Positions 1 through 64,000 of a DNA stretch of 64,000 nt are shown piece after piece. Each line of letters opens with the position of its first letter. The first letter of the stretch is position 1. The stretch is from contig NC_089501.1 in the NCBI RefSeq assembly GCF_036850765.1, positions 16,096,997-16,160,996 on the forward strand. The letters are read 5' to 3'. The notes under the pieces were generated by a model, which worked only from the letters and a program-made list of their open reading frames with translations, was not told where the DNA came from and did no database searches. Made by a program: the position numbers and the translations under genes. Source of the DNA: Saccopteryx bilineata (taxonomy: Eukaryota; Chordata; Mammalia; Chiroptera; Emballonuridae).

Positions 1-4
1 TCAG

Positions 5-1087
5 ATGCCATTAAGGAAGAGAAAATCGAATATCATGGATACAAAAGAAAGAGAGGTAACACAGCTAGATGAGGAAAAATCTATGGAGAAAAAATTTAAT
101 ATATTGGAAACCTTGGAGCTAAATGACAGAGAATTCAAGATAGAAATCCTAAAAATCCTCCGAGATATACAAGAAAACACAGAAAGGCAATTTAGGGAGC
201 TCAGAAAACAACTCAATGAACACAAAGAATATATGTCCAAAGAAATTGAAACTATAAAAACAAATCAAACAGAGATGAAAAACTCAATTCACGAGCTGAA
301 AAACGAAGTAACAAGCTTAGTTAATAGAACAGGTCAGATAGAAGAGAGGATTAATGAAATAGAAGATAAGTAACTTCAGGCACAACAGAGAGAAGAAGAA
401 AGAGACTCAAAAATTAAAAAAAATGAGATAGCCCTACAAGAATTATCTGACTCCATCAAAAAGAATAACATAAGAATAATAGGTATATCAGAGGGAGAAG
501 AGAGAGAAAATGGAATGGAGAACATACTCAAACAAATAATAGATGAGAACTTCCCAAGCCTGTGGAAAGAACTAAAGCCTCAAATTCAAGAAGCAAACAG
601 AACACCGAGTTTTCTTAACCCCAACAAACCTACTCCAAGGCATATCATAATGAAATTGACACAAACCAACAGCAAAGAAAAAATTCTCAAGGCAGCCAGG
701 GAAAAGAAGAATACAACATATAAAGGAAGGCCCATTAGATTATCATCAGATTTCTCAGCAGAAACTCTACAAGCTAGAAGAGAGTGGACCCCAATATTTA
801 AAGTCCTGAAAGAGAGAAACTTTCAGCCACGAATACTATACCCATCAAAGCTATCCTTCAAATATGAAGGAGAAATAAAAACATTCACAGATACAGAAAA
901 GATGAGGGAATTTATCATCAGAAAACCCCCACTCCAGGAATTACTAAAGGGGGTTCTCCAATCAGATACAAAGAACAAAAAAAAAAACAGAGCCACAAGT
1001 AAAAGCTCCAAGAAGAACACAATAAAACCAAATTTAAACTGTGACAACAACAAAAAGAAAGAGGGGGAGAAGATGGAGATTAAGTAG
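5..1087 (+). pseudogene. L1 ORF1p, RNA-binding chaperone, interrupted by a TAA
   Basis: L1 ORF1p is a trimeric nucleic-acid chaperone that coats L1 RNA in the cytoplasmic particle. The first part (to 373) is charged and heptad-like, as expected for the coiled coil. After a TAA at 371-373 the same frame stays open to a TAG at 1085-1087. It then reads through an RRM-like segment beginning near NNIRIIGISEG and the basic C-terminal domain with ILKAAREKK and LQARREW. The spacer before ORF2 is 239 bp, typical of mammalian L1. The stop looks like a simple point mutation because the frame is intact on both sides. The true start lies at or before the window edge. Confidence 0.93.
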
Positions 1088-1326
1088 CAAAGGACGATGG
1101 AGTGCAAAAGTACTCACAAAATAGTTTGCTACAATGAACAGGGTAGGGACCCTTTTCATTACTCAAAGGTAACCACCATTGAAAAAACCACCACAGAAGC
1201 ACATGAGATAAAAAAGATAGCAACAGAGGAAAGATGTATGGAATACAACCAAATAAAAACAAAAGATAGAAAAACGAAAGAGAAGGATCAAACAAGACAC
1301 AAAACTAACAAAAAGCAAGATATAAA

Positions 1327-4300
1327 ATGGCAATAGGGAACTCACAAGTATCAATAATTACACTAAATGTAAACGGATTAAACTCACCAATAAAAAGGCA
1401 CAGAGTAGCAGAATGGATTAAAAAAGAAAATCCAACTATATGCTGCCTACAGGAAACTCATCTAAGTAACAAGGATAAAAACAAATTCAAAGTGAAAGGC
1501 TGGAAAACAATACTCCAAGCAAATAACATCCAAAAAAAAAGCAGGTGTAGCAATACTCATATCGGATAATGCTGACTACAAGACAGGAAAAGTACTCAGA
1601 GATAAAAATGGCCATTTCATAATGGCTAAGGGGACACTGAATCAAGAAGACATAACAATTCTTAATATATATGCACCAAACCAAGGAGCACCAAAATATA
1701 TAAGACAGCTACTTATTGACCTTAAAACAAAAACTGACAAAAATACAATCATACTTGGAGACCTCAATACACCGCTGACGGCTCTAGATCGGTCATCCAA
1801 ACAGAGAATCAACAAAGACATAGTGGCCTTAAACAAAACACTAGAGCGCCTGGATATGATAGACATCTACAGGACATTTCATCCCAAAGTGACTGAGTAT
1901 ACATTTTTCTCCAGTGTACATGGATCATTCTCAAGAATTGACCATATGTTGGGCCACAAAAACAACATCAGCAAATTCAGAAAAATTGAAGTTGTACCAA
2001 GCATATTTTCTGATCATAAAGCCTTGAAACTAGAATTCAACTGCAAAAAAGAGGAAAAAAATCCCACAAAAATGTGGAAACTAAACAACATACTTTTAAA
2101 AAATGAATGGGTCAAAGAAGAAATAAGTGCAGAGATCAAAAGATTTATACAGACTAATGAAAATGACAATACGACATATCAGAATCTATGGGATGCAGCA
2201 AAAGCAGTGATAAGAGGGAAGTTCATATCACTTCAGGCATATATGAACAAACAAGAGAGAGCCCAAGTGAACCACTTAACTTCCCACCTTAAGGAACTAG
2301 AAAAAGAAGAACAAAGACAACCCAAAAGCAGCCAAAGAAAGGAGATAATAAAAATCAGAGCAGAAATAAATGAATTAGAGAACAGAAAAAGTATAGAAAA
2401 AATTAATAGAACAAGGAGCTGGTTCTTTGAAAAGATCAACAAAATTGACAAACCCTTGGCAAGACTTACCAAGGAAAAAAGAGAAAGAACTCATATAAAC
2501 AAAATCCAAAATGAAAGAGGAGAAATCACCACGGACACCGTAGATATACAAAGAATTATTGTAGAATACTATGAAAAACTTTATGCCACTAAATTCAACA
2601 ACCTAGAAGAAATGGATAAATTCCTAGAACAATACAACCTTCCTAGACTGAGTCAAGAAGAAGCAGAAAGCCTAAACAGACCTATCAGTAGAGAAGAAAT
2701 AGAAAAAACCATTAAAAACCTCCCCAAAAATAAAAGTCCAGGCCCTGACGGCTATACCAGCGAATTTTATCAAACATTCAAAGAAGACTTGGTTCCTATT
2801 CTACTCAAAGTCTTCCAAAAAATTGAAGAAGAAGCAATACTTCCAAACACATTTTATGAGGCCAACATAACCCTCATACCAAAACCAGGCAAGGATGGCA
2901 CAAAAAAAGAAAACTACAGACCAATATCTCTAATGAATACAGATTCTAAAATACTAAACAAAATACTAGCAAATCGAATACAACAACATATTAAAAAAAT
3001 AATACATCATGATCAAGTGGGATTCATCCCAGAATCTCAAGGATGGTTCAACATACGTAAAACGGTTAATGTAATACACCATATCAACAAAACAAAGAAC
3101 AAAAACCACATGATCTTATCAATAGATGCAGAAAAGGCTTTCGATAAAATACAACACAATTTTATGTTTAAGACTCTCAACAAAATGGGTATAGAAGGAA
3201 AATATCTCAACATGATAAAGGCCATATATGATAAACCATCAGCTAACATCATATTAAATGGCACTAAACTGAAGGCTTTCCCCCTTAAATCAGGAACAAG
3301 ACAGGGTTGTCCACTCTCTCCACTCTTATTTAATGTGGTACTAGAGGTTCTCGCCACAGCAATCAGACAAGACAAAGAAATAAAAGGCATCCATTTCGGA
3401 AAAGAAGAAGTAAAGGTATCACTTTTTGCAGATGATATGATCCTATACATCGAAAACCCCAAAGAATCCACAAAAAGACTACTAGAAACAATAAGCCAAT
3501 ACAGTAAGGTCGCAGGATACAAAATTAACATTCAGAAGTCAATAGCCTTTCTATATGCCAACTATGAAACAACTAGGAACTCAAAAGAATAATCCCCTTC
3601 ACGATTGCAACAAAAAAAATAAAATACTTAGGAATAAACATAACAAAGAATGTAAAGGACTTATATAATGAAAACTATAAACCATTGTTAAGGGAAATCG
3701 AAAAAGATATAATGAGATGGAAGAATATACCTTGTTCTTGGCTAGGAAGAATAAATATAATCAAGATGGCTATATTACCCAAAGCAATATACAAATTCAA
3801 TGCAATTCCCATCAAACTTCCAATGACGTTTTTTAAAGAAATAGAGCAAAAAATCATCAGATTTATATGGAACTATAAAAAACCCCGAATAGCCAAAGCA
3901 ATCCTAAAGAAAAAGAATGAAGCTGGGGGCATTACAATACCTGACTTCAAACTCTATTATAGGGCCACGACAATCAAAACAGCATGGTATTGGCAGAAAA
4001 ATAGACACTCAGACCAATGGAACAGAATAGAAAGTCCAGAAATAAAACCACATATATATAGTCAAATAATTTTTGATAAAGGGGCCAACAACACACAATG
4101 GAGAAAAGAAAGCCTCTTCAATAAATGGTGCTGGGAAAACTGGAAAGCCACATGCAAAAGAATGAAACTGGACTACAGTCTCTCCCCCTGTACTAAAATT
4201 AACTCAAAATGGATCAAAGATCTAAACATAAGACCTGAAACAATTAAGTACATAGAAGAAGACATAGGTACTCAACTCATGGACCTGGGTTTTAAAGAGC

Positions 4301-5148
4301 ATTTTATGAATTTGACTCCAATGGCAAGAGAAGTGAAGGCAAAAATTAATGAATGGGACTACATCAGACTAAGAAGTTTTTGCTCAGCAAGAGAAACTGA
4401 TAACAAAATAAACAGAAAGCCAACTAAATGGGAAATGATATTTTCAAACAACAGCTCAGATAAGGGCCTAATATCCAAAATATACAAAGAACTCATAAAA
4501 CTCAACAACAAACAAACAAACAATCCCATAAAAAAATGGGAAGAGGATATGAACAGACACTTCTCCCAGGAAGAGATACAAATGGCCAACAGATATATGA
4601 AAAGATGCTCATCTTCTTTAGCTATTAGAGAAATGCAAATCAAAACAGCAATGAGATACCACCTCACACCTGTTCGATTAGCTATTATTAGCAAGACAGG
4701 TAATAGCAAATGTTGGAGAGGCTGTGGAGAAAAAGGAACCCTCATACACTGTTGGTGGGAATGTAAAGTAGTACAACCATTATGGAAGAAAGTATGGTGG
4801 TTCCTCAAAAAACTGAAAATAGAACTACCTTATGACCCAGCAATCCCTCTACTGGGTATATATCCCCAAAACTCAGAAACATTGATACGTAAAGACACAT
4901 GCAGCCCCATGTTTATTGCAGCATTGTTCACAGTGGCCAGGACATGGAAACAACCAAAAAGCCCGTCAATAGATGACTGGATAAAGAAGATGTGGCACAT
5001 ATACACTATGGAATACTACTCAGCCATAAGAAATGATGACATCGGAACATTTACAGCAAAATGGGATCTAGATAACATGATACGAAGCGAAATAAGTAAA
5101 TCAGAAAAAACCAGGAACTGCATTATTCCATACGTAGGTGGGACATAA
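1327..5148 (+). pseudogene. L1 ORF2p, endonuclease and reverse transcriptase, two frameshifts
   Basis: ORF2p nicks target DNA and reverse transcribes RNA in place; it also mobilises SINEs. The ATG at 1327 opens an APE-type endonuclease domain: LNVNGL, QETH (catalytic Glu), GDLNTP and FSDHKAL. The reverse transcriptase domain follows, with the active-site FADD at 3425-3436. A Cys-rich segment (C-x3-C-x7-H-x4-C) lies at about 4711-4764. Frame breaks: an A9 tract at 1532-1540 is one base too long, and one A is missing near 3585-3589, giving the TAA at 3590-3592. The frame resumes to 5148. Total length corresponds to about 1,274 codons, the normal size. Catalytic residues are retained, so inactivation is recent and due to frameshifts only. 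Confidence 0.96.
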
Positions 5149-5398
5149 AAGTGCAACTAAGAGACATTGATAAGAGTGTGGTGGTTACGGGGGGGAGGGA
5201 GGAATGGGAGAGGGAAAGGGGGAGGGGGAGGGGCACAAAGAAAACAAGATAGAAGGTGACAGAGGACAATCTGATTTTGGGTGACGGGTATGCACCATAA
5301 TTGAACGACAAGATACCCTGGTCTTGTTATCTTTGAATATATGTATCCTGATTTATTGATGTCACCCCATTAAAAAAATAAAATTATTTAAAAAAAAA
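5149..5398 (+). other. L1 3' UTR with G-rich tract and A-rich tail
   Basis: It contains a purine tract with several G runs at about 5188-5233, typical of L1 3' UTRs and able in principle to form a G-quadruplex. A unique segment follows, then an AATAAA-like tail from about 5372. The minus-strand L1 piece near 54853 ends in closely similar sequence. Confidence 0.85.
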
Positions 5399-5584
5399 TG
5401 ATTTCTATTTTTAAAAAAGGAAAAGAATAACCACTGTACTAGTGAACATTCCACAAAAAATGAGGGTCTAATTGTAAAATATAATCTATTATTTCTGCTT
5501 TTCTTCTGTAATATTAATTATCCCATTTGTAACAGAACTGCAGAAAAATAATAAAATAAACATCATAGATTTAACACTTTTCTT

Positions 5585-5946
5585 TTTTTTTATTGTTCTG
5601 AAGTGAGAAGTGGGGAGGCAGAGAGACAGACTGCCCATGCACCAGACTGGGATCCACCCGGCAAGCCCACTGGTGGGTGATGCTCTATCAGGGGTGCAGC
5701 TCTGCTGCAACATGAGCCATTCTAGTGCCTGAGGCAGAGGCCATGGAACCATCTTCAGCACCTGGGCCAACCCTGCTCCAATGGAGCCTTGGCTGCAGGA
5801 GGGGAAGAGAGAGATAGAGAGAACAGAGAGGGGAAAGGGTGGATAAGCAGATGGGTGCTTCTCCTTTATGTCCTGGCTGGGAATCGAACCCAGGACATCC
5901 ACATGCAGGTTTGATGCTCTACCACTGAGCCAATCGTCCAGGGCCA
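5585..5946 (-). mobile_element. tRNA-derived SINE (Rhin-1/VES-like), older copy
   Basis: Reading the minus strand, a tRNA-like head with a B box (complement of GGGAATCGAACCC at about 5879-5891) is followed by the pyrimidine-rich body and the GC-rich tail shared with 60931-61353. The A-rich tail appears as the T run at 5582-5591. Divergence from the 60931 copy is clearly higher than for the copy at 6303. No clean target duplication is seen. Confidence 0.9.
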
Positions 5947-6302
5947 TTATTTTTTAACTTCAGGATTATGACCTTAATTGTTGCAATTAAAATCAAGTGG
6001 GGAAAATTTCTTTAAAAATTAAATGTCAATATTTACATTGTGAGAAAAATCCCATCTTTGGTAATAATTTAAGCTTAGAATATAAAAATTTAGAAGTCAT
6101 TTTATTCAGAATTATTTGAGATGATAAAGGCTAATAAGTATGAAGACTGGGTTAAAAGTTAACCTTTGATATCCCTTCTAATTTTTAAATTCTGTGATTC
6201 AAAGTATCCTAACTTAAAAATGTATAAAGAAACTCTTATTTACTAGTTGGGAATATATATCTTTTGTTTTATTCTTTAACCTTATATTTCCATTATATTT
6301 TT

Positions 6303-6708
6303 ATTTATTTATTTATTTTTGCATTTTTCTGAAGCTGGAAACAGGGAGAGACAGTCAGACAGACTCCCGCATGCGCCCAACCAGGATCCACCTGGCACGC
6401 CCACCATGAGGGGATGCTCTGCCCACCAGGGGGCGATGCTCTGCCCATCCTGGGCATCACCATGTTGCGACCAGAGCCACTCTAGCGCCTGAGGCAGAGG
6501 CCACAGAGCCATCCCCAGCGCCCAGGCCATCTTTGCTCCAATGGAGCCTTGGCTGCGGGAGGGGAAGAGAGAGACAGAGAGGAAGGTGCGGCGGAGGGGT
6601 GGAGAAGCAAATGGGTGCTTCTCCTGTGTGCCCTGGCTGGGAATCGAACCCGGGTTCTCCACATGCATGCTAGGCCTACGCTCTACCGCTGAGCCAACCG
6701 GCCAGGGC
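6303..6708 (-). mobile_element. tRNA-derived SINE (Rhin-1-like) with 14-bp target duplication
   Basis: Full-length minus-strand copy with a near-consensus tRNA head (complement ends CCGGCCAGGG). TCCATTATATTTTT occurs on both sides (6289-6302 and 6709-6722), which is a clear L1-type target-site duplication. Confidence 0.95.
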
Positions 6709-7084
6709 TCCATTATATTTTTCAAATAAATTTTTACTCTAAAACAATATACTTTTACATTTTTCAAAGTCTTTTTTTGGTCATCTATTATATTTCTCTG
6801 TAGCAAATATAGCTGTGTAAATTAAAATTTAATGATTTTTATTTTTTTGGCCATAATGTTCAATGTGTTAAAATTTTTCTTCTGGATTGAGCTTTATGAA
6901 AGTTAAGATTTCTACCCAATCGATCAAACTAACATATTAAAAATTTTAATAAAAATTTATTAAATGTAAAAAGTAAAATATTATTTTAAATGAATCTCTT
7001 AACAATAATACCAGGCTATTTTCTCTTGTATAAATATTAGTTATTGTTTGACTGAAGCAAAGTTCAGCATCAATAATATTGTTT

Positions 7085-7680
7085 TTAAATCATTTTTTAT
7101 TTTCCAATTATAATTGATATACAATATTATATTAGTTTCAGGTGTACACCCCAGTGACATTATATAGCTTAATAAGTGATCATACAGGTATATCTCATAT
7201 CTGTCTGACACCATAGTTAGTTTTTTAGAATATTATTGACTATAATTCCTATGCTGCACTTTACATCCCCATGACTGTTTTGTAACTCTAATTGTCCTTC
7301 TTTATCCCTTGTCCTTTTCACCCTTCTCTCAACCCTCCTTCCATATGGCAGAATGTTCTCGGTATCTATGAGTCTGTTTCTGTTTTGCTTGTTTGTCTTT
7401 TTTGGCTGTTAGATTCAATTGTTGATAAATATGTATTTATTGCCATTTTACTTTTCATATTTTTAATGTTTTTATTTCATTCTTGTTAAGGAAGACTCTT
7501 TAACATTTTACATAATATTGGTTTTGGGGTGATGAACTTCTTTAGCTTTTTGTTATCGGGGAAACTCTTTATGTGTCCTTGGAATTTAAATGATAGCTTT
7601 GCTGGGTAGAGTAATCTTGGTTGTAGGTCCTTGCTTAACATCACCTTACTATTTCTTCCCAATTATATTTCTATTTTCAT
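7085..7680 (-). mobile_element. old LINE-1 3' fragment
   Basis: The plus strand reads as the complement of a mammalian L1 3' region: the TTAGTTTCAGGTGTACA segment, then the reversed ORF2 end with GCTGGGTAGAGTAATCTTGG near 7600. There are many lesions and no usable frame. Confidence 0.75.
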
Positions 7681-8738
7681 ATTTAAATATATGTAAGCAC
7701 TGAGAAAACATTGTGCACGAGAAGATAGAAATGAAAGGAGATTTTGTATAGAAATATCATTCAATTATTTGAACTTTCAAGTATATGTCAAAAATTCATA
7801 TGGTGCTCTATCATTAATAATATTTTTATTAATCTATCAGCTGACAATTCAATTTGGTTCCCTTCAGTTTGGATCCTGAGTTGCAAAGATATTTGTCATC
7901 CTGTCACTAGAGTCATTTTTCTTTTCTTAATTTATAGGAAGCATACCAAAAAGGCTTTTCTGAGTTTTAGTCAATAGCTATTATTATTAATTTTGGTACA
8001 CATTTATCAATAAATAGTTCTGATAAAATGCTTTCTTTTCAAGTACTTTAAATATAATATTATTGAAATTTCAAAACTACAGAATTATCTAATTTATGCA
8101 AAATGTTTATTTTACTTTTTTGGCAAAGCCAGTCCTAGTATCAAACCAATCAGCCAATCAGATTTATTGTATGTCAGAAAAAGTGACCTTATTTCTTAAT
8201 TTAATTACATGCATTAGTGTGTAGATTCTTGAAATCCCCTTGCATCTGAATTTTAATTCTAGCAGAGATGGACACAGCACAGAGCCCTGCCAAGACTTTA
8301 TTGCTGGGATAGAATAAAGCAATTTTGAAGTTGAAATGTAAGTAATAGGAATCTTGGGTAAAAATGTCTCATGATGCACAAAAAAGAAGCAAAGAAATGT
8401 TTGTCCCAGTCATGCATACCTCTAGAGTTTACAAAAGCTAGGCTCCAGAAGTTTGTGGGGATAAGGGATGGTGAGAGAGAGGCACATCAAAAAGTGAAAC
8501 AATATTAAAGATTCAGTCCTCTAGAAATAAAAAATAAGAAAATATATAAAATTCCTAATTGTAAAGAAGAGACAACAACAACAACAGCAACAAAAAAATC
8601 AATGACACTTTAAAAAGAAATGCTGTGATGAATTCAGGTTCTAAAGGACCCAAACTGGAAGGAAATGTGCAATGCCACATGACTGTAAAAAGTGGCTGAG
8701 GTCTAGAAAAATATGAAAACAGGCAAAATGCTAGAATA
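7681..8738. other. unassigned AT-rich sequence
   Basis: I recognise no gene or repeat family here. Open frames are short and have no recognisable motif. Some of the first part may continue the old L1. Confidence 0.4.
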
Positions 8739-9429
8739 CAGTAGTACCTTGACACACAAATTTAATTAGTTTCATGGCCGAGCTTGTGACTCAATTTGCT
8801 CGTGTATCAAATTGAATTTTCCCATTTAAATGAATGAGAATGCAATTAATCTGTTCTGGCCCCCAAACACCACATGGATATTTTCTTTTATATGCTTTTA
8901 AATAAGAAATTGTACTTTATCAATAACAAATACATTATTAATAATGAATAAGAGATCATGTAAAGAAATAAACCGGTTTATGAAGTGTATTTACCTTCAA
9001 GGTTAGGCAAAGATATTGATGGAAGGGGAGGAGACATTAGCATAGCTATGGCCCTTTCCAAGCAGAAAGGTAATTAGCAATTTCACAGACAGCTGCCCAG
9101 CGCCATTTTTAATAATAAAAGTGAGCAAACTCGGAAAATACAAATTTTACAACCTCATTTGCCCAACAATCATCATTTTCTTCACTGACTTTTGGTTTTT
9201 TTCACCACACATTCCTCACTTTCACTTAGAGGCCATTTCAACAAAAACCTTTCCATGGAAGTTTGTTTCTTCCTCCCTTTCAGAACGTTCATCAGGCTCT
9301 CTAGTGGAGGGTGGTGGAAGCTTGTGATTCAAAAATCCGCTCGTGACTTAAAGCGAAAAATCCCGTGAGTGACTGCTCATCTCTCAACTTGCTTGTGATT
9401 TAAAGTGCTCATGTGTCAAGGTACCACTG
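8739..9429. mobile_element. Tigger/mariner-like DNA transposon, internally deleted
   Basis: Terminal inverted repeats start CAGTAGTACCTTGACACA at 8739 and, on the complement from 9429, CAGTGGTACCTTGACACA. The element is bounded by TA on both sides (8737-8738 and 9430-9431), the duplication made by the Tc1/mariner superfamily. Its 691 bp are too short for a transposase, and the inner frames (for example 9121-9327) show no transposase motif. It would have depended on an enzyme supplied elsewhere. Confidence 0.88.
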
Positions 9430-9431
9430 TA

Positions 9432-10812
9432 GTAGAAAGTTGTAAAAGACTACAACAGAGGGTAAGGAGCAAGGACAGGAAGACATAAGACAACTGTTCA
9501 CCAGGACGTTGTTTTACTGCAGATGACTAATAATTCTCAGCTATTGTTCTTCCATATTCAAAGCAAGAAAATTAGTTTTCCAACTGGGAAAGTAGAATTG
9601 AAGTCTGAAATATAGGATAAAACAGCAAATGACACTGGTCTTTTTTTATACAAAATCACCTTAATTTCACTAAATTACTTCATAGTTTATTGAAAGGACT
9701 TACAAACACAGTTGTAAAAATTCTATCAGGAGAAGGTAAGAGGTTATGATTAGTTTTGAAGCATCACACACAAAAAGACTGATATTTTTTTAAAAGACTG
9801 TATAAATAAGTTTTGAAAATTGGGTGTTGATATACCTAAATGTCAAAGCTAAAAGCTTTTTAGAACTAAAATAAATAGTTGACTTTATCTTTTACAAAAT
9901 AACTCTTGTATCCCTCACTCCCTAGGACCAGTCAGACTCTCCAGGTAAAAACCATAGAAAACCAGATCTCAACTCTAGGTAAGATGAATTTTCTTAAAAG
10001 CTACAGTGGCCCAAATGTGACCCTTCATCACAATTTCATGTTCAGAATGCACATGGTGGACAGACACTAGAGCAGGGTCACATTCTGAAGGGCAATTGAA
10101 GGGATTCTTTTTATTCATTTTGGATGGGGTTGGGTTTAGGTTATTACAAATTTTGGTCCCAATTCTTAGTTCATGGAATTCTATACAATTGCCTTGGGTA
10201 AATTTGTGCTTGGAAAGCAAACTTTCTTTGAATGCTTTCCAGGTTTTTCTCACTAGCACTTAGTAGGGGATGTTGAGAGGTAGCAGGCTCTGAGGAGCAT
10301 TGAAGCACACATGTGCACAAGTGGTGAGGGTGGGGATGGAGAAGGGGTTGTTCTCCATAGACTGGGGCTGTGTGGATTATCAGCACAGTCCACAAGAAGT
10401 CTCATGGAATGTGGGGCTTGGATTCTCTGATGTTAACATTTATCTACCTCACAATTAATCTCTGACAAGCCCTTGCTCATCTTATGAATTTGAAGGCCCA
10501 GGATTGATTGGAAAGTACATGCATCTTTGACAGAATATTTTTGTTTGCTGCAATTGTGCCTGCCCCTCACAGCTGCTGAAATGTCACTTATGTGTTTTAT
10601 TGATCATTCTTCTGGTAGAGACCTGCATTGTCCTCATTACCAGTATGCATATGGTCTTCAGTCTGCCTTCTGCCAGAAGAGGGGCTACTGTACTTCAACA
10701 TTTTAAGTGTATGCATTTTTAGGATTTCGTTGGTTTTCTATGGTAAAAAATTATTTGAAAATTATAGGTCTTGTTAAAAGCACCTATGGATTTGCTTATA
10801 AGATGCTCTAAG

Positions 10813-10814
<2 letters not shown>
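9432..10814. other. unassigned sequence
   Basis: No gene or repeat family is recognised by eye. Small frames such as that at 9975-10259 (minus) lack recognisable domains and have no coding context. Confidence 0.4.
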
Positions 10815-10849
<35 letters not shown>

Positions 10850-10869
10850 CTTGTGTGTGTGTGTGTGTT
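10815..10869. repeat. (TG)n microsatellite
   Basis: An almost pure GT run, interrupted once near 10847-10851. The Cys/Val open frame over it is an artefact of the repeat. Confidence 0.97.
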
Positions 10870-12384
10870 TTGAGATGAATAGTCCCAGGCATACACTGAA
10901 GTTGCATTTTTGTATGCAACAGACCCTACTCAGCAATCGCTTAGCTTCCTTTATTTATAAACCAGAAACTTCAGCTGTTTCATTAAAGACTAGATGTGAA
11001 AGCTGTAGTGCTTTGCCAACACAAACATCAAAGGGACCTAAGTGTACTTTTCCCCATATGTTTTAGATAGTTTTTCCCTTCATGGCTGATATCAGCTAGA
11101 ATGTAATACCTCACACCTCGAAGATTAAACACCTTCCCAGCTGGTATTCCTGTTTCAACTTCATTTCTGGCTACCTTCTATCATAAGCACCTTGTACCAT
11201 GTCATGTACACTCTTGGTTCTGTCTGAGCAATGAGACTATGTTTTCTCAGAAACATTTTTCTGCAAATAAGTAGACTCTGCCTTGTCTTTGACATGAGCT
11301 TAGTTGCTGAATGAATAGCTTTGTTGGACAGTAAGATAAGAATATAATAGAATCTGTAATAACAATGCCAATCACGGATGGCAGGAAGGCTGTTATTCTT
11401 GGACTGCTATGCTTGTAAATCATGCTAGATTTCCCATGGCTTAATCAAAAAATGCCACCTTGTCAGTGGTAGAGGCTAACATTTTTAGTTTCTAAGGGGA
11501 AAAAATGCAGAACATCCTACTTTTCTTTACGGTGTAATAAATAAGTTCCAGTAAGGACTTACATTGTCTAAATAATTACCCAGATGGCATTTTCACTTCT
11601 GCACCTACTCCTGTGGGAGTCAGGCAGTTTTCACATTCACTTGTATATAAAATGATTCTTATTTATATTGGAGGTTGTATATTATTATTATCATTATTAT
11701 TACATTAGTTTTCTTTTTGCTTGAATTGAAAGCGCCTGTTCTGAGATGGACTATGAGTGTGGGTTTAGGAGCTCTGTGACCAAGGGCAAACCTCAAAAGA
11801 GGTAGTTTGGAAGACCAGTTAGGGATAATCAGCTCTTAGAAGCAGGAGCTCTTGGACTGAGGTATGAAAATTAAAAATAAAACAAAACAAAGAAAACTCC
11901 AAGTGTTTCCAAACATTCTACAGTTCTTCATAGCACTGATGTTTTTAAGGGTAAAACACCAAGGTAGGGAAAAATAAATTAGATGTGTTTCATTTGCCTT
12001 ATACTTTCAGAGATGTTTTATTATTTTATCTTGAGAAAGTAGCTTCCCATATTTTGGGTTAAAAGTTTTCTATTTTCATATTCCTTGTCCATACATCGTA
12101 GTGCCTATAAAGCAGACTAGTCATCACTGTGTAGCTATGGTCGCAAAGGGACTGTGGACTGCTTCTCTATAAGGAAGGGACCTATTTCAAAGTATGTTCT
12201 TTTGTGAGGGCCAACTGTGAGTTTAGGAATCTGAAAGTCAGAAATGGTAGCTAATATTTTATAAGTAGCCACTTGAATGAGTCAGTATTTAAAGGGACAT
12301 TTTAGGAAAATTATAAGAAAATAATAGGAAAACTTCAGATTTAGAAAGAACGTTAAATATTCACTCAATTATTGTCATTGAAAG
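10870..12384. other. unassigned sequence
   Basis: I see no recognisable gene. A short ATT-rich patch lies at about 11681-11705. Confidence 0.4.
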
Positions 12385-12485
12385 GTAAGCAAAATGAGAC
12401 TCAGAGAAAACAAAAATTGTGTGATGAGTTTTGTTGGACGAGCTAGATGTGTAATTCTAGTCTTTTGAATTTCTGTATTCAAGCA
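12385..12485 (-). repeat. MIR SINE fragment
   Basis: The segment from GAGACTCAGAG through the GAGCTAGATGTGTAATTC region matches the reversed MIR core as I know it, with heavy decay. Confidence 0.6.
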
Positions 12486-12788
12486 ATCTTGACTATGTTC
12501 GGTATCTCCTGGAATGCAACTCTTCGTAACCAAGTCTAGCTATTTTGTAACACATATGACACAGTTGACAAACCAGAAAAGCTGTCCTTAATCATAAATT
12601 GTCAGTTGTAATGAAGTAGCGAAAATATCTCAATTAGAATCGATTTCTTCTTATCAACAAAAAGTTCTAAAGAGTTAAACTCATTTGAAAGAACATGTTA
12701 TAAAATGATTTATTTTATAGCATACATTTTAATTTTGAAACACTTTTATAGATTCTTTAAATTTTATTTTGTGTGTGTTACGTTCTTC

Positions 12789-12854
12789 ACAAAAAACAAA
12801 ACAAAACAAAAAACAAACAAAAAAACAAACAAACAAACAAACAAAAAAAACAAC
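12789..12854. repeat. (CAAA)n-rich low-complexity tract
   Basis: Repeated AAAC/AAAAC units, probably an expanded A-rich tail. Confidence 0.9.
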
Positions 12855-12985
12855 CCTGGGAAGTGAGTGCATTTTATAGATAAGACTTCCCAGGCTCAAC
12901 ATTTACAAGGTACGCTTGAGGTGGCAGGACCAAGTCAGAGGCCCAGGCCTGACTTCAGGTCCCAGTGTTCCTTTCATGACAGTTT
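12855..12985 (-). repeat. probable MIR fragment
   Basis: The order 'ATTTTATAGATAAG ... CAGAGGCCCAGGCC' resembles the reversed MIR. It is diverged and partial. Confidence 0.45.
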
Positions 12986-13346
12986 GCTCTTAAATGGCTG
13001 AGTGACCCACCCTTCTTTGCCCCCTTTAGTTCTCATAAATTTCATTTCCCTTCAGGAAATAATGATGAGAATTTTTAAAAACCAAAAAGATTGTAGCAGG
13101 TAGGGAATTTTCAAAATTATGCTGCAACGGGGGCGATGCACCTGGAAAGGATAACGAGAGGGGACACAGGCTGTGCTGCTGGCAGCACGGGTGCCCAGGG
13201 CAGGGTACCCTGAAGACAGCCTGGCTGGCTCTCAAGAGCCCATGGTTAAATTTACCGCAATTTTGCTGTTTGGTAAATAGCCATTATTAAAAACTAATTT
13301 ATACAAACTTATAATTGAGTACTATATTATAAACAAGTATACTAAA
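12986..13346. other. unassigned sequence
   Basis: No gene or repeat recognised. The open frame at 13026-13235 (minus) has no family features. Confidence 0.4.
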
Positions 13347-13348
13347 TA

Positions 13349-13692
13349 CCTTACCTCCCCATGTATAAGATGCTCCCATGTATAAGACGCACCTTAATTT
13401 TGGGGCCCAAAATTTATTTTAAAAAGTTTATTATATAAAGTTATTGAACTTGAGTTTTATTCATCATAAAATTCATACGTCTCCTCATCATTGTCAAAAC
13501 ACCCATCCATTATCTTGTGCTCATCTGTGTCTGATGACAAATCACTACCTTCATATATATATATGCCTTGTCCTCAGCTCCGTCTATGGCATTTGAAATG
13601 TCACACTTATACAACCACTGTATAAGACACACCCAGTTTTTAGACCCCAAAGTTTTTGAACACAGGTGCATCTTATACATGGGAAAACATGG
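13349..13692. mobile_element. TA-flanked MITE (Tc1/mariner type)
   Basis: Both ends carry CCCATGTATAAGATGC in inverted orientation (about 13357-13373 and the complement of 13668-13683). The outer bases also pair partly, and TA flanks both termini (13347-13348, 13693-13694). At the left end the repeat is duplicated in tandem (a second copy CCCATGTATAAGACGC at about 13376-13391). The 344-bp element has no transposase. Family name not recognised. Confidence 0.78.
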
Positions 13693-13694
13693 TA

Positions 13695-15659
13695 CATACT
13701 TAAGACTTGTCACTTCTTAATTATTTTACAACATTATCTATGCTTTTGATGTTATTTATGGTATATGTGTAATATCTGTATGGTGGATACTGTGCAATGT
13801 TATCTGTGTTATTGGTTTGGAATCAGTCATGGTGGAATACTTAGACCATGAAAATCACAAATCATGCAAATTATTGTTTTGTTCATTGTCTAGACAAAAA
13901 TGATGGAGAAAATATTAAATTTATATTAAATTTAAAACTGTGTTATCCTTGTCACTGTTGTATTGTGAATAGCATATAAAATCGAGAAAATATTCTCCTA
14001 GTATTTGAAAACTACTACTCGATTCAGCAAAGAAATCGCTCATGTCATTGAACATTGAATAAAGTCTGACATACATACGTCCTTGTAGCTTTACTTTAGA
14101 TTCATTCTGTGATGTAAAAGAAAATATCAACCTCCATTTATGTCAGAGCTGCACTCATTTTTTAGTGACACAAGTACCTTCTTTTTTGAATCAGATTGTA
14201 ATCAAGCATTTATACATAGTTCAATTTTGTGAAACTGTTGTTAGGGACAGAATAAATAAAACCCATAGTGGATTTTATAAGAAACAGCAAGACACCCTGA
14301 AGTCATTGGAATGGAATTTACAATGATGATATATATTTTGTCATTATTTGTCAATCACATGCTAGATGTTCATAAAGCAGTAAGATTTATAATACACTTT
14401 TTCTTTCTTGGAGAGCCAGTTGTTAAACACTTATCAGCGCACCACAGGATGAAGGGTATGCTTTGCTGGAAGATGAGTACTCTTAGTGATGAGAGGGATA
14501 CCAGAAAAATCCATGTTTGTCCCTTTGTAATGCTCTGAACAGAGTTCTAAATATAAATAATGATACCAGTTTTATGTAACAGACCTCTATGTCCTTTTCC
14601 TATAGTTTGAGGAGAGATTCTTTCCTACTTGTAGGGTCTCAGCATCTAATGCCAGAATGTGCTTTACATTGTAAAAGTCACCAACTTACATAGACAAAGG
14701 AAGCGTGCAGTGATAGTGCCAATATTCCATCTCCACACTATCTTTTATTTCACTTTACTAGTTTCCAGTACCTAGAACAATAATGCCTCCTGGAATGAAG
14801 CCTCACAGGTCTGGTGAATCTTTGGTCCTACAGGGCTTCACTCCATTGATATGACTTCTCCAGAATCAATCATAATTCACTTTTAATTCTATTTCCTTGG
14901 GGCTCTGCAATATATATTGCTACTCTAAGAATAATCTCCAAGCAGTTACTGCCATCTTCTCTCCAACTGATATATATTTACATTAACACATACTCATGCT
15001 TTGATCATGCTTTAACCCCAGTTGATAATTTGAGGGTTAAGATTCTCAATATTGTGGTTTAATGGTGGTGGTGGTAGATATTCAATAAATAATTGTGATT
15101 TCATTGATTGATAAGATGCTCTTTTAGACTTCTTCAATCATACCACTTCTAACGTCACCTATACTGAAGACCAAATTAATCCTATGATTCCTTCTCCTTT
15201 TTATTGGTTTTTGAACTAGTTTTTGGTAAAGCTACTGTGGGTTGTAGACCTGGCTTTGCCATTCTCATATACCCTGTTGATTTTTATTTGGCTGTAGCTC
15301 GTAGTTTAGTTAATTATACTCAAGTTCCATTTGTAAAGGCTTGGATGAGATAGCAGGAATGTCAAAAGAGAAGAAGAAGAAATCATGAGATGCCATAGTC
15401 TTTTAAGTTTTAATTGCAGAGGGGACGTTAGTTATAGGTGATAGCTAATGAAGGAATGTTTTGTAGTCATAAGAAGCTTGCTAAGGTAAAAATAGAGAAA
15501 ACTTACTGAGCATACATTCTTTCTTTTAAACCTTTTATGGCTACTGTATGATATAAATGAGAACATTAGAGTGTTTTATATAAAACACCAGGACATTATA
15601 TATATATACATGAAAGAGTAACTGAATATGATGAGAATTACAGAAAGAGGTGGGTTAAG
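13695..15659. other. unassigned AT-rich sequence
   Basis: No gene or repeat family is identified by eye. Open frames such as 13921-14130 (minus) and 14311-14538 are short and without motifs. Confidence 0.4.
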
Positions 15660-15840
15660 TAAAGGTCTTTGTAATCAGGCAGCCTGTATTTCAATTCTAG
15701 CTCTGCTTCCTCAGGAAACTTAATTACTCTCTCCTCACCTCAATTTTATTATTAGTAAAATGGATATAATTTTTAATATACTTACTTTGTTGGGCTGTTT
15801 TAGGTATTAAATATGATAATAAATATAAAATGCTTAGCAA
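15660..15840 (+). repeat. MIR SINE
   Basis: The order CAGGCAGCCTG, TTCAATTCTAGCTCTGC, the TTAATTACTCTCTCC block, TAAAATGGATATAAT and TAAATATGATAATAAATATAAAATGCTTAGCA (described in pieces) matches the MIR core and tail. Confidence 0.8.
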
Positions 15841-16865
15841 ACTTTTTACTCATGTTGATGGGCAACGTGTTGCCCAGAGGATTTCCATGATGTAAACCAT
15901 TATCAAGAGGCAGGTTGAAGAAATATTTCCCTTCAGAGAATCTTTCATTTTGTGGGCTACATAATAACCTTCTGTTATTATTCTAAAATGGTGCTGTTTC
16001 ATGAAAATATTTTAATAAACTACAGATAGATTTAGCTACTTTAAAAATTATTTGTTGAGGTTTGAAGCATAGCTCAAATATTTTGATTGTGTTCAATTTG
16101 TGAAGATAGAAATTATTGCATTACTTTGGGTAATATAGAAGCCATGAAGATCTAAGAACAGCATCGTATCTCAGTGGAAGGTGATGGTGCAATAGTGTGG
16201 TGGTCTGTCACCATGCATGCTTTAATTCCAAACCCCACCTGACTTTCCACTTATATCCATGTTCTCCGAGTAAATGTTATTAACAATAGTTTATAGGTGT
16301 ATTCTGCAACTATATAGGAAAGATTTATATAGCTCTTTTATTAGAAGTAATTCTACATTATCAAAAGACAATAAACATCAAGCTTTGCCAGGATTTATAT
16401 TTTAATCTGTTGTATTAACAGATAGTGAGAGAGAAGGGAATGCAAAAACTAAGACTATCAGACCGCACTTACCTGGTCCAGTGAACAACCTCCTCCACCA
16501 GGACACTAGTTTCTGCAGTTTGCTTCTTGGAAGTCTGATGAGGTATATGGTTATAGAGGGTCATCTCGGAGGTCCAAGTAGTTATGGCACTGCTGCTTTC
16601 TGAGATTTATGGAGCATGTTAGCACATTATCTCTGAGGAGTACTGCAGTAAAGCAAGTTGTTTGATTCAGTGTTTTCCTTTTTCATTGCGTAATATCTGT
16701 ATCTTGTATAATTTGTATTTAATGAAACCTGTTTAGGAAACTTTGTTCTAGAATAGAATTCCTCAGCCAAAAGCAAAAAACAAAACAAAACAAAAACAAA
16801 CAAAAGAAAAAACAAAACACATACACACACAAAACCCTGAAATTGCTATTTAACAAAGTCTTTAG
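15841..16865. other. unassigned sequence with an AAAC-rich patch
   Basis: Nothing gene-like is seen. A CAAAA-rich low-complexity tract lies at about 16773-16835 and creates the spurious frame there. Confidence 0.4.
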
Positions 16866-17000
16866 AGTTGAGAAGAATTGGGTTTGAGCTTTTATGCTAC
16901 AATTTTACAGCTAGATGACATTGGATAAGTTATCTCATTTCTTCAAGTCTCAGTTTCCTTTTCTGTAATAGAATAAGATTCCTTATACTAATGTACACAT
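16866..17000 (+). repeat. MIR SINE
   Basis: TTGGGTTTGAGC, then the GATGACATTGGATAAGTTA block, then CTCAGTTTCC: these are the MIR landmarks in order. Confidence 0.78.
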
Positions 17001-17339
17001 TTTTACATATATTATCTAAGTTAATGTATGGAAAAATGAATGATATAAAAATCAATGGATATTTACTATCTCAAACATTTCCCTCATAGATTGATTGGGG
17101 CTTATTTACCAAGTACATGTCAGTGAACTTAGTCTCCAGTGTCTTATCCCATGATTAATAAGATTCAGAAAAACAACCAGAAAAGTATTGAGGCAGTTAT
17201 AGAGCAGTGGCAGCAAGAAATAGTGATCTCAAAAAACAGACTGATTATATTGATACATGGCATAATAATTGATAGTTATAGTTCATCAAGAAATGGTTTA
17301 ACAATGATAGGAGTCCTCCATTTAAAAATAAATAGGTTG

Positions 17340-17535
17340 TAATATTTTAGAAAAAAAATATGACAAATGTGGTTCTTTTAGATTAACATCTCTTGTTGGA
17401 ACACTAATCTCACTCATGACAGCTCTAACCTCATGATCTAAACTCCTCCCAAAGGCCCAACTCCTAATAGCATTATATTGAGCATTAGGTTTTAATATGT
17501 AAATTTGGGAGAGCCACATACATTCAATCTATAGC
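17340..17535 (-). mobile_element. MaLR LTR (MLT1-type) fragment
   Basis: AACACTAATCTCACTCATGA, CTCCCAAAGGCCCAACTCC and the GAGAGCCACATACATTCAAT end correspond to the reversed 5' part of MLT1-type LTRs from memory. Confidence 0.72.
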
Positions 17536-20154
17536 ACTGACCAAAATCATTGAGCAGAAGAAATGGTAGCCATCAATCACATCAATGTCACTCAGGAGCA
17601 TGGAGGGTATGTCATTTAATTGCTAGATTCCTCTCTGGCCCTCTGTCTACCCCCAAATCCCTGAGTGTCACAATTTCTGAGAACATACATGATGGACTGT
17701 TATGCCTCCAATCAATTAAGTTCTTATTTGAATGGATTTTCTAAAAGATGAAAACATATACATCAACAAAAATCTGAAACCTATTTACCTTAATATCCAC
17801 AAGGGACTCTTCAAGAAGTCTCCAACTTCTATTTTCAGTAGTTAAGCAATGTGAATAAAATAAGAACAGAGGAGGAAGAACCTTGTAACAACTGTAAACA
17901 CTTTTGTAGATTTTCTTTCAACTGGGCTTTCAAAGCAAATGTGGCTCTCAGCTTTTAAATGGTTATTCGGTATTGATGCTGTACTGTTGGTGACAGTATA
18001 GGGATATAAAAGTTATCAGTATGCCATCTCTTACAGATAAATCTTGAAAGGTACCAAGAAGCAGTCATCAAATATCACATGGAGACACAACACTGAGAGC
18101 ATAATGCATGAATATAATCCATGAGACACCACTTAACTCTGGATAAGAGATAAATGACATAATCAATAATGCATATGGTTGTTGAGAAACTTTTATCATT
18201 CTCCTTTATTCAAATTTTCTTGTTAGAGGGAAGAAGATCACAGGCTAGAAGTTCTTTTCCCATCGCTCCTATAGAGCACTCTGCTGTTGGTAATTGTGTT
18301 TACATTAATGATGAGGAGGTCGAAGAAGACTCTTGGGTTTATACTGCTGTGAGATTATTCATCCCTTTAAGATCCTTGTGATTTGTTGCTCTTAGAAAAT
18401 TAATGAATTATTTATGCTACACTGGTATGAAGCCTTAGGGTTTGTAGGCTAATTATTGGTCACAAGTGGAAGGACAGACTATTTATTCACTTAAAACCAT
18501 GTATTTCAAAGGTGGTTAGTTTCCAAATACAAGCAAATTATATGTGTGCAGAATTAAAAAAAAAAGAAAAACATATACTATTTCAATGCTTTTTAAAATG
18601 ATTAGCAAAGGGAGCTAAAAATCCAATACTACTCAAAACCTTGTTTGAAGCTTCTGTGCAGAGGTTTCTACCCCTCTTATTCTCATTTTTTTATTTATTT
18701 GTTTGTTTGTATATTTATTTATTTGCTGATTAGCCAGATGGAGTGTGGGTTTGTAATAGTAATCCTGGTCCGAGATGGCCAATCGGACATACACTCCATA
18801 TAAATTCTTCTCTTGTTCTCTTCCTCAGCTGACTTGCTTTGTTTTTCTGTTGCTTTCTTTGTTTCTCCTTTGTTTATTCATTTTTAATTAACTTATATTT
18901 TCTGACCCTATGCTCTCTTTTTATTTTCTCAAGTGTTTCTCCCGTGTCCTTCTTACTGCCATCGTTGCTTTTTGACAGTGTGACTCTCATTTTCTCTCAC
19001 ATCCCTCTCAAAGCCCTGTTTCTCCTCATCTCCTCCAAGCAGGGCCTCGAAGTTTTTCTCTTCTCTCTCTCATTATTGTTCCTCTTCTGTTTCATCCTTT
19101 CTCCCCCTCCTCTCAGAGCGCCGTTTCTCCAGTTCCATCCTGTGCACATCGAGATCGTTCACATTGTCCTGTGTTGGCAGCACAGGAGAGCCTTGTGTAA
19201 GGTACAGGACACGAGGTATATAGTGAGGGTCTTTTCTGTCCTGTTTAGCTAAAATCTACCTCTTTCTAGAATCAGGACTCTGTTAAGGAGAGCTGAATTT
19301 CAGCGGAAGGGACCAGGGCGATGTGTGACGCCCGCTGCGGTAGGTGAGGTGACAGGGAAGCAGACTGCGCAGATGTGTGAGTCCTCAGCTGACTAAGGGA
19401 ATTTCAGTACTAAAGAACCCCCTTTGGGTTATAATAGGGCCAAGTTCTGATCCTGTGCACTCGGCCATTCAATCTGTGATGCTTCTTATTGCCAAATGAA
19501 TTTACCGCATTGGCTGCCTTCATTGCCTATCTCTTGATACCCTTTGGGAAACTCCAGGGATTGCTTTGTGAAAACGTCACTCCTTAGTGCCTTGCTTGCT
19601 ACCAAATCAAATCCTCTGCGCTCTCCATTACAACTTGTCTTCCTCCTCTCACTCACACTCTTCACATATATCTATCTGGCCTTTCTCCCAGTGTCCTGTC
19701 CTTTGTTGACTCAGTCCAGCTTTTCCAGGAGGAGTTCCCTCATTGTTACAGCCCCATCTGTAGTCTCCAAATTTTTGGCTCTTTGTTAAAGCTTATTTTA
19801 ACTTGATGCTTTTTTCTACATATTAATTTCAATCCATCTTCCTTTCTCTCTACTATTATACATCTTGTGCATAAACTTTACACCCATCCTGCCTGTGTCT
19901 GATAAACATTAATTTTTCTATGAGGACATAATTTTATTTAAAAAAAAAATTATAAATAAAACAATCTTTGGGTTTCTACTGATGTGTGTGATAAGGCAGT
20001 GGTATTGAAAGAATTGTATACTATTATGTTAATTCTTAAGGCATTGAGAGTTTTACCCATGCTCCTTTCCCAGAAAAGGTGTCAGGATAAAACACATTCC
20101 TTGATGGCTGGCATCTTGGAGTCAAAGGCTTGATGTTTAGTACTCCTTTTAAAA
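17536..20154. other. unassigned sequence, pyrimidine-rich between about 18.8 and 19.9 kb
   Basis: No exon or repeat family could be supported. The 137-codon frame at 18839-19252 is Phe/Leu/Ser-rich because of T/C-rich DNA and shows no domain. Around 19300-19400 the sequence is locally more GC-rich with a few CpGs. No gene structure was found around it. Confidence 0.4.
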
Positions 20155-20355
20155 AAGAATCCATTAAATTTATTGGGGTGACATTAATAAAATTATATAA
20201 GTTTTAGGTGTGCAATTCTATGATACATCATCTGTATATTGCATTGTGTGTTCACCACTGAAAATCAAGTCTCCTTCCATCACCATGTAGTTGACACCGT
20301 TTTTACTTTCCGGTGTCTCCTCCACCCTCTTTTCCTCTAGTAACTACCACAGTAC
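20155..20355 (-). mobile_element. LINE-1 3' end fragment
   Basis: TTATTGGGGTGACATTAATA followed by the TCACCACTGAAAATCAAGTC and CTCTAGTAACTACCAC blocks is the complement of a laurasiatherian L1 3' UTR from memory. Confidence 0.75.
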
Positions 20356-21253
20356 TCCTTTTAAGTGCTTCAAATGAGTGTCTTTAAGTGCTGTCTGTCT
20401 GTTGGTAAAACAGTACAATAGTCCTTGTGAATGGGAGTGTCAAGGGCTCTTTTTGTGTTTTAAAATACCTTCTGTTTTTGTTCTGTGGTATAAATTTCCT
20501 GGGTAGTTTTTGGGCACTACCTTTAAAGTGAAAATCAACTGGATATTTCAAGTACCCTAATGAATAGTTATTAACAAAAACTAATGTTTTGGGCACTTAA
20601 TAAGTCATATAAATAGACACATTTCCTATAACACACATGTCCTTCTCAGAAAGCATGTTCTAATAGCCAGAGCTGAGTGGGCAGTCACCATGTGACTGTC
20701 ACTCCAAATCAGCCACAGCTTGATATCAGTGGTCTGTTTGGTCAATCAGGTTCTCCTAGAAATTTGGAATTGGGACACAGCATCTTTCAAGGATAAGACC
20801 TTATTTAAGTGCGAGGAACAGAGAGAAATACAGGCAGAGGACAGACATACAGAGAGACAGGCACACATACACAGACATATAGAAATAGAGGGAGACACAT
20901 AAGTCAGTGAGAATGAGGGAGAAAGACCACACAGCTGCCCTAGATACTAACAACTCTCCAGTTTTTGACTCCACAGCCACTCCACTCCCTTCCCCAGCCC
21001 CAAGCCCACACAGTGAGAACAAAGGTAGCCCTGTGTGCTAAAGCCAACTTGTGTTGGTTCTATTCCTGATCCAAAAGTTTATAGCATATGATGGATTCTA
21101 CCTCTAGTCTATGCATATCTAACTCAGAATAACTTGCTTTGTAATAGTTCCATATTACTGCTGTGAATTAAGGCTGCATGGCTTCTGTCTCTATTTTTAA
21201 TATGTTGCCAAAGCACATTAGCAGTTACTGTCATAGTAAACCCACAATGAGAG
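20356..21253. other. unassigned sequence
   Basis: No gene or repeat family recognised. A CA/GA-rich purine patch lies at about 20815-20920. Confidence 0.4.
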
Positions 21254-21912
21254 CTGCTCTTTTTTTTTTTTTTACACAGAGACAGAGAGAGAGTCAGAGA
21301 GAGGGACAGACATTCAGGAACGGAGAGAGATGAAAGCATCAATCATTAGTTTTTCGTTGTGACACATTAGTTCAGGGGTCGGGAACCTTTTTGGCTGAGA
21401 GAGAGCCATGAACGCCACATATTTTAAAATGTAATTACATGAGAGCCATACAATGACTCATGTACGTTACATATTATCCAATAAAAATTTGGTGTTGTCC
21501 TGGAGGACAGCTGTGATTGGCTCCAGCAACCCACAACCATGAACATGAGCGGTAGAAAATGGATTATAATACATGAGAATGTTTTATATTTTTAATGTTA
21601 TTATTTTTTTTAATTAAAGATTTGTCTGTGAGCCAGATGCAGCCATCAAAAGAGCCACATCTGGCTCACAAGCCATAGGTTTCTGACCCCTGCCTTAGTT
21701 GTTCATTGATTGCTTTCTCATATGTGCCTTGACCGTGGGCCTTCAGCAGACTGAGTAACCCCTTTCTCAAGCCAGCGACCTTGGGTCTAAGCTGGTGAGC
21801 TTTGCTCAAATCAGATGAGCCAGTGCTCAAGCTGGCGACCTCAGGCTCTCAAACCTGGGTCCTCTGCATCCCAGTCCAACGCTCTATCCACTGCACCACT
21901 GCCTGGTCAGGC
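21254..21912 (-). mobile_element. tRNA-derived SINE (second type), split by a hAT element
   Basis: The T run at 21260-21273, a purine-rich body and the tRNA-like head ending at 21911 (complement begins CCTGACCAGGCAGTG) match the SINEs at 38344-38651 and 48523-48871. The body is interrupted by a 320-bp hAT element at 21373-21692. Degraded flanking duplicates ACAATGAGAG (21244-21253) and ATAATGAAAG (21913-21922) may be the target duplication. Confidence 0.87.
21373..21692. mobile_element. non-autonomous hAT transposon nested in a SINE
   Basis: It starts CAGGGGTCGGGAACC, and its complement from the other end starts CAGGGGTCAGAAACC, so the terminal repeats are about 15 bp. The flanks CATTAGTT (21365-21372) and CCTTAGTT (21693-21700) form an 8-bp duplication with one mismatch. 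The uninterrupted SINE at 38344-38651 has CCTTAGTT at the matching place, which confirms the target. No transposase is encoded. Confidence 0.93.
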
Positions 21913-21922
21913 ATAATGAAAG

Positions 21923-22587
21923 GTTTTTAGCTGAATGATATTGAAACATTACTGCTAGTGCTTGTAATTTGGAGTCCTTTATTATGTTTACTGTGGTAGG
22001 CTATCAAATAAATTTGTTTTGTTATAAACAGTTAAAGTGAGCCCTATTCCTGCATTTTCTTCAGTATATTTCATGTTTTTCCTGAAAACCAAGAGGTAAT
22101 TGGCCAGTTCTCCAGGTTTGAACATGGTATCAGTGAGGCCAAGCTTGTGCTGTGAACATCAGGAGCTAAGTGGGTGCTTTTTGTGTTTGGTCCCTGCTGC
22201 AGCAGCTGGCCCTCCCTCCTAGAGGTGCTGCGCTATGGCTCCCAGGGCTCCCGGTGTCAGTAATCCATCTCAGCTACAGGGCAAACAACTCGTATTATTA
22301 GACCGAAAACATCACTTTTATATTTGCAGTGCAGCATAGCACTGTGACTAACAGAGAAGTGATGCAGGTAGTACAAGTAACCTGATAGACCACACACAAG
22401 TTAGAAGCAGAAACAAACAGTACTTTCCCTTTCACTCCTTCCCCAGCACCCATATCCATTTTAACTGAAAGTATAAGTCAACATCTGAGGAACAATAATC
22501 ACTTTCTCTGAAACAAATGTTTAAGGAGGCTTAAAAATAATTCCACTTCCTTGCGGGTCCTAGACAAGTTCACCGTAACAATTTGTC
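21923..22587. other. unassigned sequence
   Basis: No gene or repeat family was identified. Confidence 0.4.
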
Positions 22588-23057
22588 TATCAATCTGGGT
22601 TTTTCAGAGAAATGGAACCAACCAGTAGGAGATCTGTCTTCCCTTTTTCCTTCGTTCCTTCCTCCCTCCCTCTCCCCTTTCCTCCCTCCCTCCCCCCTCC
22701 CTCCCTCCTCCCCTCCCTCCTTCCCTCTCTCCCTCCTTGGACTTGGCTACATGACTGTAGACAGACAAGTCTGAAATGTGTATGACAAGCCAGCAGGCTT
22801 AAAATTCTTGGGCAGCAACTGATGCTGCATTTTTGAGGCAGAATTTCTTCTGCAGGGAAATCTCAGTTTTGCTTTTAAGGCCTTTTCACTGATTGAATGA
22901 GGTCCACCCACATAATCAAGGATAATCTCCTCTACTTTAAGTCAGTGATTGTAGATGTTAACCAGATCTAAAAGAACACCACCATGAACACCTAAATTGT
23001 TTGTTTGGGTACCTGAATCTGAGGCCTCGCCAAGTTGACACACACAAAAGTAACCAT
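22588..23057 (-). mobile_element. ERV-L LTR (MLT2-type)
   Basis: The plus strand runs from TTTTTCAGAGAAATGGAACC through AGGCCTTTTCACTGATTGAA, GTCCACCCACATAATCAAGG and GCCAAGTTGACACACACA. These are landmarks of reversed MLT2 LTRs. It would be the 3' LTR of a minus-strand provirus whose internal remains follow. An expanded CCTTC tract is embedded at 22640-22738. Confidence 0.8.
22640..22738. repeat. polypyrimidine (CCTTC/CCCTC)n tract
   Basis: About 100 bp of nearly pure C/T inside the LTR. The proline/serine frame over it is an artefact. Confidence 0.93.
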
Positions 23058-24126
23058 CTTGTTCCTAAATCTTATCAGAATCTTACACATGATGGCTGGT
23101 AGGACTTCATCTTTCCTCTTCTGAAATACTTTTAGAATACCCAAGGGTGTAGATCTGATTCACATTTGTTGAAACAGCTATACCCAGCTATTCTCATCTC
23201 TTGGTACCTCCTAGCCTCCATGCTGCTGCTGTCTTTCAAATATCTGGAGCATTAATGAAGTTCCTGACCATCTGCTCAGTCTGCCCTTCCAGTGGTGCTG
23301 AGTCCTTGATCTTTGGAACCTCCTCTCCCCACCACCGACTCTATATTCTCTTGCCTCTGCCAGTGTTTTGGCTGTTTGGATTTTTTTTTTTTTTTTTTTT
23401 TTTTTACCTGCAGAGATGCCCCTAACCTCTCTATGCTCATAGGAATTAAACCTTTCTGGCCTTCCCTTTATTGAGTTTATGCAGATTAAAACTATTATGG
23501 AAGTAATAGACACTTCAGTGCATCTATTGGACTTCCCACATATCCCTGCATGTTCCCATTCCATTGTTATAACACAATCACCCCTTTGAAATTGGACTAG
23601 TTCACCCCACCAATTTTACCAGCCTTCTCTCTGCATGTCAATTCATTGGCACAAGACTCCTAAATTAATAGCAGGTAGAATTAACTTCTCGTATAATGAA
23701 ATCATGACTTGATTCCCAGTTGGAAGCATTCTTCTCTTAGAAACTTGAAATTCTAATTTTGTGAAAACCCAAGGGGGCAGGAACAAGAAGCAAATTTCCT
23801 ATCACACAGATTTCAGATGTAGTACCATGCAGCTATTCCCACTTCCACACTTTATTTCCTAAACCTGGCTGTGGAGTGAAGTGGTGTGACCCTATCATTT
23901 ATTGGTCACTAGTCTAAAGTACCCTAATCCTACCCTCTTTAGCTGCTGCCATAGCTGAGACTTCATTAGGCCATTTGCTTCTAGATGATGAAGCATGTGA
24001 TAAGGCCAGTGAATTCCATTAACATGAGCTCACTGCTGTATTTGTTTCATCATAAAATAAATTGCTTGGTAGAGGGGGATGGTTTGTAGTATAACATGTT
24101 AAGAACTAGGGTACAAATAAGAATGT

Positions 24127-24560
24127 ATATTAGATTTCTTGGGATACCATGACAGAGCCATACCAACTGGGTGGCTTAACAGAACAGAAATTTATTGCAC
24201 AGCTGTAGAGGCTAGAAGTCCAAAAGCCAGAATCAGTGCGGCCCTGATTGCTCATTGGTGTATGGGAGAATCAGTTCCATGCTTTTAGCTTCTGGTGTTG
24301 CTGGTCATCCTTGGCATTACTTGATTTGTAGCTGAGAAGTATGATCTCTGTCTCTGTTGTCAAATGACACTCTCTCCCTGCTCACACCATTTTCTTATAA
24401 GGATATCAGTCAACCCACCCTACCCTAGTATAAATTCATCTTAAATATTTACAGCTTCAATGACCCTGTTTTCTAAATAAGGTTAATTCTCAGATACGGG
24501 GAGTTAGGACTTCAACAGATTATTTTTTTGGAGTGGACACATTTCAACCTATAATAGGGT
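24127..24560 (-). mobile_element. MaLR-type LTR (MLT1/MST-like), nested
   Basis: The CTGGGTGGCTTAACAGAACA, GAAATTTATTGCACAGCTGT and AGGACTTCAACAGATT landmarks fit a reversed MaLR LTR. Subfamily not determined. Confidence 0.6.
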
Positions 24561-26108
24561 GCTAGAAAAAACATTGTGGACCAGGAAGCCATTCCATATC
24601 TGGGATAGGTATTCAGGCTTACAAAGAGAAAATAACTCCTTCACTCCCAAATGAAAAGAATTTCATGTATCAATAATTCATCTTTCTTTAGGGAGATAGC
24701 TGGCCCTCTTGGAAAAATGGTGCCATATTAAAGCTGGCCATTGGCCTCTGTGGTTGACAGAGGCATGTAGTAACTGTAATATCCAGATCAGCATTGAGAA
24801 GAGAAAGTTCATGTTGCTGAGCCCTATGTGTAACCTCCAACCTTGTCACCATGGCCATTTTGAACAAGCACTGGATTGGGTAAGGAGGCCAATGGTTTCT
24901 GCAATACTAATCACCTGGTTTGATTATTAAGTGACTCCTCTGTAGTAGATGCCCTCAGTTGGCTTTTATATAGGACATGAATATCCTAATATTCCATGAC
25001 TGTTCTAAGAACTCTATCCATGTACCTCTTCCCCAAGACTCCTTGTCACCAATCCTCTCATCATGTGTATCCATTCTCTTTTGGAACAAGCATACCATTA
25101 GATTCTCCCAGGGGTCATTTTAGATGCATACAGTAAGCCATCTCTTTGTTCCACCCAAAATAGAAAACCAAATGTACTATGTACAATTCTACTTACTGGG
25201 AGTATTTCTCTTTAGGACGATCTATCAGACTGCCACAAATGGGGCTGAAGTGCAGCAACCTGGACCTTTCTTGCTCCAAGCAACAATTAAAATGGTATCC
25301 TGTAGATTACTCAGGAAATGGGTTATAGCAGTGTTCCCAATGTTTATATGTTTATATACAAATAAATACAAATCAATATATACAAATAAAATACAGAAAC
25401 TTACACTGAATGTGGTGCTTCTTTGATCACAGTAGGAAGTTCAGGGTGCACTTAATTGTTGCTCACCTTATAAGGGATATCCACACATACTGTACATCAA
25501 AGGATTACCAGAATTTTTGCAATTTAGCATTTGTGAGGTTTATTTCCTACTAAGTAGCACATCTACTTAGACATCCAGGTGCTTGTGACCTCCTGCTCAT
25601 CAGGCCCAATTAGCATAATGTCTTCAATCCAATGGATCAGAGTAATGTTTTTTGGGATTTTAATATGGCCAAGACTTCTTTGGACTATATTATGACAGAG
25701 GTCAGGAAAGCTGATGTAGTCCTAAGGTAACAGACTTAAAATATAATTGTTACTACTATTTAAATAAAGATGAATTTCTTCTGATTGTCTTTGCTAATTC
25801 AGAAAGGGAAAAAACCCAAACACATGCACACACAACAAAACAGACCACATCCTAGATAGATAACTGTACTCCAGGAGCCAGCAGATGCACTGATTAGCTC
25901 TAGTAAGGCACTACATCTGGATCAGCAGCTGTGGCTCGTGGCACCAAACAATTCAGGGTCATTCTAAAGCATCCATTAGTCTTTTGTACCAGCCAAGCTG
26001 AAGCATTAAATGAGGACAGGACAGGGATTGCTGTCCTGCCTCTTTTGTTCTTGGATAGTAGCACACATTTCTGCAGTTTTTTCAGGGTATTGCTTTCCGA
26101 TTACTATA

Positions 26109-26351
26109 CTACTCACAAAAATTAGGGCATATTTCAAAATGAATATGAAGTGATAAAAAAAAGAAGCATTTGATTTTTTTAATTAAACAAGAACATCAGA
26201 AAAGCAAACAACAAGTCTAAGAAAGTTGTTTGATTATGCAAATGAGATGCAAAACCAACTTTTATTGCATTGGTGAAAATGCACTATACAAAAGGCTGAA
26301 AGTACTGGAGTATCTGCATGTTCCCTGATCCCCTAATTTTTGTGAGCACTG
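26109..26351. mobile_element. mariner-type MITE
   Basis: CTCACAAAAATTAGGG near the left end (26112-26127) recurs inverted at the right end (complement of about 26332-26347). TA flanks at 26107-26108 and 26352-26353. At 243 bp it is too short for a transposase. It interrupts the ERV-L pol remains. Confidence 0.87.
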
Positions 26352-26734
26352 TATGTGACCGGAGAAATTCTAGGGCTATACTTGGCTCTTCCCACCATAA
26401 TTACATTTACTGCATGAGTCAGAGAACCAATGTAGGCATGTTTCTATTATAGTTGTCAAGTATAGTTATTCAAATTATACAATCAGGAACACAAGTAATA
26501 ACCACCAGACACCTGTTGACTACTGGTGGAGATAGGCCAAGACTCCCTGTATGTCCTGACTTTGTGCTCATACTGATGAGTACTAAATTGTGGCCAATAA
26601 TTAATAACTCCTAGGTAATATGGTTATTTTTCTTTTCCTGTTCACTGTCACCCTGTTAAATAGCCATGGATCTTTTGGGACAAAGTTTGGAGGAAGATTT
26701 ACAGTATATTTTTCTATTCACATTTTATGGTGAT

Positions 26735-27252
26735 TGTTGGGCAGATAAATTAATTTATGCTCACTCAGTTAAAGATGGCTGCTGCTCTCATGTGGTGATG
26801 CTCTCATGTGATACAGCTAATTGCCCTTCTTGCTTGGGAGGGGCTTGGTATGCTAATGTGTGCTGGAGGAGGGGGTTGTCCCGCTGAAAAGTTTTAAAAG
26901 GAGGAGCTAAGAGGCCATTTTGAGGAGAGTGACACATTCTTATATAGAGGAAGAGCCCATGGTGTAGCAGGGCAGGGAGGCCATGTGGAGGAGGCAGCCA
27001 AAATGGCGGAATGGTGAGGTGAAAGCCTTTGAATCTAGGAAAACTCGGATGAGTCAGTAGTTTTGGGATCCCTGAATGGAAAGGGAGGTGTTTCCCGCTG
27101 TGTGTTTACTTGCTTGCCAAGTGCAAGTCTAGAATAAAGGAAAATGGACCACCAGTTTTTGGCTCCACAGTTTCTTTACCGTCTGTCTGAATTAAATGCA
27201 AACCTACACAGGCCAGGTGGCTTTGATGGTGGCCACGGCTACTGGCTTTACA
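26735..27252 (+). mobile_element. solo LTR, divergent member of the 31-kb ERV family
   Basis: Starts TGTTGGGCAGATAAAT and ends GGCTTTACA, like the other copies. It is flanked by GTGAT on both sides (26730-26734 and 27253-27257). The U3 is largely different from the others, but the CAAAATGGCGGAATG, GAAAACTCGGATGAGTCAGT and GACCACCAGTTTTTGGCTCC blocks are shared. No internal sequence adjoins, so it is a recombination product left by a provirus. Confidence 0.93.
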
Positions 27253-28594
27253 GTGATTTCTTAAAAGAAACTAGCCTCCATCTCAAAGGGCTCCATGTTT
27301 ATGAACTGGGTAAAAGGCTATGATTTCCCACTGTAGTACTTTGATTCAGGTATTGCCTAGCAGAGGAAGAATTTGTCTGATAATAAAGGATAAGTAATAT
27401 CTTAGAGACCTAACAATCTATTTCACTCCTAAAATTCTCACCAAAATTATAAGCCACAACCATTTATCCACAAGGATCAAAACACTTGGGTTGCCCTCTG
27501 CCTTTGTGGTTTATCACAATAATTTTGTCAACTTCATCCTGAAACTGAGCCCTGCACCTGGTTTCTACCACTCTAAGACCTCATTATTCTTCTTGAGATT
27601 AAGGAACCAGGCTTCTAGCAAACTATTGGAGCCTATCCCAGGTGTTTCAGCTGACACAGTAGATGTAGAATCTTAGGTAAGCCTTCCCATATTGATAAAT
27701 TCATCTTGAACCAACCTCATAGCTTTATCACCTTGATTTAGCCCCTTTAGAATCCATTTCTAAACATGTTCTCCCATTTTCTGGCTATAATAACTGGCAA
27801 TGTTCTGCCACTTCTTTGGTGTAGAATCTATTTTATCTTTGAGATTATTTTTCAATTCTGTTTCTGGCCAAGGAAGCAATGAATGATGGTGGAGATTAAC
27901 CTTGAGGATAATGGGAATGTCCTTGCTATGCAAGTGCTCTAGATGAAGTCATTGAAAGTAGTTTTCTCAGACAGGCTGGAGAGACTGCTTCAACTAGCAA
28001 AGAAAATTCATAGAGCTTGGAGAGTTCAAGCTAAGGATCTCATTTCAAGTCTCAGGGTTCCACTTTTTTAAGCACTGCCTTAATATTACAGACCTCTCAG
28101 ATTCCAATGAAAAAAGTATGGGACCCTGAGGTTTGAGATGGACTGCTAATCTTAATTTTAACTTGAACTCTCAAAGCCCACTGAATGTATATATTTAATC
28201 AGTATTGCAACTCTACAACGCATACCATCAGGTGTTGGTTCTAATCATTAATCATGTCTGTCCTACATATACACAAGATAAGAGATGCACTTATATCTGA
28301 TTAGAACCTGTTTGGATCTCTATCATGTCTTGAGCTGAAAGTTCAAGTTGCTAAGCTTGTATTTTTATTTTTGTGAGCTAACCAGTGGCGTGAGAAGAAG
28401 CCTCTCATCTTTATCACCATAATAATTAAGTGACATAGCTACTTAATCTCTTCTAAACTTGCCTTCCCCTGGTTACCCTCCCACGTCTCCAGCCTGAGCA
28501 GGAAATCATCTGTATGTTATAATGTGTGTGAAATTAATACTAGAATTCCAACCTGAAGGCCTATTTTTGAGACGATTCCTGAACCAATTACTGT

Positions 28595-28860
28595 GCCAGT
28601 CAGGGGTCCAGCAAGAGACAGAAAGCACATTGATGGAATTCTGAGAAGAATTTAATGAAAGTGCTCATTAGAGATATGTATCATTGGGTAAGATAACAAA
28701 CAAGAGAAGCTGAGGTACCTCAGACTAGCAACATGGGATGGTGTTACCATCCCTAGTCCTAGGGGGTAGAAACAGCTCACCAAAGCCCTATGAGAGCCAA
28801 AACCCTGGAGGAAGACTTGCCTGGCCAGAGCTGCAGTCAGAGGGAGTTGCAGCTACTGTT
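28595..28860. other. possible ancient LTR-like repeat
   Basis: The segment from TCAGGGGTCCAGCAAGAGAC resembles old LTR-type repeats that I cannot name. It might be the far end of the ERV-L provirus or unrelated. Confidence 0.3.
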
Positions 28861-28962
28861 AGAATCCTTGATTGAAGCAGGCATGACCAAGCCAAGAATA
28901 ATCCTGACATCTTTCTCCTTTTATTCTTTTTAATTTCCTACTGGATTTTCCACTAGCCCAGG

Positions 28963-29611
28963 TGTAAAGCCAGTAGCCATGGCCACCATCACAGCTGCCT
29001 GGCCAGTGCAGGTTCAAGTTTGATTCAGACAGACGGTAATGAAACAATGGAGCCAAGAAATGGTGGGCCATTAGCTTTAATTCTAGCTCGCACCTGACGG
29101 GCAAGAAATACACACAGTGGGAAAACACTTCTCTTTCCATTCAAGGCTCCCAAAGCCACTGACTTATCTGAGTTTTCTAGAATCAAAGTTTCTACCTCAT
29201 CAGCCTCTGTTCCCCATCTCCTCTCTGCACAAACTCTGCACATACTGACTTCTCCTTCAGCACTCCACCATCTTAGCTGCTTCTCCTCTACTCCACGTGA
29301 CCTTTCTCTGCTCTCCTCCAGCATGGGCTCATCTGCCCCATTTTATAGTGTAGAAATCAAAACCTTTAATCCAATATACAAACAAGAAAGTCTCTGATAC
29401 AAAGCCACTAATCTGAGGCATAAATGGGATTCCTCATAAGAGTGTACCACCCCCTATCATGCAACAGTCAAGGGTGTGGGGAAAAGCTTAGGTTTAAAAC
29501 TAAGCCTTAGGCTATAAGGACCCTGCCTTCTTGCAGCCTGTCCCCCACATCCAATGCAAACTATAAGCGAGCAAACATATATATCATATTTACAAACTTA
29601 TTTGACCAACA
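28963..29611 (-). mobile_element. solo LTR of the 31-kb ERV family
   Basis: Begins TGTAAAGCCAGTAGCC and ends TTTGACCAACA on the plus strand (complement of the LTR start). CCAGG is present on both sides (28958-28962 and 29612-29616). It is a diverged copy: the U3 part around 29440-29600 differs from the younger LTRs. Confidence 0.92.
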
Positions 29612-29616
29612 CCAGG

Positions 29617-31044
29617 CAATGTATGGATATTTTGCAAAAGTCAGCCTTTCCAGCATATGCAGAACATGGCTGAGAGTGGATCTAGGTTTGAGGATTATAG
29701 AGAATGGCAAATGGAGAACAATTAGCATGGTGGGGGTAGCAGGGGGAGATGGTGCTTGTGGTGATGGTAGGAGATTTCTATGTAATAGTTGTGAACTCAA
29801 GGACAGTCTCCTACTGTATTCATAAATACTACTTACTCTCTTTTAGTGTTTCTCCAGGTAGAGGACATATATTTTCAGACTCATTATGTCACCCTAACAC
29901 TTCTGCTCCATTCTGCATCCACCCAGTATATCAGAAATATATTCTTGTGAAAATCCAAGATCCCCAGGCAAATCAGGAAATATGACAGCAACTGTTGCAA
30001 TGTCCTTAAGAATTCTCAAGACAGTTAAGGTGATTATATGTGGTGGTAGAATCTGAAAGCTTCCAAAGAGATTGTTGCTTAGTGTTTCTGAGTCTGAGCC
30101 AAGGTAACTCATTACAGTAGTGAAGTCAGAGTAAATTAAGGGGAGCATTACTTGGAAGCAAAATTGAATTGTAATGTGATGTGGCATCAGAAAAGCTAAA
30201 TGTTTCTTGGAGAACTGTGTGAAGAATAATCAGAGTCCTGAGTATTTCTTCCCACACAATTCAGTTACAATGCTTCTGACAGCACAACTGATTTTAAATG
30301 TCTGAGTTTCAATAAGTTTCAGACATTTGGTGGAAGAAATACTGCTCAAAAGGAAGGAAATATGCAATTAAATAAAAGTTAAAAAGCCTTACTAGTCAAA
30401 AATATCTACCCGTCACCCCCAAAAAACAACAACAAAGTGAAATAGATTAATTGGCTTTTAACTCTGTTGTACCTGGAATATGAATTTTTATCTTAACAAT
30501 CATAAAGAGTATAATGTGTTAAGAACACATCTTAAATGACTGTGGGGAACACATCTAGGGCATGAAAAAAATGACTACAAATAAGCACTCCTTTATCAGT
30601 ACCAATCTTTTCTTGAGGAAAAAACATTAGTGATACACTGACAAGTGGAGGCGCTGCTGATTGTCATGTCAAGAATGACTTGTTTATTCATAGCTGTGCA
30701 TCCCTTAACTGTGTGAAGGTGAAAATTCAAACTTGGGATAGATGTGCAAATGAAGAAAAGGAATCTTTACTCTCCTTCCATTCCCATAAGTAGAACAGAT
30801 TTAGCTGTGTTTTGCTAGAGGCAAGTTTGCTGAACTTGAATAACCTTTACATTGATTGCTGTAGACATTCAGGTAAAATTGCAAAGCTTTTTCTGTAGTG
30901 TTGCAGTTTTACACAGTTGTAGGTTTTTGGTCATCGTGTCAGTCCGCATTGCTTGCCTCAGACTATATCTCTATTTGAGTAACTCCTTTAAATAGAAAGT
31001 GGCCTTCACTCGAGTTACTGGATTTCTCACTGCTATCTTTTAGG
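29617..31044. other. unassigned sequence
   Basis: No gene or repeat recognised. The frame at 29894-30187 (minus, 97 codons) has no family features. Confidence 0.4.
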
Positions 31045-31099
31045 GGTGGCATGCAAACTTTGAAGCCAGTTAACCAGGGTTCAAATCTTGCTTCCTGTG
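31045..31099 (+). repeat. MIR SINE, left part, split by the provirus
   Basis: The GAAGCCAGTTAACCAGGG and TTCAAATCTTGCTTCC blocks are the MIR 5' core. The rest of the MIR resumes at 34778. Confidence 0.85.
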
Positions 31100-31620
31100 T
31101 GTTGGGCAGATAAAATGTATTATGCTCACTTTGTTAAAAATGGCGTTGCCCACGTGAGGCCGTCGCCCAGGTGATATTAATATGTGTTGAGAATCCTTGT
31201 AGGCTGGGGCTTGGTTTTGGGATTAAGCCTTTCCCACCCTTTTTGATGTGGGGTGGTACAATCCAATCATGACTCAGAGAAGTGACTTTGTATTAGAGAC
31301 TTCCCTGTTTGTATATTGGATTAAGGGATTTTGGTTTTCTACACTATAAAGTGAGACAGACCAGGAGCTTGCTCACTCAGTTCCTGCTATCACGATTGCA
31401 GGGGCTTCCCTGATCCTTTGCCCTTCATGGGAAAAGCTGGTTTTCTGCTTTTCCCTTGTCTTCTTTTGTGGTTTGCCTGTCTTGGTGAGACACCAATAAA
31501 TAGGATGGCCCACCATCCTCCGACTCCGCCGTTTCTTTACCGACTGTCCGAATCCAATGTGAACCTGCATGGGGCAGGCAGCTGTGATGGTGGCCCTGGC
31601 CATGGCTTCTGGCTTTTACA
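31100..31620 (+). mobile_element. 5' LTR of the short ERV
   Basis: Starts TGTTGGGCAG and ends GGCTTTTACA. A TATA box lies at 31345-31350 and an AATAAA at 31495-31500, just before GGATGGCCCACC. U3 matches the 3' LTR at 34079 closely (about ten differences in the first 210 bp by eye), including absence of the extra G-rich block found in other copies. The segment from about 31388 to 31525 is not homologous to the matching part of the 3' LTR, so this LTR is shorter (521 against 694 bp). Confidence 0.92.
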
Positions 31621-31622
31621 TT

Positions 31623-31650
31623 TGGCGTAGTCTGTGGCAGGATTCGATCC
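31623..31650 (+). promoter_or_regulatory. probable primer binding site, tRNA-Ser-like
   Basis: Two bases after the LTR end the sequence reads TGGCGTAGTC, then TGT, then GGCAGGATTCG. The complement of the 3' end of mammalian tRNA-Ser (CCA added) is TGGCGTAGTCGGCAGGATTCG from memory. The match is complete apart from the 3-base insertion. Position and sequence both fit a retroviral minus-strand primer site. Confidence 0.75.
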
Positions 31651-31708
31651 AGATGGGCAAGGAGCCTTTGAGGGTGGAGTAGAGGACTGGCTAGTGTTAG
31701 GGTTCCCC

Positions 31709-32356
31709 ATGACTGTCCTTTTGGGGATTGTAGGCTGGCTGACTTTTACAGCCATGCGTGAGGTAACTGAGAGCTCTGTGGAAGAGGCCGCCCGGGACCT
31801 GCAAACCGAGCAGCGGAAGGAGCTGGAGCAAACGTGGGAGAAACAGATGCTGACCCTGGAGCTGGAGGAAATGCTGGAGGAGGAGGCCGACCAGGTGTTC
31901 GAGATTCACCTGGAAATGGAGCAGCTACTGGAGGAGGAATCACAGGTTCGTGAGTTGCAGATTGCCCTGGATGTTGTGGAGAGCCAGCAGCGGCAGGAGA
32001 CTGGGGCTGAGGCTGAGGCTGAGGCTGAGGCCTGGGCTGGGGCCGGGCCTGGGGCTGCAAGCCCGGCAGTGGGAGCTGGTGTTTTCGGTTCCTCTTTGGA
32101 GGATGAGGAGAATCCGGCTGGAGTTGCAATCCGCAGTCACCAGAAGGTGAAAGCCCAGCTGGAAGGAGCACCTACTATGGCCCTGGTAGGTCTGCGATTT
32201 TGGGACTGTTGGGCAGATAAAATGTATTATGCTCACTTTGTTAAAGAGGCCATTGCCCAGGTGATATTAATGTGTGTTGGGGGTGGGCTAAAGGCAGGGA
32301 GAATCCTTGTAGCCTGGGGCTTGGTTTTGGGATTAAGCCTTTCCTACCCTTTTTGA
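31709..32356 (+). CDS. unrecognised Glu-rich coiled-coil frame in the short ERV
   Basis: The frame is open from just after the primer site. The first ATG is at 31709 and another in frame is at 31754. From 31709 it gives 215 residues, but the last 50 come from the nested solo LTR that starts at 32207. The element's own part is 166 codons. It opens with a short hydrophobic stretch (TVLLGIVGWLTF), followed by about 80 residues rich in Glu, Leu and Gln with heptad spacing, then an Ala/Glu repeat and an Ala/Gly-rich segment. If the nested LTR is disregarded, the frame continues in phase at 32905 to a TGA at 33019-33021, in a short stretch holding a CxxC pair (CKTC). The DNA is much more GC-rich than its surroundings. 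I recognise no retroviral or host family; a diverged gag part or a captured coding fragment are possibilities. No expression evidence. Confidence 0.5.
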   Translation: MTVLLGIVGWLTFTAMREVTESSVEEAARDLQTEQRKELEQTWEKQMLTLELEEMLEEEADQVFEIHLEMEQLLEEESQVRELQIALDVVESQQRQETGAEAEAEAEAWAGAGPGAASPAVGAGVFGSSLEDEENPAGVAIRSHQKVKAQLEGAPTMALVGLRFWDCWADKMYYAHFVKEAIAQVILMCVGGGLKAGRILVAWGLVLGLSLSYPF

Positions 32357-32899
32357 TGTAGGGCGGTACAATCCAATCATGCCTCAGAGAAGTGACTTTG
32401 TATTAGAGACTTCCCTGTTTTGTATATTGGATTAAGAGTTTGGATTGCTACACTATAAAATGGGGACGAAGTGGGAGCTTGGGCTCTTGGTTCCTGAGAT
32501 TAGAAGAGAGAGCAGAGGAGAGCAGAGAAAGGCCACGTGGAGGAGGCCAGGAGAAGCAGCCAAGATGGCGGAGTGCTGAGTGAGATGCCAGTTTGTGTAG
32601 AGTTTGTATCTGGGATAAGGAAGAAGATGGGGAACAGAGGTGAATAAGTCTGGTGAGCTAGAAACCTTTGATTCTAGGAAACTCGGATAAGTCAGTAGCT
32701 TTGTGAGCACTGAATGTGACTGGGTTTTGGAGCCCAGTGTGTATTTTTACTTGCCCGCCGGGTGCAAAGCTAGAATTAAAGACTATGGCCCACCAGTTTT
32801 TGGCTCCGCTGTTTCTTTGCCGACTGTCCGAATCCAATGCAAACCTGCATGGGCCGGGCTGCTGTGATAGTGGCCCTGGCCCTGCCTGCTGGCTTTACA
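32207..32899 (+). mobile_element. solo LTR nested in the short ERV
   Basis: Starts TGTTGGGCAG and ends GGCTTTACA. GGGAC is on both sides (32202-32206 and 32900-32904). It carries a TATA box (CTATAAAA at about 32453-32460) and an ATTAAA signal at 32775-32780. It includes a G-rich block near 32277-32305 that both LTRs of the host provirus lack, so it belongs to another subfamily and inserted later. Confidence 0.95.
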
Positions 32900-32904
32900 G
32901 GGAC

Positions 32905-33174
32905 ACAGGGCTGGACTTGCTCTCCAGAGCAGAGATGGAAATGCTGACTGCCATTGCCATGTGCCCCTCTTTGGGACAGTGTAAGACCTGCGAGGACGGC
33001 AGGGATGAGGGGGGTGGCTGACGCCCCATGTGCGTGGACTGATTTCCTGGACTACGACCGGAGTGGGCATTGGCTCCTTTGTTGGATGGACTTACGGACT
33101 ATGGATTTTGGACAATGTGAAATACCCTGATGGGGGTGGGGGGTGGCTTTGCTGGAAGCACACCCCTGCCCCGG
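32905..33174 (+). other. internal ERV sequence, second piece
   Basis: Lies between the two nested solo LTRs. It continues the upstream open frame to a TGA at 33019-33021, then has no notable frame. The end (33130-33174) is G-rich followed by C-rich. No pol or env motif is seen. Confidence 0.8.
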
Positions 33175-33872
33175 TGTAAAGCCAGAAGCCGGGGCTACCA
33201 TCACAGCAGCCCGGTCCATGCAGGTTCGCATTGGATTCGGACAGTCGGTAAAGAAACAGCGGAGCCAAAAACTGATGGGCCATAGTCTTTAATTCTAGCT
33301 TGCACCCGGCAGGCAAGTAAAAATACACACTGGGCTCCAAAACCCACTCACATTCAGTGCTCACAAAGCTACTGACTTATCCGAGTTTCCTAGAATCAAA
33401 GGTTTCTAGCTCACCAGCCTTATTCTCCTCAGTTCCCTATCTCCTTCCTTATCCCAGATACAAACACTACACAAACTGGCATCTCACTCAGCACTCCGTC
33501 ATCTTAGCTGCTTCTCCTGGCCTCCTCCACGTGGCCTCCTTCTGCTCTCTGCTCTGCTCTCTCCTCTAATGATAATCTCAGGAACCAAGAGAGCAAACTC
33601 TCGTTCTGCCCCCATTTTATAGTGTAGGTTCAAACCCTTTAATCCAATATACAAAATAGGAAAGTCTCTAATACAAAGTCACTTCTCTGAGTCATGATTG
33701 GATTGTACCACCCCACATCAAAAAGGGTGGGAAAGGCTTAATCCCAAAACCAAGCCCCAGGCTTCAACGATCCTGCCTGCCCCCCAACACACATTAATAT
33801 CACCTGGGCAACGGCCTCCACGTGGGCATTATCTTTTACAAAGTGAGCATAATATATTTTATCTGCCCAACA
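33175..33872 (-). mobile_element. solo LTR nested in the short ERV, opposite strand
   Basis: The plus strand begins TGTAAAGCC and ends CTGCCCAACA. CCCGG is on both sides (33170-33174 and 33873-33877). It is inverted relative to the LTRs on each side. Confidence 0.95.
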
Positions 33873-33877
33873 CCCGG

Positions 33878-34078
33878 GAAGCTTTTCCCGTGGCTAGAAA
33901 GAAGGCCGAGGACATTTTGTGCTTTGGGCTAAATGCTGAGAGACTGGTGAAGTGTACCTTTGTAATTGTTGAAACTGTATGATTTGTGCTGTTGTAATTT
34001 GTGTAATGTGCCTAATATCCTTGCCCAGGGATGCTGGTGATGTAGATTGTAGGTAGTAAAGTGAGCATAGGGGTGAAT
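33878..34078 (+). other. internal ERV sequence, third piece, up to the 3' LTR
   Basis: About 200 bp directly before the 3' LTR. The final bases (AGCATAGGGGTGAAT) hold a short purine run that may be a weak polypurine tract. No coding motif recognised. Confidence 0.75.
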
Positions 34079-34772
34079 TGTTGGGCAGATAAAATGTATT
34101 ATGCTCACTTTGTTAAAAATGACGCTGCCCACGTGAGGCCGTCACCCAGGTGATATTAATGTGTGTTGAGAATCCTTGTAGCCTGGGGCTTGGTTTTGGG
34201 ATTAAGCGTTTCCCACCCTTTTTGATGTGGGGTGGTACAATCCCATCATGCCTCAGAGAAGTGACTTTGTATTGGAGACTTCCCTATTTTGTATATTGGA
34301 TTAGAGGTTGTGAAGCTACAATATATAATGGGGGCAGAACGAGAGTTTGCTCTCTTGGTTCCTGGGATGATTAGCATGAGAGAGCAGAGGGAGCAGAGCA
34401 GAAAGCAGAAAGAGGCCATGTGGCCAGGAGAAGCAGCCAAGATGGCAGAGTATTGAGTGAGAGGCCAGTTTGTGCAGTTTAACGCTGGAGAAGGAAGGAG
34501 ATGGGGAACTGAGGAGAATAAGGCTGGTGAGCTAGGAATCTTTGATTCTAGGAAACTCGGATAAGTCAGTGATTTTGTGAGCACTGAATGTGAGTGGGTT
34601 TTGGAGCCCGGTGTATGTTTTTACTTGCCCGCCGGGTGCAAGCTAGGATTAAAGACTATGGCCCACCAGTTTGTGGCTCTGTTGTTTCTTTACCGACTGA
34701 CCGAATCCAATGTGAACCTGCATGGGCCAGGCGGCTGTGATGGTGGCCCTGGCCATGGCTTCTGGCTTTACA
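34079..34772 (+). mobile_element. 3' LTR of the short ERV
   Basis: Starts TGTTGGGCAG, ends GGCTTTACA, and is followed by the CTGTG duplication. It has a TATA-like AATATATAATG at about 34319-34329 and an ATTAAA near 34649-34654. Its U3 pairs with the 5' LTR, but its middle part is that of the solo LTRs, not of the 5' LTR. A leader/U5 frame beginning at 34577 is described under findings. Confidence 0.94.
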
Positions 34773-34777
34773 CTGTG

Positions 34778-34945
34778 CTTACTAAATATGTGACATTGGG
34801 CACATTTTTAGCTTCGCAAGGAGCCTTGGTTTTCTTTTCTGTAATATGGGATTATTAATACTTGTAGTAATGTTTTGAAGATTAAGGGAGATAATGTATA
34901 TAAAGCTGCTAACATGGCTGGCGTATAGTGATGATTCAATAAATA
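34778..34945 (+). repeat. MIR SINE, right part
   Basis: The GACATTGGGCAC, TAATATGGGATTATTAATAC and GATTAAGGGAGATAATGTAT blocks and the ATTCAATAAATAAA end complete the MIR begun at 31045. Confidence 0.87.
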
Positions 34946-36420
34946 AAAGCTGTTGCATTTCTTTATCATCTTCCCATTTCTCAATTAAGGAATCAATCAA
35001 TATCCCTTCCCCGAGGAGGGGATGGTGGTACTTCCAGGAGAGCGTGTGTTGGTAGAACAGGGACTTTTTCTCTGTTGCTAGAGTTAGACACCATTTACCT
35101 AAAGTAGCTTTTCCATTTCTACTTCTCAAAATAGACTGATTCAGCACCCCCTGAGGACTTTAACTTCTTCTCTAATAAATGAAAAGTTAGAATCTGAAGT
35201 CAGGTAACATTTTGCCTTAAAGCATTGTCTTAAATGGATTTTTCTTTCCTGCTTAAAAGAAAACAGGAAAGATTTATTATAAATGCTCTCAGGAGACCTC
35301 TTCCAAAATGCTTCACTTTAAAGAGGTAGTCACTAAAATGAGCACTGAATGCTGCCTTGAAGATTTGTAAAGTGACAGCAAAACCTTTATATCTTTGTCT
35401 TTTAGTGAATTTGAGATGAGCTTGAGTATGCTAAAAATTCCCCTAAAAGTTCATATTTGATCAAATTAAGATCCACATATAAAGATATGAAAAATAGTTC
35501 TTTTTTAAAAAATAAACCCATTACTAAAAAGGATATAAAAGTTGACTTTTTTTTTTTTTAAAGCCAAATTACATTAGGTAACTTCATCGTTTCATCTTTA
35601 AGGCTAGTATCTCTTTAAGAGATAATGTCACCAGTGCTTAGTCAACTTATATTTATATTGCCTTTGGCTCAACTATCAAGTCTGAATTTAATTCAGATAT
35701 AAATCAGTTTTTCTTTTACTCCTTGACATTTTATAAATCTTTGTAAATGTGTTTTTATTTTATATTTTTGGTAGTGGGGATAAAAATAAGAATTACGAAT
35801 TCTGCCTTTATAGATGCCTTTTTCTGTCTCTAAGTTTTAAGTGATTTTTTTGGTATTTTTGAAGGAAGAGAAAAGTTTTCAGTTTGTAGGCTTGCTTCAT
35901 CTGGACCCTAAACTCTATCAAACTACTTGACATCTCTTGAGAGGAAGTGCTCTATATGTAGATATTCTTCTTAAATTGACCTTTTTGAAACATAATAATG
36001 ACCTGATAGATGAACAAATAAATGTCAGGAAATATCAGTTCCCCTGAAAGAGTATGATCACTTCGTCCTCTTCCCATTTAATAATCCTTATCATCAGTCC
36101 AGAATGGCAAATTGGAGAGTATACTGGGTGTGGCCTAGAGACTCCTTGGTTGTATTCCTGGTGATTCATTTAAATTTTCTAAATCTCATTTCCTAATCTG
36201 TGAAATCGCAGTACCAGCTCCTGCCTATGGTGGCTGTGGTTGGTCTGTCCTGGGCATCCATTTCTAACTTTCTTATCCTGCACAGTTTTCATATTTCCCA
36301 GGTTCCTTTGCTGCTAAGGTTTGAAAGCAAAGTAGATCCTATCATTTAGAAGTATTTATTCAAGACTTGTGAAGTGGGAGCAACGTGGAAGCCATCTTCT
36401 TGCACCTTTCTTTTCTTTTA
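34946..36420. other. unassigned sequence
   Basis: No gene is seen. A MIR-like patch (TTTAAATTTTCTAAATCTCA, CTGTGAAATCGCAGTACC) lies at about 36125-36230 but is weak. Confidence 0.4.
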
Positions 36421-36593
36421 ATTTAAAAAAAAATGATTATTTTTTATTGCTTTTAGAGAGAGGAAGGGAGAAAGAGAGAGAGAGAGATAGGAACATCAAT
36501 CTGTTTCTGTATGTGCCCTGACTGGGGATCGAACCAACAACCTCTGTGCTTCAAGACAATGCTCTAACCAACTGAACTATCCAGCCAGGGCCT
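36421..36593 (-). mobile_element. short tRNA-derived SINE
   Basis: The complement starts GGCCCTGGCTGGATAGTTCA with a B box in GGTTCGATCCCC, then a GA-rich body and an A-rich tail (36421-36435). It is shorter than the other SINEs. Confidence 0.85.
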
Positions 36594-38333
36594 TCAGCTT
36601 TGGTTTTTTTTCTTTCAGCAAACAGATTGCAAAGACGAGCTTTTCTTCAGCAGTGTTCCAGCATGCAGTTCTCACCAGTAGCGAAGGTGACAACAGCAGA
36701 TGCTTTCTCATTTTCAAGTCACAGGCATAGTGGCACATTCTTTACTTAATAGTTCCAGTGGTGGCCTCTTGGTTCTTTCTGACTGTAGCAGCATCAGTCT
36801 CCCTTCTGGTGACTCAGCTTTTAGTGTTCAGGGTCATTCTTAGAGGCCCAGCCTGGAGCCTGCTTCTCCCAGACTCGCAGTCATTTTGTAAGCGTCTAAT
36901 GTCATGTATCGAGCTCATTTATCTTAACTCACCAAAAGTGTTTCTAATTATTGTATTGAACTCTGATACTTGGCCTAAAATATTTTGTGGATCATGTGGA
37001 ATTAATCACACATTTTAAAGTGCTGTGCTAAAATCTATCTGGACACAAATTATTACAATGAACATACTCACAAGATTTGCCCTGTTACTTGGCAAGTGGA
37101 ATTTAACTCTATAATATGTTCCCTGAAGCTGTAAGGAATTATATCAAAGTGGGTAACTCTTCACAAAAGGGAAGAATAAATGCACAACCAAGTTATATGA
37201 AGTTTTCTGCTTCCATTCAGGCAGTGGGGTCAGGCAGAGCAGATTGAGGGGCACAGGAGGAAAGCCTCAATTCTTCTTGAAGATCCTGAGGTATGGCTGT
37301 GTGCAAACCCTTGGTTCTGAGTGATTCCCTTGCTTCTATACTCTATTCCCAATTTCAAATCTCTGTAACTAGAATTTTCTGCAATACTTGTTCATTTAAA
37401 GTTTCTGAAAGTCAGAGTACTGGGCTGTTTCTCCCCCCCCACCCCCCGCCCTCCACCATTTTCCTTTTAAGTAACATCCATAGGAAGACTTAAAGTTAGA
37501 GGTTTGAAATTTCAAAGGATTGAACCAATTCCTAACTTGATTAGTTATTCCAAGATGCAATCCTGGTAAAGAAATAAAATTATTCAGTTAGAAAGTGTTA
37601 TGATTCCTAAAATATAACAGGAAAGGTATCCGTGCTAAATCAGCACACCGGGTCTCAAGATTTCTGAGGTATAATTAGCTTATCTCAGTGTTACCATTCA
37701 CTTCATGTAGCTGCCTTTAATATTTGAAGTTTGGATTTGTGGTTAGTATGGCGAGTCACTCAACTTTTTTCTTCATCATTGGGGCAAATAAGATTTAAAA
37801 TGAATGAATTGCTCTGATCAAGCAATCAATTTTGAAAAAATGCTGTTTTTAGTACTATTCTGAATTGATAGGCATTCACAAAGAAACAAAAGTTAGTTGA
37901 CATTTAATAAAAATGCATATTTTATGGTAACCCATATCACAATGATGCTGAAGAGGTTTTTGATTGCAGCACATGGTGGGAATTAGAAAGATAATACCTC
38001 ATAACCCGGCTTAACTGACCAGTGGCTTTGATAGAGGAGTAAAGCAGGATTTTACTTTACAGATTCTTTCTACTTTGCCTAATGAAACACATGACTGTAC
38101 AAATTCTGATGTAGTATGTTTTTCTCCTAAAGACAATTTTTTTCAAATCCAGGCTTAAGTCACACTTATGAATGTGTTGAGCCTATAGGATTCAGTGGTT
38201 TTTTCAATGACTTTGAAACATAAGTTATTACTCAGGTGAATGAAGATTGCTCGGACAGCTGTGAATTTAGAAAATCACATTTAAAAAATGTTTTTAATAT
38301 ATACCTCTGAATGTAGTAAGTGTTAGAAACTGT
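36594..38333. other. unassigned sequence
   Basis: No gene or repeat family recognised. A C-rich run at 37432-37450 is low complexity. Confidence 0.4.
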
Positions 38334-38343
38334 GAAACACTTT

Positions 38344-38651
38344 TTTTGTGATAGAGAGAGACAGAGGGAACAGATAAAGACAGACAGGAAGGGAGAGAGA
38401 TGAGAAGCATCAATTCTTCCTTGTGGCACCTTAGTTGTTCATTGATTGCTTTCTCATATGTGCCTTGACTGGGGGGGGGCTACAGCAGACCGAGCGATCC
38501 CTTGCTCAAGCCAGTGACTTTGGACTCAAGCTGGTGAGCCTTGCTCAAACCAGATGAGCCCGCACACAAGCTGGCAATCTTGGGGTTTTGAACCTGGGTC
38601 CTCCATGTCCCAGTCGGATGCTCTATCCACTGTACAACTACCTGGTCAGGC
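38344..38651 (-). mobile_element. tRNA-derived SINE (second type) with 10-bp duplication
   Basis: Complement head begins CCTGACCAGGTAGTTG; the body matches 48523-48871. TGAAACACTT occurs at 38334-38343 and 38652-38661. Confidence 0.93.
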
Positions 38652-38843
38652 TGAAACACTTCTTAACCTTCATTAATATTTATATACATATTGACTGCAA
38701 GCTAATTTTTATCAATTGATTTACCATCATCATCATCATTTATCTAATGTCTCTATGTCTATAACTGCATCTGATATAGTAGGCAGTTAGACAGACATGA
38801 GCAGAATAGGAACAATATAGGCTAAGTACAAAAAGTCACAGGG

Positions 38844-39224
38844 GCCCTGGCTGGTTGACTCAGTGGTAGAGCGTTGGCCTGGCATGCAGGAGTCCCGGGT
38901 TCGATTCCCAGCCAGGGCACACAGGAGAAGTGCCCATCTGCTTCTCCACCCCTTCCCCTCTCCTTCCTCTCTGTCTCTCTCTTCCCCTCCTACAGCCAAG
39001 GCTCCACTGGAGCAAAGTTTGCCCAGGTGCTGAGGATGGCTCTGTGGCCTCTGCCTCAGGTGCTAGAATGGCTCTGATTGCGGCAGAGTGATGCCCCAGA
39101 TGGGCAGAGCATCGCCCCCTGGTGGGCATGCCAGGTGGATCCTGGTCGGGCGCATGCGGGTGTCTGTCTGACTGCCTCCCCGTTTCCAACTTAAGAAATA
39201 TACCAAAAAAAAAGAAAAAAAAAG
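38844..39224 (+). mobile_element. tRNA-derived SINE (Rhin-1-like)
   Basis: Starts GCCCTGGCTGGTTGACTCAG with a B box GGGTTCGATTCCC, and ends in an A-rich tail at 39204-39222. GTCACAGGG occurs on both sides (38835-38843, 39225-39233). Confidence 0.95.
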
Positions 39225-39233
39225 GTCACAGGG

Positions 39234-40000
39234 CAGGAAATCTCAGGTGCCTGACAAGGGGCAACTAACTGCAAGGTGGTACCTCACCGTTTGGATGAAC
39301 TCTCTCTCCTGACATGTCACTAGTCATATGGTAAACCCTCTTAGAGGGAGAACAAGGGGACCAGAAAATAGTCTCAAAGGACTCCCATACAAGCCTTTGC
39401 ATGACCATTCCCTTAAGTATTAAGCCCTCAGGATGATGAGGTTCTGGCCCATATCAAATATCTTAAAAGCAAAGCCTCCAGTCTGTTGACCACAGAGACA
39501 GAGTTTTGGTCAAACTAGAGATAACATCTAGGCCTCAGTTGTGTTTCAGCTCTAGACCCAGAAAAGCAGCAGGGCCCGGTGGGGCGATGCCATGGCAGAC
39601 ATCAGGACCAGCTGTGATTACTAATGACCCTCTGACCAATCAGTGGAGACTACAACCTTGAGGAGACACACTTGGAAAGCTAATGAATAGTCTATTGTGA
39701 CCTTCTCTGAAACCTCCAGATAAACACCCTTAATGCAAAGGACTAAGCATACTGTCTCTCTGAAGCAACCTGCACGTTTCCCCTTCTTTTTCCCCAAGAT
39801 GCACTCTCTCTGCCTTTATTCTCCTAAGCTCCAATGGCCCTTATTTGATTTCTGTAACTTGTTTCCTGAGCCCGGACAGGTCAGCTGGCTCATGTCTTCC
39901 ATAGCTCAATCCATTTACTTCTGTGACTTTCTAAATAAACTTTTGTATGTATTTGAGTTTTGTCTTTGAATTTTTGGTAGCCAAAATGCAAGTACCGTGG
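39234..40000 (+). mobile_element. possible LTR of a class I ERV
   Basis: The composition and order (long CA-rich part, then AATAAA at 39934-39939 followed by a T/G-rich end) look like a gammaretrovirus-type LTR. I found no clear TG...CA ends or target duplication. The SINE at 38844 may have inserted into its left part. Confidence 0.35.
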
Positions 40001-41449
40001 CTGCTGAACTGAGGTCCAATTACCGATGACATTCTGGTGCTGTTTTGCCACTAACATATCTACATCTGTATCTATAGCAACAATATTTATTAGTATGTGT
40101 ATATATATATACAGACATATATGTGGAAGGATAATATTTGAAATAATAATGATGTTTCTTAACAACTTGTAATACCAAACAATATTTTATATCTTTTTTC
40201 ATCCTCGTGGCCATCCCCAATCGAGGTCATGAGTTCTATGGAACAGGAAGTGGCTTCTGAGGCCAAGCACGTCTATTGAGGTAAAGAGCTGACGAGTTCT
40301 TTTTCACTCCCCTTCCTGTAATAAAGGACTTTGAACCCTGTTGAGTATAGGGAAGGTGGAATCAAGCTTTAGATGAAGAAGAGAGGGGGGGAAAGTTTAG
40401 TTTTTACCCCTGACCTCTTGTGCTTTATGCCAAATGGAAAAGCAGGACAGAAGCACAAGACCCTTGGGAGTATGGAGATACATAAGAAAGAGAGATGGAT
40501 GCTCACTGTCTTCTGGCTTCAGCTGAAAAATGTCTGCCAGGTAGATGTACCCCACTCCATCCTACATTGGGAAAACAAGGGAGAAGGACTCATGGTTCAT
40601 TTAAACATCCAAGGGAGCTCCAATAACCCAAATTCTCTAGGGCATCTCACCTGATCTAAGAGTGACATGTCAGGGAGTCGCTCATAACAATGGGCTAAAC
40701 ATGGACTTCATGACTTACTTGGGAGAGGCAGCTGATGTGCAGATTTGCAGGGCAAAAGGAAGAGAGAAAATCAGAATGGCTGCATCTGGGAGATATCACT
40801 CTCCCAGATGGCTGCCTGAAGCCAGATGTGGACTCTGCCTGAGCCCCTCCTAACGTGGTGAGAGACAGCAGTGTACAATGGCACAGCAGTGGAATACAAT
40901 ATAAGGAGTGGACCACCACTTCTCTTCACAGCCTCTCCCCTTTACGGATAGCTGCATTGGTTGTACTATTGAATGAAATTGTAACTAATTTCCACTATCG
41001 AAGTTGATTGGTATACTACTGGATAGAACAGAAATATAATGCAAAAATTAAAATTAAATTGCCTGATATAAAGTTGGTTGTTTGGAGATTTCAGAATAAG
41101 AAAATGAAATTGGTTCAAGAAAAAAAAACATTATGTTTTTAAATATCCAAGTTTGTAATTGTATAATATTATCATGTTATTTAAACGTTTATTTATTTAT
41201 TTTTTTCCCCAAATGCGATCATGGTATGTATGCACATAATCTTTTCCTGCATCTATATCGATACTATCATGTTTAATGGGTATCTAATTCATGTTTAAAA
41301 TTAAGTGAGTTTAAAGATATTTTTCTGTTATGATTATTTTTATACATAATTTCATCTTTGCATATATAGCATAATGTAATATAATATAAATATATAATAT
41401 ATTATACCAAGTATATAAATATTTCTATATGTTTATAGCACGTCTATTG
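40001..41449. other. unassigned sequence
   Basis: The frames at 40373-40654 and 40662-40853 have no recognisable domains. A TATATA patch lies near 40101-40111. The part after 41180 is very AT-rich and may be old L1. Confidence 0.4.
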
Positions 41450-42560
41450 TTTTTATTTGTAAATTTAACCTTTTATTTCCAACTTATTTTAGGGTAAGGA
41501 TGAAGCAGGAATCTACCTGATTTCTTTTCACATTGTTTACCTATTGCCTCAAATCTATTAAATAATTCATCTTTCCTGTGGCAACTTGAGAAACCATCTT
41601 TATCTTTTTATTTACTAGTGTTTACATATTTGTGTAATTTTTTATTTTGAAAATATAATACTGTCTTAATTATGATAAATTTAAACTACATTTTAAAATC
41701 TGGAAAGACAAGTTCTTCCTCATTATTTTTATTTTTCATAATTTTCCTGGATATCTGAGGAAATTTAGAATAATTTTTATCTATTTACTAAAAAACATTG
41801 GTGTTCTTACTGATATTAAAATAAATCTATAGCTTTATTTGGAGAAGACTTTGTATCTTTATTAAGGTAATCCTTTCCATCTCATAATCTGTGTTTTTTT
41901 TTACATATTCATTTTGCTCTTATACTTCTGAGTAAAATATTATAATTATCTTGAAATAAGTGATCTAATTTCTTGTGAAGTTTATTCTCTCTGTAGTTCT
42001 ATTACATTTATTTTCACTATTCTTTTTAAATTACCATTTACTTTTTATTTATTTTTTTAAGAGAGAGAAGGGGAGATTAAGAGACAGACTTCTGCATGCA
42101 CTTGGACCACGATCCACCCAGCAACCCCTATTGGAGACCAATGCTTCAATCAACCGATCTATCCTCAGTGCCTAGGGCTGCCACTCAAACCAATCAAGCT
42201 ACTGTGGGAGGGGAAGAGTAAGAGAAGGGGGAGAAAAAGGGGGGAAAGAAGCAGATGGTCTCTTCTCATGTGTGCCCTGACCGGGGATCGAACCTGGGAT
42301 ATCCACACGCCAGGCCAATGCTCTGTCCACTGAGCAAACTGGCCAGGGCTTATTGTTACTATTATGTGTGAAATATTTTTGCTTTACATTTTCTAATTTT
42401 GGGAACATATTAAATGTTTGATTTAACTGTCCAATTTACTGAATTTACTTTTTATTTCTAGTAACTTTTAGTTTGTTCATTTATATGATTTCTAGATAGA
42501 TATTTAAATGTTTTCCTATATTATAGTATGTTTTACTTACACTTCATTTTCTTATTTAAT
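41450..42560 (-). mobile_element. old LINE-1 ORF2 fragment, split by a SINE
   Basis: GTGTTCTTACTGATATTAAA, AATAAATCTATAGCTTTATT and the TTTCCTGGATATCTGAGGAA block are reversed L1 ORF2 landmarks. A SINE interrupts it at 42041-42349. No usable frame. Confidence 0.65.
42041..42349 (-). mobile_element. tRNA-derived SINE, older Rhin-1/VES-like subtype
   Basis: The complement head begins GCCCTGGCCAGTTTGCTCAG with a B box in GGTTCGATCCCC. The tail segment differs from the 60931 type and resembles that of 50860-51180. Confidence 0.9.
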
Positions 42561-44439
42561 TGCATTGGCTATCTGATTCAGAATTCAATGTTAAGGTCAA
42601 GGCGCTCCTCACTTGTATAGGACCGTGTGGTAAACATAGCACACAGATTTCGTTTCAGATTTGGGCAAATATGCCAGGCTTTTTTTTTTTTTTTTTAAAC
42701 CAAGACTATAGAGTCATTTCAAAAGGGAGTTGGGCATGTTTTAAAAAGACAACATTCAACAGACAGTCTTCAAAAGTTCAGACAATCCTAACAGAAAAGA
42801 AATGCTGATTTGATAGGGCAAGAATGAAAAAAATATTATAGGGATTCCTATTGATACAAACAATGCTTCTTAATAGCCTGTGCATGTGTTAATCCAAGTT
42901 ACTTATGAAATGGCAAGCCAGGAGTTATGGAAAAGGAAGCTAGCTCTCCATTTGAAAGAAAATGAAGGCCAATACATGGCACAATGTTGGACAGATCCTG
43001 TGGGAATAAATATGACACTGAGTTAGAAGATCATATGAAATGATCAGGGAATGAATATTCCCCACACCATACCAATTGTAGTATTTTCTTGAATCAGCCA
43101 TTAAATTAGTTATTATTTCATGGAGGAAAAACATGGTCTCTTAGTTTGTAGACTGGTGTGTGATTTATAGCTGTTCTCTCTGTGTTCAGAGGAGGAAAAA
43201 AAAACACCGTACATTAAATGGAAATTTTGGAAGTCAACTCTCCAGATTTGTTCCCTAGTATCAGATTTATGCAGAAGCCTATGGCATATTGATGCTGCCT
43301 GACCCCATGTGAAGTTGCATTTGGTATGTGAAGTTGAGTAGAATTTCTTTTATTTACAATAACATGAAACAGCAGTAAATCTTCACAAGATTATTGTAAC
43401 TTGGACCAATTGAAAACTATTCTTAGGGTTTACTGAGCAGTGTAGTGGCAAAAATTTTTAAATCTAGGTGATAAATGGCAAAAACAAACAAAAACAACTA
43501 AAAACAAAAACCTTCCCCTTTCTCAAAAAAAAATGTGTACAAATGGAATGATAATATTTCTTGCCCTAGTGTCTATCCTTTGGGTAAAAAAAAAAAAAAA
43601 AAAAAAAGCTTTGTTAAATTTTAGAGTCTTGAATTTAAGTGGCTAGAATATTGCTAAAAATAGATTAGTGCAGGTTGCCAAGGTATAATACTTTATATCA
43701 GAGATGAGAGGGAAGCAGAAATCCCCAAACGGTTGTAACTTGAAAAATGAAACAAATTTAACCTACAGAAAATGTGCCATGTGGCTGTAAGAAAGGACAT
43801 ATTAATCAAACCTTACCAATTAAGGAACTGGTACTTCACTATTAAACTCTGAGATGAATTTCAAAAGCATGGCTTGATGGAATGGATATTTACATTATTA
43901 AGATAGCATAGCAACCAATCTTTATCTGTTCTGAGAGCTACATAGAGGTCAAGTTGAAAGTTCTCAGCTGATTACCATCATGACAATTAATAAAGATGAT
44001 TTAGCTTGTCTGTTGTAACTTCTCTGAAAGCATGTAGGAAATTCTTCTAATACTAAAACAGTAATGTCTTCTGCTAAATAATGAGAAAGATAAATGAACT
44101 CAACCATTGCTAATCACTCAACAGATACCTTCAAACTTATTTAAATTAGTATCAGAGCTATTATAATTTGTGAAATTTGAAGATAAAATTCTACCATTGT
44201 CTGAAATAATTTTCAATTATACTTTGTAAAGGTGATTTTTTTCTCAGAATATTATTTTCTTCTAGTTTTTGAAATAATTACTGTTGCTACTTTATAAAAT
44301 GCTACGGGTTTGGAATTTGAGGCTATGTACTTATTATCTCCAATGTTTCCAATGGAGAATAGTTATATAAATAGTTTCCAATGGAATTCATTTGTATTTC
44401 TCTGTTTTTCAGTTTCCAAATTAGCTTTTATGGAGCATC
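42561..44439. other. unassigned AT-rich sequence
   Basis: No gene or repeat family recognised. Homopolymers: T18 at about 42680 and A24 at about 43587. Confidence 0.4.
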
Positions 44440-45640
44440 TGCTCCTGGGAGCCCTGTCTTAGGTTTCTTCCCAGCCTTCCATATCTCATAACTCTATCAT
44501 TCTTTACCCCTTTCCAGACCAATAACCCAGACGTCATCCTCAATTCTTCTTCTTTCTTCATAACTCATATACAAACCATTAATAAGTCATATATTCTGAC
44601 TCAATTTTCAAAATATGTTCAAAACTAACCCTTTCTTACCACTTCCAGGTGACTACCACAATCCAAGTCACTACTACCTCTTGCCTGGTCCAACAACTGG
44701 TCTCTCAGCTTCTGTTTTTGTAACGCTCTATCCTGTTCGCCAAAGAGCGACCAGAATTATCTTCTTACAAATCAGATGATGTTATTTTGTTGCACAAGAC
44801 CTTCCATTAGCTCAGTGGTAGTCAACCTGGTCCCTACCGCCCACTAGTGGGCGTTCCAGCTTTCATGGGTGGGCGGTAGCGGAGCAACCAAAGTATAAAT
44901 AAAAAGATAGATTTAACTATAGTAAGTTGTTTTATAAAGATTTAACTATAGTAAGTTGTTTATTCTGCCAAACTTAGCGAAAATCCGACATAAAGTACTT
45001 GGTAAGTAATTAGTATTATATGCTTTAACTTGCTGTAACTCTGCTTTATACATTTTATAAAGTAAAGTTACTCCCCCACTTTATAAATCACCATTACTGT
45101 GGAACCGGTGGGAGGTTAGAAAATTTTACTACTAACAGAAATACAAAAGTGGGCGGTAGGTATAAAAAGGTTGACTACCCCTGCATTAGCTTCTCCTTAC
45201 ATGAATATAAATTCTGAACTGTGTACCAGTGACTCTGTTGACCATTCCTGATCCGGCTCTTTCTAACCCTGTCTTATACCCCTCCATCGTACACTCCCTT
45301 AGCTCGAGCTACACCTCTTTTCTAATGTTCTTGGGACTCACTGGGCTCAGTACTATTTCAGAGCCTTTGCCCTTTTTGTTATCTCTGCCAAAAACATTCT
45401 TCTACTCAGATCTTTCAGGGCTTTCCTTGGTACATCTGGGCTTTTACTTAAATACTCCTTCACCATTTTTTTCCTTTTAACCTTCACCCTTTTCAGTTTC
45501 TAACACCTTAATCTGTTACATATGTTTTCTATAGAACTTTTTCCAGCTAAAATTTGTATATTTGTTTGCTGTATATCCTGGGTCTAGCCAAGTGACACAT
45601 AGCAGACTCTCAATAAATATTTGAAAAATGAGTGTATGAA
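44440..45640 (+). mobile_element. LINE-2 3' fragment, split by a hAT element
   Basis: The order TTTCAGAGCCTTTGCCC, CTCTGCCAAAAACATTCTTC, CTTTACTTAAATACTCCTTC (approximate), ACATAGCAGACTCTCAATAA and ATATTTG is the L2 3' end. The left part (44440-44804) is more diverged. The hAT MITE at 44813-45183 lies inside. Confidence 0.75.
44813..45183. mobile_element. hAT MITE with perfect 8-bp target duplication
   Basis: CATTAGCT stands on both sides (44805-44812 and 45184-45191). The ends CAGTGGTAGTCAACCTGG and, inverted, CAGGGGTAGTCAACCTTT extend as imperfect terminal repeats including CCTACCGCCCACT. A 29-bp unit (44910-44938) is repeated in tandem at 44939-44962, the second copy partial. At 371 bp it has no transposase. 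Confidence 0.97.
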
Positions 45641-46360
45641 TTAACATGATAAAAATGATGATAAAAAGGAGGTAACTAAAAAAGACAAGGTATTTATTGC
45701 CAGGGAACTTCAGGTCAGAGGAAAAAGCCTACAGCTACGCAAAAGAACACAAAGCATTACAGAATAAATGCGTAATGCCAAGTAAGGCACAGCAAAGCAG
45801 GGCATTTATTATGTACAGTAAGTACATGGAGCCATCTGTTTCCCTCCTGCTTCTTTTGCATTTCTCCACACTGTCTAATATGGTCTCTGCACATAAATGC
45901 TGACTATGACTAATTGATTATTATTTTTAAATATGTAAGTATAAGTAGAAAGTAATATTGGAAACAACACTAAAGTGAAGGCTTAAATTACTCTGTATTG
46001 CCTGTGATTTAATTTTTCCATGCATGATAATAAACATGAATGAATATGCATTGGTTTTTGTTTAGCTGCTGGACGTACATCAGAGCAATTTCTCATTGCA
46101 CAGTGCAATATTTTCAAGATCCTACTATGTAGTTAAAAATAAATTGTACTTAAAAATCTCAATTCCTAATGCTTTACTATGCCATGTCTGTGATTATTAT
46201 AAATTTGGGGAAATTAGGTTATACACTTTTCTTGATTCAAGTTTGCTATAATGACTATATTTGTAGAGTGTGAATAAATAATACACAATTTACTGGGTTG
46301 ATCATTGATTCAAAAAATTGTTGCTCACTGACTTGGATAAACTGGACATAAAAATTGAAT
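45641..46360. other. unassigned sequence
   Basis: No gene or repeat recognised. The frame at 45697-45903 has no family features. Confidence 0.4.
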
Positions 46361-46374
46361 AAGATATGGGTCCT

Positions 46375-46709
46375 ATGGCCCTGACCAACTGGCTCAGTGG
46401 ATAAAGAATTGGCCCAGCTTATGGACATCCCAGATTCAATCCCCAGGCAGGGCACACAAGAGAGCAATAATCTACTTCTCTTCCCTTCCCTCTCCTCCTT
46501 CTCTCTCTCTTCCCCTCCCACAGCCAGTGGCTCAATTGGTTCAAGTGTTGGCCCCAGGCACTGATGATAGCTCAGCTGATTTGAGCATCAGCCCCAGGAG
46601 GGGTTGTCTGGTAGATCCCACTCAGGGCCCATGAAGGCGTCTGTCTCTTCACCTCCCCCCCCACTAAAAAATAAAATAAAATAATAAAATAAAATAAAAT
46701 GATATAGAA
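46375..46709 (+). mobile_element. tRNA-derived SINE, diverged subtype
   Basis: Head GGCCCTGACCAACTGGCTCA, AAAT-rich tail. AAGATATGGGTCCT (46361-46374) and AAGATATAGGTCCT (46710-46723) are the target duplication with one difference. Confidence 0.93.
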
Positions 46710-46723
46710 AAGATATAGGTCCT

Positions 46724-47031
46724 GCTCTCAAGAAGCTACCATGCATTTCTTTACTCACCTGATATTTTCAAACAATTGAGAACAGATTCCAGGCACTTTC
46801 ACAGGCTTTGCGAATGCAATTGTAAATAAGTTTGTCAAGGTCCTTACAGCCACAGGAAACAGAAATGTCTGAGAGATGTGACTTTATGTAAAGAAGGAGA
46901 ACAGGACAAAAAGGGAGCTTATAACAAACAACTTTGAGCTTTCATTAAGGCTGCCCAAGGAGCAATGAGGCTAGACTCCAAGAAGAAATCTAAGGGCAAA
47001 GCCAGAAGCAGGGGAGAAGGATGCAGCAAAA

Positions 47032-47062
<31 letters not shown>

Positions 47063-48512
47063 ATTACCATAGTCCAGTCTAACCAGGGCTTTAGTATAAA
47101 TAAAGAAGTGAGTACAAAATCTGCTGGCTGCGTTGAAAGAGGAAAGATAAACAGTATTATTTGGGAGCAGCAAATCCTTGTCCTAGAGGAGATGCTTGGA
47201 GCTTGGGAATTTGTTAGATGGATAAGGGAGTAAGATTCAACCTGTGCATCATTGGAAGGTTGTGACACCGCAGAGGTAACATGACCTAGTTTCACTTAAA
47301 GTGGACTGCTGGTGTGAACTGGTATAAGGGAGTCATGCTGGTAGAATCCTGCCTATCTGTCCACATGCCAGGAACCGTGACATTGGTAAAGCGTTTAAGA
47401 CTTGGGAAGAGTGAGAGGCAGTGTGCCTGAGCTGGTCCGGCCTGGGAGCTGCCTGCGGCTAACTTGAGGCATTTGACAAAACGCTATCACTGCAGATTGG
47501 CCATTAGCCCTTGCCTGCATGCCATGCTAGCTGAAAAATGGGCACAGTTACAGGACAGAGAAATGGACTTTATTGTTCTAGGCAGCACTGCACTTGGCCA
47601 TGGACATGAAAACAGACGGAGGGCTAAAAGCTTTTCAAAATATTTGTGAAGCACCTAAACAAATAAATTGTGTTATATAAAAGTAGATTGTGTTGGTATT
47701 ATATAAGTGGAGTTTAGGGTTTCTTCTTTATTTTTTTTTAAACATGAGAAATAAACAGGGAACATTAATTTTCCCTTTAAGAAAGATAGTTAATAAAATT
47801 GTTAATAATCTGTTCTGGACTGATAAAGCAGACAATCAAGATATTAAGAGATATTTTTATTTTGCAAATAAAAAATGTACATCTAGTGTTGATATTTATT
47901 TTTATGAACAAATACAGAGAAGATTTGGAGAAGAAAGATTCATGAAAACAACCTAAATTCTCTAAGGCAGATTTTTTTTGAAGGAGTTTATCTTCTTTAG
48001 AGAGAGTTGTTATTTCAAAGGATTGCAATTTTCTCCAGGGTGCCCTGTTTTGAGAACATGGATTTACTTGGCTGTTATATGCAATTGCTTGCTTTCTACA
48101 GCTGAGTAACAGCATTTTTCTTGTACGCAAAAAGGAGGCACATGGGTTTGTGAAATGGTGTTTTGTTGTTTGATTAGCCATATGAAAGCTGCCTTGTCAT
48201 GAGACATCTTAATTGGAATTATTCTTTAGCAGACTTTGGTGATGTCTTTTAGGCAACACTACTATTTAAGGCTCTGCTGTGCCCTTGCCTAACATGCTTA
48301 TTTACACATCTGATCTAAACAGGAAAACATAGGAGACTCTGCCCACAGCCTTGAATTTCCTCTAATCCAGGTACAAGGGAAGGAGAGATGCAAGCAGTTG
48401 GGGCTCACAGAAATGAGAGTGGGAATGAAGGAAAGCCCTATAGGTCTGAGTCAAAGGGAGGCAGCCTTGCGTTCCCTCTTAGCACTGACACTATGTGTGG
48501 GCTTAACAAAAA
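46724..48512. other. unassigned sequence with an (AAAT)n repeat
   Basis: (AAAT)n at 47028-47064. No gene is recognised; the frame at 47690-47956 has no domain. Confidence 0.4.
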
Positions 48513-48522
48513 CAGAGGGAGA

Positions 48523-48871
48523 CTGACCAGGTGGTCGCACAGGGGATAGAGCATTGGAATGGGACTCAGAGGACCCATATTTGAAACCCTGAGGTCCCCT
48601 GCTTGAACGTGCACTCATCTGGTTTGAGCAAGGCTCACCAGCTTGAGCCCAAGGTTGCTGGTTTGAGCAAGGGGTCACTCGGTCTGCTGTAGCTCCCCGG
48701 TAAAGGCACATATGAGAAAGCAATCAATGAACAACTAAGGAGCCACAATGAAGAATTAATGTTTCTCATTGCTCTCCCTTCCTATCTGTCTGTTTCTATC
48801 TGTCCCTCTGTCTCTCTCTCTGTCACACACACGCACACACATACACACAAAAAACCAAAACCAAAAAAAAC
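48523..48871 (+). mobile_element. tRNA-derived SINE (second type)
   Basis: Head GACCAGGTGGTCGCACAGGG, the body with AGCAATCAATGAACAACTAA, and a CA/A-rich tail. CAGAGGGAGA flanks it (48513-48522, 48872-48881). Confidence 0.93.
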
Positions 48872-48881
48872 CAGAGGGAGA

Positions 48882-49760
48882 GCTAGTTTGTGGCACTGGT
48901 TTTGAGTGGGAGTCTCCTCTGTGAGTGTTAAGGGAATTGATGGATAATTATCTAGCCTGTGAAAAGATGCTACTACTAAGGCACTTTTGAATCCACACAT
49001 ATTCGGGTACAGCTCAGCACACAGTCATATCACTGTTGCAAGCTGTGACTGTTCATGGACTAAAGGATGCAAAAGGCTGCTTCTCTTCACATGTGGATTA
49101 GTAGCTCTGACCAGTTGGTAAAGCTTTGCAAAGAGAGGACCTGCAAATCTAGAGTAGAGAGAATGGAAGAAGTCAGTTTGAATAATAAAGTGATCTTTCA
49201 GAGGTTAAGCTGAGGGTGGTGGGACAGGAAGCAGGGGAGGGTCCTCATTCTGGGTAGGAGCAGGCTGGGGACTAGTGGAGTCAATCATACGTGGCAGTAG
49301 AAAAATGAAGAGAGTGGTACTTTTCATTCACTAAAACACGTTTTTTAACATGTCATGGATTGAGATTTTCATTTTCTGTCTCTTATTAATGTCTTTCCTT
49401 CATATTTAACACGACTATACAATAATAAAAATCTAAAGCAGAAAGCAAAATCCAACAATTATAGTACCAGCAATGTCTTTGAAATTTTGTATCATTTTTT
49501 ATACTCAGTGAAGACAAAGGAATTACCAGTTATGATTATTCTTGAAACATATATTTAGCTATTGTTCTCTGAGTCAGAGTTTTAAAAACAGGTACAAAAG
49601 TGGATGGATGCACATATACACACACCCTACAGAAAAACATACCCTGTATCTCTGTCTGTGAAAGTTAGCATTTGATTCTGACTAATTTTGGTCTCTTTAG
49701 AAAAGTTTGTTTCCTAAAACTCATTCATACAGAAAAAGGTATCTCTTATTAGAGAGATTT
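48882..49760. other. unassigned sequence
   Basis: No gene or repeat family recognised. Confidence 0.4.
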
Positions 49761-49775
49761 GATAGCACTAATTTT

Positions 49776-49988
49776 ATTTTATTTTATTTTTAAGATTTTT
49801 TTTAAATTTTTTTATTTATTCATTTTAGAGAGGAGAGGGAGAGACAGAGAGAAAGAGAGAGAGAAGGGGGGAGGAGCTGGAAGCATCAATTCCCATATGT
49901 GCCTTGACCAGGCAAGCCCAGGGTTTCAAACCAGCGACCTCAGCATTTCCAGGTCGACACTTTCTCCACTGCGCCACCACAGGTCAGT
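49776..49988 (-). mobile_element. VES-like SINE
   Basis: The complement head ACCTGTGGTGGCGCAGTGGA and GTCGCTGGTTTGAAACCCTG are typical of bat VES SINEs from memory. GATAGCACTAATTTT (49761-49775) and GATAGCCCTAATTTT (49989-50003) flank it. Confidence 0.93.
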
Positions 49989-50003
49989 GATAGCCCTAAT
50001 TTT

Positions 50004-50407
50004 TTTTTTTTTTTTTTTTTTTTTCATTTTTTTTTTCTGAAGCTGGAAACAGGGAGAGACAGTCAGACTCCCGCATGCGCCCGACCGGGATCCACCCGGC
50101 ACGCCCACCAGGGGGCGACGCTCTGCCCACCAGGGGGCGATGCTCTGCCCATCCTGGGCGTCGCCATGTTGCGACCAGAGCCACTCTAGCGCCTGGGGCA
50201 GAGGCCACAGAGCCATCCCCAGCGCCCGGGCCATCTTTGCTCCAATGGAGCCTTGGCTGCGGGAGGGGAAGAGAGAGACAGAGAGGAAAGCGTGGCGGAG
50301 GGGTGGAGAAGCAAATGGGCGCTTCTCCTGTGTGCCCTGGCCGGGAATCGAACCCGGGTCCTCCTCACGCTAGGCCGACGCTCTACCGCTGAGCCAACCG
50401 GCCAGGG
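50004..50407 (-). mobile_element. Rhin-1-like SINE inserted beside a VES SINE
   Basis: Near-consensus copy with a long T run at 50001-50024. The flanking duplicate CAGTGATAGCCCTAATTTT is at 49985-50003 and 50408-50426. It reused the right-hand duplication of the VES copy. Confidence 0.96.
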
Positions 50408-50426
50408 CAGTGATAGCCCTAATTTT

Positions 50427-50801
50427 AGTGTGACATTCCTCTTAGGGCATTGATCCTACGTGTTGAAATTGGCACCAGAAGCCAACTCTGTACTGTAGCA
50501 TTAGCCCATTTTTTCTTTTTAATTGGTTTGGTTGCTAACATTAAGGCCAGGATTGTCTAGTTTCATTCTAAATATTTGGTGCTTATCGAGGCAGTAAGAA
50601 AGGTAGGAGTCCTCTGTGGCTCATTTGTGAGGTTTCTGATGAAGCAGGATCAAAGCTTAAAGGTAGACATAACTGTTTTCTGAAGTGAACTCACCTTGAG
50701 AGGTGTGCCAAATACATGTTTGCACATGGATGGGAATTGAAGGGAATGTGTACTCTGGATATCTGAAGTTCTCTGAAGATTGTGTACACATTTTTTTTGG
50801 T

Positions 50802-50841
<40 letters not shown>

Positions 50842-50859
50842 TTAGTAGTGATAATGTGT
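50427..50859. repeat. short unassigned stretch with a (GA)n repeat
   Basis: A pure GA run lies at 50807-50838. The rest shows no gene. Confidence 0.6.
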
Positions 50860-51180
50860 TTTTTCTTCTTTTTTTTAAGTGAGAGGAGCAGAGATAGTAA
50901 GACAGACTCCTGCATATGCCCCAACTGGGATTCACCCAGCAATCCTTGTTTGGGACCAGTGCTCAAATATCAAGCTATTTTTAGTGCCTGAGGCTGACGG
51001 GACTCAGTGCCTGCATCACAGTTGAACCAATTAAGCCCCTGGATGCTGGAGGGGAAAAGGTAGAGAAGGGGGAGAGAAGGAGAAGCAGATGGTCACTTCT
51101 CTGTGCCCTGACCTGGAATTGAACCCAGGACATCCATATGCCAGGGTAATGCTCTATCAGTTGATCCATCAGCTAGGGCC
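50860..51180 (-). mobile_element. tRNA-derived SINE, older subtype
   Basis: Complement head GGCCCTAGCTGATGGATCAA and an A-rich tail at 50860-50877. TAGTGATAATGT before and TAGTGGCAATGT after may be a decayed target duplication. Confidence 0.87.
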
Positions 51181-53389
51181 AATAGTGGCAATGTTAAAAA
51201 CTAAAAAGGAGAGTTATTTTATTTAATAAAAGTATCCCCCCAAAAGATTTTGGGGAATGTACAAAGTTGCACACACATAAAACTCTGTTTCCATCTGTTA
51301 AAGAAAAATAACATCCTTGACTTGCTCTGACTCTATCTTCAGAAGAGGAGGAGCTATATTAACCTTGATGTCTTTCTGATGGCTGGTCCTCCAGTGCCCA
51401 CCTCTTTAGTTTGGCCAAGTGCTTGCAGTAATATGAATCTGTTCGAAAGCTTAGTGAAACAGTGTTTTTTTTATTTTTTTCCAGAGGAAATGCAGTTAAA
51501 ATATGTATTGTTTGGTTCTGCTGTGTTTGTTTTTAGTATAAACATTCTTTCATGTACAGTAGGTGTCTTCTTGGTAAGCAAAGCTTTCTAACATGTGAAC
51601 TGTCTTGATCTTTGGCCAGCTGTTCTGTTTACCTTGTGAGTGGTGAGTGTGCCAGGAGCTGCAAATGAACCAAAGCTGGGACTGGTCCCTGGTGGTGGGA
51701 GTACCAGCATCCCGCCTTCTATGTGATCCTTTTCACAGCACAATTCTTTTCCCTTAGAATAATTATATCCACTGATCCTTAAGCATACAGTTAAGTTACC
51801 AGTTAATGCACTAAATTGAAAAAGAAAAAGGATAGACACAGTAGAAGAAAGAAGGTAATTTTCCTGTTTTGAGAACCTCCTGTCCTGTGGTCAAATATTT
51901 TCATTTGTGCAGAGAGTAAAGTATCTTTCTTTCCTGAAATGTAAAAACCTGGTCAACTAGAAGAGTAAACAGTGGTGTCCTGCAGTAGGGTCTGTTTTTA
52001 GCTTCAAATGAAGCTAAGTTGGTTTTACCACATGTAAGAGTTCTTTTTACTTTTTTAAATCAAGTCTTTTTACTGCTCTTTGTACAAATTAGATAGCTTG
52101 TCAAGAGAGTAATAACAGGATATGCTTGCTTTAAACAAAATGGACCCCAAGGGATAGTCATATATGAAGATAACATTACCTCCACATTTCTCACCTGACC
52201 TTAAGTGACACATTCACTGGGCATTTAGTAGAAGAATTTTCTAGGCTGTTCAACAACTGGTTGATTTGATGTATTAGGAATGATAATTTAGTTCTTCATC
52301 TCAGTTCTGAACTTTTTTTGTTTAGCTCAGTAAGCTGGTTCCATTTTGTTTTCTTTTCTTACTCAACTGAGAAAATAGATTTGGAAAATTACTTGGTACT
52401 CTGGGCTATTTCAAAAATCAACAAAGAGAATTTTGTTTTCCTTTCTCATAAATGAAATATAAAATTTAGAAAGCAGAAGACTGATAACTGAATATGACCA
52501 TAATTAATTAAAATATTCAGAACTGAGATTAAAATGTAGCTAAAGAGAAAAATTCTACAGATGCTTCAAATCTTTAAGGCTTTTGAATTAGCTGATTCTC
52601 CAGCAAATTTTTGTTACTGACAAAAGGAACTTATATGGTATTCTTTGCAAGGTTTGAAAATTTATTGAATTGCTACTAAAAGCTTCCAGAAGGTAAGGGA
52701 AACTTCCCAGAGGCAGTTAAGCTGCATTTGCTACTTAAATTTTCTAAAATTTTTCCATGTTTGATAGTGTTTCAAATGAAACTAAGGAAAACAAAATGTT
52801 AAAATAGACAATCATGGTCTTGCCTAGAATTAGTGCATGCTTGCAGAGTTTGAGAATAGCAGTTGAATATAGATGTCTCAGAATGTGGCTTATCTGCCAA
52901 ATGACAGATGGTCCAAAGCCAGAAGAGAAAGGCTCAAGAAGATAGAGTTGAGGGTAAGGCTGATTCTCGAAAGAGCTGAACAGCTGCTTAGTGGTTATGT
53001 TAACAGTTATCATTAGTACAGCCTCTTTTTCATTCTGCCACATTAATTTGTTATTGTTTTACTTTTGTGATGACTCAACTAGGTTCTTTATTTGAAAGAA
53101 TGATATCTGCATAAAGGTTCCCTGAGTGAAAATATTCTGAACAAATTAGACAGAACTAAATAGTTTCTTAGAGGGACACTGATGCTCTGTATCACATATT
53201 AGGTAGAAAATTTGAGAAGTTGATATTTGTTGTCCATAATACTGTTGAGGTATATCATCATGTTTTGCTATTAGAATTCAATTAAAAGGGGCTCCAGAGA
53301 GGCAAGTAAGACAAAAAAACTTCATCATGTGGAGCTCATGAGTTGTCAATATGACATCTTAAATTACTAAGTACTTATTTATTTGTTTG
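51181..53389. other. unassigned sequence
   Basis: No gene or repeat family recognised. Longest frames (51379-51591, 52744-53043 minus) lack domains and splice context. Confidence 0.4.
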
Positions 53390-53618
53390 TATTAGGTCAA
53401 CTTTTTTTACTTAAATGATAAAATACACCTTTTAAGTGTATTAATGGGCTTTGGCAAATGTAAATTCCTGTGTAAATGCCATGACAATCAAGTTATAGAA
53501 CATGGCAATCATCTTCATTTCCTTATGTCTCTTTCCACTCAATCCAGCTCACCTTGGCCTTGGTTACTACCGATCTGTTTCTTAGATATTATTAGATTTG
53601 TCATTTTTAGAGTTTCTT

Positions 53619-53975
53619 TTTTTTTTTTTTTTTTTTGTATTTTTCTAAAGCTGGAAACAGGGAGAGACAGTCAGACAGACTCCCACATGTGCCCGACTGG
53701 GATCCACCCGGCATGCCCACCAGGGGGCGATGCTCTGCCCCTCCGGGGCGTTGCTCTGTTGCGACCAGAGCCACTCTAGCGCCTGGGGCAGAGGCCAAGG
53801 AGCCATCCCCAGTGCCTGGGCCATCTTTACTCCAATGGAGCCTTAGAGAGACAGAGAGGAAGGGGGGGGTGGAGAAGCAAATGGGCGCTTCTCCTATGTG
53901 CCCTGGCCGGGAATCGAACCCGGGTCCCCCGCATGCCAGGCCGACGCTCTATTGCTGAGCCAACCGGCCAGGGCC
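53619..53975 (-). mobile_element. Rhin-1-like SINE
   Basis: Near-consensus minus-strand copy with an internal deletion in the purine-rich part near 53846. TAGAGTTTCTT flanks it (53608-53618, 53976-53986). Confidence 0.95.
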
Positions 53976-54264
53976 TAGAGTTTCTTATTAAATGGACTCA
54001 CACAGTATATATGCTTTTGTTTGGAGTACCATTTGGTTAGTGGAGTGCTTTTAATATACAAGTTATTTTATTTCAATAGTTTATTTATTTTTATTGATGA
54101 CAAGTATTCTGTGGTATAAATATGCTACAATTTACCTATTGTAGGGCATTTTAGTTGGTTTGGCATTCTGAATAAAGTGGTTTGAGTGTTTGTCTATAAG
54201 CTTTTGTATGGGCATATGCTTTCATTTCTATTAGATGAATACCTAGGAGTGGAATTGTTCTTTT

Positions 54265-54410
54265 TTTTTTTTTTCCACTGTGTGACCCACTTCATTGCCT
54301 GCAGCCTATGGGCAGAGGCCAGGCAATGGTTCAGGGCCATAGTTTGCTCTGGCATGGGGCACTATGAGAGACCCAGGGGACAGGCCTGTCATAAATCCAA
54401 ACCTATGCAT
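54265..54410 (-). mobile_element. unidentified retroposed RNA copy
   Basis: A T run (A tail of a minus-strand insert) followed by about 135 bp of sequence not found elsewhere in the window. GGAATTGTTCTTTT occurs at 54251-54264 and 54411-54424. This is the signature of L1-driven insertion of a polyadenylated RNA. The source is not recognised; a 5'-truncated processed pseudogene is most likely. Confidence 0.83.
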
Positions 54411-54852
54411 GGAATTGTTCTTTTATATGGTAAATGTTTTCTGAAGAGACTCTATCACATTTCCATAAGCAAGATATGAGCTTTCCAATTGTTCCACACC
54501 CTTGCCAAGACTTGGCGTTGTTAGTTTTTTGTTTATTTGTTTTGAGTTTGCCATTGTAATGACAATGTAGTGTAATCTTATGGCAGTATCATTTCTGTGG
54601 GAGGCTTTCCCTAAGGCCCTGGCAGGATTAGGTGGCTCTGACTGCACTGTTCATTCAGTAAAGACTATGAATAGATAGTAATAATATATCTTTAAGACAG
54701 TGGGTTAGTGCTGTGAATAGGACCTCATAAAAGGAGCACTTTCAGGTGGGAAGTATGTATTTATTATTCTTTACAATGTTAAACTTTCTAATTATACCTG
54801 GATATATTCCATGCACTGCATTCCACATGTTAAAGTCGGAAAAAGGATTCTT

Positions 54853-55387
54853 TTTTTTTTTTATAAATAAAATTTTATTTTAATGGGGTGATATCAATAA
54901 ATCAGGGTACATATATTCAAAGAAAACATGTCCAGGTTATCTTGTCATTCAATTATGTTGCATACCCATCACCCAAAGTCAGATTGTCCTCTGTCACCTT
55001 CTATCTAGTTCTCTTTGTGCCCCTCCCCCACCCTCTCCCCCTATCCCTCCTTCCTTCCCCCTGCCCCCCCCCCCCCCGTAACCACCACACTCTTGTCCAT
55101 GTCTCTTAGTCTCGTTTTTATGTCCCACCAATGTATGGAATCCTGCAGTTCTTGTTTTTTTTTCTGATTTACTTATTTCACTCCGTATAATGTTATCAAG
55201 ATCCCACCATTTTGTTGTAAGTGATCTAATGTCATCATTTCTTATGGCTGAATAGTATACCATGGTGTATATGTGCCACATCTTCTTTATCTAGTCTTCT
55301 ATTTTTTTTTTTTTTACAGTGATTAAAGCCTTTAAGCAAACTCTTGGCCAATACAGCAAGAATCCATAAAAGAGTAGTGTCCAGCAA
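54853..55387 (-). mobile_element. chimeric L1 insertion: L1 3' end fused to another polyadenylated RNA
   Basis: GGAAAAAGGATTCTT flanks the whole unit (54838-54852 and 55388-55402). The part 54853-55297 is the complement of the L1 3' end, including the ORF2 tail and the G-rich 3' UTR (a C15 run at about 55064-55078 on this strand). It is followed by a T run at 55301-55314 and then about 70 bp of unrelated sequence. On the minus strand this reads: foreign RNA, its poly(A), L1 3' end, poly(A). One duplication around both parts indicates a single event. Confidence 0.88.
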
Positions 55388-55477
55388 GGAAAAAGGATTC
55401 TTAATGGTTTTGAGTAACCTATAATGAAGGCAAGTGGGTAAAATGAACAGAAACCCTTGGGGACAGCAGAAGACCAC

Positions 55478-56119
55478 TGTTGGGCAGATAAAATATATTA
55501 TGCTCACTTCGTTAAAGATGGTGCTGCGCACATGGAAGCTGTCACCCAGGTGATATTAATGTGTGTTGGGGGTGGGCTGTGGGCAGGCAGGATCCTTGTA
55601 GCCCGGGGCTTGGTTTTAGGACTAAGCCTTTCCCACCCTTTTTGATGTGGGGTGGTGCAATCCTATCATGCCCCAGATAAGTGACTGTATTAGAGACTTC
55701 CCTATTTTGTATATTGGATTAAAGGTTTTGATTTCTACACTATAAAGTGGGGGAAGAATGGGAGCTTGCTCTTGGTTCCTGAAATTATCATTAGAAGAGA
55801 GAGCAGAGAGGATAGCAGAAAAGGCCACGTGGAGGAGGCTAGGAAGCAGCCAAGATGGTGGAGTGTTGAGTGAGAAGCCAGTTTGTGCAGAGTTTGTGCA
55901 GGGAGAAAGAAGGAGATGGGGAACAGAGGTGAATAATTCTGGTGAGCTAGAAACCTTTGATTCTAGGAAACTTGGATAAGTCAGTAGGGTGCAAGCTAGG
56001 ATTAAAGATGATGGCCCATCAGTTTTTGGCTCTGTTGTTTCTTTACCGACTGTCCGAATCCAATGAGAACCTGCATGGGCCGGGCGGCTGTGATAGTGGC
56101 CCTGGCTACTGGGTTTACA
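55478..56119 (+). mobile_element. solo LTR of the 31-kb ERV family
   Basis: TGTTGGGCAG to GGGTTTACA with ACCAC on both sides (55473-55477, 56120-56124). A segment after AAGTCAGTAGG at about 55987 is deleted relative to 34079. Confidence 0.95.
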
Positions 56120-56153
56120 ACCACATGCCAAGAAAGTCATTGGTTAGGGGTGG

Positions 56154-56834
56154 TGTAAAGCTAGAAGGCATGGCCAGAGCCACCATCAGAGCAGCCCAGC
56201 CCATGCAGGTTTGCATTGGATTCGGATAGTCGGTAAAGAAACAATGGAGCCACAAACTGGTGGGCCATAGTCTTTAATTCTAGCTTGCACTCAGCGGGCA
56301 AGTAAAAATACACACTGGGTTCCAAAACCCAATCACATTCAGTGCTCACAAAGCTACTGACTTATCCGAGTTTCCTAGAATCAAAGGTTTCTAGCTCACC
56401 AGACTTATTCACCTCTGTTCCCCATCTCCTTCCTTAACCCAAATACAAACTCTACACAAACTGGCATCTCACTCAGCACTCCACCATCTTGGCTGCTTCT
56501 CCTGGCTCCTCTACGTGGCCTTTCTCTGCTCTCCTCTGCTCTCTCTTCTAATGATAATCTCAGGAACCAAGAGCCCAAGCCCCCGTTCTACCCCTATTTT
56601 ATAGTGTAGATTCAAAACCCTTAATCCAATATACAAAACAGGGAAGTCTCTAATACAAAGTCACTTCTCTGAGGCATGATTGGATTGTACCACCCTACAT
56701 CAAAAAGGGTAGAAAAGGCTTAATCCCAAAACCAAGCCCCAGGCTACAAGGATTCTCAACACACATTAATATCACCTGGGCGACGGCCTCCATCTCTAAC
56801 AAAGTGAGCATAATACATTTTTATCTGCCCAACA
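56154..56834 (-). mobile_element. solo LTR of the 31-kb ERV family, inverted to its neighbour
   Basis: The plus strand runs TGTAAAGCTAG to CTGCCCAACA. The flanks GGTGG (56149-56153) and GGTCG (56835-56839) are a 5-bp duplication with one change. It lies only 34 bp from the LTR at 55478-56119. Confidence 0.93.
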
Positions 56835-56839
56835 GGTCG

Positions 56840-57614
56840 CAAGTGTTTTTCTAGGCAAAAGGAACTCTGTCTGTCACCAGCCAAAAGGTTAAACTGTTTT
56901 ACCTTCTATTCTTCAACAGTAAATAAGTATAAAAGCTAAAGGAGCTGAGGCATAAAAACCACAAACTCAAATACCTAGAGAAGTGTGATAAAAAACATAC
57001 TTCTGTGAATGTGACCAGTATAAGACAAAGGGTAATTAAAGTGGCCACCAACTGAAAGTACCTGCTCTATCTAGAGGCATGCAAATGAATGCAAATAAAG
57101 TGAAATGAGTTATGCTAGCCAATTGACTTGTAGCATCTCCACACAGAAGCTGCAAATCTATGACCCTAGGCTATCATTTAAGGAGGGAAGAGAGTATCTG
57201 ACCACACTAAGCCAAGCACTGACTGTAATGTACTTCATGTATTTTACACAATTGAATTCTCAAAAAAACATCATGATATAAATATTACTGTTTCCCCTTT
57301 AACCAACAAGGATATGGAGGTGTAGAAAGGTTAAGCAATTTGCTAAAGTTAGAGGTATTTCCTAGAATGTACATGTGTATGTGTGTGTGTGTGCAGGGAT
57401 ACACAGTTTTTTCCCATAGTCCTTTCTATATAATCAGTTTGAGAAACTGCAAATCATTTGAAAGTAATCCACTATTCAGGGTGGCCCCGTGCCCCTAGGG
57501 GCAAACAATAGGCATGAGTACTGGAGATTCTTGGGGCATTTTGCCCACTCCACGTGTGGGAGAGGAGGTGTGGGAGAGGAGATGGGGGTGGATGTAAACA
57601 ACTGGAAGGCTCCC
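56840..57614. other. spacer with a MIR fragment
   Basis: AAGCCAAGCACTGACTGTAA, GATATGGAGGTGTAGAAAGG and TTAAGCAATTTGCTAAAGTT at 57205-57355 form a reversed MIR. The rest is unassigned. Confidence 0.6.
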
Positions 57615-58284
57615 TGTAAAGCCAGTAGCCACGGCCACCAGCACAGCAGCCGCCTGGCCCATGCAGATTCGCATAGGATTCCGACAGTCGGTAAAGAAAC
57701 AACGGAGCCACAAACTGGTGGGCCATAGTCTTTAATCCTAGCTTGCACCCAGCGGGCAAGTAAAAATACACACTGGGCTCCAAAATCCACTCACATTCAG
57801 TGCTCACAAAGCTACTGACTTATCCGAGTTTCCTCACCAGACTTATTCACCTCTGTTCCCCATCTCCTTCCTTCTACCTGCACAAACTGCACAAACTGGC
57901 CTTTCACTCAATACTACGCCATCTTGGCTGCTTTTCCTGGCCACATGGCCTCTTTCTGCTCTCCTCTCTGCTCTCTCCTCTAATCTCAGGAACCAAGAGC
58001 ACAAGCTCTCATTCTTCCCCCATTTTATATTGTAGAAATCCAAACCTTTAATCCAATATACAAAACAGGGAGGTCTCTAATACAAAGTCACTTCTCTGAG
58101 GCATGATTGGATTGTACCGCCCTACATCAAAAAGGGATGGGAAAGGCTTAATCCCAAAACCAAGCCCCAGGCTACAACAATCCTGCCTGCCCCTAACACA
58201 CATTAATATCACCTGGGCAATGGCCTCTATGTGGGCAGCGTCATCTTTAACAAAGTGAGCATAATATATTTTATCTGCCCAACA
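57615..58284 (-). mobile_element. solo LTR of the 31-kb ERV family
   Basis: TGTAAAGCCAGTAGCC to CTGCCCAACA on the plus strand, with CTCCC on both sides (57610-57614, 58285-58289). Confidence 0.95.
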
Positions 58285-58289
58285 CTCCC

Positions 58290-60917
58290 TAAAGGGGAAA
58301 AGCATGCTTAGTAGTGGGTGATGGTGTGGTGAGTTTTGAGGGGGAGCTTCTTGTGAATAAGACCCAGAACTGGGTATGGAACACCCTTTCTGGAAGGCTT
58401 TAATTCCAGGCACTCTATGGGAATCTTAAACAATTTCAAGGACAGTACTCTAAAGTTTAAGGCCTCCTAGGCATAGGGCCAGAGCAGGAAAACTGCTTGC
58501 TGGTGTAACGGTGACATTCCCCAAGTTACACAACTAGTGAGGATTCCAATCCGAGTCTTTCTGCTTCCTGTGCCCGTAATCTTAATCCCAAAGAACATCA
58601 TTCTCAAACTGGTGTTGGATAAAACTTTAGGGAAAGTAAAATCATCTTTACTGGTGCTTCATTGTCTTTCACCTTGACCAGGACATTAGTGGGAGATGGG
58701 TAGTCTAATCAAAATGTCATCACCATTATCATTATTAATATTATTTTAAATGTATAACACTGTATTTTGAGAATGAACTCCTTTGTAAAACACAATAAAA
58801 ATATCCTGGAAGTATCCAATTTATATAAAAGGTATTAATTTACTGTCACTTTCTAAGCAACTTAACCTGGACCACACAGGTCCATGGCTCCCACTTCAAG
58901 TATTTGATATGACCCACTGTCTGGAGCTTCTCCCAGGTATTCAGGACTCCTGACTACCATGTTCCCATCATTTGTTATGAAAGTACATAAATATATTCAT
59001 GGACCTTGTAAAGAAATTAAAGTGACAGCTCTATCATCCAAATAGATGAAAACTAGAGAAGCCATGTCTTTGGCTGGAACCGTCTTCACTTTTTTCATTT
59101 CTTATACCTGAGACATTTTGGAGATTATGGCTCAGCATTTGTGATAGAGAAGATTCAATACATAGAGTAGAAGATTGGAAATTGATGAGTTCTGGTGGTA
59201 GCTAGCTTTTGAAGTTTGACTTCTTACCCTCCCACAAACCTCCAGATGTGGGTAGTTAACCTCATCACCTAAATATAAGAATATTTTTGTACCTTGCATT
59301 TAAGTGACTTCTCCTGGATAAACCTGGTTGGAGAGAGTGCAAATATGGTTTATGGAAAAAAATTAACATTGTGGTGGCTGTACTTGCTAGATTTTTACAT
59401 CTTCCCATTCATGTAATCATTTATATGAAACTTCTTTTAGTAGGCAACAACTCACAGTTAAAGGGATTTGTCTGTATTAAACTATTGATACTTGGCTTAT
59501 TTTACAGCAAATTAAATCAATTTTCTTCATTCTTAATTCCTTCCACATCATATCAAAATGTTTCTTAAATGAGATGCCTGAAAACAGATCTGGCTCCTTA
59601 AGGGAGATAAAGTGATACGAACATAAATGTCAAACTGCTTTTTGGGAAAGGGGATTTCCTTTTGTGAATGATCAGTTGAGGATTGGCATAATGCAGACCT
59701 AAATGTAAGAAATATTTGGAGAGGAAAATAAATATCCAAGATATAATATTTGTATTTTTTGATGAATCAATTTATATATATGTTAGTCTGAAAGATTGCT
59801 AGGTTCTTACCTTAAATTTTATGCAAAGGATGTTGCTGCTTCATTTAAACTGTTGAAAAACCATGTTTTATTTATAAAAGAAATAAAGAGTTTAAGTGAG
59901 CATTACAATATTGGAAGAGCTCCTGTGCGTACATCACTTTATCGCCCTCATTTCCTGCAAGCATATATCAGCTCACATTAATGTGCATATAGTAGATGTG
60001 CCATCTGTTATAGCATTAGATGCCAGAAAACACTTCTATAGGTTTTCTTGAATCATACTAATTCAGAGAGTGTCTATGATACTTGATAACCGAATGAGCT
60101 ACTTGTTGACCGAATGAGCTAAGAAGAGATTGAGTTTATCTCCTGACATACAATTATTTTCCCTATTTTATATTTTTTGAGATCTTGCTATCCTCAAAAT
60201 TTCAATAGGATTTACTGCCTTATTTCCCATTTGTAATTTTATTATATTTTCATTCATACTAATGATATTCTTTTTTTTTTTTTTTGGTATGTGTGTTCCT
60301 TCTTTATGTATTTAGCAAACAGTAATGATTCTGGGAGTTGAATGGCTGGATCTATTTTTCTCTGGTCAGGAAAATGATTGTACTTACTGGATAAAGAATG
60401 ATAAGAGAGAACAGATTATTTCAACTGATTTCCAGCAAGGTAAAATGATAAGATGAAGCATTATTTTGTGGTTAGATACATAAAGTACCAAGTGACTGAT
60501 TAGTAATCATATTTTTTTGATGTTAGATGTTGACATGTACTTGATATTTTTAGTAAAAGGAGAAAGACAATGAGAAACTTATAGTTCAGTAACCCATGAA
60601 ATCCTGAGACGAGCAGACTTGTCAAGACATGTTAAATATTAAAAAGCTATTAAATAATTCTTTTTCCAGACAGCTCAATGATCTAATCAGAAAAAAAGCA
60701 AAAACCATTAAAATTCAATGACTTAAGATGATATATCTCACATCCTAGGAGGACTGTTTGTATGTTTTGTATAATAGCTTAAGTCACAGGAAAAGAAGAC
60801 ATATGGCATGTTTGAATCAACTGTTGTTTTGAGCTCAAATTTTTTCTTTTTTTAAAAACTAGGTGAATGTATTAATGTCAATATTTATGCACAGAAATGG
60901 GTCAACTGACTTTTTTT
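58290..60917. other. unassigned sequence with a weak MIR patch
   Basis: CCCCAAGTTACACAACTAGT and the following bases at 58520-58590 resemble a reversed MIR end. Otherwise no gene or repeat is recognised; frames are short. Confidence 0.4.
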
Positions 60918-60930
60918 AAAAACATTTTTG

Positions 60931-61353
60931 GCCCTGGCCGGTTGGCTCAGCGGTAGAGCGTCGGCCTAGCGTGCGGAAAACCCGGGTTCGATTCCCGGCC
61001 AGGGCACATAGGAGAAGCGCCCATTTGCTTCTCCACCCCTCCGCCGCGCCTTCCTCTCTGTCTCTCTCTTCCCCTCCCGCAGCCAGGGCTCCATTGGAGC
61101 AAAGATGGCCCGGGCGCTGGGGATGGCTCTGTGGCCTCTGCCCCAGACGCTAGAGTGGCTCTGGTCGCAACATGGCGACACCCAGGAGGGTCGCAACATG
61201 GCGACGCCCAGGATGGGCAGAGCATCGCCCCCTGGTGGACAGAGCGTCGCCCCTGGTGGGCGTGCCGGGTGGATCCTGGTCGGGCGCATGCGGGAGTCTG
61301 TCTGACTGTCTCTCCCTGTTTCTAGCTTCAGAAAAATGCAAAAAAAAAAAAAA
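60931..61353 (+). mobile_element. Rhin-1-like SINE, best-preserved copy
   Basis: The tRNA-like head has an A box (TGGCTCAGCGG) and a B box (GGTTCGATTCC) of the RNA polymerase III promoter type, a GC-rich body and an A18 tail. AAAAACATTTTTG flanks it (60918-60930, 61354-61366). An internal stretch around 61162-61218 containing TCGCAACATGGCGAC is duplicated in tandem. Confidence 0.96.
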
Positions 61354-61619
61354 AAAAACATTTTTGTTTCATTTTGCTTGGTTTCTAAGTTCATTGAGGA
61401 ATACTGAGCAGGTAGTGTACGAGACTCTAATATATATCTAGGGGCTGTGATTTAGTTGGCCCACATAAAATGCCTGAAACAGCCTTGAGCCTGATAGAGT
61501 GCTTAACGTACAGTAGACATTCAGTTAATACTTGGTAATGATGATGGATTTTAGGCCAAATGTATTTTAAGAACTGGAGTCTTTTTTTTTTCTTTTTTTT
61601 TTGGTGAACAATAGTAATA

Positions 61620-61915
61620 AAATTAGCCTTTACTCAGCACTTATTTCAGGTAAGATGTTAACTATTCTATATAGATATTTTAAAATTCAATGTTAGGCCA
61701 GCCCTAAGGGATGAATATTGTTATCCCTCTTTCAGAGATTAAACCAAAACAAAATGAAAAAGAAAAACCCAAAGCAACAAAGAAACTGAGAGTTAGAGGT
61801 ATTGGGCAATACTGCAGCTCTAAAGTGAAATGCGTGCACCCTGATTTGAACCAAGACATTCTTACTTCTGCACTCACTCTCCTAATTAACCATTGCATCA
61901 TTCCACTTTGCCACA
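61620..61915 (-). repeat. MIR SINE
   Basis: TTACTCAGCACTTATTTCAG, TTGTTATCCCTCTTTCAGAG, the GAAACTGAGAGTTAGAGGTA block and CTGATTTGAACCAAGACATT follow the reversed MIR order. Confidence 0.75.
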
Positions 61916-62222
61916 TGATGTTCCAAAGTTATGATAATAGCCATCAAAGACATATTCAAGGGGAAGACTGACTTCAAGAAAGAAAAGTACTGAAGAGGTG
62001 CACCTCGGTGGAACATTTTATTATGGCAATAGGATTTCTTGGTTTTAAGGAGGCTGGCTTGTTAGATATCAGTTTAATTAGTCAACTTCTTCTTGGATCT
62101 TAATGTAGTTGTCAATCTCCTTTACCATGGGAATGGCTCTGAAAATTATGTCCGTCTCTTGCAGCTGGCCATGCACCCTAACAAAATCACTATATAGTAG
62201 TTAAGTTGTTTCCTCAGTGGTT
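61916..62222. other. unassigned sequence
   Basis: Nothing recognised. Confidence 0.4.
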
Positions 62223-62234
62223 TATGCCATTTTC

Positions 62235-62649
62235 TTTCTTTCTTCTTCTTCTTCTTTTTTTTTTTTTTTGTATTTTTCTGAAGCTGGAAATGGGGAGAGA
62301 CAGTCAGACAGACTCCTGCATGCGCCCAGCCGGGATCCACCTGGCACGCCCACCAGGGGCGACGCTCTGCCCACCAGGGGGCGATGCTCTGCCCCTCCAG
62401 GGCGTTGCTCTGCCGTGACCAGAGCCACTCTAGCGCCTGGGGCAAAGGCCAAGGAGCCATCCCCAGCGCCCGGACCATCTTTGCTCCAATGGAGCCTTGG
62501 CTGCGGGAGGGGAAGAGAGAGACAGAGAGAAAGGAGGGGGTGGGGGTGGAGAAGCAAATGGGTGCTTCTCCTATGTGCCCTGGCCGGGAATCGAACCTGG
62601 GTCCCCCGCACGCCAGGCCGACGGTCTACCACTGAGCCAACCGGCCAGG
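62235..62649 (-). mobile_element. Rhin-1-like SINE
   Basis: Full-length minus copy. TATGCCATTTTC flanks it (62223-62234 and 62650-62661). The T/C-rich stretch at 62235-62269 is its tail. Confidence 0.95.
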
Positions 62650-62661
62650 TATGCCATTTTC

Positions 62662-64000
62662 AAAAGTCACTTTCTGGCCACTGAAATGAATGGAGTATGC
62701 CAAGAATTGAAAAATGGTGTGAAAAGACAAATGGTTCCATTTAGCTATAACCTTAGTGACTTGTAAGATATTAAAATGTATAAATTTATATGCTTAGACT
62801 CATTCTTTTTTACAGTATTAGTTTCCTCTTTATAAAACTGAGTGTAACTAGTTTGTATCAGCTTGTAGAAAACAGAAAGATTCCTTTCCAGGACTGTGAT
62901 TTATCATGGCCCTCATTTCAAGATGCAGGAGAAGCTCACTCTATCGTATGCTGGAGCAGGGCTAGATCCTCTCTATGTGTAATTGCCTACTCTGCTTTCT
63001 ATCTCAGAGTCTTCTTTACAGAACTCTTATCTGACTTCCAGAAGTCAAGTACTCTTTGTTGGACAGGAGGTATGTACTTTACATGATTTCTTATGGATTA
63101 AAATTATTACTTGTAAGTTAAAATATTTAGAGCCACTATGCAAATGAGTAGAATAATGCCATCTTCCTCATAGAACCATTTAGAAAAGTAAATATCAAAA
63201 TTCTTTATTTTTCTAGCCACTGTCAAGTGGAACATGGCTCTTTGTTTTAGAATACTTTAATAAGTTTCTACCAACTTATATTAGATTTCTGTTTTTATAG
63301 TATATAAATATTTTAGCAGATTTTACATTCACAAAAAATTCTTTTCTTTTAATTTCTCACCAATTTATGTCTTTTGTTGTATATAACACTATTCTACTAA
63401 TGATCCTTAAATTGTACCTACGTTTTCTTTTTCTTGTCTTCACTCTCCTATTTTTTATTATTGTAATTCACAAATTCATTATATAATGTGTTGACAAGTT
63501 AATTATAATTTCTGTATATTAAAGGTTGGGTTAAACTCAAAAAGTCAAAATATTCATTTAAAAAATCATTCTGAATTTCTTCTTATCTTGTCTGCTCTGT
63601 TGAATTGTACATATATGCACAACCATGCTATCTAGAATAGGATCAAAATCAGTAATGTCTTGCAGAACAAGTTCAACTTTTGTGCTGTTTTAAATTTTAT
63701 TTATTTCTTTATTTTGCTGTAATGACATCTGATGTTTTCTTTAGGAAGCAGACATAAAGCATATCTTTTTCTCTTTGATTGTCGCTGCCTTCCAAACCTC
63801 TTTTTGTTTAAATTTGTAGCATAGGTGTGAAGCTAAATCATATTTTACTTCAAAACTCTAGTGTTCTGAATAGTAGAGGTAACCTTCATGCAATCTAAGC
63901 TCTTTACTTCAGTGACTTCTCCTTCTGATAAGCATCTGTCTCTTACCATTTAGTTTCCACTGGTAATCTTACTTAGTTTATATGAAGAGCTGGGTAAACC
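62662..64000. other. unassigned AT-rich sequence
   Basis: No gene or repeat family recognised with confidence. The 98-codon frame at 62790-63086 has no recognisable domain. Confidence 0.4.

What the first reader, a model, noticed from the sequence alone, without database searches (positions are those of the whole stretch)
31100..34772. Short, apparently non-autonomous ERV family with layered self-insertion
Target duplications resolve the order of events. A MIR was hit by the provirus (CTGTG on both sides). The provirus was then hit twice by its own family (GGGAC and CCCGG duplications), leaving solo LTRs in opposite orientations. After removing these, only about 1.06 kb lies between the LTRs, with no pol-like motif. 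A compact family with LTRs, a primer site and one unknown frame would depend on enzymes from another retrovirus, as TRIM/LARD-type elements do. I do not recognise it as a named family.
Basis: partly seen in the sequence, partly recalled or inferred. Interest (0 to 1): 0.8.

Follow-up and report, generated by a model that had tools for sequence, protein, structure and literature searches.

The report
Retrovirus satellite with borrowed leader
In a sac-winged bat genome, a short endogenous retrovirus that lacks its own copying enzymes has many copies, apparently made with the help of a young full-length relative, and some copies carry a piece of that relative in one end only, which may record how the two were copied together.

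Summary
In detail: a MIR split by a provirus (CTGTG duplications), itself hit by two solo LTRs of its own family (GGGAC, CCCGG), with 1,057 bp left between the LTRs. The host is almost certainly Saccopteryx bilineata. The compact form is a family trait in the sample: 28 of 29 further copies have 1,057-1,093 bp inside, and all 29 have a long open frame that matches the partner's first frame. A young partner was found: about 5.0 kb inside, with protease, reverse transcriptase, RNase H and integrase matches, LTR pairs 98.9-99.4% identical. The compact element matches the partner's leader and first frame, then a short piece of late pol, so it reads as a pol-deletion derivative, comparable to MaLRs beside ERVL. 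The new part: in the window copy the 5' LTR carries the partner's R, the 3' LTR its own. This recurs: 5 of 38 readable 5' LTRs against 0 of 35 3' LTRs (p 0.055); all 11 readable mosaics (6 of them found by a search for the 5' form) are one-sided. I favour plus-strand template switching onto co-packaged partner cDNA; gene conversion remains possible. Amino-acid constraint on the frame was not distinguishable from neutral.

The parts
31057..31099 (+). left part of the MIR that was hit, ending in the CTGTG target duplication (31095-31099)
   Evidence: MIR consensus recalled
31100..31620 (+). 5' LTR, 521 bp, mosaic: U3 and distal U5 of the compact family, R of the partner family
31389..31496 (+). 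core of the foreign R segment (R-short); partner-like sequence extends roughly from 31320 to 31540 (by eye)
31623..31650 (+). primer binding site; fits the 3' end of tRNA-Ser (recalled) with an insertion of two to three bases
31631..32206 (+). open frame, first part (first Met 31709): hydrophobic stretch, coiled-coil-like stretch, acidic repeat; matches the first frame of the partner
32207..32899 (+). nested solo LTR, same orientation, flanked by GGGAC
32905..33021 (+). end of the open frame and its stop; the frame runs through in 25 of 29 other copies and in some database proteins
33022..33174 (+). stretch with a weak match to the late pol of the partner (internal piece 2, positions 145-201), ending in CCCGG
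33175..33872 (-). nested solo LTR, opposite orientation, flanked by CCCGG
33878..34078 (+). last internal piece up to the 3' LTR
34079..34772 (+). 3' LTR, 694 bp, with the family's own long R
34773..34944 (+). second CTGTG and right part of the MIR
26735..27252 (+). older solo LTR of the wider family, GTGAT duplications
28963..29612 (-). older solo LTR: partner-type U3 with long R; CCTGG duplications read by eye
55478..56119 (+). solo LTR, ACCAC duplications
56154..56834 (-). solo LTR; flanks agree in 4 of 5 bases
57615..58284 (-). solo LTR, GGGAG duplications (on its own strand)

Best explanation
A multi-copy non-autonomous endogenous retrovirus of Saccopteryx bilineata, related to a class III-like (ERVL/foamy-like) family. 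It keeps LTRs, a tRNA primer site and the start of the partner's first frame (gag by position), lacks about 3.4 kb of the rest of that frame and of pro-pol, and moves with enzymes supplied by a young full-length relative that shares its leader and parts of its LTR. Shown: compact structure in 28 of 29 sampled copies; a pol-bearing relative; homology in order to both sides of the missing stretch; recurrent presence of the relative's R region in 5' LTRs and in none of the readable 3' LTRs. Inferred: mobilisation in trans; that the one-sided mosaics arise when plus-strand strong-stop DNA, begun on compact minus-strand DNA, switches to the partner's minus-strand DNA in R and U5 before it becomes the left LTR.
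For: 28 of 29 other copies with 1,057-1,093 bp inside. Partner copies L071-L074 with LTR pairs 98.9-99.4% identical and about 5.0 kb inside; protease, RVT_1, RNase_H and rve matches in L071 and L072 (the L071 protease is just below its cut-off, and RVT_1 in L072 is split over two frames). Integrase best matched by PFV integrase entries, RT about equally by entries that I take for foamy virus and MLV (identities of several entries recalled). Compact interior matches L071 1698-2493, then 5906-5963; P0001 against the partner's first long frame 50% over 52 aa, E 2e-8, and the window frame 33% over 93 aa, E 2e-5 (single comparisons). Compact LTR pairs down to K2P 0.001, so recent movement. Mosaics: L036 U3 206/206 bases (one gap) and distal U5 70/70, L022 206/208 and 70/70, window 214/224 and 68/70 between the two LTRs, while R differs and is 92.9-97.3% like six partner LTRs over 224-226 bp. 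Exact 5-bp duplications in 4 of 4 testable mosaics (window, L022, L036, L037). 5' LTRs: 5 R-short, 33 R-long, 2 unclear of 40; 3' LTRs: 0 R-short, 35 R-long, 5 unclear of 40 (my reading; one LTR shared by two tandem copies is counted on both sides). Seven further 5' mosaics chosen by the junction search: 6 of 7 have R-long at the 3' LTR place (one of them by a 39-bp tail), the seventh stretch fell in the interior.
Against: 5' against 3' alone: two-sided Fisher p 0.055. LTR parts were exchanged elsewhere too: 9 LTRs away from compact interiors join a partner-type U3 to a long R, so not all mosaic LTRs are 5' LTRs of compact copies, and which R is ancestral is open. Mobilisation in trans is not observed. 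Similarity to the partner interior is only 58-87% in pieces, so the true parent may be another or older lineage. The late-pol piece matches over 58 bp at 72-74% in L071, L072 and L074 but was not found in L073 or L075 (protein comparison E 0.007), and the last about 260 bp of the interior has no detected match. The partner's first frame has no Pfam family, so gag rests on position. L034 and L037 are damaged around the 5' LTR; for the seven extra mosaics U3 type and duplications were not read.
Confidence: 0.75

Rival explanations
1. The foreign R arose after integration by gene conversion of one LTR from one of the many partner LTRs.
For: Breakpoints lie in stretches shared by both LTR types; R-short has 1,408 first-look candidates in the genome, so donors are plentiful; 9 other LTRs join partner-type U3 to long R.
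Against: Should hit both LTRs and solo LTRs: 0 of 35 readable 3' LTRs and 0 of 29 readable other compact-type LTRs (8 more unreadable) carry it (p 0.006 with both). L036 is mosaic although its U3 and distal U5 pieces differ only by one gap, so conversion would have had to be almost immediate.
Confidence: 0.3
2. The window provirus is a private deletion of a normal full-length retrovirus.
For: Ordinary for single damaged copies; no call supports it here.
Against: 28 of 29 other copies share the same short interior; these copies were chosen by match to the first internal piece.
Confidence: 0.03
3. The two ends of the mosaics come from crossing-over between proviruses at different places.
For: 7 of 22 testable copies lack exactly matching duplications, as such exchanges would leave.
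Against: 4 of 4 testable mosaics have exact duplications, and the window's MIR is continuous across the site.
Confidence: 0.05
4. Assembly error put partner sequence into 5' LTRs of compact copies.
For: Nearly identical repeats are hard to assemble; reads were not available, no call tests it.
Against: Several loci, with different left breakpoints in the three read in full, and R-long at the 3' LTR in each of the 11 readable.
Confidence: 0.07

Closest known systems
ERVL-MaLR (THE1, MST, MLT)
   Same: Interior with one putative gag frame and no pol or env (PMC10735291, passages); 5-bp duplications (recalled).
   Different: No sequence kinship tested; this frame matches only the start of the partner's first frame; partner family still young; LTRs with a one-sided foreign R.
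ERVL / HERV-L and HERV-S (class III)
   Same: Partner integrase closest to foamy virus; primer site of tRNA-Ser type (recalled); 2 of 87 canonical HERVL chains are reported to use 'S', which I read as serine (PMC4724089, section 10).
   Different: Direct comparison with HERV-L or HERV-S sequences was not made; RT is about equally close to MLV-type entries.
TRIM / LARD elements of plants
   Same: Short non-autonomous LTR elements copied in trans (recalled).
   Different: This one keeps a long open frame and is vertebrate.
HERVH/LTR7 mosaic LTRs
   Same: LTR blocks exchanged between subfamilies by recombination (PMC8912925, passages).
   Different: The passages seen deal with subfamily consensus sequences; here the two LTRs of one provirus differ.

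Membership tests
Non-autonomous LTR retrotransposon family | many copies with the same short interior lacking pol | tested here: met
   28 of 29 copies; only a 58-bp late-pol-like piece
Non-autonomous LTR retrotransposon family | related pol-bearing family in the same genome | tested here: met
   L071-L074; domains in L071 and L072
Non-autonomous LTR retrotransposon family | mobilised by the partner's proteins | not testable with these tools
   only indirect: mosaics
Class III (ERVL/foamy-like) ERV | pol closest to foamy viruses | tested here: inconclusive
   integrase best match PFV, RT about equal to MLV-type entries; no pol tree built
Class III (ERVL/foamy-like) ERV | 5-bp target duplication | tested here: met
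   15 of 22 testable copies exact; window provirus and both nested solos
ERVL-MaLR | gag-only interior | tested here: inconclusive
   one frame only, matching the partner's first frame; gag by position, no Pfam family
ERVL-MaLR | sequence kinship to MLT/MST/THE1 | not tested
   no Repbase or Dfam library on hand
TRIM | no coding capacity | tested here: not met
   open frame of at least 190 codons in 29 of 29 copies

The most novel reading that the evidence does not exclude
One-sided LTRs are a fossil record of plus-strand exchange between co-packaged satellite and helper DNA: the left LTR takes the helper's R-U5 while the right LTR stays its own, so 5'/3' LTR mismatch marks helper use, and such copies break the assumption that both LTRs are identical at insertion, on which LTR dating rests.
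Probability: 0.45. Interest if true: 0.72.

Novelty: new variant of a known kind. Interest (0 to 1): 0.56.

Why it matters
It gives a recently active satellite/partner pair of retroviral elements in a bat, both with many copies, which makes the question of how pol-less mammalian LTR elements spread directly testable. If the one-sided R exchange happens during reverse transcription, it offers natural evidence for recombination during plus-strand synthesis, for which the strand displacement assimilation model was proposed (PMC3187697, passages), and a caution for LTR-based dating.

Tried and rejected
Selection on the frame: dN/dS 0.61 over 406 pairs, but neutral simulations with the same transition bias average 0.64-0.68, range 0.46-0.89, so no amino-acid constraint is shown. 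Stops: 8.5 expected among 181 singleton changes; seen were 4 copies with one and the same CGA-to-TGA change, which are not singletons, so the comparison is loose; indels in 18 copies that are not multiples of three sum to multiples of three. This only hints at frame upkeep. Longer predicted proteins carrying the frame: none at E up to 1 among 6,213 candidates for a 700-residue padded query, a weak negative. A divergence of 11% between the two LTRs outside the core R first looked like great age; it mixes in partner sequence, and the clean U3 and U5 pieces give 95.5% and 97.1% identity. The 780 bp between two solo LTRs at 56.8-57.6 kb has no match to the internal pieces. Clustering of the eight insertions in the window (6 of 7 spacings within 1,750 bp, simulated p 8e-5) was not pursued: the thresholds were set after seeing the spacings. 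The frame against solved structures gave one chance-level match. Papers: the listings showed no title on this family; the two papers that hold Saccopteryx bilineata with LTR were not opened.
Full report
The finding is real. The interior between the LTRs, apart from the two nested solo LTRs, adds up to 1,057 bp.

Which genome. The window is G000:C12:16096997-16160996 of a 2.61 Gb assembly in 256 contigs. Lengths of contigs C2, C3 and C6 equal the contig lengths listed for Saccopteryx bilineata proteins P0007, P0008 and P0003, and that of C1 equals the one of P0001 and P0004. So the host is almost certainly the greater sac-winged bat.

Protein relatives. The first part of the frame finds 6 database proteins, and a profile of 7 sequences finds 9 (only the 7,996 candidates sharing most words were scored). 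All are from Saccopteryx bilineata or S. leptura. Three of the nine (P0001, P0004, P0008) end exactly at the frame's stop, and P0007 runs on past it. P0006 begins with residues that resemble a frame in the 3' LTR (my reading), which suggests transcripts that start in the LTR.

Family structure. The first internal piece has 2,618 first-look candidates, 40 scored. I read 29 of the other copies over about 3.6 kb each (L012-L040). In 28 of 29 the distance from the interior start to the 3' LTR is 1,057-1,093 bp; L035 shows no 3' LTR in this orientation in its stretch. All 29 have an open frame of at least 190 codons from stop to stop; 25 are complete at 216-248 with the same end, and 4 share one CGA-to-TGA stop. 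The LTR pairs of 17 non-mosaic copies have K2P from 0.001 to 0.142, median 0.040; 7 of the 17 lack an exact duplication, so some may not be true pairs. With an assumed 2.2e-9 per site and year (recalled) this is roughly 0.2 to 32 million years. The LTR has 7,112 first-look candidates. These are candidates, not counts of copies.

The partner. The odd R segment of the window's 5' LTR has 1,408 first-look candidates; the 40 scored are 99-100% identical. Six pairs on the same strand were fetched: four 5.5 kb apart, one 6.9 kb, one 2.2 kb. The four (L071-L074) have LTRs of about 525 bp, 98.9-99.4% identical, and an interior of about 5.0 kb. Pfam was run on L071 and L072: retroviral protease (in L071 20.1 bits against a cut-off of 20.7), RVT_1, RNase H and integrase core. 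The integrase is best matched by PFV integrase (97 bits); the first entry that I do not take for PFV has 57 bits (the nature of some entries is recalled). The RT is about equally close to entries that I take for foamy virus and MLV (144 and 143.5 bits). In L071 about 130 bases lie between the last pol frame and the 3' LTR, no room for env. L075 is older (93.7%), and the interior of L076 is the late-pol end of the partner only.

Derivation. Compact interiors match the partner's leader and first long frame in order (L071 1698-2493; 58-87% in pieces over the partner loci), then a 58-bp piece at L071 5906-5963 (72-74% in L071, L072, L074; not found in L073 and L075). So about 3.4 kb is missing. 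The protein end of the frame, as in P0001, matches the partner's first long frame, which has no Pfam family and is gag by position only. The last 260 bp or so of the interior has no match found.

The one-sided LTR. In the window the 5' LTR agrees with the 3' LTR in U3 (214/224) and distal U5 (68/70), but from some 25 bases before the TATA-like box to the U5 word TTTCTTTACC it follows the partner (93.8-97.3% over 226 bp against six partner LTRs; alignment). L022 (206/208, 70/70) and L036 (206/206 with one gap, 70/70) show the same. L034 and L037 carry partner U5 right up to the primer site; both are damaged further upstream. The left breakpoints of window, L022 and L036 differ, by eye. Among 40 proviruses (window, L012-L040 and ten read in small stretches) 5 of 38 readable 5' LTRs and 0 of 35 readable 3' LTRs are R-short (two-sided p 0.055, one-sided 0.033). 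A scripted census of the earlier loci gave 3 R-short and 18 R-long 5' LTRs, 27 R-long and 3 unreadable 3' LTRs, and one R-long LTR shared by two copies (it needs the start of U3 beside the interior, so L034 and L037 drop out). Adding 29 other compact-type LTRs, none R-short, gives p 0.006. A search with the R-U5-interior junction found 40 scored matches, 19 of them reaching the query's end, window, L022 and L036 included (my count). Of the other 16 I fetched the 3' R place of the seven best: 6 show R-long, one by a 39-bp tail, and one stretch fell in the interior. For these seven, U3 type and duplications were not read. In all 11 readable mosaics the 3' LTR is R-long; six of the 11 were found by looking for the 5' form, so they speak against symmetric mosaics, not to the 5'/3' ratio.

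Against a simple picture: 9 LTRs away from compact interiors, one of them the old solo LTR at 28963-29612 of the window, join a partner-type U3 to a long R. LTR parts were thus exchanged in other ways too, or the long R is the older state.

Mechanism. Ordinary reverse transcription makes both LTRs from one minus-strand LTR, so a foreign R from a minus-strand jump would appear on both sides. A switch made while plus-strand strong-stop DNA is being copied changes only the strand that becomes the left LTR, which fits. It needs partner minus-strand DNA in the same particle, hence co-packaging. This is inference. Gene conversion from partner LTRs is the main rival; against it are the one-sidedness and the near absence of other differences in L036.

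Limits.

Noticed in passing
window 374-5148: L1-type element with long frames of 237, 698 and 523 codons (named from recall, not scanned).
   Followed up: no
window 5874-5939, 50333-50403, 53899-53969, 60936-61006: tRNA-like matches (Rfam) that look like a tRNA-derived bat SINE (VES, name recalled).
   Followed up: no
window 54276-54408 (-): well conserved SNORA42/SNORA80 copy, 139.7 bits.
   Followed up: no
window 26735-34772 and 55478-58284: eight insertions of the wider LTR family are clustered: 6 of 7 spacings within 1,750 bp, simulated p 8e-5 for uniform placement, thresholds set afterwards.
   Followed up: partly
P0009 (S. leptura): a TNFRSF10A-like gene model begins with residues of the satellite frame, possibly an exon taken from the element or a model error.
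   Followed up: no
L076: partner LTR pair (97.9%) around a 1.6 kb interior that is only the late-pol end of the partner; CCCAC duplications read by eye.
   Followed up: partly
L017; C4:229021688-229023768: tandem compact proviruses that share a middle LTR.
   Followed up: no
L043, L048, L049, L053, L059, L062, L066, L075, window 28963-29612: nine LTRs with partner-type U3 and long R, a further LTR type whose place in the history is open.
   Followed up: no
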